A stretch of 36,057 nucleotides of DNA from Anaerolineae bacterium (GCA_013178015.1 JABLXR010000058.1:1-36057); one strand, 5' to 3'. Shown: positions 1 to 36,057, numbered from the stretch's first letter. The notes: generated from the sequence alone by a model not told the origin. Numbers and translations are program-made.

Positions 1-2
1 CC

Positions 3-68
3 CCGCAGACGCAGCCTCTCCTGAGGGAGTTGCCCTACCAACTGCCCCGGAGACACTTCCGTGAGTGA
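3..68 (+). CDS. C-terminal tail of an unidentified ORF cut by the window edge
   Basis: An open frame enters from the left edge and ends at TGA 66-68, giving about 21 residues ending in RRHFRE. It is too short to identify. It is immediately followed by two copies of a ~22-bp direct repeat, the arrangement seen at the end of some insertion sequences (IS21-type elements carry repeated terminal sequences). It could therefore be the end of a transposase gene, but this is only a guess from position. Confidence 0.2.
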   Translation, partial: PQTQPLLRELPYQLPRRHFRE

Positions 69-123
69 CCGACGAATTGTGGCACTTCCGCGTTACTGTA
101 ATGACCGACCAATTGTGGCACTT
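66..123. repeat. Two ~22-bp direct repeats, possible IS end
   Basis: TGACCGACGAATTGTGGCAC at 66-85 recurs at 102-121 with one base changed; both copies continue with TT. The spacing is 36 bp. Repeated subterminal sequences next to the end of an ORF are what an insertion-sequence terminus looks like, but the element lies mostly outside the window and its family cannot be decided. Confidence 0.5.
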
Positions 124-128
124 GGCCC

Positions 129-215
129 GTGATACGTGATGCGTGAAGAGGGGCGCCAGGCAACCAACGTCACTCATCACTTGTCACGTATCACGTGTCA
201 CGCATCACGTATCAC
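129..215. repeat. 18-bp perfect inverted repeat of GTGATACGTGATGCGTGA
   Basis: GTGATACGTGATGCGTGA at 129-146 has a perfect inverted copy at 198-215, with further partial TCACGTATCACG units at 184-196 and 206-218. The arms are separated by 51 bp. The right arm lies inside the 3' end of the DUF3604 gene and supplies its last codons and stop. No terminator T-tract follows, so I read it as a small intergenic palindromic repeat rather than a terminator. Confidence 0.7.
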
Positions 216-2486
216 GTATATCGGGCTACTCCACGCCATGGCCCCATCTCGCTGGATCACCCGCAGCCAGTAGGCGGTGGTCCCCCGTGGGGGCGCGGGG
301 TCGCGGAAGGTGAAGTGCGTCTCTCTGGGCCGTTCCCCCCGCGGCACCCACTCGGCAGTCACCCGTTGGCCCTCGCCACCGGCCTCGATCACCAGCGGCT
401 CCCGCCCCAGGTCTGCCAGACGGAAGCCGAACCGGGCGGGCTCGGTCTCGAACCACAGGACTGCCTCATCGGGGGCGTCCAGGTCCAGGAACAGCCCGTC
501 CGGGTCGCCCGCGGTGGAGGAGAGCCAGCGCACCTCCCGATCGGTCCTGCTCTGCACCCCCTCATGGGGTTGGTCCACCGCGAACTCCTGCACCGCCAGG
601 ATTCGGCCCGCGCTGAGCGAGAGCGACCCGTGCCAGAGGGTGGGCCGCTTGCGATAGCGGGTGCGGGCCCCCTGCCAGGTCAGCTTGAGTAGGGGACGCT
701 CGCCTGGGATCGGCGTCACCAGGGGGTGGCGATAGATCACCTCGGTGTAGCGCAGGATCTCCACCGTCTCCAGGGGTGCCGTGCCCAGCACCTCCACCTC
801 GAGCTTAGGAGCCTGGTTTACCCGGACTTCCGAACCCATAGGCTGGCCGTCGGCGCTGAAGCGAAGCACGATGCGCTCGCCGGTGGTGCCATAGCAGCGG
901 CGAGCCCAGAAGGCCTCCCACAGGGAGTCTCGGCTCAGGTCCTCGGCGTAAGCGCCCAACAGCCCCCCGCGCATGCCGAAGTGGATGTCGCTGCCGCTGG
1001 GGTAGGTGGCCCCGGGACGGCCGCTGTGGTCGTCGGAGTTGGCCACGAAGCCCACCTTCAGGCCCCGGCGCAGCGCCTCCTCGGCGAACCACTCGAACAC
1101 TCCGTGCACCGAGGCGATCTCGATGATAGGGGTGAGTGTAGGGTCGAAGTAGTCCAGGTTGGCGTGGCGGCCGCCCACGTGAGGCAGCAGCATCACGTCT
1201 CCTCTGTCCCGTAGCTCCCGCTGCAGCTCGCTCAGAGGCGTCCGGTCGGTGTCCTCGTCGGAGCGGTCGGCGATCTGCCAGTGGCTGGAGCGATGCAGCA
1301 CCCCCTCGTCGCCCCGGAAGTAGACGTTATGGTCGCCTCCCACCGGGGTGGTGCCCGACCACTCGTAGGCCAAGAAGGTGACGTACCGGCCCGGCTGGTG
1401 GAAGCTTCGCACCCCGTCCTGGATCTCTTGCCAGTGTTCCTTGGTGACCTGGAAGTCGTTGGCGCAGTGGGAGATGAAATCGAGCGCGGCCACGTCCCGG
1501 CCGAAGGCGAAGTACTCCTCCACCGTGCCGGTGGCTACCGTGGCCCCCGTCTGCCCGTGCATGTCCCCCCAGTAGAGCCGCCTTTCCGGGGCCGTCCCGT
1601 GGCAGACGATAGGATTGCCCAACCCTTCCAGGGAGCCATTCCTCTCCCGGGCCACGAGCCGGTGAATACCTGGAGCCGAGAGGCGCAAGCCCTGGAAGCG
1701 ATGGGCGCCGCGCTCGCTGGGAGTGAAGGCGTGGGTCCCAAGGAGTCTCTCGCTACCCTCTGGGTATAGGTCCACGGTGGCAGCGTAGCCGTCGGCGGGG
1801 TTGCCGTAGCGGTCCTCCGCCACCACCGTGACGGCGAACTCCTCATCTGCGGCCACCTCGGACCGGCATCTGACTCGCAGCCGGGCGGCCTGGCCGCCGA
1901 CGATTCGCACCCAGGGCTGTTCCTCGAGGGGAACGTACTGCCCAGTGCCGTGAGCGTCTACCAGGACACGGAACTCGTAGCGTTCCTGGCGGAAGGTCTG
2001 CGCCTGGGAGCCCGGGCCCCCTTGAGCAGTATCGCCGAAGATGACGGTGACCTCGTCACCGGGGGCCAGGGCACCGTCATACACGTCTATCACCACTGCT
2101 CCCTTCCAGGGTCGGATGTGGGCCTGAGGGTCGTAGTGGGCTCTCAGCCGAGCCTTACCGGTGGTGGAGACGGTGGTATACTCGGCCTCGGAGGGGCGGT
2201 CGAACTGGGGCAGCCCCCAGTTGGCTGCCATCCTCCGGGCGATGAGGATCCGCCCGGTATCGTCTACGCCGTGCTTGCCCACGGTGAGGGTAAGACGCCA
2301 GGTGCCATAGCTCCCGGCGATAACCTCGCCGGCTGGCTCGACCACAGCTCGGCCATAGGTGGGGATGGAGCTCGGGGTGTTGTGGGCGCTCAAGGCTTCC
2401 TCCGCGCCGGCGGCGATGGCCAAGGAAGGCTCTCGCCTGACGGCGATGTTCGCAGGCCGGGCGCAGGATAGCCGCCCCCAGCCCAC
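198..2486 (-). CDS. DUF3604 family PHP-like metal-dependent hydrolase
   Basis: About 762 residues. The C-terminal two thirds carries the histidine/aspartate pattern of DUF3604 proteins, which resemble PHP-type phosphoesterases: YWGDMHGQTG, DFISHCAND, a GGDHNVYF segment, LLPHVGGRHAN, and a late VANSDDHSGRPG motif. These probably bind two or three metal ions. The N-terminal part has beta-sandwich-like sequence (AGSYGTWRLTLTVG). No signal peptide is evident, so it is probably cytoplasmic. DUF3604 genes often sit near carbohydrate-degradation genes, consistent with the GH2 and esterase genes in this window. The substrate is unknown. The start is uncertain: GTG 2486 has no clear ribosome binding site, and TTG at 2423 is an alternative. 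The last codons and stop fall inside an 18-bp intergenic palindrome, so the natural C-terminus may have been replaced. Confidence 0.85.
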   Translation of the reverse strand: MGWGRLSCARPANIAVRREPSLAIAAGAEEALSAHNTPSSIPTYGRAVVEPAGEVIAGSYGTWRLTLTVGKHGVDDTGRILIARRMAANWGLPQFDRPSEAEYTTVSTTGKARLRAHYDPQAHIRPWKGAVVIDVYDGALAPGDEVTVIFGDTAQGGPGSQAQTFRQERYEFRVLVDAHGTGQYVPLEEQPWVRIVGGQAARLRVRCRSEVAADEEFAVTVVAEDRYGNPADGYAATVDLYPEGSERLLGTHAFTPSERGAHRFQGLRLSAPGIHRLVARERNGSLEGLGNPIVCHGTAPERRLYWGDMHGQTGATVATGTVEEYFAFGRDVAALDFISHCANDFQVTKEHWQEIQDGVRSFHQPGRYVTFLAYEWSGTTPVGGDHNVYFRGDEGVLHRSSHWQIADRSDEDTDRTPLSELQRELRDRGDVMLLPHVGGRHANLDYFDPTLTPIIEIASVHGVFEWFAEEALRRGLKVGFVANSDDHSGRPGATYPSGSDIHFGMRGGLLGAYAEDLSRDSLWEAFWARRCYGTTGERIVLRFSADGQPMGSEVRVNQAPKLEVEVLGTAPLETVEILRYTEVIYRHPLVTPIPGERPLLKLTWQGARTRYRKRPTLWHGSLSLSAGRILAVQEFAVDQPHEGVQSRTDREVRWLSSTAGDPDGLFLDLDAPDEAVLWFETEPARFGFRLADLGREPLVIEAGGEGQRVTAEWVPRGERPRETHFTFRDPAPPRGTTAYWLRVIQRDGAMAWSSPIYVIRDA

Positions 2487-2551
2487 GTGGTCAAGACGTG
2501 GGTCTGTACACCGGCCAGGAGGGCGCCAGAGGAGGTGATGGAGGAGTGAGC

Positions 2552-2785
2552 ATGTCTCCGGTCGAGGGGCTAGGCAGGCTGCTGCTCGTATTCGGTCTCT
2601 TGATAGGGCTGCTAGGGATCGTTCTCATTCTGGTGGGAAAGGGGGTCCTTCCGGACCGGCTGCCGGGCGACATTCACCTGGAAGGGCGGGGCTGGTCCTG
2701 TTGGGTACCCCTTGGCCTGTCCGTGGTGCTGAGCCTTCTGCTCACCCTGGTTCTCAATCTGGTGGTACGGCTGATCAACCGGTAG
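2552..2785 (+). CDS. DUF2905 small membrane protein
   Basis: 77 residues with two hydrophobic helices (about residues 6-28 and 50-70) flanking a short loop containing LPGDIHLEGRG, which is the hallmark of DUF2905 proteins. ATG 2552 is chosen because a GGAGG-rich stretch lies just upstream at 2531-2545 and the family normally begins a few residues before the first helix. The function of the family is unknown; members are predicted inner-membrane proteins. It stands alone, divergent from the DUF3604 gene and convergent with the HAD gene. Confidence 0.85.
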   Translation: MSPVEGLGRLLLVFGLLIGLLGIVLILVGKGVLPDRLPGDIHLEGRGWSCWVPLGLSVVLSLLLTLVLNLVVRLINR

Positions 2786-2796
2786 GAGAGACCGTC

Positions 2797-3573
2797 TTAG
2801 AGCGTGTATAGCTCGTCTCGGAGCAGCGTCTCGAGGGTATACGCCACCCCTTCCTCGTCGTTAGAGGGGGCCACTCGATCCGCCACCGCTTTGAGCGCCG
2901 GCACAGCGTTGCCCATGGCCACCCCGATCCCGCTCTCGGCTACCATCTCCAGGTCGTTCATCTCGTCGCCGAAGGCGATCGTGTCGGCCAGAGTCAGGCC
3001 CCAGCGTTGCAGCAACACTGCCAGCCCTGTGGCTTTAGACACGGGGGCCGCTACCACCTCGCCCCAGGCCCCGCCGGCAGTCACGATCAGGCGGCACGAG
3101 GGGGGCATCTCCTCTGCCAGACAAGCTACCCCGTTCTCCGGTCCCAGGTTGACGACCATCTTGAGCGGAGGTTCCACCAAGGCGTCGCTGATGCGCCGGA
3201 TCGAGAGCGCCTCTGGGTACTCCGTGGGGCGGTTCACGTACAGTCGGTCGCCGATGTCGGCATAGAGGGTGCAGTTGGGGTAGCGGCTCTCGATCAGGTC
3301 CACCACTCGCAGCGAGTCCTCTAGAGGGATGGCCTCAGAGTGAATGCAGGTCCCGTCCAGGTAGACCTGGGCCCCGTTCAGGTAGACGCTGGGGCAGCCT
3401 TGCAGCGCAGGGGGTAGAGATCTGACGGACGAGGCGATCCGCCTGCCCGTCGCCACCACCACCCTCATGCCTCTATGCTTGCACTCCTCCAGAATCTGGA
3501 CGGTCCGGTCCGACACGCTGCCGTCGGAGCGCAGCAACGTCCCGTCCAGGTCCAGCGCGACTACCGCCACCAT
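2797..3573 (-). CDS. Cof-type HAD-IIB sugar-phosphate phosphatase
   Basis: 258 residues. HAD motif I is ALDLDGTLL near the N-terminus (two catalytic Asp). Motif II is the VVATGR segment around residue 40. The Cof-type cap lies in the middle, and the C-terminal motif IV is AFGDEMNDLEM followed by the GVAMGNA signature of the IIB/Cof subfamily. Such enzymes dephosphorylate phosphosugars or related metabolites in the cytoplasm. Start ATG 3573 is taken because the catalytic motif follows within five residues and an AGGAGG-like site lies about 12 nt upstream. The frame stays open upstream without meaningful sequence. Substrate is not predictable. Confidence 0.88.
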   Translation of the reverse strand: MVAVVALDLDGTLLRSDGSVSDRTVQILEECKHRGMRVVVATGRRIASSVRSLPPALQGCPSVYLNGAQVYLDGTCIHSEAIPLEDSLRVVDLIESRYPNCTLYADIGDRLYVNRPTEYPEALSIRRISDALVEPPLKMVVNLGPENGVACLAEEMPPSCRLIVTAGGAWGEVVAAPVSKATGLAVLLQRWGLTLADTIAFGDEMNDLEMVAESGIGVAMGNAVPALKAVADRVAPSNDEEGVAYTLETLLRDELYTL

Positions 3574-3838
3574 GGGCCTCGACCAGCCTCCTGTGCCCTG
3601 CGTGATACTCAACAAACATGATAACTGAACTGGCGAGTTCGTGCCCGAATGACCCTGGCTTGCCTGCTCGGTGGGGGAATGAGCGCCGGCCAGGCGCACC
3701 GATCAAGGCCACCAAGTAGCTTGTTGGCGCGTAGGCGTGCGCGCTCCTCGGTGCTGACGAGCCAGGCGCTGAGCGAGGAGCGCGGCTGCAACACCCGACG
3801 CCGCCAGCTGGCTGCTCGACGTCGCGGTAGGGTCGGAT

Positions 3839-3981
3839 GATGTGGCCAGCCCGTGCGTCACCGACACGGTGCCGCTGGACGGGAAGCAGTGGCACGACGT
3901 ACGGGTGGCCTCGGTGGCCCCCGCTTGGCGGCCACCATTCGCCGCGTCATGTCGGACGAATCGGTGGGGGACCGGCTCTAG
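3839..3981 (+). pseudogene. prs: Decayed 3' end of ribose-phosphate pyrophosphokinase (prs)
   Basis: Translating + strand gives SPCVTDTVPLDGK, then VRVASVAP. After a frameshift near 3921-3926 it continues LAATIRRVMSDESVGDRL and stops at TAG 3979-3981. This matches the C-terminal end of PRPP synthetase, where a VxTDTIPL segment is followed by SVAPLLAEAIRRI and a final ESVS-like tail. The rest of the gene (about 270 codons) is absent upstream, and the surviving ~45 codons contain a frameshift, so it is non-functional. The flank 3574-3838 holds no recognisable gene. Confidence 0.6.
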
Positions 3982-3997
3982 GGCCCCGCCGTGCGCC

Positions 3998-4843
3998 CTA
4001 GCCTGTCTCGGCCCAGATGCATGCGGCCACCAGCCCGGGGCCGCCGTGAGCGCCCAGCGCCGGGGTGATCTGGTTTACGTAGCCATCCACCGGCTTCACC
4101 CGAGCCGTGACCGACTCCAGCAACTGGTGAGCTCCCTCCAGGTTATCCGAATGCATGGCGGTGAAGTGTAGCGTCGTGCCCTTCGCCCGTTCCGCCACCA
4201 TGTCCGCTATTCGGCGGATGGCCTGACTCAGGTTACGGGCCCGGCCGATGGGCTGCAGCTTGCCGTCCACGGCGGCAATGATGGGCTTGATGCGCAGGGC
4301 GGAGCCCAGGAGGTAGGCGCTGCGCTTAAGCCTTCCGCCGCGGAAGAGGTATTCGAGGGTGTCGAAGGCAGCTACGAAGAACACCTCGTCTCGCGCTTTC
4401 TCAGCCGCTCGCACCACCTCCTCCAGGCTGCGCCCCAGGGAGGCCGCTCGGGCAGCCGCCAAGGCCACGTAGCCCTGGGCCATGCTCACCGTGCGCGAGT
4501 CCAGGGCGCGAATGGGCAGAGCGCTGGCCATCCGGCTTGCCACTTGGGCTGCCTGGGCGTAGCCCCCGCTGAGATCGCCCGAGATGTGGACGGACAGCAC
4601 CCCATCGGCGCCCTCGCCTGCCTTCTGGTAGAGCTCCTCGAAGGCGGCAGCGGAGGGGAAGCCGGTAGACACCGACGTGTCCGGTGTGCGCATGGCGCGG
4701 TAGAGCTCAGACGGGTCAAGATCCACCCCGTCCCTATAGGTGTTGCCGTCCCAGGTGACGACGTAGGGCACGGTGGGGATGCCCCATTCCTGCACCAGGG
4801 CAGGGGGCAGGTCGGCCACAGATTCGGTCACCACTGCGATCAT
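3998..4843 (-). CDS. DegV family fatty-acid-binding protein
   Basis: 281 residues matching DegV throughout: VVTESVADLPP at the N-terminus, TSVSTGFPSAAAFEELY (lipid pocket lip), SVHISGDLSGGYAQA, RALDSRTVSMAQG, and the C-terminal domain with GRLKRSA and KPIIAAVDGKLQPIGRARN. DegV/FakB proteins bind a single fatty acid and present it to the FakA kinase; no fakA is visible here. ATG 4843 is preceded by a strong GGAGG site (minus-sense GAAGGAGGGGAAGAG). It is a single gene followed by the prs remnant. Confidence 0.9.
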   Translation of the reverse strand: MIAVVTESVADLPPALVQEWGIPTVPYVVTWDGNTYRDGVDLDPSELYRAMRTPDTSVSTGFPSAAAFEELYQKAGEGADGVLSVHISGDLSGGYAQAAQVASRMASALPIRALDSRTVSMAQGYVALAAARAASLGRSLEEVVRAAEKARDEVFFVAAFDTLEYLFRGGRLKRSAYLLGSALRIKPIIAAVDGKLQPIGRARNLSQAIRRIADMVAERAKGTTLHFTAMHSDNLEGAHQLLESVTARVKPVDGYVNQITPALGAHGGPGLVAACIWAETG

Positions 4844-5231
4844 CTCTTCCCCTCCTTCGCCGCTTCGGCAGGTTCGTGTGCGAGCGCCTCACCCTGATAG
4901 AACACCGCCCAGTCCTCGCCGTTGCCGGGGGTCGGCGCCGTGCGCCCGTCGACAGCAGGGCGCGGATGTCCGGTACCGGCACCGGGTGTGGTTCAGACGT
5001 CATTAACCCGCGCGGGGGGAGCCGCCGCGGGTGTCGCGGCGGCGTCGGGTAGCCGCACGGGGCAAGCCCGCGTGCCAGAGCTGCAACGCCCGCCGGCGCG
5101 GGCTGGGAAAGGGCCAGCCGGGCGAAGAGCCTGCCCTGAGCAGCGCGAAGGGGATGGCTTCGCCTTGTCTTGGCTCAGTGGTTCAGCCCGGAGCGCGGTC
5201 ATGGACCCACTCGCCGATGCTGAGCTCTCCT
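4844..5231. other. Gap without an intact gene
   Basis: On the minus strand just upstream of the DegV gene, one frame gives a short peptide (PGNGEDWAVFYQGEALAH) whose stop overlaps the DegV start codon. I cannot assign it to a family, and it is blocked by a stop 40-odd residues upstream. A CCTGCCCTGAGC...CGAAGGG motif at 5130-5152 is a REP-like sequence common between genes in many bacteria. Nothing else is recognisable. Confidence 0.4.
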
Positions 5232-5403
5232 AGGGCTTTCTGAGAGTCGAGCCAGCGTTGGGCGATCTGCCATCTGGCGCGGGCCAGCAACCACCACCGG
5301 CCAGCCAGCAGGCAGGGAACAGAGGCGAGGCAGCGCCCGATAGCGGCCAGCCTGGCTCCGATAGCCACCTCTGGCGGCTTGCCCAGGACTTTGACGACGC
5401 CCT
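5232..5403. mobile_element. ~172-bp MITE, copy A (AGGGCTTTCT ends)
   Basis: It begins AGGGCTTTCTGAGAGTC and ends with the inverted form GACTTTGACGACGCCCT. The internal sequence matches copy B (5500-5672) in inverted orientation. There is no coding capacity. The ends resemble the terminus of the ISAs1-type element at the right edge of the window (AGGGCTTTCTCA at 35934), suggesting a non-autonomous derivative moved by that transposase. Confidence 0.7.
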
Positions 5404-5411
5404 AGCCGTAG

Positions 5412-5432
5412 GGGCGAACCTCGTGTTCGCCC
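5412..5432. repeat. GGGCGAAC/GTTCGCCC intergenic hairpin
   Basis: GGGCGAAC at 5412-5419 and GTTCGCCC at 5425-5432 form a perfect 8-bp stem with a 5-nt loop. A close relative (GGGCGAAT/ATTCGCCC) occurs at 34914-34934. This is a small dispersed palindrome between the two MITEs, not a terminator. Confidence 0.5.
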
Positions 5433-5472
5433 GCAGTATTCTCCGGCAGTCATCTCTGCTGGCCTGCCCCAG

Positions 5473-5489
5473 GACTTTGAGAAAGCCCT
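5473..5489. mobile_element. Solo MITE end
   Basis: GACTTTGAGAAAGCCCT is an isolated copy of the MITE terminal repeat, 11 bp before copy B and in opposite orientation to B's left end. Together they form a near-perfect palindrome at 5465-5527. It is probably the remnant of a third element into or beside which copy B inserted. Confidence 0.55.
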
Positions 5490-5499
5490 GTGAGCTCTT

Positions 5500-5672
5500 A
5501 GGGCTTTCTCAAAGTCCTGGGGCAGGCCACCAGAGATGGCTATCGGAGCCAGGCTGGGCGCTATAGGATGGTGCATCGCCTCTGTTCCCTGCCTGCTCGC
5601 TGGCCGGTGGTGGTTCCTGGCCCGCGCCAGATGGCAGCTCGCCCAACGCTGGCTCGACTTTGAGAAAGCCCT
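5500..5672. mobile_element. ~173-bp MITE, copy B, inverted relative to copy A
   Basis: Bounded by AGGGCTTTCTCAAAGTC and its inverted copy GACTTTGAGAAAGCCCT (17-bp perfect terminal inverted repeats). The body is a diverged reverse complement of copy A, so 5232-5672 can fold into a very long hairpin with ~170-bp arms. Both copies are preceded by TGAGCTCT, a possible insertion-site preference. Confidence 0.75.
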
Positions 5673-5677
5673 GCAAG

Positions 5678-5974
5678 AGCTCAGGATCGGGGGGACGAGT
5701 GTGTTCAGCCGGCAGTCGCACGCAGGTGGTTTCCTCGCAGGCTTTCGCGGCAGGCTCTTCGGCCGGCTAGGAGGGCAAGGCGCCAGCATCCTGGCAGGTT
5801 CCAGCCTCTTCCCGAGGAGTCCGCGCCCCCAGGCGCGGTAGACACTTGGGGACAGCGCGCGTGGGCGCGCGCACTCCTCCAAGGAAGGTGTACCTGCGGT
5901 GCAGTCGGGGCTGGCTCGCCTAATCCGAGCGCAGCGACGGCGCTGGTCGGCATGTGTCCCCCCGATCCTGAGCT
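5678..5974. mobile_element. ~297-bp non-coding element with AGCTCAGGATCGGGGGGA ends, copy 1
   Basis: Starts AGCTCAGGATCGGGGGGAC and ends with the inverted sequence TCCCCCCGATCCTGAGCT. The same element occurs at 17628-17988 with very high identity in the same orientation. It encodes no protein. Terminal inverted repeats plus multiple copies are the marks of a MITE, but I cannot link its ends to a known IS family. It lies five bases from MITE copy B. Confidence 0.75.
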
Positions 5975-6135
5975 GCTACCAGACAGAAGGCAGGGCGACT
6001 GCCATTCTGCCTGAAGGATGAGCGCACAGGCTGATGACCCATGGCGGAACCAGCCTGATGCCCTTCCGGCCACATTCCGAGGCCCGTAGGGTCGAGGAAT
6101 GCTCCGGTTGCCGAGGGTAGATTCCTCGCTTCGCT

Positions 6136-6300
6136 CGGAATGACAAAGGGGCACTTGGAATGGCAGGAGGGGCAATTGCAGTGACGGAGGGGCACTCGGA
6201 ATGGCAAGAGGGGTGCCTGGAATGCCAGAAGGCCACTTGGAATAGCAGGAGAGGCAATTGGAGTGACAGAGGGGCGCGCGGAGTGACAAGGGGGGCGCTT
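6136..6300 (+). repeat. Degenerate 20-21-bp tandem repeat, about eight units
   Basis: Units follow the pattern TGGAATGGCAGGAGGGGCAAT, with positions alternating between GGAATGGCA and GGAGTGACA and between GGGGCACT and GGGGCAAT. The run starts from TTCGCTCGGAATGACAAAGG, a sequence type common in bacterial intergenic repeats. There is no spacer/repeat alternation, so it is not CRISPR. It appears to be a local tandem expansion that is decaying. Confidence 0.75.
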
Positions 6301-6498
6301 GAGCGCTGAATGCCGGGGGCGATGCTCGACCGGCTCACAGCAGAAGTGTGAACCGGGTGTGGGCCAAGTCATAGGCAGCTCGACGCCTGGCCTAGCTTGA
6401 CGCCAGCCCGGCAGATGCATTCGCCTTGTCAGGATTCGGCCTGCTGCAGGCCTCTGCGTTAGGATACCGGCCATCTGTCTTTCACCTGGGAGTGCGGC

Positions 6499-8154
6499 AT
6501 GAACCAGGACCGCGTGGATGAGCCGCAGCAGGGCGAGACCGTGCTCTTGCAGGCCGGCGATCTCGTGGCCGCCGACCTCCGGCTACTGGAGGCCCGGGGG
6601 CTGGAGGTGGACGAGTTCGACGTGACGGGCGAAATCGTCCCGGTGGCCAAAGTGCTGGGCGAGGAGCCTACCATCCTGTATCGCGGCAGCCGGATCACCC
6701 GGGGCAGCGGCAAGGGCGTGGTGATCGCCAACCGGGAGGCGGCCGAGTACGAGGAGTACCTCAGGCAGCCGTGGGAGCCACAAGCGGGTACGCGGCCGTC
6801 GCCCATCGAGGGAAGCCGCTTCTGGTGGCTGGCCCTCCTGTTACCGCCGCTCCTGGTCGCCTTCCACCACTACGGCGCCCGCCCCCTGCTTTTCCTGCTG
6901 GCCGCCGCTACGGTAGTCCTGGTCCTGGTACTGCCGAACGGCGCGCTCTTCCAGTACGTCGCGACCAGGATGGCGGCGGCAAAGCTGCGCGACCGAGGCA
7001 TCCGCGTGCGAGGCGAGCGCGCCCTGGAGCGTTTGGGCGCCCTGGACACCGTCTGCCTGGACAAGACCGGCGTCCTGACATCCCGCGAGATGGTGGTGAG
7101 GCAGGTCCATTTCGCCGAGGGGCCAGCGGATATGGCCGCTTTCGGCAATGGCGGTGAACGCGCCACTCTTACCGAAATGGCGTGCGCCCTCGGCAACGAC
7201 GTCTTCTTCCTGGAGCGGCTCGGGCGGGCCGACCCCATAGACAGGGCCCTCGTCGCCTTTGCCGAGAGCCGCGGGTTCGACATCGGCGAGCTGACCCGGA
7301 AGCACCCCCGGATCTACGATCTACCCTTCGATTCCGAAGCCAGGTATATGGCCGCCGGCTTCGACTTCCACGACCACGCCCTCTACTTCGCTAAGGGAGA
7401 TCCGGAAGTCATCCTCCCCATGTGTGGTGACTACCTCAACGCGGTGGGCGCCGAGACGAAGCTGGACCCAGCCGCTTTGAGCCGCTTGCGCCATCACCTG
7501 GAGGCAGCCGGCCAGGCGGGGGACATTCTCATCGCCTTGGCATACCACCGCGGCGCGCGGGGTGCGCCGCCCCAGCGCTACACCTTCCTGGCGGCGGTCC
7601 AGTTGGCAAACCCTCTCCGGCCGGGGGTCCCCGCTATGGTGGCCGGGCTCAAGGAAGCGGGCCTGAGGGTGGTCATGCTGACCGGTGACCGGCTGGAGAC
7701 GGCCATGGCCATCGCCCGAGAAGCCGGGATCTATGCCGGTCCCGCGGCCAGCCGGACCGGTAAGCAGGTCGCAGCCATGGCCCTGACGGAATTGGCCCGG
7801 CGGACCGCTTCTGCGTCCGTCTTCGCTCGGTTGTTGCCTTGGCAGAAGGGACTGCTCATCCGGGTCTGGCGACAGACAGACCAGGTTGTGGCCATGGTCG
7901 GCGATGGCGCCAATGACACCATCGCCCTGCGGGTGGCGGACGTGGGCATATCTCTCGTCGAGGGCAGCTCCCCCCTGGCCAAACGGGAGTCCCAGGTCCT
8001 CATCCGGGAGGTGGGCGACCTCTTGCCACTCATCCAGGGAGCCAGGAGTCTGCACCAGCTGATCCGGCGCTTCGTGGTGGTGCGGATGACAGCCCTAATG
8101 GCCGTGCTGTTGCCCTGGTATGCCTGGATCTCTGTCGTAGCCCTCCCCCTCTAG
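6499..8154 (+). CDS. P-type (P2-like) cation ATPase truncated at both ends
   Basis: 551 residues against about 900 for a full P2 ATPase. It begins inside the actuator domain (GDLVAADLRLLEARG, then TGE near residue 44). It has two membrane helices (about 105-150), the phosphorylation motif DKTG at 188, KGDPEVIL, TGD near 395 and the hinge MVGDGANDTIALRVADVGIS near 466-484. It stops after one further helix. Helices 1-2 and 6-10 are missing. The ion-site motif of helix 4 (usually PEGLP) reads PNGAL, losing the conserved Glu, and GVNDAPAL is changed to GANDTIAL. ATP-handling motifs survive but ion transport looks impossible. ATG 6499 follows a GGGAG site. It is either a relic or a catalytic core with another role. 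Confidence 0.8.
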   Translation: MNQDRVDEPQQGETVLLQAGDLVAADLRLLEARGLEVDEFDVTGEIVPVAKVLGEEPTILYRGSRITRGSGKGVVIANREAAEYEEYLRQPWEPQAGTRPSPIEGSRFWWLALLLPPLLVAFHHYGARPLLFLLAAATVVLVLVLPNGALFQYVATRMAAAKLRDRGIRVRGERALERLGALDTVCLDKTGVLTSREMVVRQVHFAEGPADMAAFGNGGERATLTEMACALGNDVFFLERLGRADPIDRALVAFAESRGFDIGELTRKHPRIYDLPFDSEARYMAAGFDFHDHALYFAKGDPEVILPMCGDYLNAVGAETKLDPAALSRLRHHLEAAGQAGDILIALAYHRGARGAPPQRYTFLAAVQLANPLRPGVPAMVAGLKEAGLRVVMLTGDRLETAMAIAREAGIYAGPAASRTGKQVAAMALTELARRTASASVFARLLPWQKGLLIRVWRQTDQVVAMVGDGANDTIALRVADVGISLVEGSSPLAKRESQVLIREVGDLLPLIQGARSLHQLIRRFVVVRMTALMAVLLPWYAWISVVALPL

Positions 8155-8179
8155 CCCTGGGAGGCGAGGCTCAAGGTGT

Positions 8180-8208
8180 TTCGACTGGGACGCAAGTCGT
8201 GGTAGAAT
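8180..8208 (+). promoter_or_regulatory. Candidate sigma-70 promoter for riboswitch 1
   Basis: TTCGAC (8180-8185), a 17-bp spacer, and TAGAAT (8203-8208), ending 12 bp before the P1 helix of the fluoride aptamer. The -35 box is weak, but position relative to the aptamer supports it. Confidence 0.5.
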
Positions 8209-8220
8209 GGGAGGCGTAGA

Positions 8221-8875
<655 letters not shown>

Positions 8876-8891
8876 CCTCTTGCGCCAGTAC

Positions 8892-8920
8892 TTGCCTGCC
8901 TGCCTCCGTCACACTATAGT
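8892..8920 (+). promoter_or_regulatory. Sigma-70 promoter for riboswitch 2
   Basis: TTGCCT (8892-8897), 17-bp spacer, TATAGT (8915-8920). Transcription would start about 20 bp before the aptamer at 8949. Confidence 0.6.
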
Positions 8921-8948
8921 GAAGTTGACATTCGAGAGCCTTCTGTGT

Positions 8949-9038
8949 CGGGCGATGAGGCTCGCCCCGAGCACTCAGCTCAGAACTATCGCGAGATTGA
9001 TAGCCTCTACCAGATCGAGCTGGTAGAGGCTCTTCTGT
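8949..9038 (+). promoter_or_regulatory. Fluoride riboswitch 2 controlling the moxR operon
   Basis: P1 is GGGCG/CGCCC around AUGAGGCU (8950-8967). An extra GAGC-ACUCA-GCUC hairpin follows, then P3 AUC-GCGA-GAU (GNRA loop), then UGAUAGCCUCUACC. The loop GAGGCU pairs with AGCCUC (9002-9007). The 3' strand AGCCUCUACCAG (9002-9013) alternatively pairs with CUGGUAGAGGCU (9020-9031) before a T-rich tract, giving a 12-bp terminator. The layout is the same as riboswitch 1, with matching terminator arms, but the P1, P3 and accessory hairpin sequences covary. They are separate functional copies rather than a recent exact duplication. Confidence 0.92.
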
Positions 9039-9060
9039 TATCTGGAGGGTGATAATACCC

Positions 9061-10032
9061 ATGGAAACTCGAGAAGTGCAGGAAGCTGCGGCGCGCATAC
9101 GAGCGAACGTGTCCCAGGTCATCGTCGGCAAGGACGATGTGGTGGACCTGCTCGTGGTGGCTCTGCTCTGTGAGGGGCATGTCCTCCTTGAGGATGTGCC
9201 GGGAATCGGCAAAACCACTCTGGCCAAGGCCCTGGCTCGCAGCCTCGGGTGCTCGTTTCAGCGAGTGCAGTTCACTCCGGACCTCCTTCCCTCAGACATC
9301 ACCGGGGTGAGCGTCTACAACCAGAAGACGGGAGACTTCGAGTACCGGCCCGGGCCGGTCATGTCCCAGATACTGCTGGCCGACGAGATCAACCGCGCTG
9401 GGCCCCGCACTCAGAGTGCCTTGCTGGAAGTGATGCAGGAGCAGCAGGTCACGGTGGACGGTGTGACACGGGCCGTCCCTCGGCCTTTCCTGGTATTGGC
9501 CACGCAGAACCCCATCGAGCTGGAGGGTACCTTCCCTCTCCCCGAGGCACAGGTGGACCGTTTCCTCATGCGGGTGGCACTGGGTTACCCCGACTTCGAG
9601 GAGGAACGCGCCATAATGCGGCGTTTCCGCGATGCCGACCCGCTGCGCCACCTGGAGCCCGTCGTGTCGGCAGACGAGGTCCTGCAGCTGGGGGCCATCT
9701 GCCGCCAGGTGTTCATGCACGAGGTGATCGAGAGCTACATCATCTCCCTGGTGCGCCGGACACGTCGGCACGAGGCACTCGCTCTGGGGGTGAGCCCGCG
9801 CGGGTCACTGGCACTCATGCGCACCAGCCAGGCCTTCGCTGCCATGCAAGGACGCAACCACGTCCGGCCGGATGACGTTCAGGCGATGGCCAAGCCGGTG
9901 CTGGCCCACCGGCTCCTGCCCAGCGTCCAGACCCGCCTGCGAGGTCATGCGACCGACGACATCCTGAACGAGATCCTGGAACAGGTGCCCGTGCCGGTGG
10001 AGAAGGACTGGGCCGTCGAGGAGCTGGCATGA
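9061..10032 (+). CDS. MoxR-type AAA+ ATPase
   Basis: 323 residues. Walker A is EDVPGIGKTTLAKALA (about residue 45), Walker B is ILLADEINRAGPRTQSALLE, and sensor 1 is VLATQNPIELEGTFPLPEAQVDRFL. The C-terminal lid domain has the SPRGSLALMRTSQAFA segment typical of MoxR proteins. MoxR ATPases act as chaperones for metal insertion or for maturation of secreted and membrane complexes, commonly with a DUF58 partner. ATG 9061 is preferred to GTG 9049, which would overlap the GGAGG site. It is the first gene of a four-gene operon after fluoride riboswitch 2; its stop overlaps the DUF58 start (ATGA). Confidence 0.93.
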   Translation: METREVQEAAARIRANVSQVIVGKDDVVDLLVVALLCEGHVLLEDVPGIGKTTLAKALARSLGCSFQRVQFTPDLLPSDITGVSVYNQKTGDFEYRPGPVMSQILLADEINRAGPRTQSALLEVMQEQQVTVDGVTRAVPRPFLVLATQNPIELEGTFPLPEAQVDRFLMRVALGYPDFEEERAIMRRFRDADPLRHLEPVVSADEVLQLGAICRQVFMHEVIESYIISLVRRTRRHEALALGVSPRGSLALMRTSQAFAAMQGRNHVRPDDVQAMAKPVLAHRLLPSVQTRLRGHATDDILNEILEQVPVPVEKDWAVEELA

Positions 10033-11243
10033 GGGGACCCCGCTGGTGGTGGCTTCTGGCGATTCTGTTCGCTGCCAGCGTCATCCAGCACCACGCCGGC
10101 CTCTTCCTGTTCACGCTGATGCTGGGCTTTGCCGCGCTGGCCTCGGTGATGTGGGAGCGCTTCGCCTTGGCCGAGCTCTCCTACACCCGACATCTGGGGC
10201 GGACGAGCCTCGCCTTCGGAGAGGAGACCGATCTGTCGGTCGTAGTCTATAACGCCAAGCCGCTCCCCCTGCCCTGGGTGCTCATCAATGATCAGTATCC
10301 AGACGGCCTCACCCTCGTCACCGGTCAGCTGGGCGTCAGCCGCACGGCCAGCTTCAAGCGCGCCTTGGTCAACTTCCTCGCGTTGCGCTGGTACGAGAGG
10401 GTGCGACGGACCTACCGCGTCCGAGGAGACCGAAGAGGCGTCTACGAGTTCGGCCCGGCCGAGGTCTACACCGGGGACCTCTTCGGCTACCGTCGCCAGC
10501 AGATGAGCATAGACCACGTGGATACCCTGTTGGTGTATCCCAAGGTAGTGCCAGTGGAGGCACTGGGGTTGCCTGCCGGCCGACCCGTGGGCGATGCGGC
10601 CTACTCTAGACGCATCGTCGAAGACCCGTTGCGTCAGGCAGGAGTACGAGAGTACGTACAAGGGGACAGCATCAGGCACATACACTGGAAGGCGACCGCT
10701 CGCACGCAGCACCTCCAGACGCGTGTCTTCGACCCCAGTGCCAGCCATCGGCTGGTGATAATGGTGGACGTGCAGACTGCGCACCAGCCGTACTCCGTAG
10801 TGCCACAGTACCTGGAGCTGATCGCGTCGGCCGCCGCCTCCGTAGCCATGGACAGCCTGGACAAGGGTTACGCGGTGGGTCTGATGGCCAATGCCAGCGC
10901 CGTGCACGACAGACAGCTGACCGCAGTCCCGTCGGGTCGCCACCCAGAGCAAGCGAGGGCCCTCCTCGAAGCGCTGGCCCGCCTTACCAACTTCCGCCTC
11001 ACGCCGTTCTCGCGGCTCTTGTCGAACGCGGCACCCATCTTGCCTTACGGGGCCACCGTCGTAGCTCTGACAGCCCAACCTGATGAGCAGGTACAGGCTG
11101 CTTTGGTTCGGCTGCAGGATGCCGGGCACCCTGTGGTCCTGCTCACGGTGGGGGAGGAGCCGGCGGTCAACGGGATGATCGAGAGGTATCACCTTGGAGG
11201 AGTGGATGCCTGGGAGAGGCTGGAGAAGCTACAACTGGCTTGA
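10029..11243 (+). CDS. DUF58 membrane-anchored vWA-like protein, MoxR partner
   Basis: 404 residues. Two N-terminal membrane helices (about residues 7-40) precede a cytoplasmic or envelope-facing portion. The DUF58 signature VREYVQGDSIRHIHWKATAR lies near residue 210-230 and is followed by a vWA-like fold with LVIMVDVQ. DUF58 proteins accompany MoxR ATPases across bacteria and are thought to present substrates or to bind metal through their vWA-like domain. Here it is translationally coupled: the start codon overlaps the moxR stop, and its 3' end overlaps the next gene by 38 nt. Predicted fluoride-induced through riboswitch 2. Confidence 0.92.
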   Translation: MRGPRWWWLLAILFAASVIQHHAGLFLFTLMLGFAALASVMWERFALAELSYTRHLGRTSLAFGEETDLSVVVYNAKPLPLPWVLINDQYPDGLTLVTGQLGVSRTASFKRALVNFLALRWYERVRRTYRVRGDRRGVYEFGPAEVYTGDLFGYRRQQMSIDHVDTLLVYPKVVPVEALGLPAGRPVGDAAYSRRIVEDPLRQAGVREYVQGDSIRHIHWKATARTQHLQTRVFDPSASHRLVIMVDVQTAHQPYSVVPQYLELIASAAASVAMDSLDKGYAVGLMANASAVHDRQLTAVPSGRHPEQARALLEALARLTNFRLTPFSRLLSNAAPILPYGATVVALTAQPDEQVQAALVRLQDAGHPVVLLTVGEEPAVNGMIERYHLGGVDAWERLEKLQLA

Positions 11244-12690
11244 CAGCGTAGCCATACCGGTGCTGTCGGCCGCCATGCGCGTGGCCTGGGTGGTTCCAGT
11301 CAGCAACGCCCTGATGGGCAGCGGCTTCGTTGCCCCCTCCGCCCGGTTGTCAGCCTGGCTCCCATTGGCAGTCCTCTTGGGGGCCTCGTTCACTGCGCGG
11401 CGCCTCGCGGCTCGTCCGGGCGGGCGGGTTCTGATGGCGCTAGCGGGCGTGCTGGTGATGCTGGGGAGCGCCGCCCTCGTCCTGGCACCAGCCAGTCCCG
11501 GCGACTTGTGGCGACACGCCATGGACTGGCACGAGGCCGTCCCGGCCATTTGGGTGCTGCTGCCCGTCTTCGGCGGACTCTGGCTGCGTGGGATCAGCAT
11601 CGACTGGATCGAAGCTGAGCCCCTGCGACGCGGCTTCGTCACCGGCGTCCTGGCACTCGCCGCCCTGGCCCTACTGGGCGGATACGGGTACAGCCTAGGC
11701 CTGGGCATATCCGACAGCCTGCTGGAGCCCTTTGTCGCCTTCACCGTCTCCGGTCTCGTTGCCTTGGCCCTCAGCGACATCTCCCTAACTCTGCGTCAGA
11801 GCGCGCGCTCGAGCGGGACCCGGCCGGGGTTGGGCCGGTACTGGTTGTACGTGGTGGGCGGGTCGGTGTTGGCGGTCCTTCTGGCGGCCTGGCTGGTCGC
11901 TCTCATTGTCGCCCCTGAGACGGTTGAGGCGGCCGCTCAGGCGCTGCGGCCGCTGCTCAGGCTCTTCCAGCCAGTCGTGAACCTGTTGGCGCGTGTCCTC
12001 GCCTACCTCATCACCGGCATCGCCTACATCGTGTTCACCATACTCGAGCCCCTGATCAACTGGCTGCGCTCGCTGGCCTCCGGCGAGCCGCCCGACGAGA
12101 ACATCCTAGACCGCGCCAACCTAGCCGAGCAGTTGCGAGAGCTAGAGCCGGGCGGGCAGGGCGGCGCCGAGCTCGGCCCCTGGGTGCAAGGTGTGCTGGT
12201 TGTGGGCCTGCTGGGCCTGGTGGCACTAGTGTTCGTCCTAGCCTTCCGTCGCCGGTATGCCACCAGTCCGGATGGGATGGTAGAGAGTCGCGAGGTGGAT
12301 TGGTCGTGGCATCTGATGCGGGAGCAGTTGGGGCGCTGGCTCTCCCGGCGCCGCCGCCAGACGCGATCACGCTTCCTGCCCCTACTGGAGAACGAACAGG
12401 GCCGGGTGCAAGTGCGGACGGCATACAGGAGGTTGCTGGCCAGCGCCGGCGGCCACGCCCCGGGACAGACGCCTCTGGCCTACATGCGTCAGCTCGCAGG
12501 GTCGGGGCCAGAGCTGGAGGAGCCGCTGGCGGCCCTCACCGAGGCCTATCAAATGGCCCGGTACTCCAGCGAACCTCTCACCCCAGAGACGGTGGCTGCT
12601 GCTCTACAGTCTCTAGCCCAGGTGGAGGCCCTGCTTGGCGCCCGCCACCCTGGCGCTCCCGAGCCCGAGGGCGACGGCAATGGCGGGTGA
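11206..12690 (+). CDS. Multi-pass membrane protein with C-terminal DUF4129
   Basis: 494 residues. About seven to eight hydrophobic helices span residues 13-290. A lone helix near 330-350 follows, then a cytoplasmic arginine-rich linker (RRRRQTRSRF) and a DUF4129 domain (VRTAYRRLLASAG, then TPLAYMRQL and ALTEAYQMARYS). In many MoxR-DUF58 operons the third gene is a transglutaminase-DUF4129 fusion; here the transglutaminase Cys-His-Asp domain is absent and only membrane helices plus DUF4129 remain. ATG 11206 is chosen for the GGAGG site six bases upstream, giving a 38-nt overlap with DUF58. It is probably a membrane component of the same complex. Confidence 0.8.
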   Translation: MPGRGWRSYNWLDSVAIPVLSAAMRVAWVVPVSNALMGSGFVAPSARLSAWLPLAVLLGASFTARRLAARPGGRVLMALAGVLVMLGSAALVLAPASPGDLWRHAMDWHEAVPAIWVLLPVFGGLWLRGISIDWIEAEPLRRGFVTGVLALAALALLGGYGYSLGLGISDSLLEPFVAFTVSGLVALALSDISLTLRQSARSSGTRPGLGRYWLYVVGGSVLAVLLAAWLVALIVAPETVEAAAQALRPLLRLFQPVVNLLARVLAYLITGIAYIVFTILEPLINWLRSLASGEPPDENILDRANLAEQLRELEPGGQGGAELGPWVQGVLVVGLLGLVALVFVLAFRRRYATSPDGMVESREVDWSWHLMREQLGRWLSRRRRQTRSRFLPLLENEQGRVQVRTAYRRLLASAGGHAPGQTPLAYMRQLAGSGPELEEPLAALTEAYQMARYSSEPLTPETVAAALQSLAQVEALLGARHPGAPEPEGDGNGG

Positions 12691-13159
12691 CGAGGTCGGG
12701 GCTGACCCGGCAGGCAAGGGAGCAGGCCTCTCCGATCTGCTGCGGGAGTACCAGCGTAACTCCCTGGTGGCTACTCTGCGTGCCTGCGAGAAGAGTCTGC
12801 GTGAGGCACAGGAGCAGCTGAGAGGCCCCCTCACCGAGGGCATCCTGTACCGCCGGGTGCTCAACCTCCCCGCCGGCCGGCGCCAGTCTGCCCTGGACCT
12901 GGTCGAGGAGTGCTTGGCACTCCTGGCAGAGATAGCGCGCGGTTTTGACCTGCGCCCGGCGGAGGAGGACCTGGCGCAGGCAATCGCCGCTTCCATGACC
13001 GTCTGCTGGGCTAACCTGGGAGACGCCAAGTCGGGCAAGCTCAGGGCCTACGGAGAGGTAGATCCACGCTTGGGTGAGGCGCTCGACCCATCGCTGGATC
13101 GGCTCGAGCGGCTGGCGCTTGCCATTGCTTCTTTGCTGCAGGTGCCGGGTCGCGAGTGA
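12680..13159 (+). CDS. Uncharacterised helical protein, last gene of the moxR operon
   Basis: 159 residues. The start ATG 12680 overlaps the end of the DUF4129 gene by 11 nt, so it is translationally coupled. The protein is soluble and strongly helical (repeated Leu/Ala/Glu/Arg segments such as LLREYQRNSLVATLRACEKSLREAQ). It has no signal peptide, membrane helix or motif I recognise. Its position as fourth gene after the moxR-DUF58 pair suggests a cytoplasmic accessory subunit. No terminator hairpin is evident before the next promoter at 13263. Confidence 0.75.
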   Translation: MAGDEVGADPAGKGAGLSDLLREYQRNSLVATLRACEKSLREAQEQLRGPLTEGILYRRVLNLPAGRRQSALDLVEECLALLAEIARGFDLRPAEEDLAQAIAASMTVCWANLGDAKSGKLRAYGEVDPRLGEALDPSLDRLERLALAIASLLQVPGRE

Positions 13160-13262
13160 CTGCCGTCGAACCATGGCCGAGACAGGTACCCGCACCTCCC
13201 TGCCTGACTCCGGCTGCCCGCCGCCAACTGCAGACGTACCTCCGAGCGTCGAACCGGAGGCT

Positions 13263-13291
13263 TTGACTGGCGGCACCGGATCGGGTATTAT
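13263..13291 (+). promoter_or_regulatory. Strong sigma-70 promoter for riboswitch 3
   Basis: TTGACT (13263-13268), exactly 17 bp, then TATTAT (13286-13291). It is the best promoter match of the island and lies 11 bp before the fluoride aptamer. Confidence 0.75.
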
Positions 13292-13301
13292 TGCCACAGC
13301 G

Positions 13302-13432
13302 ACGGGGATGGAGTCCCCCAAGAGAGCCACTAGAGGCTGATGACTCCTGCCATGGATAGAGGCTCCTGGCAGGAGCGCCGTTACAGCAGACGAAGAGAAC
13401 TCCTGCCAGGCTCAGACTTGGAGGAGTTCTCT
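13302..13432 (+). promoter_or_regulatory. Fluoride riboswitch 3 with three-strand switch and sequestered SD
   Basis: P1 is GGGG/CCCC around AUGGAGU (13304-13318). P3 is GCC-ACUAGA-GGC, then CUGAUGACUCCUGCC; GGAGU pairs with ACUCC. The expression platform has three competing strands. S1 CUCCUGCCA (13344-13352) pairs with UGGCAGGAG (13367-13375). S2 CCUGGCAGGAG (13365-13375) is perfectly complementary to S3 CUCCUGCCAGG (13400-13410). S3 overlaps the stem AGAGAACUCCU/AGGAGUUCUCU (13394-13404/13422-13432). Fluoride should lock S1 in the aptamer, free S2 to capture S3, and open the last hairpin. That hairpin contains the GGAGGAG ribosome site (13420-13426) for the ATG at 13436, so both termination and translation may be controlled. 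Confidence 0.9.
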
Positions 13433-13435
13433 TTT

Positions 13436-15265
13436 ATGTCCTACGCTCGAGACACGAACACATCTGCTACCGCCGAGCCCGGCCTGCGCACTGCCGGCGA
13501 GGACCTCGGGGAGCTTCTGGAGCTGGCCGTCGTCCGCCTGGAGACGCTTGGCTCTGAGTACGCTCCAGATCGAGACCGACTGATGTCGCTGATGCAGCGA
13601 CTGAGGGAGCAGCAGCTTCACCTGGCCGTACTGGGCCAGTTCAAGCGGGGCAAGAGCACTCTGCTCAATGCGCTCATCGGCGCGGACATCCTGCCAGCCG
13701 CAGTAGTCCCGCTCACAGCCGTGCCCACCCTGCTACGCTGGGGGCCGGATCTGAGCATGCGGGTATTCTACCAGGACGACCACCGTCAGGAGCGTTTCGA
13801 CGGCGAGAGCACCGAGGACGTGGCGGCTCGTCTCGCCCGCTACGTCAGCGAAGAAGGCAACCCTCACAACAGGATGGGAGTAGCTCACGTCGAGGTGACC
13901 TACCCTTCGCCTTTCCTGAGTGATGGCGTAGTCCTGATAGACACCCCGGGCATTGGATCTACCCTCCGCCACAACACCGAGGCCACGCTCGACTTCTTGC
14001 CTCAGTGCGACGCCGCGCTCTTCCTCGTCTCCGCCGATCCGCCCATGACCCAGGCCGAGATGGAGTTCCTGAAAGCGGTGCGCGCCAAGGTTCCCCGACT
14101 GTTCTTCGTCCTCAACAAGGTGGACTACCTCAGTCCGGAGGAGCTCGAGCATGCCCTCCGCTTCTTGCGGCGGCTGCTGGAGAAGGAGAGCTGCCTCACC
14201 GACGACACCCCCGTGTTCACGGTGTCGGCTCGGCAGGGACTGGAGGCGGTTGAGAACCAGGACGCAGACCTGTGGCAGCGCAGTGGGCTTCCGGAACTGC
14301 AAGAGCATCTTTCCGCCTTCCTCCGCCACGAGAAGGGGGCGGCGCTGGAGAGAGCCGTGGCCCTCAAGGCGGCCGACAGCGTAGCCGGCTCCCTGGCTCA
14401 GGTCCGCCTGGCCATTCGCTCCCTGGAGTTGCCCCTTTCTGAACTGGAACGGCGTGCCCGTCTGCTTCAGGAGACGGTTGACCAGGCCAGGGAGCAAGCC
14501 CTTGCCGCCAAAGACCGCCTCCGAGGCGACCGGGAGAGGACGGTGGCGTTCCTGGAAGAGCAGGCCGCCCAACTACGCGAGCGGTCGAGAGCCCACCTCA
14601 TCCAGGCCGTTCAGGAACATCTGGGCGACGGGCCCGGCCAGGTGCCCGACGAGAAGGCTGCCGGCGAGGCGCTGGCAGCCGCCATCCCCGAGTTCTTCCA
14701 GCGCGAGCTGGAGACCACAGCCGAGGAGCTTCGGGCCCGGGTGACTGCCGTGCTGCATCCGCATCAGGAGCGAGCGGACGATCTCATAGAGTTGGTTCGC
14801 TCCACCGCGGCAGAGCTGTTTGAGGTGCCCTACCGGGCTCCGGAGAGCAGTGAGGCGTTCGAGGCTGGTCGCCGGCCTTTCTGGGTCACCCACAAGTGGA
14901 ACCCGATCATCACCCCCATCCCCGAGGAGGTGTTGGACAAGCTCTTGCCCGCGCGCATGCGACGCAAGCGAGTGCTGGACCGGCTGGGCTACCAGATCGA
15001 GTCCTTGGTCAGGCACAATGTGGAGAACCTCCGCTGGGCAACCTTGCAGGACCTCAACGAAGCCTTCCGCCAGTTCGGCCTGAGCCTGGACGAGCGGCTG
15101 CGGGATACGGTCGCCGCCACCCAGGGAGCGGTGCAGGCGGCCTGGAGCAAGCGCCGTGAGCGCGCCGAGGGTGTAGCGGAGGAAAAGGAGCGCCTCCTGG
15201 TGGCGGCAAGGGAACTGGCGTCGATCGGGAACCGCCTTCGGGATTTGGCTGGGCTAGCGCAGTGA
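13436..15265 (+). CDS. Dynamin-like GTPase under fluoride riboswitch control
   Basis: 609 residues. The GTPase domain has G1 GQFKRGKST near residue 67, a G2 Thr in VPLTAVPT, G3 DTPG near 169 and G4 NKVD near 227. Long helical regions follow (from about 330 to the end) with heptad-like Leu/Glu/Arg content, as in bacterial dynamin-like proteins. There is no clear transmembrane hairpin; a short hydrophobic segment WNPIITPIP near 485 could be a membrane paddle. Bacterial dynamins remodel or protect the inner membrane, often under stress. ATG 13436 is chosen because it directly follows the riboswitch-controlled Shine-Dalgarno sequence; an in-frame ATG at 13340 lies inside the aptamer. It overlaps the next gene by GTGA. 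Confidence 0.88.
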   Translation: MSYARDTNTSATAEPGLRTAGEDLGELLELAVVRLETLGSEYAPDRDRLMSLMQRLREQQLHLAVLGQFKRGKSTLLNALIGADILPAAVVPLTAVPTLLRWGPDLSMRVFYQDDHRQERFDGESTEDVAARLARYVSEEGNPHNRMGVAHVEVTYPSPFLSDGVVLIDTPGIGSTLRHNTEATLDFLPQCDAALFLVSADPPMTQAEMEFLKAVRAKVPRLFFVLNKVDYLSPEELEHALRFLRRLLEKESCLTDDTPVFTVSARQGLEAVENQDADLWQRSGLPELQEHLSAFLRHEKGAALERAVALKAADSVAGSLAQVRLAIRSLELPLSELERRARLLQETVDQAREQALAAKDRLRGDRERTVAFLEEQAAQLRERSRAHLIQAVQEHLGDGPGQVPDEKAAGEALAAAIPEFFQRELETTAEELRARVTAVLHPHQERADDLIELVRSTAAELFEVPYRAPESSEAFEAGRRPFWVTHKWNPIITPIPEEVLDKLLPARMRRKRVLDRLGYQIESLVRHNVENLRWATLQDLNEAFRQFGLSLDERLRDTVAATQGAVQAAWSKRRERAEGVAEEKERLLVAARELASIGNRLRDLAGLAQ

Positions 15266-16086
15266 GCGACCCTATCAAGCTACGCCATGCCCTGCCTGTG
15301 ATCAGCCTCTCATCGGTGGAGCGCTCCCTGGCCGTGGCTCAGACACTTCTGCCGGCCAGTCCCGATGTCGAAAGCATCCGCCATGAGATCCAGGCCTGTC
15401 GCAGCATTGTCAGCGGGCTGGCTCATCAGTTGGGGGTCCCATGGCAGGCCCGGCCGGTGAGCCGCTTCGTCCGTCGAGAGCTGGCCGAGGTCGGCCGGGC
15501 CCTTCGCAGCATGAGAGCGGTCGAGGGGGAAGCGGCGGAACCCCTGGCTCCGATGCTGCGAGAGGGACGTCAGGGACTAGAAGGGACCATCAACCGGCTG
15601 GAGGCCGTGGCCTGGGGACACGCCAGTACCGGCGAAGCGCCGCTGGCCCCAGTTCCTGGCCACCCGGCCGAGGTCTCGCTATCTGGGGAACAGGCCCTGC
15701 TCCTGGGCAGCGCCATGAAGGTGATGCGGCAGTATCTGGCTGCGGCACGGGCCTGGGCAGAGGCGGCGGACATGGCCATGACCGGCACGCTAGAGGCTTC
15801 CTACAGCCACGCTGAATCGCGGATGCTGCAGAGCTTGTGCCTAGAGTCCGACGCGAAGGTGGCAGCGCTGGCCGCTGCCTTCGGCCTACGCGAGGGCCCC
15901 CCGCCGTGGGAACAGGCACTGGCCGAACGGCTGCTGGAGGCGGGTCATGCCGCCAACTCGCTTTTCCAGGTGGCTATGGCGGCCCGGCGATCCTCGCTCC
16001 CAGGTACCGTGCCCCTGAGCCCCACTCTTGGCCAACTCGCCATTCGCCTCAAGGAACTGCACCGCCACACCATCCCGGCGGACTGA
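15262..16086 (+). CDS. Uncharacterised helical partner of the dynamin-like GTPase
   Basis: 274 residues. GTG 15262 overlaps the dynamin stop by four bases, so expression is coupled. Almost entirely helical by composition, with no signal peptide or clear membrane segment; no domain recognised. Bacterial dynamin-like proteins often work as heteromeric pairs or with small helical partners, so a direct physical partner is a reasonable inference. It shares fluoride riboswitch 3. The 150 bp after it hold no gene before the convergent HEAT-repeat pseudogene. Confidence 0.75.
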   Translation: MSDPIKLRHALPVISLSSVERSLAVAQTLLPASPDVESIRHEIQACRSIVSGLAHQLGVPWQARPVSRFVRRELAEVGRALRSMRAVEGEAAEPLAPMLREGRQGLEGTINRLEAVAWGHASTGEAPLAPVPGHPAEVSLSGEQALLLGSAMKVMRQYLAAARAWAEAADMAMTGTLEASYSHAESRMLQSLCLESDAKVAALAAAFGLREGPPPWEQALAERLLEAGHAANSLFQVAMAARRSSLPGTVPLSPTLGQLAIRLKELHRHTIPAD

Positions 16087-16238
16087 AGGCCGCCCCCAAC
16101 GGGCACAGCTGGCTCTGCCTATGATGCGCCCCTTCGCCCCATGACCTCACGCGAGCGGCCGTCATCGTCCTAGAACACGCTGCGCTGCGCACGCCATACC
16201 CGTGCGGGACCGGGGAAAGCTCAGGGCGCTGGCCGCCC

Positions 16239-16636
16239 CTACAGAGACGGACGCAAGCCTCCAGGATCACACCCGTCAAGTGCCCTTCGAGCCGCCCGAC
16301 GCACGATCACCGACCGATTCTCGTCTCTCGCCAGCTCCTCCAGGAGGGCACAGGCCGAGGCACCCCCTATGGCACCCAGAGCGTTGGCAGCCTCGGCAAG
16401 CACATACGGGTCGGCGGGAGTGTCTAGCAGCCTTGCCAGGGGTACTACTGCCCGCTCATCGCCCAGCAGGCCCAGCACGTATGCCGCTCGGCGCTGGGTT
16501 AGGGGTTCAGGGTGGGTGAGGGCAAGGATGAGCTTGTCCAGGTAGGCCAGATCGTCCCCCTCCAGGAGGGCGCCACAACTGGGGCACACCTCTGGGTCGC
16601 GTCGCATCGGCCCAGACAGCGAGGGCAGAAGCGCAT
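16239..16636 (-). pseudogene. Zinc-ribbon plus HEAT-repeat protein with a single-base frameshift
   Basis: From ATG 16636 (AGGAG site about 10 nt upstream) the frame reads MRFCPRCLG, the first CxxC of a zinc ribbon. The second half, PMRRDPEVCPSCGALLEGDD, is in a different frame and leads into two to three HEAT/PBS-lyase-like repeats (QRRAAYVLGLLGDERAVVPLARLL and AEAANALGAIG). The frames join perfectly if one G is added to the GGG run at 16611-16613. This is either a recent inactivating mutation or a homopolymer sequencing error. It lies 51 bp after the DUF6062 gene, in the same fluoride-controlled unit. A ~130-residue metal-binding scaffold is likely if intact. Confidence 0.7.
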
Positions 16637-16686
16637 CACAGGCGGATTCTCCTACACGCTGCGGGCCCATTTGAGACCGAGCCTCG

Positions 16687-17412
16687 TCACGACAATCCTT
16701 CCTTGCCCGCTATCTGGGCGATGGCGTGTAGCCAGGCGTCGCCCACCTCGCCCAGCCCCTCCTCCTGGTAGCGGTAGTCATGGCGGCGAATCATCTCGTC
16801 CAGGTCCCGCAGAAGGCCGGAGAACGCCACCTTCGCCCCGGCCACGAGCAGACGAAACGTGTTCTCATCCCGCACACGCTCCAGCGCCAGGCGCAGGTGA
16901 GGCAGGCAGAGCCCCCTACCCTCCCCCAGAGCGCTTTGAATCTCAGGATCCTCCAGGTTCTCCAGAAAGATGTCCGTATACATGGCCTCAGTGCGATGCT
17001 GGGTGGCACAGGCCGGGCACTGACCGGAAGGCGTGAGCGAGCGTACGGCATCGGCCGTGGCGGAGCTGGGACGCTCTCTGTCTACCGCCTCCGCCACCGC
17101 CCGCGGCAATAGGCGCCCAGAGGAGTTGTAGTTCGCATTGTCGAGCGACTGGACCACGTCCCGCACCACGTCGCGGTAGATGATGGCCATGCCCAGAGCG
17201 CCGCCGTGACGGCGAAGCTGCCAGGCATGCAAGCGGCAGAAACCTTGCGCCGCCCGCGTGCGCTTCCTGACGCCGGGGTCGTTCACCTGCTCGTAGATGA
17301 GGGAGTCCAGGTAGCGGGCCACGGCACGCTTGCCCAGCTCGCAGACGGGGCAGCCCCCGGCTCGCAGCGCTTCCAGACACTCGAAGTACGGAGTGTGTTT
17401 GGTCTTCCCCAT
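16687..17412 (-). CDS. DUF6062 family cysteine/histidine protein under fluoride riboswitch control
   Basis: 241 residues matching DUF6062: CPVCEL near residue 21, YEQVNDPGVR, GFCRLHAWQLR near 60, then a second CPAC near 132 and LCLPHLRLAL near 165. The repeated CPxC plus FCxxH/LCxxH arrangement suggests two similar metal-binding (probably zinc) modules. The function is unknown. ATG 17412 is preceded by AGGAGG; an in-frame GTG at 17430 is an alternative. It is the first gene after riboswitch 4 and precedes the frameshifted zinc-ribbon/HEAT gene. It converges with the dynamin operon. Confidence 0.85.
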   Translation of the reverse strand: MGKTKHTPYFECLEALRAGGCPVCELGKRAVARYLDSLIYEQVNDPGVRKRTRAAQGFCRLHAWQLRRHGGALGMAIIYRDVVRDVVQSLDNANYNSSGRLLPRAVAEAVDRERPSSATADAVRSLTPSGQCPACATQHRTEAMYTDIFLENLEDPEIQSALGEGRGLCLPHLRLALERVRDENTFRLLVAGAKVAFSGLLRDLDEMIRRHDYRYQEEGLGEVGDAWLHAIAQIAGKEGLS

Positions 17413-17446
17413 TCGCCCTCCTGCTCCCACGTGAGCCAGAAAAGAC

Positions 17447-17582
17447 AGAGAACTCCTGCAGTCACTTCTTCAGCAGGAGTTCTCTTCCTGTGCCCTAATG
17501 AACGCCCCTGCCCGAAGCTCTATGGTTGGCAGGAGTCATCAGCCCTTTCAGGCACTCTAGCAGGGGGACTCCATCCCCATCC
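17447..17582 (-). promoter_or_regulatory. Fluoride riboswitch 4 (minus strand) before DUF6062
   Basis: Read on the minus strand: P1 is GGGG/CCCC around AUGGAGU (about 17579-17564). P3 is GCC-UGAAA-GGGC, then UGAUGACUCCUGCC; GGAGU pairs with ACUCC. S1 CUCCUGCC (17535-17528) can pair with S2 GGGCAGGGG (17513-17505). S2 can also pair, with one G-U, with the CUCCUGC of S3 (17479-17473). S3 belongs to a 13-bp terminator AGAGAACUCCUGC/GCAGGAGUUCUCU (17485-17473/17459-17447), followed on the minus strand by GTCTTTT. The logic matches riboswitch 3, with conserved switching strands but different linkers. The Shine-Dalgarno sequence lies downstream of the terminator, so control is by transcription attenuation. 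Confidence 0.9.
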
Positions 17583-17590
17583 CAACTACC

Positions 17591-17620
17591 AGAATAGCAG
17601 ATCGCCCATCCAGGCGTCAA
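17591..17620 (-). promoter_or_regulatory. Sigma-70 promoter for riboswitch 4
   Basis: On the minus strand: TTGACG (17620-17615), 18-bp spacer, TATTCT (17596-17591). It ends about 10 bp before the aptamer. The ~361-bp repeat element starts only eight bases upstream of the -35 box. Confidence 0.65.
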
Positions 17621-17627
17621 AGGCAAG

Positions 17628-17988
17628 AACTCAGGATCGGGGGACGAGTGTGTTCAGCCGGCAGTCACACGCAGGTGGTTCCCTGACAGGCTTTCGCGGC
17701 AGGCTCTTCGGCCGGCTAGGAGGGCAAGGCGCCAGCATCCTGGCAGGTTCCAGCCTCTTCCCGAGGAGTCCGCGCCCCCAGGCGCGGTAGGCACTTGGAG
17801 GGACGGCGCGCGTGGGCGCGCGCACTCCTCGAAGGGAGATGCCCCAGGCCGCGCAGGCACTTGGGGAGCGGCGCGTGGGGGCGGGCAGTCCTCGAAGGAA
17901 GGTGTACCTGCGGTGCAGTCGGGGCTGGCTCGCCTAGTCCGAGCGCAGCGACGGCGCTGGTCGGCATGTGTCCCCCCGATCCTGAGCT
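17628..17988. mobile_element. AGCTCAGGATCGGGGGGA-ended element, copy 2 (~361 bp)
   Basis: Begins GAACTCAGGATCGGGGGAC and ends TCCCCCCGATCCTGAGCT. Nearly identical to copy 1 (5678-5974) over most of its length, but carries an extra ~60 bp near 17810-17890. There a segment with a GGCACTTGG...GCGCGTGGG...CTCGAAGG pattern is duplicated. Non-coding. The left end abuts the promoter of riboswitch 4; the right end lies in the gap before the SGNH gene. Short ORFs across it are spurious. Confidence 0.75.
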
Positions 17989-18065
17989 GTTACCGTTAGA
18001 GGTGTCACGGGAGGTCAGGCATCATGTGGCCGGTAGGCTGTCCTCACGGCGCCATCCCGCCCCAG

Positions 18066-19088
18066 TCACACGAAGACCAGCTTAGCCACCTTCTCCAAGA
18101 AGCGGCGTCCTATTAGCTTATAGCCCTCCGCCGTAGGATGCACTCCATCCTCGGCCAGGAAGCTCTCGTCTCCCGGGCCCAGCAGCTCCCTGCCATCGAG
18201 GTAGTGAACGTTGCAGTCCCCGTTCCGCACCAAGGCGATGGCCGCCTCCGCCACCTCATCCCGCATCGTCGCCAGAGTGAAGCCCACCTGGTTAGGCTCG
18301 TCCTCGTGGGGCGGCGAGTAGATGGGTGAGATCAGCACCAGCGGCACCTCGGGGTGGTTCTCCCGCACGATCTGGACGAAGCCCACAATGCCGGAGCGGA
18401 ACGTCCGCTCGTTCAGGCTGGCTGCACCTTTGATGTTGATCCCCACCTTCAGCGAGATGTAATCGGCAGGGAGATCTCGCATCACCCGCGCCATGAGCGG
18501 GTCCAAATGACATTGCCCTCCGAAGCCCAGACAGGTCAGGTTCAGCCCGTGCTCCCGGGCGACGATGGCCGGCCAGGTGAAGGAGGGCGACTCCGCTGCC
18601 CTGCAGTGAGTGATGGAGCTGCCATAGGTTACCCACCGCGGCCTTCCGTCCTCGAAGGGCCAGACTGAGGCGCCATCGCTCAGCTCCAGAGATCGCATCC
18701 GGAAAACTCCGAACTGGGGCAGCCACAGCTCCACTAGCTTCGCCCCTGCCGACAAGCCCTCGAAGCGGAACTCCCCCGCCTGAGTCAGCGCCGCCCGCCC
18801 CACCATCACCCTGTCGCAGTAGAGGTCCAGCGGGCTGGCCTCCTGTGCCGGGTCCGGGTCCGACGCGGATGGCCAGGGCACTAGACCCCCAGCGAGGATG
18901 GTGGTGTCGCTGAAAAAGGATAGCCGCACTCCGGCGGGCATGGCGGCGCGCTCCACCAGGGGCAAGGGATAGAGAGCGCCGTCACGGTAGGGGATGCGCC
19001 AGGGTATAGCGAAGCCGTTGGTGTACTGCACCGAGACCGCCCCCTGCCAGGTCAGGCGGGGGTCGTCGGGGCTCAGGATGAGGGACAA
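18066..19088 (-). CDS. SGNH/GDSL-family esterase
   Basis: 340 residues. The C-terminal half has SGNH blocks: YGSSITHC (nucleophile Ser), CLGFGGQCHLD (Gly block), KVGINIKG (Asn block) and DGVHPTAEGY (catalytic Asp and His). The N-terminal ~140 residues form a beta-rich domain as in two-domain carbohydrate esterases. Likely removes acetyl or related esters from sugars; exact substrate unknown. TTG 19088 is chosen because GAGGAGG lies six bases upstream; the open frame extends to GTG 19151 but that would overlap the region right after the NUDIX stop. Same strand as the NUDIX gene, 64 bp downstream. Confidence 0.85.
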   Translation of the reverse strand: MSLILSPDDPRLTWQGAVSVQYTNGFAIPWRIPYRDGALYPLPLVERAAMPAGVRLSFFSDTTILAGGLVPWPSASDPDPAQEASPLDLYCDRVMVGRAALTQAGEFRFEGLSAGAKLVELWLPQFGVFRMRSLELSDGASVWPFEDGRPRWVTYGSSITHCRAAESPSFTWPAIVAREHGLNLTCLGFGGQCHLDPLMARVMRDLPADYISLKVGINIKGAASLNERTFRSGIVGFVQIVRENHPEVPLVLISPIYSPPHEDEPNQVGFTLATMRDEVAEAAIALVRNGDCNVHYLDGRELLGPGDESFLAEDGVHPTAEGYKLIGRRFLEKVAKLVFV

Positions 19089-19152
19089 GATCCACCTCCT
19101 CGGGGTAGTGAGGCCGGTCGAAGGAGGCCGGCTAGGCGCTGAACCAAGCACA

Positions 19153-19770
19153 TCAGTCGAACTCCGTGGGCCACTCCGGGTGTCGCAGGTGCTCGAAGAA
19201 GCGATGGATCTGCTCCGGCAGCACCCGCGTCAGCGACAGCTCCGGCAGCTCATCCTCCGCGAAGAAGCCCACGCCGGCGGTCTCTATGCTCTCCCTGGGC
19301 TCACCGCCCAGCAACTGACAGAGGAAAAACAGCTTGTAGATGTGCTGCGGGTGAGGTGGGTGGGGATGCTTGTTCCGGTCGTACAGAGCTAGCAGCTTGA
19401 CAGCCCGTACCTCGTAGCCCGACTCCTCGCGCACCTCGCGCTCGACCCCTTCCGAGGGTGAGTCGCCCACGTCGGCCCACCCACCGGGTAGCGTCCAGCG
19501 CATGTCTCGCCTCTCTCGCACCAGCAATATGCGTTCGTCTTGAAAGACCACTCCCCGCAGGTCCACCTTGGGGGTGGCGTACCCCTCCTCGCCCGCGAAT
19601 AGCTCTCGCACCCGCTCCTCCGGCGCGTCGGCATAGCGGGAGACGATCTCCACTGCTATCTGACGCACCTGCTCGAAACGTTCCCGGTCGAAGGGGTTGG
19701 CGCAATAGGCCAGAGCGTCCTGCGCAATAGCCTGTAGCCTCTTGGCCCACTCGAGCCATATGGGGTCCAT
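19153..19770 (-). CDS. NUDIX hydrolase with N-terminal helical domain
   Basis: 205 residues. The Nudix box is complete: GWADVGDSPSEGVEREVREESG around residues 105-127, with the REVREESG metal-binding core. The ~60-residue N-terminal helical extension (LEWAKRLQAIAQDALAYC) is the NUDIX_N type found in ADP-ribose and similar nucleotide-sugar pyrophosphatases. Acts in the cytoplasm, hydrolysing a nucleoside diphosphate linked to another moiety. ATG 19770 is preceded by AGGAG. Probably transcribed with the SGNH gene. Confidence 0.9.
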   Translation of the reverse strand: MDPIWLEWAKRLQAIAQDALAYCANPFDRERFEQVRQIAVEIVSRYADAPEERVRELFAGEEGYATPKVDLRGVVFQDERILLVRERRDMRWTLPGGWADVGDSPSEGVEREVREESGYEVRAVKLLALYDRNKHPHPPHPQHIYKLFFLCQLLGGEPRESIETAGVGFFAEDELPELSLTRVLPEQIHRFFEHLRHPEWPTEFD

Positions 19771-19810
19771 ATGTCACTCCTGCTCGTGCAGCCGCGCTCC
19801 AGAGAGAATC

Positions 19811-19906
19811 GAACGCTGATGCCGCCGACAATACGCCGATCCACGCTGATCAGGAGGAGACACTACAGGGATCAGCGTAGTTCAGCCTCTCATCAGCATT
19901 CCATAC
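19811..19906. repeat. Dispersed ACGCTGAT/ATCAGCGT repeat, copy 1
   Basis: Contains GAACGCTGAT and CCACGCTGAT, then GGGATCAGCGTAG and CATCAGCATTCCATAC. The same modules occur at 25746-25830, 28487-28560 and 29561-29640. It is an intergenic, partly palindromic repeat between divergent genes. Confidence 0.65.
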
Positions 19907-19914
19907 CCTCCGTG

Positions 19915-19943
19915 GCGACAGCCGCCGCCAGCTGTGCTAGATT
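19915..19943 (+). promoter_or_regulatory. Candidate promoter of the lipid kinase gene
   Basis: Extended -10 element TGCTAGATT (-10 box TAGATT at 19938-19943), with a weak -35 (GCGACA, 17-bp spacer). The predicted leader is only about 20 nt before AAGGAG and the TTG start. Confidence 0.4.
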
Positions 19944-19967
19944 ATCACTTTAGGCAAGGAGTCGCAC

Positions 19968-20954
19968 TTGGAAGGTTCGTCGCTCTCCCAGCGCAAGCTG
20001 TTCGTGGTCCTCAACCCCAGGGGCGGCCACGCCGACCCTGCCGCCGTGCGCCAGGCGCTGCGCGCCCATCTCAGGCCACCGCAGTGGCTGTGCGACATCT
20101 ATGAGGTGACGGGCAGCGAGGACCTGGTGCCGGTAGTGAGACAGGCAGTCGAGGAAGGCTGTCATGCGGTGGCGGCCGCCGGGGGCGATGGCACCGTGTC
20201 AGCAGCGGCGAACGGCCTGGTCGGCACTCGGGTACCTCTGGCCATCTTGCCGGTGGGGACAGGGAACAGCATGGCCCGAGAGCTGGGCTTGCCGCTCTCG
20301 CTGGACCGGGCCTGCGCCCTCATTGCCGGCGCGCACCAGGTGCGAGCCATAGACCTCATGAAGGTGGGGGAAAGGTATTACTGCCTGAACGTCAGCGCTG
20401 GGCTCAGCGGCCAGGCCATGCGGGATACCACCGGGGAGAGCAAGCACCGGTACGGAATCGTGGCCTACGTCATCACCGCCTTGCGCGCTCTGGCCGGCTT
20501 CCAGCCCCGTCGGTTCTTCCTGGAGATAGATGGGCGTTACGTGAGCAGCCGCGGATCGGACGTTCTGGTGGTCAATGGCACCACGCCCGTCCATTCCCTG
20601 GTGCGCCCCGGCCTGGCTACTCAGCTGGATGACGGCCGCCTGGGCGTGTACGTCATCCGCGCTCGCACGCTTCTGGACTACGCCATCCTGGCTTGGGTCC
20701 TGGTCTGGGGGCTGGAACGAGGGGACCCTAGGGTGCGGGTCTACGAGGCGACTCGCTCGGTAACCATCCAAGCTCGCCCTCCCGCCGTAGTCCAGGGAGA
20801 CGGTGAGGGCATCGGGGAGACGCCCGTCACGGTGAGCCTGGTGCGGCAGGCTCTGAGGGTTATCGTCCCCGCCCGCCCCGCCGATACTCGCAACCTGGCC
20901 GACGCCGTGATGGACAGGGTCCGGCGACCGGGGGATTCCCGCCTGGGCGACTAA
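19968..20954 (+). CDS. Diacylglycerol kinase family lipid kinase
   Basis: 328 residues. The catalytic domain has LNPRGG near the N-terminus, the ATP-binding AAGGDGTVSAAANGL near residue 66-80 and ILPVGTGNSMARELGLP near 90-106. The C-terminal beta-domain contains DGRLGVYVIRA and the conserved QGDGEGIGETPVTV motif. This fits YegS/DgkB-like enzymes that phosphorylate diacylglycerol or related lipids at the membrane. TTG 19968 follows AAGGAG by six bases. Monocistronic, divergent from the NUDIX gene. Confidence 0.92.
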   Translation: MEGSSLSQRKLFVVLNPRGGHADPAAVRQALRAHLRPPQWLCDIYEVTGSEDLVPVVRQAVEEGCHAVAAAGGDGTVSAAANGLVGTRVPLAILPVGTGNSMARELGLPLSLDRACALIAGAHQVRAIDLMKVGERYYCLNVSAGLSGQAMRDTTGESKHRYGIVAYVITALRALAGFQPRRFFLEIDGRYVSSRGSDVLVVNGTTPVHSLVRPGLATQLDDGRLGVYVIRARTLLDYAILAWVLVWGLERGDPRVRVYEATRSVTIQARPPAVVQGDGEGIGETPVTVSLVRQALRVIVPARPADTRNLADAVMDRVRRPGDSRLGD

Positions 20955-20969
20955 CCTAGCTGCCGCTTC

Positions 20970-21158
20970 TCACTCCCCCCGGGCGACACGCTCCATCTCC
21001 TGCGCACGCTCTTCCCGCGCCTTCGCAACCAGGTCCCCTTGGTACAGCCCCGATCGCCTCTCGATTCGCCGGCGCAGATGGGTCAGGCGTGCCCGAATGC
21101 ACAGCCGGCGCATCCGAAGCGCCTCGGCGTCGGAGCGTCTGGTGCCGTTTCGTGCCAT
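20970..21158 (-). CDS. Small charged protein of unknown function
   Basis: 62 residues, rich in Arg and Glu, predicted helical (RLCIRARLTHLRRRIERRSG). It starts at ATG 21158 with an AAGGGG site nine bases upstream, 16 bp after the GH2 stop codon and on the same strand, so probably co-transcribed. No family recognised. Coding status rests on start context and operon position only. Confidence 0.45.
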   Translation of the reverse strand: MARNGTRRSDAEALRMRRLCIRARLTHLRRRIERRSGLYQGDLVAKAREERAQEMERVARGE

Positions 21159-21174
21159 GCACTCACCCCTTGCC

Positions 21175-22923
21175 TCACTCCTCCACCGCCGCCTTTCCGC
21201 AGTTGATCCCCCGGATCCGCTGCATCACCTCGTCGGTGAACTTGGGCGACCGATCGTAGTAGTAGAGGCCGTTGACCTCCTGCTCGACGTCGGTCAGTTG
21301 GGTGTAGCAGAAGCCCCAGACCCGCGGATTGCGCAGAAGAGACTGGGTGAGCGTCCGGTAGCGGCTCACGAACTCCTCCACCGACCGGGGCCGATCGCCA
21401 TAGCCCCAGGCTTCCTGATCCACCTGGCCCGGGTTCCACCAGATGCCTCCGTACTCGCTCACCCAGTAGGGCTGGCCTTCCCACTCTGGTTCGTGCTGAG
21501 GGGAGTTGCGCCAGGGCTTCTCTCCCCGGGCGAAGGCGTCATACCGGGCGGCGAACTGCTCCGGGGTGATGCCGTGGGCGTAGTCGTGCACGTCCCACAT
21601 GTCCGTCTCCACGTGCACGTAGCCGCTGGTGTCAATCACGGGGCGGGTCGGGTCCAGCGCCTTGGTGACGCGATAGACGGTACGGACAAGCTCGGGGTTC
21701 TGGTTGGCAGGCGTCTCATTGAAGGGGCACCACCCGATGACGCTGGGGTGGCTGTAGTCCCGCTCCACCACGGCGGGCCACTCGGCCAGGACTCTCTCCA
21801 GCGCCGCGGGATGGGAGTGATCCAGCCCCCAATTGGGGAACTCGCCCCACACCAGGTAGCCCAGTCGATCGGCCCAATAGAGGAAGCGCGGTTCGAACAC
21901 CTTCTGGTGCAGCCGGGCGCCATTGAACCCCAGCGACTGTGAGAGCACGATGTCTCGCCGCAGCGCCTCCTCGCTGGGCGCGGTGTAGATGCCGTCGGGG
22001 TAGAAGCCCTGATCCAGCACCAGCCGCTGGAAGAAGGGCCGACCATTGAGCAGCACCGCGCCCTCGCACACACCGAAGGAGCGCAGGCCGAAGTAGGATT
22101 CCACCCGGTCCAGAGTCTGCTCCTCGCACCCCAGGGTGATGGACAGCTGGTAGAGGAAGGGGTCTTGAGGCGACCAGGCCCGTACGTCCGCCAAGGGCAC
22201 CATACAGGCGCCCCACCCGGCTGAGGTCAGACAACGAGCCTCGCCCACCATCTCACCTTCGGCCCGCGCCTCGGCCCCCAACCACAGGTCGCGCGACTCC
22301 CCGGCCAGCCGGGCCTGCACTAGCAGCGCCCCCTGCTCCAACAGGGGGGTCAGACGCAGCGACGCGATGTAGACCTCGGGCACCGCCTCCAGCCACACCG
22401 TCTGCCAGATGCCGGTGGTGCGAGTGTAGAGGCAGCGATAGGAGTGATAGCGGTCGGACTGCTTTCCCCGAGGCTGCAGGGGCGAGCGGGAGTCGTCTTC
22501 GGCGTAGACGGTGACGACGTTGCGACCGCGCTCTAGGTGGTCGGTTACGTCGAGGGCGAAGGAGGCGTATCCTCCGCGGTGTCGGCCCGCCTCCCGACCG
22601 TTGACGTACACCCAGGCATCGTAGTCCACGGCGCCGAAGTGGAGCAGAATGCGTCGGTCCTCCCAAGTCTCGGGGAGGTCGAACTCCCGTCGGTACCACA
22701 CGGCAGGGATGAAGTCCGTATGGGCGATGCCGGATAGGCGGCTCTCAGGGCAGAAGGGCACCAGTATCTCGCCCCTCAGGCGTTCGGTCTGAGGCAGCCC
22801 GCGGTCGCGCCCGCTCCGTCCGGGGTCCATCTCGAACTGCCATACCCCATTCAGGTTCATCCAGTCGGGCCGGACCATTTGGGGACGGGGATACTCCGGT
22901 CGGGGGATGTCGCTCTGGGTCAA
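21175..22923 (-). CDS. Glycoside hydrolase family 2 (beta-galactosidase/glucuronidase-like)
   Basis: 582 residues, with the sugar-binding jelly roll (WYRREFDLPETWEDRRILLHFGAVDYDAWVYVNG), an immunoglobulin-like domain and the TIM barrel. The acid/base Glu is in GWCPFNETPANQ; the nucleophile Glu is in YWVSEYGGIWW. No signal peptide, so probably intracellular, acting on imported oligosaccharides. TTG 22923 is chosen for its GAGGAGG site. The frame is open a further 184 codons upstream, but that stretch is non-homologous and its first residues are the decayed tail of the nucleotidyltransferase gene. Members of this size act on beta-galactosides or beta-glucuronides; the sugar cannot be decided here. 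Confidence 0.9.
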   Translation of the reverse strand: MTQSDIPRPEYPRPQMVRPDWMNLNGVWQFEMDPGRSGRDRGLPQTERLRGEILVPFCPESRLSGIAHTDFIPAVWYRREFDLPETWEDRRILLHFGAVDYDAWVYVNGREAGRHRGGYASFALDVTDHLERGRNVVTVYAEDDSRSPLQPRGKQSDRYHSYRCLYTRTTGIWQTVWLEAVPEVYIASLRLTPLLEQGALLVQARLAGESRDLWLGAEARAEGEMVGEARCLTSAGWGACMVPLADVRAWSPQDPFLYQLSITLGCEEQTLDRVESYFGLRSFGVCEGAVLLNGRPFFQRLVLDQGFYPDGIYTAPSEEALRRDIVLSQSLGFNGARLHQKVFEPRFLYWADRLGYLVWGEFPNWGLDHSHPAALERVLAEWPAVVERDYSHPSVIGWCPFNETPANQNPELVRTVYRVTKALDPTRPVIDTSGYVHVETDMWDVHDYAHGITPEQFAARYDAFARGEKPWRNSPQHEPEWEGQPYWVSEYGGIWWNPGQVDQEAWGYGDRPRSVEEFVSRYRTLTQSLLRNPRVWGFCYTQLTDVEQEVNGLYYYDRSPKFTDEVMQRIRGINCGKAAVEE

Positions 22924-23430
22924 GTCTGCCTCCTCGAAGGGCCGAAGCGGGTTGCCGCCATATTGCCACAGCGTCGGCCGGCCTATCAACCGGGCTCGCC
23001 GTGGGCGAGGTGGAGATCGCCTCCTACTGGGCAGGCGAGCTGGGGGCATCCCCTGGACCATCACTTCAGAAGGTCGACCAGTGGGTGCCGGGCATGCTCG
23101 TGGCGGCAATGAAGGAAGGGCTGGACCCCAATGCCACCATTCGCCTGGCGCCGGTGGCGGCTCGCAGGCTGACAGGGGAGAGAGCGCAGGAAGTCTCAGC
23201 CAAGAACCGAGCCGATCGCCCCTAGGGTAGCTGAGCCCTCGGCGAGCATGGACAGCGAGCGGCGCGAGGCGGGCCCGGGCATGGAGCGAGTGGGTGCCTT
23301 CACCGTGCGCTAGGCCGGTGCCAGCTCCTGGCACGTCTTTCACCTGGCCACCTGCCGCTGCGAGGTGCCCCTGCCCGGGCCAAGCTAGAGGGCCGAGCCT
23401 ACGCCGCAGATGGCGTTGCCAGAACGGCTG
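22924..23430. other. Gap with no assignable gene
   Basis: A 75-codon plus-strand frame (23001-23225) has protein-like composition (EIASYWAGELGASPG, then GMLVAAMKEGLDPNATIRL) but no family I recognise, no start context and no promoter. It may be the remnant of a lost gene. The remainder to 23430 contains nothing recognisable. Confidence 0.35.
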
Positions 23431-23724
23431 CGGTAGAGCCACCCGAGCCTGGGCCAGTACGTCTTCCCTGATCATCGGCTTCAGGCCCAGCTTCGGGATG
23501 AGTCAACCCTGCGCCCCAAGAGCACGGACAACTCCCTCTGGGGCCCCGCCAGAGCCAGGGACCCGATGGTCGCTCTGGGCTCGAACTCCACCAGCAGGTC
23601 GACGTCGCTGTCCGCACGGAAGTCGGCGCGCAGCACCGACCCGAAAGCCGACAGCTCTTCCACCCAGTAGCCGGCAGACGTCGGCCAGAGCTGCCTCATC
23701 TATGCTGATCCCATGCACCTGCAT
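23431..23724 (-). pseudogene. Frameshifted minimal nucleotidyltransferase (MNT-type)
   Basis: Three frames together reconstruct one ~100-residue protein. ATG 23724 gives HGISIDEAALADVCRLLG. After a shift near 23660 comes ELSAFGSVLRADFRADSDVDLLVEF, with the intact GS...DVD nucleotidyltransferase motif, and RELSVLLGRRVD. After a second shift near 23500 comes LKPMIREDVLAQARVAL. This is a MntA-like antitoxin nucleotidyltransferase with two frameshifts and no HEPN partner beside it. The final fragment is in frame with the GH2 gene, which lengthens that open frame artificially. Confidence 0.75.
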
Positions 23725-23740
23725 GCCGTCGCCTCCGCCC

Positions 23741-23771
23741 TTGAGCCCTCGCCCAGCACGTGTATTATACT
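23741..23771 (+). promoter_or_regulatory. Candidate promoter of the flavoprotein gene
   Basis: TTGAGC (23741-23746), then TATTAT (23763-23768) with a 16-bp spacer, overlapping TATACT (23766-23771). Located 31 bp before the preferred start codon. Confidence 0.55.
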
Positions 23772-23801
23772 GGTGGCGGCAACGTTAGCGACGGTTTGTT
23801 C

Positions 23802-24566
23802 ATGGGCAGGATGTCACAGTCAGTGTCCACCACGGTCCCTACCGACAAGCGGGTCTCTACCCTCACTCTCCTGCACAGGGAGCACATCGCTCCCTACACC
23901 ATGAGCTTCTGGTTTCGCGATGAACCGGAGATAGACTTCGTCCCCGGCCAGTACATCCAGGTGGTGCTGCCTCACGCGGACCCGGACGAGCGCGGCATCC
24001 GCCGCCTCTTCACCATCTCCTCCTCGCCCACCGAAGAGGGCATCATGATCACCACCAAGATCCCCGAGCCTCATAGCACCTTCAAGCGTGCCCTGACCGC
24101 CCTCGAGCCGGGAGACCGCATGGCCGTGACCATGGTCCGTGGCACCCTCGTGTTGCCCGACGATCCGGCGGTTCCTTGTGCCCTCCTCGCCGCCGGCATC
24201 GGCATCACCCCGTATCGCAGCATGGTGAAGTACATGGTGGACACGGGCCTCTCACGACCCACGAGCCTGATCTACGGTGAGTGGGCCGTCGAGGACTTCA
24301 TCTTCCGGGAGGTGTTCGCCGAGGGCGAGCGCGGTTTCGGGCTGAAGACGGTGTACACCATAACCGGGCCTCATGTGCCCGACGGATGGCTGGGACGCAC
24401 GGGACTGATTGACCAGCGCATGATCCGCGAGGAGATCCCCGACTACGACGACCGGCTCTTCTTCGTCTGCGGCTCTCCCCCGTCGGTGATTGCCATCGAG
24501 ACCGTGCTGCTCGACCTGGGCCTGACTCGCGATCGCATCAAGCGCGACTACTTCCCCGGGTACTGA
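23802..24566 (+). CDS. Ferredoxin-NADP reductase-like flavoprotein oxidoreductase
   Basis: About 254 residues. The FAD domain has PGQYIQVVLPHADPDERG and the flavin-binding RRLFTISSSP. The NAD(P) domain has AAGIGITPYRSMVKYM and the C-terminal FFVCGSPPSVIAIE. No [2Fe-2S] cysteine cluster and no haem or membrane domain are attached, so it is a stand-alone electron-transfer reductase whose partner is not visible nearby. The start is uncertain: ATG 23802 and ATG 23811 both lack a clear ribosome site, and an upstream in-frame GTG at 23760 overlaps the promoter. Monocistronic. Confidence 0.87.
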   Translation: MGRMSQSVSTTVPTDKRVSTLTLLHREHIAPYTMSFWFRDEPEIDFVPGQYIQVVLPHADPDERGIRRLFTISSSPTEEGIMITTKIPEPHSTFKRALTALEPGDRMAVTMVRGTLVLPDDPAVPCALLAAGIGITPYRSMVKYMVDTGLSRPTSLIYGEWAVEDFIFREVFAEGERGFGLKTVYTITGPHVPDGWLGRTGLIDQRMIREEIPDYDDRLFFVCGSPPSVIAIETVLLDLGLTRDRIKRDYFPGY

Positions 24567-24721
24567 CCGAACCGACAGCCCCGGCGGTGAGGTCGCGGTA
24601 GGGCGACGGGCTCCGCCACCGTCGCCGGAGAGCGGATGCGGCAGCGCGGGCTTCCCCTCACGCGCTCTCAAGGTGTATCTTGGTGCCCCAGAAAGGGCAC
24701 CGGGAACGGGGAGAGAGCAGC

Positions 24722-25612
24722 ATGCTGACGGAGAGCAGGAACCCGCGAACCGAGCATATAGACGCCCTGCCCACCCTGGACGTGGTACGCCTCATCAACG
24801 AGGAGGACGCCCGGGTGGCGCCCGCGGTGGCCGAGGCCCTGCCCCAGATCGCCCGAGCGGTCGATGTCGTGGTGGACTGCCTGCGGTCGGGTGGCCGGGT
24901 CTTCTACGTGGGCGCGGGCACCAGCGGCCGACTGGCGGTGCTGGATGCCGTAGAACTGGTGCCCACCTTCGGCGCCCCACCCGACCTGGTAGTGCCGCTG
25001 ATAGCCGGCGGAACCGAGGCCCTCACCCGCTCCATCGAGGGGGCGGAAGACCGGGCGGACTGGGGGCGCCGGGACCTAGTGGAGGCGGGGGTACGGGCAG
25101 GCGACGTGGTCGTCGGTCTGGCCGCCAGCGGCACCACTCCCTACGTGCTGGGAGCAGTCGAGGCGGCTCGAGAGGTGGGAGCGGTCACGGTGGGGGTCTG
25201 CTGCAACGCCTCCGCTCCTCTCCTGGAGGCGGTGGACATCCCCATCGCCGTCTTGGTGGGCCCGGAGGTGATCACCGGGTCCACCCGCATGAAGGCGGGC
25301 ACGGCCCAGAAGATGGTGCTCAATACCATCAGCACCGCCGCCATGATCCGGATGGGCAAGGTGTATGGCAATCTGATGGTGGATGTGCAAGTCACGAACG
25401 CCAAGCTGGCCCGCCGGGCGCGGAACATCGTGTCCCAGGTCACCGGCCTCGAGCCAGCCGAAGCCGAGGCTCTGCTCGATCGCACCGGCAACGAGGTCAA
25501 GACCGCCATCGTGGTGGGCCTCCTCGGCCTTTCGCCCGAAGAGGCGCGTCGCCGCCTGGCCGCCGCCGGTGGCGTCCTCCGCGGCGTCATCGGCGATCAG
25601 ACGGGACGCTGA
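24722..25612 (+). CDS. murQ: N-acetylmuramic acid 6-phosphate etherase
   Basis: 296 residues with the MurQ hallmark TESRNPRTEHID at the N-terminus, then the SIS-domain phosphosugar site VGAGTSGRLAVLDAVELVPTFG near residues 60-82. GGTEALTRSIEGAEDR, AASGTTPYVLGA, and the STRMKAGTAQKMVLNTIST segment with NLMVDVQVTNAKL follow. It cleaves the lactyl ether of MurNAc-6-phosphate to GlcNAc-6-phosphate plus D-lactate in peptidoglycan recycling. ATG 24722 follows a GGGAG-like site. No transporter or AnmK kinase is adjacent; a GC-rich spacer of ~155 bp separates it from the flavoprotein gene. Confidence 0.95.
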   Translation: MLTESRNPRTEHIDALPTLDVVRLINEEDARVAPAVAEALPQIARAVDVVVDCLRSGGRVFYVGAGTSGRLAVLDAVELVPTFGAPPDLVVPLIAGGTEALTRSIEGAEDRADWGRRDLVEAGVRAGDVVVGLAASGTTPYVLGAVEAAREVGAVTVGVCCNASAPLLEAVDIPIAVLVGPEVITGSTRMKAGTAQKMVLNTISTAAMIRMGKVYGNLMVDVQVTNAKLARRARNIVSQVTGLEPAEAEALLDRTGNEVKTAIVVGLLGLSPEEARRRLAAAGGVLRGVIGDQTGR

Positions 25613-25745
25613 GAGCGCTGGTACGACGCAGAGCTCTTGCCCCGCGGGACACCACAGAGAACGAGAACAGTGTCGTAGGGGCAGATCCCCCTTTTCTGCC
25701 CTCGGGTGGACAGAGGCGTCCGCCTCTACTGGCTGTTCTCAGGTC

Positions 25746-25830
25746 GGATCAACGCTGATCTGAGAAGGACAGAACAGCTCCCTTGCACCAGGGGAAATCA
25801 GCGTAGCATCGGCGTCATCAGCGTTCCATA
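25746..25830. repeat. Dispersed ACGCTGAT/ATCAGCGT repeat, copy 2
   Basis: GGATCAACGCTGATCTGAGAAGG, later GGAAATCAGCGTAGCATC and GTCATCAGCGTTCCATAC. It has the same order of modules as copy 1 (two GCTGAT halves, a variable centre, then ATCAGCGTAG and ATCAGCGTTCCAT). It lies between convergent murQ and the sugar dehydrogenase gene. Confidence 0.65.
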
Positions 25831-25834
25831 CGGC

Positions 25835-27283
25835 TCACTGACCCACGTACACGACCCGATACACGCGATTGCCATGGTCGTCGGAGATGTACAGGGCTCC
25901 GTCGGGGCCGAAGATGACGTCTACCGGCCGGCCGAACGAAGCACTGCTCCCGCACGGCTGGCCCTCAGCCCGCCAGCCGGTGGCGAAGTCCTGGGCGTCC
26001 ACCGGCATCCCCTCCTCCACCACGATGCGGCGCACCTTGCAGTCCCGGACGTTGGCGGGCGTGGTGTTCCAGGAACCATGGTACCCTACCAGCAGATCGC
26101 CCTGGTACTCGTCCGGGAAGTTGGCACTCTCCACCCGCGTGATCCCGAGAGGGGCCGAATGGGCCAGGTCGGTGAAGAGGGCGGGCACGGCCTGGGAGCA
26201 ATCGAAGCCCTCGGGCAGGGCCACACGCTCGTCGCGCACCTCGGCCCGCTGGTCCGGGGGCAGGTTGGGCCCCAGCCCCGGAGTGTAGCAGTAGGGCCAG
26301 CCGTAGTGACGGCCACCCTCCACCTCGACCACGATCTCCTCCGGGGGCAAGTCGTCGCCCAGCCCGTCGCTGCCGTTGTGGTTGGCCCACAGCCGGCCGT
26401 CGGGCAGGAACAGGAAGCCCACGCTGTTGCGTAGCCCTTCGGCCCAAACCGCCTGCCGCCGCGGGTCGGGATCGTCCGCGAAGGGGTTGTCCTCGGGGAT
26501 GCTGCCGTCCGGGTTGAAGCGCAGGATGGCAGCCCGGCGGGGATCCTCCTCTACACACACATTGCAGGAGGAGCCGGCGGCCACGTAGATCAGGCCGTCC
26601 GGGCCGAAGCGGACGGTGCGAGTGCGGTGGCCACCTCCGCCGGGCAGATTGCCCGTCACCAGCTCGCGCCTCTCCAGGACCCCGTCGCCGTCCTCGTCGG
26701 CGAGCCGCTCCAGGCGGTCCAGTTGGGCCACGTAGAGCCAGCCATCGCGCCACTCCAGGCCGTGGGGAAGGCGCAGCCCCTCGGCGGCCACCTGGACGGC
26801 GTCGGCCCGCCCGTCACCATCGTCATCGGGCAGGCGGGCGATCCGGCCCGAGGCCATGAGGCTGACGTACAGGGCGCCGTCCGGGCCGAAGGCCATGAAC
26901 CGGGCCGAGGGCAGGTTGTCGGCGAAGATGGTGATGTGGAACCCGGGGGGCACAGATATGCGAGCCGTGGCTGCGTCAGCAGGCGGTACGGCCGGGGCGG
27001 GCACAGGCTGCTGCGCTGAGACCGACGTGGGCTCGGGCTCGTTGGTGGCGGTTGCCCCCTCGGTGGGCTCGGGCGCGGGAGAGGGGATCTCGGTCGGCGT
27101 GGGCCGGGGCACCGGAGTGGGAGAGGCAGCCTCTGCCGGGGTGCTCTCCAGCGATGGCACGGACGGTCCCGCGGCGGCCGGGGTATCGGTAGGAGCCTCG
27201 GGGGCAGCTTGGCAGGCGGAGAGGGACAGGACCAGCAGCGCGGCCAGAAGTGCAACCAGTCGAACGTAGAAACCAAACGTCAT
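25835..27283 (-). CDS. Secreted lipoprotein, PQQ-type sugar (sorbosone-like) dehydrogenase
   Basis: 482 residues. The signal peptide ends in a lipobox, LVLSLSAC (Cys near residue 24), so it is membrane-anchored outside the cytoplasm. A Pro/Thr/Glu-rich linker (about 30-100) leads to a six-bladed beta-propeller with repeated FGPDGALYVS-type strands and two Asp-rich calcium-like loops (DDDGDGRAD and DEDGDGVLE). The family oxidises aldoses or sorbosone with PQQ, though many members have unproven cofactor use. HGLEWRDGWLYVA and NSVGFLFLPDGRLW fit the soluble glucose dehydrogenase fold. Two Cys pairs in NVCVEE and PYCYTP could form disulfides. Confidence 0.88.
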   Translation of the reverse strand: MTFGFYVRLVALLAALLVLSLSACQAAPEAPTDTPAAAGPSVPSLESTPAEAASPTPVPRPTPTEIPSPAPEPTEGATATNEPEPTSVSAQQPVPAPAVPPADAATARISVPPGFHITIFADNLPSARFMAFGPDGALYVSLMASGRIARLPDDDGDGRADAVQVAAEGLRLPHGLEWRDGWLYVAQLDRLERLADEDGDGVLERRELVTGNLPGGGGHRTRTVRFGPDGLIYVAAGSSCNVCVEEDPRRAAILRFNPDGSIPEDNPFADDPDPRRQAVWAEGLRNSVGFLFLPDGRLWANHNGSDGLGDDLPPEEIVVEVEGGRHYGWPYCYTPGLGPNLPPDQRAEVRDERVALPEGFDCSQAVPALFTDLAHSAPLGITRVESANFPDEYQGDLLVGYHGSWNTTPANVRDCKVRRIVVEEGMPVDAQDFATGWRAEGQPCGSSASFGRPVDVIFGPDGALYISDDHGNRVYRVVYVGQ

Positions 27284-27491
27284 CTTACATCCCCTTCAGA
27301 CCATGAAACACGAACGAACTGACTGACCACTACGCCGGGGGCAATACTATCCTGCGCCGCAGAGTGAGTCAAAGCAGCGAGGATTGGGTCCGGCCGGTTC
27401 CGCGTACGCCTGGCTAGGGCCGGTCAAGCCTGAGGCTCACCGAGCTCCGCACCGCCGAGACCGCCGTTCATCGTGCTTCAGACAGATTGCA

Positions 27492-27523
27492 TTGTGTATG
27501 TCACTTGGCCTCTTGCATACAAT
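27492..27523 (+). promoter_or_regulatory. Inverted repeat before the AbrB/PIN operon, possible operator
   Basis: ATTGTGTATG (27491-27500) and CATACAAT (27516-27523) form an imperfect palindrome whose right half contains a TACAAT -10-like box. AbrB-type antitoxins commonly repress their own operon by binding such palindromes over the promoter. The ~70-bp distance to the ATG is compatible. Confidence 0.4.
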
Positions 27524-27592
27524 CCCCTAACGATTGACGACGGGCCGTGTCCCCGGTAAACTCAAGACGAACTGCTGCTGGAGAGAACAGTC

Positions 27593-27844
27593 ATGGCTGT
27601 AGTAAGGGTGCTTTCGCGTGGCCAGGTCACTCTGCCGCGCCAGGTGCGCCGAGAAGCGGGGATAGAAGCCGGAGACGCCCTCAACGTGGAGGTGCTCGGT
27701 CCAGGATTGGTGCAGTTCAGAGTGCTTCCCCGGCTGAGCCCCCGCGAGCTACGAGAGCGCTACCTCATCGAGGGGCCCGTGGACGAGACGGCCGACCGCG
27801 AAGCTTGGCAGGCTGCTGCCGCCAGAGAGGTCCTCGGTGAGTGA
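27593..27844 (+). CDS. AbrB/MazE-type antitoxin
   Basis: 83 residues. The N-terminal AbrB/SpoVT swapped-hairpin domain reads VRVLSRGQVTLPRQVRREAGIEAGDALNVEV. The acidic C-terminal tail (GPVDETADREAW) is suited to wrap a toxin. ATG 27593 follows GGAGAGAAC. The stop overlaps the PIN gene start by 8 nt, the classic antitoxin-first arrangement. Confidence 0.9.
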   Translation: MAVVRVLSRGQVTLPRQVRREAGIEAGDALNVEVLGPGLVQFRVLPRLSPRELRERYLIEGPVDETADREAWQAAAAREVLGE

Positions 27845-28265
27845 GGATCCGCCCGGCCTCGTAGACACGAACGTCTTCATCCATGCGCTGACGCGCGACG
27901 CCCACGCGGAGGAGTGCCTCTGCTTCCTGGAGGCTATACAGAGAGGAGAAGTAACGGCACAGCTGGAGCCGGTCGTCGTGCACCAGTTGTCCTACGCCCT
28001 GCCTCACTATCGCAAGGGGATGACTCGCTTCGAGATAGCGGAGTACCTGCTGTCGGTGCTGGCCTGGCAGGGGATCGTCGCTCAGAAGGGGTTGCTGGTC
28101 TCTGCTGTGGAACGGTGGCGCGACAGCCCCCGACTTGCCTTCGTTGACGCTTACCTGGCTGCTCTGGCGGAGCAAGAGCATTGCCCGGTCTACACCAAGA
28201 ACGTGAGTGAGCTGGCAGCCCAGGGTGTCTCGGTCGCTGACCCCCTGCCCAAGACGGCCTCCTAG
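27837..28265 (+). CDS. PIN-domain ribonuclease toxin
   Basis: 142 residues. The first catalytic Asp is in LVDTNVFIHALTRD. The central Glu is probably in RFEIAEYL, and the C-terminal acidic site is in FVDAYLAALAEQE followed by PVYTKN, as in VapC-like PIN proteins. A Mg2+-dependent endoribonuclease is expected to cleave RNA when released from its AbrB partner. GTG 27837 is translationally coupled to the antitoxin gene. Confidence 0.88.
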   Translation: MSEDPPGLVDTNVFIHALTRDAHAEECLCFLEAIQRGEVTAQLEPVVVHQLSYALPHYRKGMTRFEIAEYLLSVLAWQGIVAQKGLLVSAVERWRDSPRLAFVDAYLAALAEQEHCPVYTKNVSELAAQGVSVADPLPKTAS

Positions 28266-28295
28266 CTCGGTGGTTGGTACCAGAGTGGGAGCATG

Positions 28296-28315
28296 AACTC
28301 AGGATCGGGGGCACG
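28296..28315. mobile_element. Solo terminal repeat of the AGCTCAGGATCGGGGGGA element
   Basis: AACTCAGGATCGGGGGCACG matches the left end of the elements at 5678 and 17628; the rest of the element is absent. It could be a deletion remnant or an excision scar. It directly precedes the ICMT fragment. Confidence 0.5.
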
Positions 28316-28338
28316 GGTGGCCGGTCATGGCTCACCCG

Positions 28339-28425
28339 ATGGCGCGGGTAGAGAAAGAACACCTCGAGAGGGCATTCGACGACGAGTACCGGGACTACTG
28401 CGTCCGGACACCACGGTCTCTGGGC
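28339..28425 (+). pseudogene. C-terminal fragment of an isoprenylcysteine methyltransferase-like membrane protein
   Basis: Translation MARVEKEHLERAFDDEYRDY followed by CVRTPRSL matches the conserved C-terminal end of ICMT/phospholipid methyltransferase-type proteins (R-EE-x-L-x-x-x-FG-x-EY-x-x-Y then R-T-P-R). The membrane helices and the rest of the gene are absent. It lies in a 350-bp stretch of repeats between the PIN and MNT genes. Confidence 0.5.
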
Positions 28426-28486
28426 CGGCCCAGGACCAGGGGGCAAGCACGCTGAGCCAGCCCGATGGCGCGCTGACCCCCGCCGG

Positions 28487-28560
28487 CCCTGAAGAAGGGA
28501 TTCGCCAGCGAAATCGGCGGGAATCGGCGCCCTATATGCGTGCATCAGCGTTCCATTCCC
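28487..28560. repeat. Dispersed ATCAGCGTTCCAT repeat, copy 3
   Basis: CTGAAGAAGGGATTCGCCAG, GGGAATCGGCGCC and GCATCAGCGTTCCATTCCC. Closest to copy 4 at 29561-29640, sharing the GAAGGGAT left module and the CATCAGCGTTCCATTCCC right end. Confidence 0.65.
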
Positions 28561-28618
28561 GTGTGACCGGTTGCCGCAACAGCTAGCACACGGGATAATG
28601 CCGCTGGGGGAGGGCAAC

Positions 28619-29059
28619 ATGGCTCAAGATGGCGCCGGCGATCGAATGTCAACCCTGGCCGAGCTCTGTCGCCGCAGCGGCGTACAAGCCCTCTACGTCT
28701 TCGGCAGCCGCGCCCACCAGGTGCAGCAGTGGCTTGCCGGCGTCCTGTCGGCCCTGCCTCCGTCTGGCTCGGACGTAGACATCGGCGTGAAGGCCCGTCC
28801 AGGGTCCCTTGCCTCGGCGTGGGACAGGGTCCGGCTGCAGATAGCCCTCGAGGATCTGCTGGGTGTCAGTCGGGTTGATCTCGTGCTGCTGCACGAGGCC
28901 GACCCCTTCCTAGCCGTCAATGTGATCCGTGGGGAGCGTCTCTACGCCGAGGACGCTTATTGCGCCGATGAGTACGAGCTCTATGTTCTGCGTCGGGCCG
29001 GCGACCTGGCCCCTTTGGAGCGAGAGCGCATAGCTCTCCTGTTGGGAGAGGCATCGTGA
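28619..29059 (+). CDS. MNT-type nucleotidyltransferase antitoxin
   Basis: 146 residues. The nucleotidyltransferase motif begins at ALYVFGSRA and continues to SGSDVDIGVKA. MntA antitoxins carry GSX10DXD; here about 21 residues separate GS from DVD, an insertion of roughly ten residues (around HQVQQWLAGVLSALPPSG). VSRVDLVLLHEADP follows, with the third acidic residue. The known role of MntA is to AMPylate a tyrosine of the HEPN toxin. ATG 28619 has a GGGGGAGGG site. It overlaps the HEPN gene by GTGA. An ORF extension upstream to 28571 is non-homologous. Confidence 0.88.
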   Translation: MAQDGAGDRMSTLAELCRRSGVQALYVFGSRAHQVQQWLAGVLSALPPSGSDVDIGVKARPGSLASAWDRVRLQIALEDLLGVSRVDLVLLHEADPFLAVNVIRGERLYAEDAYCADEYELYVLRRAGDLAPLERERIALLLGEAS

Positions 29060-29514
29060 CTGAGGGCAAAGCGTCGGCGCGTATCGTAGCCGATCGGCTG
29101 GCGTGGGTATGCAAGATGCTCAGCGAGATACGGGCACTCCCCCTAGAAGATCGTGATGCTTTCTTCTCCGACCGGCGCAACGTATGGGCAGCGGAGTCCT
29201 GTCTGCGAAGGGCGCTCGAGGCTCTGCTGGACCTAGGGCGGCATATCGCTGCCAAGCGCTTTGGCCAGGGAGTCAGCGAATACAAGGAGATCGCCCAGCA
29301 GCTACAGGAGCGGGGCGTTCTGTTGGAGCGGGAGGCAGTTCTGTTGAGACTTCTGGCTGGCTATCGCAACCGCTTGGTGCACTACTACCACGAGATCGGC
29401 GAGGAAGAACTCTACCAGATCTGCGCCGAGCGTCTGGGCGACGTGGAGCAGGTTGCCGGAGCTCTCCGTCAGTGGGCGAGAGACAACCCGGAAGCTCTGG
29501 ACCGATCTCTGTAA
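29056..29514 (+). CDS. HEPN-domain ribonuclease toxin (DUF86 type)
   Basis: 152 residues, all-helical. The catalytic RX4HXY motif is RNRLVHYY near residues 106-113, in the canonical context AGYRNRLVHYYHEI. The upstream helix has VWAAESCLRRALEALLDLGRHI, typical of DUF86/HepT. In the HepT-MntA system the Tyr of RX4HXY is AMPylated by the partner to neutralise toxicity, and both Tyr positions are present. GTG 29056 couples translation to the nucleotidyltransferase gene. Confidence 0.92.
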   Translation: MTEGKASARIVADRLAWVCKMLSEIRALPLEDRDAFFSDRRNVWAAESCLRRALEALLDLGRHIAAKRFGQGVSEYKEIAQQLQERGVLLEREAVLLRLLAGYRNRLVHYYHEIGEEELYQICAERLGDVEQVAGALRQWARDNPEALDRSL

Positions 29515-29560
29515 AGCCCATGCCGAGATACCCGCGGGGAGGCAGTACACCGGTCCCGTC

Positions 29561-29640
29561 TGATCCTCAAGAAGGGATCCATCAAGAGGATCAGCGGGAA
29601 TCAGCGTACCATCTGCATACATCAGCGTTCCATTCCCCCA
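29561..29640. repeat. Dispersed ATCAGCGTTCCAT repeat, copy 4
   Basis: Contains TGATCCTCAAGAAGGGATCC, GGATCAGCGGGAATCAGCGTA and ACATCAGCGTTCCATTCCCC. It is the fullest copy. It sits between the convergent HEPN and CDF genes. Confidence 0.65.
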
Positions 29641-29665
29641 AGAGCCCTGGGCAGGGACGGAGAGC

Positions 29666-30616
29666 CTACTCCGAAGGCTGCTCGGCGTCCGTCGCCGGAG
29701 GAAGCTCGGGGATGTAGCAGGTCAGCTCGCCCTGGCCGCAGTTGGTCCACTCCACCTGGATGGTACGGTGCTCGATGTCGAAGCGATCGCGCAGCAAGGT
29801 GCGCAGCCGAAACATGATCTCCTGAACCTCGGGCAGAGAGGCAGCACTGACCACCACGTGGGCGCTGAGGGCGCTGAATCCGGGTCCTAGCGACCAGGCG
29901 TGCAGGTCGTGCACCTCGGTCACCCCCGGAGTGTCCCGCATGGCTGCCACGATCTCGTCCACCGAGATGCCCTCGGGGGTCCCCTCGGTCAGAACATGCA
30001 GGGAACGGCGCAGGAGCCCGATAGAGCTGTAAGCTACGATCCCCCCGATGAGCACGCTTACTACGGCGTCCGCCTCCGTCCGCCCCGTGAACAAGATGAT
30101 CAGACCGGCAGCGATGACCCCCACCGAGGCCAGGCCGTCGCCCAGGACGTGCAGGAAGGCGCCGCGCACGTTGATGTCCTCTTCCTCGTGCCCATGCAGC
30201 ACCAGGGCGGACGCGGCGTTGGCTACCAGCCCCAGGGTGGCGACCGCCAGCATCGGCCCCACCGCTATCTCCGGCGGCTCCGACAGCCGGTGCCAAGCCT
30301 CGCGGAAGATCCCGAATGCCACTAGCACTAGGGTACCAGCGTTAGCGAGGGCGGACACCGCCTGAACCCGATGGTAGCCGTAAGTATGACCCACGTCGGC
30401 GGGGCGGGTGGCGATGCGGATGGCGAAGTAGCTCATGACCAGGGCCAGAACATCGAGGAACATGTGAGCAGCATCGGAGAGCAGCGCCAGGCTGCCCGTT
30501 ACCAACCCGCCCACCAGCTCTGCCAGGAATATGGAGCCGGTGAACGTCAGTGCCAGCGTCAGCCGCCGTTGGCTGTCCTGACGGTGCTCATGGCCGTGAT
30601 GATGCCCTTGGCCCAA
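29666..30616 (-). CDS. Cation diffusion facilitator (CzcD/ZitB-like) metal exporter
   Basis: 316 residues with six membrane helices. An N-terminal His-rich stretch (GQGHHHGHEHR) is followed by metal-site motifs in helix 2 (SDAAHMFLD) and helix 5 (HVLGDGLASVGV), each HxxxD as in zinc-preferring CDFs. A cytoplasmic C-terminal domain has VTEVHDLHAWSLGPG and a late CGQGELTC segment. Exports Zn2+ or similar cations in exchange for protons at the inner membrane. TTG 30616 follows GGAGG by about five bases. It lies 21 bp after the hydrolase gene on the same strand, so probably co-transcribed. Confidence 0.92.
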   Translation of the reverse strand: MGQGHHHGHEHRQDSQRRLTLALTFTGSIFLAELVGGLVTGSLALLSDAAHMFLDVLALVMSYFAIRIATRPADVGHTYGYHRVQAVSALANAGTLVLVAFGIFREAWHRLSEPPEIAVGPMLAVATLGLVANAASALVLHGHEEEDINVRGAFLHVLGDGLASVGVIAAGLIILFTGRTEADAVVSVLIGGIVAYSSIGLLRRSLHVLTEGTPEGISVDEIVAAMRDTPGVTEVHDLHAWSLGPGFSALSAHVVVSAASLPEVQEIMFRLRTLLRDRFDIEHRTIQVEWTNCGQGELTCYIPELPPATDAEQPSE

Positions 30617-30637
30617 CTCCGCCTCCAGACGGCCGCG

Positions 30638-31324
30638 CTAGGAGCTGGGCTCGCCCGAGGTCAAGTACCGCACGAACCAGTCCCGAGCCAGCCGGGCAAC
30701 CTCCTGCAGCGCTCCCGGCTCCTCGAACAGGTGCCCGGCACCGGGGATCAGCTCCAGGCGCCGCTCGGTGCGCATGCGGGACATGGCCGCCTGGTTGAAG
30801 TTGATCACCAGCAGGTCATTACCGCCCACGATCAACAGCGTGGGCGCCTTCACATCAGCCAGGTAATCCTTGGCCAGATCCGGACGCCCGCCGCGGGAAA
30901 CAATGGCCTTGACGTCATTTGGGCGCCTGGTGGCCGCCACCAGTGCCGCGGCTGCTCCGGTGCTGGCCCCGAAGTAGCCGATGTTGAGGCCAGCGGTCTC
31001 CGGGTTATCCCGCAGCCAATCGGTGGCGTCCACCAGCCGCCCGGCCAGCAGCTCTATGTCGAAACGGAGGTGGTGGGTGCGCATGTCCACCGCCTCCTCC
31101 TCCCGGGTGAGCAAGTCCATGAGCAGAGTGGCCAACCCTCCTGCCCGCAGCTCCCGAGCGACGTGCTGGTTCCGGGGGCTGTGTCGCCCGCTGCCCGATC
31201 CGTGAGCGAAGAGTACCACCCCCTCCGCCCCTTCGGGCACCTCCAACTCGCCCTCGAGGATGACCGACTCCGTCTCTACCTTTACCACTTCCTCTTCGTC
31301 TCGTCGCCTCGATATCCTATCCAC
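30638..31324 (-). CDS. Dienelactone hydrolase-like alpha/beta hydrolase
   Basis: 228 residues. Oxyanion region VLFAHGSGSGRHSPRN; nucleophile elbow GYFGASTGAAAAL (GxSxG); Asp in IVGGNDLLV; catalytic His in GAGHLFEEPG. No signal peptide. Genes of this subfamily are habitually next to, or fused with, the phosphoribosyltransferase family found immediately upstream here, but the joint function is unknown. GTG 31324 has a GGAGGAG site about ten bases upstream. Confidence 0.9.
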   Translation of the reverse strand: MDRISRRRDEEEVVKVETESVILEGELEVPEGAEGVVLFAHGSGSGRHSPRNQHVARELRAGGLATLLMDLLTREEEAVDMRTHHLRFDIELLAGRLVDATDWLRDNPETAGLNIGYFGASTGAAAALVAATRRPNDVKAIVSRGGRPDLAKDYLADVKAPTLLIVGGNDLLVINFNQAAMSRMRTERRLELIPGAGHLFEEPGALQEVARLARDWFVRYLTSGEPSS

Positions 31325-31428
31325 CAGCGAGTCTCCTCCGGGAACACCGCCGAGTAGCCGAGCCTTGAGTCGCCAGCCTCGTCCACGACGAGCAGCTTGA
31401 GCCAGACTTGCGCTGCGCCGTGGGTCGG

Positions 31429-32085
31429 TCAGTCTCTTGTTCTTGAGCGAGCCGCCTCTTCTAGAAGGTCACGCACTTCCTGGTCGGCGGTCTGGGGGAA
31501 CTCATCGTACCACAAGCCGACACCGTAGAAGGGCACCGGCGTGATGGCGCACACTATCTCGTCCACCTGGGAAGCCAGTTCCTCACAGGTCTCCGGTGGC
31601 GCCGTGGGCACTGCCACCACCAGCTTCTTGGGCCCCAGCTGTCGCAGCGCCGTCACCGCGGCCCGCATCGTGGCACCTGTCGCCAGCCCATCGTCCACCA
31701 GTATCACGACGCGGTCGGCAACGTCAGGCTCCGGGCGCTCCCCGCGGTACAGGCGCTCCCGCCTCACTAACTCTCTCTGCTCGCGAGCCACAATCTCCTC
31801 GATCTCGCTCCGGGTGACGCCCACCGCACGCACCACCTCGTCATTGAACACCCGCACTCCCCCCGAGGCGATGGCCCCCAGGGCCAGTTCCTCCTGGCCA
31901 GGCACTCCGAGCTTGCGCACGATGTAGACGTCCAGAGGAGCGCCCAGTGCCTTCGCTACCTCGAAAGCCACTGGAACGCCACCCCGCGGCAGACCTAGCA
32001 CCAGCACATCATCCCGACCGGCGTACTGCTCCAGCTTGGCAGCGAGGACTCGGCCAGCGTGAGACCGATCGCGGAAGGTAGCCAT
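31429..32085 (-). CDS. Type I phosphoribosyltransferase-like protein
   Basis: 218 residues. The PRPP-binding loop is VILVDDGLATGATM (about residues 125-140), with an N-terminal hood LVLGLPRGGVPVAFEVAKAL and a long insertion with VYIVRKLGVPGQEELALGAIASGG. These proteins typically pair with the dienelactone-hydrolase-like gene found here and are annotated as phosphoribosyltransferases of unknown acceptor. ATG 32085 is preceded by GGAGAGAGG. About 100 bp separate it from the hydrolase gene; one operon (PRTase, hydrolase, CDF) is likely. Confidence 0.9.
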   Translation of the reverse strand: MATFRDRSHAGRVLAAKLEQYAGRDDVLVLGLPRGGVPVAFEVAKALGAPLDVYIVRKLGVPGQEELALGAIASGGVRVFNDEVVRAVGVTRSEIEEIVAREQRELVRRERLYRGERPEPDVADRVVILVDDGLATGATMRAAVTALRQLGPKKLVVAVPTAPPETCEELASQVDEIVCAITPVPFYGVGLWYDEFPQTADQEVRDLLEEAARSRTRD

Positions 32086-32305
32086 GACCTCTCTCCTTAC
32101 GACCCAGCAACACCGTGACTAGATGGTGGTCGCCGCAGTACACACCAGATACAAGGGCGAGAATAGCACAAGTCACCCCTTTGATCTAGAGCATCGGCGG
32201 GCAACGGAGCTCAGCATCCCGCCAGGGACGGCCGCGATCGCCGGCACCCTGTCTGGAGCAGCTGCCCTCCCCTAACCTGGAGGCTTGCTCCCTATCGGTC
32301 GCAGG

Positions 32306-33013
32306 CTATACCAGCCTGAGGACTCCCTCGAGCCCTGTCACCCTCGCCTCCTCCAGCTCCAGGAAAGCGCCGGTCCGATCCAACAGGATCGCCTCCATGC
32401 CCAACGCTCGGGGACCGGCCAAGTCCCAGCGCGGATCATCACCCACGAAGAGAGCGTGCTGTGCTTCTACTCCCAGACGTCCTAGAGCCACAAGGAAGAT
32501 ATCCCTCGCCGGTTTGCGCCAGCCCACTTCGGCGCAGAAGATGACCGCCTCCGTGACATCAGCTAGCCCGAGCCGCCTGACTTCTTCGTGCCACGGTCCG
32601 GCCGGGCTGCCCCAGGGAGTGTTGGAGACAATCCCGGTGCGCACCCCGCGGGCCCGCAGTTCCCGCAGCACCGGCAACGCGTCCTGGTACAGCCTCGCTC
32701 GGGCGAAGATCGGCGCCAGGAAGCCACGGCATGCCTCGTCCAGCAGCTCCGCACCGCCATGCTCTTCGGGCAGCTCGTAGATACGCCGCAGGCGGTGTGC
32801 CAGCGGACGCACGCGGAAGTCGGACGACTCGTGATCCTCCGCCTCGGCCTGACGCCACAGCCGATCGGGCGGTGGTACTTGCAGGCCGCGGGCGCGCAGG
32901 CGAACCCCCACCTCACCCAGCGCCTCCCGCAGCACCTGAGGGAACTCCTCGCGGCGGTAATACTCCACCAGCGTTCCCCCCAGGTCGAAAAGGACCGCCC
33001 GTTTTCCCGGCAA
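32306..33013 (-). CDS. HAD-superfamily phosphatase
   Basis: 235 residues. HAD motif I AVLFDLGGTLV (the usual second Asp is Gly, as in many HAD-IA members), motif II GIVSNTPWG, motif III Lys in VGWRKPARDIF, motif IV LFVGDDPRWDLAGPRALGM. Helical cap between motifs I and II (subclass I). A cytoplasmic phosphatase of unknown substrate. TTG 33013 follows GGGAGG by about eight bases. Transcribed alone. Confidence 0.88.
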   Translation of the reverse strand: MPGKRAVLFDLGGTLVEYYRREEFPQVLREALGEVGVRLRARGLQVPPPDRLWRQAEAEDHESSDFRVRPLAHRLRRIYELPEEHGGAELLDEACRGFLAPIFARARLYQDALPVLRELRARGVRTGIVSNTPWGSPAGPWHEEVRRLGLADVTEAVIFCAEVGWRKPARDIFLVALGRLGVEAQHALFVGDDPRWDLAGPRALGMEAILLDRTGAFLELEEARVTGLEGVLRLV

Positions 33014-33255
33014 GCTTCAGCCTCCCTGACGCCCGGCTGTGACACTAGCAGAACGCACGCTCTGGTTCAGCTTGACCGAAAAGCCTGGGGTAGGCAAGAT
33101 GGCTCTGCAAGCGCGAAGTGAGCCATACTGCGCCCAGGGGACTGGCCACGGGGCAGGGTGTGCTGCAGGCGGCGGGCTCCTGCCCTGATCGCCGCTGCCG
33201 CGTGAGGTTGCTCCGGCAGCCTTCGGCCCCACGCAGGACCGGGAGAGGAGTGCCC

Positions 33256-34365
33256 ATGGCTAAGGCAATGACGCCCAAGGAACGAATGCTGGCGGCGCTG
33301 GCTCTGGACGTGCCCGATCGCCTGCCCGCCTCGGTGCATCAGTGGCAGCCTTACCACCTCGCCCACTACCTCGGCGGCATCTCCGCCCTGGACGCCTTCC
33401 GCCGCTTCGGGCTCGATGCCGCCATCGTCGCTCCCGTTCACCACAGCCGCACCGGCACCGCTCAGTGGCGGGTGACCTCGCGGGCTCACACCAATGAGGC
33501 GGGCAACCGGGTCACCGAGGTCCGCATCGAGACCCCGAAAGGCACGCTGACGCAGCTCCTGGAGGCCGACGAGCGCACCGAGTGGGTGGTGGAGCCCATC
33601 ATCAAGCATCCCGAGGACATGGAACTGGTGCGGGACTACATGCCTACGCCGCTGCTGGCACCGGAGCCGGTGGCAGCAACCTACGAGGAGCTGGGGCAGG
33701 ACGGCATCCTGCGGGGCTTCGTCTTCGGGGACCAGGGGGGACCCTGGCAGCACGCCTGTCAGCTCCATGGCACCCAGAACATGATAATGGCCACTTACGA
33801 CGACCCTGACTGGGTACACCAGCTACTGCGCGCGCTGACGGATAAGAAGCTCCAATACGTGGAGGAGAGCCTCGCCGGTCTGCCCCTCGACCTGATAGAG
33901 ACGGGAGGGGGCGCGGCCTCCTCCACCGTGATTTCTCCCACCATCTTCCGAGAGTTCTGCCTTCCCTACGACCGCGAGATCCACGATGCCCTCCACGCCG
34001 TTGGCCACCGGGTGGTCTACCACACCTGCGGAGGCATGATGCCCATACTGGAGCTCATCGTGGAGAATGGCTGCGACGCCGCCGAGACGCTGGCGCCACC
34101 TGGTGTGGGGGGAGACGTGGACGCGGCGGAGGTGAAGCGCCGCATCGGCCAGCGCGTGGCCCTCATCGGCGGCCTGGACCAGTTCAACGTGCTGACCGAT
34201 GGCAGCCCGGCCCAGATCCGGGCCGAAGTGCACCGCCTCTTCCAGGCCCTGGGCCCGGGTGGAGGCTACATCATCTCGCCTTCGGATCACTTCTTCGACA
34301 CGGGCGAAGAGAACTTGCATGCCTACGCCCGCGCCGCCCGGGAGTGCACCTACAAAGCCGAATAG
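33256..34365 (+). CDS. Uroporphyrinogen decarboxylase-family methyltransferase (MtaA/CmuA-like)
   Basis: 369 residues of the URO-D superfamily. Rather than the arginine-rich N-terminus of true HemE, it has KERMLAALALDVPDRLP, and it carries the zinc-type motif VVYHTCGGMMPILELIVENGCDA (His and Cys), then IGGLDQFNVL and GGGYIISPSDHFFDTGEENL. This resembles the corrinoid:coenzyme methyltransferase branch (MtaA, MtbA, CmuA) and many uncharacterised environmental relatives. No corrinoid protein lies beside it, so the methyl donor is unknown. ATG 33256 is preceded by GGAGAGGAG; the frame upstream to 33118 is non-homologous. Confidence 0.88.
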   Translation: MAKAMTPKERMLAALALDVPDRLPASVHQWQPYHLAHYLGGISALDAFRRFGLDAAIVAPVHHSRTGTAQWRVTSRAHTNEAGNRVTEVRIETPKGTLTQLLEADERTEWVVEPIIKHPEDMELVRDYMPTPLLAPEPVAATYEELGQDGILRGFVFGDQGGPWQHACQLHGTQNMIMATYDDPDWVHQLLRALTDKKLQYVEESLAGLPLDLIETGGGAASSTVISPTIFREFCLPYDREIHDALHAVGHRVVYHTCGGMMPILELIVENGCDAAETLAPPGVGGDVDAAEVKRRIGQRVALIGGLDQFNVLTDGSPAQIRAEVHRLFQALGPGGGYIISPSDHFFDTGEENLHAYARAARECTYKAE

Positions 34366-34413
34366 CGGGTAGTGCCTGGCGTCTTGCCTCACTCACCACT
34401 AGGCACCACCCGC
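34365..34413 (+). terminator. Long hairpin directly after the URO-D gene
   Basis: GCGGGTAGTGCCT (34365-34377) and AGGCACCACCCGC (34401-34413) form a 13-bp stem with one mismatch, starting on the last base of the stop codon. No T-tract follows on the plus strand, so it is a weak intrinsic terminator at best; it may instead protect the mRNA end or be a small repeat. Confidence 0.45.
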
Positions 34414-34434
34414 CTAGAGAAAAGGGAACCCCAG

Positions 34435-34795
34435 CTAGACTTTCTACCTCTCCGGTTTCTCTCCGGCCTACCTATCCCCTCACGGGGAAACCCTACGCTG
34501 GCTCCCAGTCAGGTGGATCGGCTTTCGCCGATGAGCCTGACTGCTCTCCGACCACCTTTTCCTCCCTTGGCCTGTGCCGGTTTCCCGGGACCGCCTTGGG
34601 TGGGACTGAGGGCCGGACACCCTTCCCTTCTCACCCTGCGGGGGCTTTTCGGCAACCCGTAGGATGCTACTGAGAAGTGATGACCAGCTTCGGTTCGTTG
34701 TCGGTCGGAGTCCTCCGGTCGGGTGTACTCGACTCTCTGAGGCTCCCTACCATCGGTTCTATACTGCTCCCCGATGGCAAGAATAGGCTACCACA
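34435..34795 (-). ncRNA. Candidate large structured RNA, GNRA-rich on the minus strand
   Basis: This ~360-nt region has no convincing ORF but many nested stems. Examples (plus coordinates): CCATCGG/CCGATGG (34750-34756/34771-34777); CTTCTCA/TGAGAAG (34627-34633/34671-34677) enclosing CCTGCGGG/CCCGTAGG; CAGTCAGG/CCTGACTG (34506-34513/34536-34543) enclosing ATCGGC-TTTC-GCCGAT; CCCC-TCAC-GGGG (34477-34488). Read on the minus strand the loops become GNRA types (GAAA, GUGA), which marks that strand as the RNA. Size and style are like IscB-associated omega/HEARO RNAs, group II intron domains or other large bacterial RNAs. I cannot match it to one, and no associated ORF is next to it. Confidence 0.5.
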
Positions 34796-34913
34796 GGTTC
34801 AGGCGATTGTCAATATGCTGAGAAGACCGATTTGAAGAGCCACAGGGGTGGTGCATCTCAGTTTCTGGGGCGAATCGCGGCAACGGCGCCGCACATCTGT
34901 CATCCCTGAGCAG

Positions 34914-34934
34914 GGGCGAATCTCGCATTCGCCC
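34914..34934. repeat. GGGCGAAT/ATTCGCCC intergenic hairpin
   Basis: An 8-bp perfect stem with a 5-nt loop, related to the hairpin at 5412-5432. The surrounding 34800-35197 stretch contains no gene I can support; minus-strand frames there are open but lack family resemblance. Confidence 0.45.
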
Positions 34935-35197
34935 TGTCCACCGAGTAGCTGCGGGGCCACGGGTGCAGAAGAGGTTCGCCCCCGCCGGTGATGGTGGGCG
35001 GGCAGCAGATCGGCCCACGAGGAAGCACGCTGGAGATTGGCTCGTCTGGGCGTCCGGGGCGTTCGGGCACCTTGAGAGCCGTCGCCGCATTACCGAGATG
35101 CACCCGCGCCCAGGATCGAGGTACGGTCCTTCGCGTGCGGCCCTAGGGTGGAGGAGCGCCGGGTGCCGTTCATGACACCAGGGGGCAACCCCGAGTT

Positions 35198-35752
35198 CTA
35201 GGGCCTCTGGCCGGGCACGGCACTCGCAGGTCGGTGCTTCTCGGCGAAGGCTCGGGCCGCCTCTGCGATGGCCGCACGCGCGGCTTCCACCGGCTCCCAT
35301 CCCCAGATGGCCGTCTCCTTGCCCTCCAGCTGCTTGTAGACGCTGAAGAAGAACTCGACCTCCAGGAGCAGGTGGCGGCCCAACTGGTCCAAAGACAGGA
35401 CCTCGTCGAACCGAGGATCGGCCTCGGGCACTGCCAGGATCTTCTGGTCTCGCCTTCCCTCATCCAGCATCTCCAGAATCCCGATTGGCCGAGAGGAAAG
35501 GAGGCATCCGGTGAAAGTGGCTTCGGTCACCAGCACCAGGGCATCCAGCGCGTCGCCATCGGGCGAAAGCGTGCCGGGGATGAAGCCGTAGTCGCCCGGG
35601 TAGTGCATGGGAGAATGCAGCACTCGATCCACTCGAAACACGCCGTAGACAGGATCGTACTCGACCTTGTTGCGGGTGCCGGCGGGGATCTCCACCACCA
35701 CGTTCACGATATCCGGTGCTCTATCTCCCGGCGGCAGGTGATAGAGGTTCAC
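35198..35752 (-). CDS. ppa: Family I inorganic pyrophosphatase
   Basis: 184 residues with VNVVVEIPAGTRNKVEYD, then DRVLHSPMHYPGDYGFIPGT (active-site Tyr and Asp) and the metal-binding signature DGDALDALVLV, in which Ala replaces the usual Pro of DxDPxD. Hydrolyses pyrophosphate to phosphate in the cytoplasm with Mg2+; the family is strongly inhibited by fluoride. GTG 35752 follows GGAGG by eight bases; the open frame extends to 35785 but lacks a site there. No fluoride riboswitch is recognisable upstream, unlike the enolase gene. Upstream 35753-35933 holds only a CCTCCATG/CATGGAGG palindrome (35872-35900). Confidence 0.92.
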   Translation of the reverse strand: MNLYHLPPGDRAPDIVNVVVEIPAGTRNKVEYDPVYGVFRVDRVLHSPMHYPGDYGFIPGTLSPDGDALDALVLVTEATFTGCLLSSRPIGILEMLDEGRRDQKILAVPEADPRFDEVLSLDQLGRHLLLEVEFFFSVYKQLEGKETAIWGWEPVEAARAAIAEAARAFAEKHRPASAVPGQRP

Positions 35753-35933
35753 TGCTCGTCCTCCAACATCCCTTCCCAACGCCAACGCCTTCAGAGCTCA
35801 GACTTCTTCCGGCAGTAGCGGCATGTCGGCCCCGGTCCCGGAACCCCGCCCGGCGACCTGTAGGACCAGAACCCTCCATGGTGGAGATTAGCATGGAGGC
35901 CAGCCGCTGCCCAGGGCCTAGCCGTGGAAGAGT

Positions 35934-36057
35934 AGGGCTTTCTCATGTTTGCGGTGAGGAGGTGAGGAGGGCAAGGGCGTAGGCCAGGTGAGCAGCGCAG
36001 TAGCGGCGGGCAGCGGCGAGGTTGGTGAAGCCAGCTAGGCGCAGCAGCCCAATGACG
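35934..36057 (-). mobile_element. 3' end of an ISAs1-type insertion sequence, cut by the window edge
   Basis: The outer end is AGGGCTTTCTCA (35934-35945), the same as the terminal repeats of the MITEs at 5232-5672, and it encloses the end of a transposase gene. The element continues beyond the window. This may be the autonomous partner that mobilised the MITEs. Confidence 0.6.
35943..36056 (-). CDS. Transposase C-terminus, ISAs1 family (partial)
   Basis: The minus-strand frame reads VIGLLRLAGFTNLAAARRYC, then AAHLAYALALLTS, and ends at TGA 35943-35945. The pattern LLRxAGxTNIAAALR followed by a short helix with ALALL is characteristic of the end of ISAs1-family (DDE) transposases. Only 37 residues are in the window, and the stop codon lies within the terminal inverted repeat. 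Confidence 0.6.
   Translation of the reverse strand, partial: VIGLLRLAGFTNLAAARRYCAAHLAYALALLTSSPQT

Follow-up and report, generated by a model that had tools for sequence, protein, structure and literature searches.

Microbes are known to defend themselves against fluoride by exporting it, by balancing their pH, and by replacing the enzymes that it inhibits. Known targets of the fluoride riboswitch include exporters, Na+/H+ antiporters, enolase, and MutS (PMC2864571; PMC11139923). Fluoride enters as HF and acidifies the cell, and it reportedly changes the structure and integrity of the membrane (PMC11139923). Among the bacterial dynamins, membrane action has been described for Cj-DLP, and a partner protein in the same operon is frequent (PMC6104087). 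Bacillus subtilis DynA, a stress-linked dynamin that takes part in membrane surveillance and phage tolerance, also acts on membranes (PMC8844932). Here we describe a dynamin-like GTPase that is preceded by a fluoride-type riboswitch.

The window that we analyzed is an entire contig (C58, 36,057 nucleotides) from the 4.57 Mb draft genome (G000) of an Anaerolineae bacterium. The initial annotation placed the best promoter and a full fluoride switch ahead of a 609-residue GTPase (P0001), whose gene overlaps that of a helical partner (P0002) by four bases. We found the same arrangement: P0001 ends at 15265, and P0002 starts at 15262, with a GTG that lies inside GTGA. The features of the locus and its surroundings are:

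8215..8289, plus strand: third fluoride aptamer, with the variant pseudoknot GAGGC/GCCUC (24.6 bits, below the Rfam cutoff); it precedes an enolase fragment
8942..9015, plus strand: probable fourth fluoride aptamer, GAGGC/GCCUC, from a pattern match only (pseudoknot-compatible), without an Rfam report; it precedes the MoxR operon
9061..12690, plus strand: MoxR operon in the same island, comprising a MoxR ATPase (9061-10032), DUF58 (10029-11243), and a DUF4129 protein (11194-12690)
12680..13159, plus strand: h174 helical family protein; the open reading frame is listed from 12635, and the ATG at 12680 lies just within the 3' end of the preceding gene
13263..13291, plus strand: sigma-70-type promoter-like site, TTGACT-17-TATTAT (10/12 consensus matches; the mean in shuffled sequences is 0.0)
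13295..13356, plus strand: fluoride riboswitch aptamer (RF01734; 37.2 bits), with a pseudoknot between GGAGU (13310-13314) and ACUCC (13343-13347)
13344..13375, plus strand: hairpin H1, CUCCUGCCA / UGGCAGGAG, from folding and sequence; in the absence of fluoride, it would capture the 3' strand of the pseudoknot
13365..13410, plus strand: alternative hairpin H2, CCUGGCAGGAG (13365-13375) with CUCCUGCCAGG (13400-13410), read from the sequence; a proposed antiterminator
13393..13437, plus strand: hairpin H3, AAGAGAACUCC / GGAGUUCUCUU, followed by UUA; terminator-like, and covers the Shine-Dalgarno sequence GGAGG (13420-13424)
13436..15265, plus strand: dynamin-like GTPase P0001, 609 amino acids, from Dynamin_N, profile, model, and fold matches; conserved start codon
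15262..16086, plus strand: helical partner P0002, 274 amino acids, with two four-helix units; a divergent duplicate of the h174 family
16239..16670, minus strand: HEAT-repeat protein, whose relatives adjoin the dynamin in other genomes
16687..17430, minus strand: DUF6062 protein (Pfam match to PF19538), with its ATG likely at 17412
17523..17587, minus strand: second fluoride riboswitch (40.5 bits), preceding the DUF6062 gene

Three switches in this list (17523-17587 on the minus strand, and 8215-8289 and approximately 8942-9015 on the plus strand) are additional to the one in the initial annotation.

The aptamer ahead of P0001 passes the gathering cutoff of the Rfam covariance model (37.2 versus 34 bits, E = 6e-07), and the leader folds more stably than 200/200 shuffled sequences (z = -4.8). 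The start codon lies 80 nt downstream of the aptamer, the promoter lies upstream, and the 5' UTR contains mutually exclusive hairpins. The start codon is conserved with the homolog in the related genome G002, where it follows the same GGAGG hairpin. A longer, 641-amino-acid form of P0001 that starts at 13340 was rejected: this start would fall within the aptamer and has no conserved counterpart in G002. Across 61 dynamin-linked aptamers, the third pair of P1 covaries (GC in 32, TA in 19, CG in 5, and AT in 1), and the pseudoknot varies only from A-U to G-U, at one pair. Compensated pseudoknots are seen in other aptamers of the set, such as GAGGC/GCCTC and GAAGT/ACTTC. A chance match is ruled out by the Rfam cutoff, the covariation, and the conservation. 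Judging by its sequence, the leader of P0001 is well supported as a fluoride-type aptamer.

Three hairpins that can be read from the leader compete with each other: H1 (13344-13352/13367-13375), H2 (13365-13375/13400-13410), and H3 (13393-13403/13423-13433). The pairing in H1 takes up the 3' strand of the pseudoknot, and H3, which is followed by a short run of U, also masks the ribosome site. H2 would break H3 by using the strand that is freed from H1. The leader in G002 has the same design, and its equivalent of H2 has 13 base pairs. This exchange of hairpins predicts activation by fluoride. In the modelled folding order, H1 would sequester the 3' strand of the pseudoknot as long as there is no fluoride, and H3 would terminate transcription and hide the ribosome site. 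Fluoride and Mg2+ would lock the pseudoknot and so block H1, and the freed strand would then pair with the 5' side of H3 to form H2. The mRNA for the dynamin and its partner could then be completed and translated. H3 was absent from the list given by a consensus terminator scan. The minimum-free-energy model prefers H3 over H2, and H3 still forms if the pseudoknot strands are blocked, so the switching would have to be co-transcriptional.

P0001 matches Dynamin_N (E = 2.9e-29). A profile of 46 family members finds BDLP1 at E = 2.8e-39, followed by the Campylobacter DLPs, IniA, and mitofusins. The AlphaFold model (pLDDT 83.9) has a GTPase domain and a stalk of long helices (residues 300-331, 334-396, 406-462, 506-575, and 577-605). 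Its top Foldseek match is BDLP (E = 5.5e-22), and VIA-align gives Z scores of 21-27 with mitofusin, Fzo1, IniA, and BDLP (for instance, 25.1 over 525 residues of IniA and 21.6 over 523 residues of BDLP). Within the 46 sequences, the P-loop GxxxxGKS, T94, DTPG, and NKxD are invariant or nearly so. The tip of the stalk (residues ~463-505) lies between stalk helices and is modelled with low confidence, and it is conserved, with an invariant W483 and an LLP motif; the model contains no confidently modelled membrane-insertion element. The initial annotation named a tRNA-modification GTPase as the reading that would compete with a dynamin. This can be excluded: P0001 scores 20 bits against the MnmE cutoff of 252.6, and its nearest relatives among solved structures are BDLP, Cj-DLP, IniA, and mitofusins. 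A ribosome-biogenesis GTPase was rejected as well, with scores far below the curated cutoffs. The profile match and the predicted fold thus bear out the initial annotation, and a dynamin of the BDLP/IniA/mitofusin kind is a well-supported assignment for P0001.

P0001 shares its GTPase domain and helical stalk with BDLP1 from Nostoc punctiforme, IniA from Mycobacterium, Cj-DLP1/2, and mitofusin/Fzo1, but the identity in structural alignments is ~13-20%, and P0001 belongs to a separate clade. Also, P0001 is paired with a four-helix protein instead of another dynamin, and it appears to be controlled by fluoride. Although all of the family members (46/46) match the DynA model, that model has 1187 positions, as compared to 609 amino acids for P0001, which is predicted to be fluoride-regulated, and the curated DynA cutoff is missed by a wide margin. 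Indeed, P0001 scores below each of the curated NCBIfam cutoffs for DynA (72 versus 1600 bits), LeoA (27.7 versus 325), CrfC (35.3 versus 1146), and slr1306 (36.6 versus 490).

Scanning the genomes of 84,980 species gave 344 relatives of P0001, and we analyzed the best 80; similarity to P0001 was the basis of this choice, and riboswitches played no part in it. In 60 of these 80 best relatives, the matched region is preceded on the same strand by an Rfam fluoride aptamer, at a distance of -5 to 218 nt. Another 9 have an aptamer 0.36-3.3 kb upstream, and 4 of the 80 loci are cut at a contig edge. The 60 aptamer-linked loci come from at least 13 named phyla, and they include archaeal methanogens (Methanobacteriota; 12/13). 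A pattern search that required P1 and the pseudoknot, for which ~1.3 matches are expected per 1.31 Mb, gave matches upstream of dozens of the 80 relatives. Carriers of the dynamin family include Moorella sulfitireducens SLA38 and several methanogen genomes. The initial annotation's reading of a dynamin under a fluoride riboswitch, coupled to a helical partner, is strongly supported. The link between dynamin and riboswitch is not peculiar to this genome, since it recurs in 60/80 of the closest relatives.

For comparison, we considered 27 loci from the same class as the window (L015-L041), which are mostly other subfamilies of dynamin-like proteins (L015 is a fusion of the GTPase to DUF6062, and L018 is a fragment). 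None of the 27, which were retrieved in the same manner as the relatives, had an aptamer within ~1.5 kb. In a survey of the class, contigs with both a listed dynamin relative and a fluoride aptamer were found only in the window's genome and three others (G002, G193, and G297). In a phylogenetic tree, the family members group together in a single clade (SH-aLRT 99) that is separate from the controls and from the GTPase-DUF6062 fusions. Only a few of the 298 sampled genomes from the class carry a dynamin of this family, so fluoride tolerance does not depend on it. The conserved linkage of dynamin and riboswitch is well supported by these genome comparisons. Given its presence in at least 13 bacterial and archaeal phyla, the pairing seems to be a conserved component of microbial fluoride survival that has been overlooked.

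The partner P0002 is a duplicated protein, modelled as two four-helix units (pLDDT 71). We defined a family, h174, whose members include P0002 and the protein at 12680-13159. P0002 has two weak matches to the h174 profile (20.7 bits together, E = 1.4e-5 in a set of 821 proteins); simple pairwise BLAST gave no link between P0002 and h174, and the homolog from G002 bridges the two. Fold searches with P0002 gave generic four-helix matches only (Z of 10.9 or less), which are uninformative because these are helical bundles. An h174 gene is directly after the dynamin in G002 and in several other loci. Methanoregula encodes, beside the family dynamin, a second dynamin GTPase (Dynamin_N at 202-343) that carries an h174 domain at residues 6-144 of the same fusion protein.

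The gene at 16687-17430 belongs to DUF6062 (PF19538; E = 1.5e-21), a family with CxxC...CxxH modules for which we found no match in the literature. The positions of riboswitches tie it to fluoride: a DUF6062 gene is directly behind 13 of the 67 fluoride riboswitches in the class, and 8 more are within 8 kb. In Chloroflexota and Bacillota, dynamin GTPase domains also occur as fusions with DUF6062. Together with the h174 fusion in Methanoregula, these proteins link h174 and DUF6062 to dynamin function on grounds that do not involve the window.

Among the genes within 7 kb of the family's dynamins are enolase (18 loci), MFS transporters (16), Na+/H+ antiporters (14), MutS-like proteins (10), DUF190 (6), CrcB (5), and UspA (4); Pfam searches of representatives were used to check these identities. 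The family thus shares its aptamer, its pseudoknot, and its genomic company (crcB, enolase, Na+/H+ antiporter, MutS, and UspA) with the fluoride riboswitch regulons of RF01734. MoxR-DUF58 and DUF6062 accompany the dynamin in the window, in G002 (where MoxR-DUF58 is after the P0002 homolog), and in a Clostridiales genome (L080). In most of the 80 loci, the dynamin has its own riboswitch, without MoxR or DUF6062 nearby.

We estimate a probability of roughly 60% that P0001 is a bacterial dynamin induced by fluoride and served by its own helical partner, as one example of a widespread fluoride-response family, and that it seals, tethers, or reorganizes membranes. By analogy with other bacterial dynamins, the dynamin, with its GTPase head, long helical stalk, and flexible conserved tip, would assemble with the four-helix partner on the cytoplasmic membrane. 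It would then seal, tether, or reorganize a membrane that is stressed by the entry of HF and by acidification, while the CrcB exporter, Na+/H+ antiporters, and a replacement enolase would be made in response to the same signal. Inducing a membrane dynamin along with exporters and antiporters makes sense because HF acidifies the cell and fluoride reportedly alters the membrane. The fluoride-induced module probably protects or remodels the membrane. As in the initial annotation, we infer that damage to membranes, or their permeabilization, may be part of fluoride stress.

The main alternative to this membrane model is that metal fluorides act on the GTPase itself. MgFx or AlFx could mimic the gamma-phosphate in the dynamin's own site, and either extra protein would offset the inhibition or the metal-fluoride-GDP state would be an active signal for oligomerization. 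There are GDP-AlF4 structures for related GTPases, the GTPase motifs are invariant across the 46 family members, and riboswitch targets such as enolase are fluoride-inhibited enzymes that are made in excess (PMC11139923). But other dynamins in the class do not have a riboswitch, so the mere sensitivity of GTPases fails to explain why one subfamily does; and the family makes up a dedicated clade that sits in fluoride islands, rather than a second copy of some housekeeping GTPase. We consider this explanation unlikely. We give about the same low weight to the idea that the GTPase is not a membrane shaper but the motor or regulator of a machine for protein assembly or for maintaining metal sites, together with the MoxR-DUF58, DUF6062, and HEAT proteins. 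The co-occurrence of MoxR-DUF58 and DUF6062 in the window, G002, and L080 would fit such a machine, as would the GTPase-DUF6062 fusions of Chloroflexota and Bacillota. It sits poorly with the majority of the 80 loci, where neither MoxR nor DUF6062 is near a dynamin that has its own riboswitch, and full-length members retain the long stalk that is typical of membrane dynamins.

It is less likely still that the dynamin is a passenger, that is, a general stress gene or a LeoA-like phage-defense gene that happens to sit in fluoride islands. LeoA is the top PADLOC match (E = 5e-26), and dynamins such as DynA protect against phage (PMC8844932). Phage defense is disfavored: the riboswitch is immediately upstream of the dynamin in 60/80 loci while the gene order varies, PADLOC matched neither the partner nor DUF6062 to a defense family, and the LeoA match falls well short of its curated cutoff (27.7 versus 325 bits). 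Finally, the aptamer might sense some other ligand, given that several aptamers in this genome carry the variant pseudoknot GAGGC/GCCUC and that one of these is below the Rfam cutoff. This seems very improbable, as the dynamin's aptamer has the canonical GGAGU/ACUCC and its neighbors are known fluoride genes. Furthermore, on another contig of the same genome (C15), crcB is directly behind a related aptamer of the variant type, which anchors fluoride as the ligand.

In the open-access literature, we did not find "riboswitch," "dynamin," and "fluoride" together in any paper. No dynamin or GTPase is among the fluoride-riboswitch targets named in the original crcB paper (PMC2864571), a 2020 review, or a 2024 review; the fluoride paper of 2012 may still mention one in passing in its lists of genes. 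Within the searchable open literature, then, the dynamin family looks like a previously unremarked fluoride-response family.

More tentatively, with a chance that we would put a little short of even, bacteria and archaea may share a dedicated membrane module for fluoride stress, which would consist of a riboswitch-induced dynamin, a four-helix partner, and, in many lineages, DUF6062. If a fluoride-switched dynamin family does extend across two domains of life, the known defenses would be joined by the membrane, whether as target or barrier, and membrane remodelling or repair would be fundamental to fluoride survival. Some bacterial dynamins would gain a physiological cue, and two uncharacterized families, DUF6062 and the four-helix family of h174 and P0002, acquire a context.

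DUF6062 (PF19538) contains two CPxC...CxxH-type modules, CPVC...GFCRLH and CPAC...GLCLPH, in the window protein and its relatives. These modules suggest that DUF6062 is an internally repeated protein that binds metal. In the related genome G002, the order of aptamer and DUF6062 gene is the same as in the window, and the window's own genome has a second riboswitch operon (L042), which encodes a fusion protein.

G002 contig C181, 2217-2297 (+): weak fluoride aptamer (25.8 bits), directly 5' of DUF6062 gene 2387-2992
L042 (window's genome, contig C13), 5738-10323: fluoride aptamer, MFS transporter, GTPase-DUF6062 fusion, MFS transporter
L046 (G193), 3151-10308: HEAT protein, dynamin, MFS, two MutS-like genes
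L096 (Methanoregula), near 9777 (-) and 9897 (+): divergent fluoride riboswitches
L056:7327-8172, L113:4695-5588, L102:2082-2897: prenyltransferase-toroid-like protein, adjoining dynamin
Window 8330-8875 (+): riboswitch-preceded enolase fragment
Window 6499-8154 (+): P-type ATPase-like protein, beginning at the actuator domain

At other dynamin loci, a single riboswitch heads the entire L046 set. The L096 pair has enolase and an h174-dynamin fusion behind one riboswitch and the family dynamin behind the other. The prenyltransferase-toroid-like protein is a repeated neighbor of dynamin, and in two of its three loci (L113 and L102) a fluoride aptamer lies directly upstream of its gene.

The window's enolase is truncated, with its match limited to the N-terminal 136 positions, and a full-length enolase is encoded elsewhere in the genome (contig C43). 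The fragment is either a decayed second copy or the result of assembly collapse.

The membrane portion normally present at the N-terminus is missing from the window's P-type ATPase-like protein, which is possibly another member of the fluoride island. In G297, a protein with 42% identity to it (L047:6264-7952) adjoins a GTPase-DUF6062 fusion.
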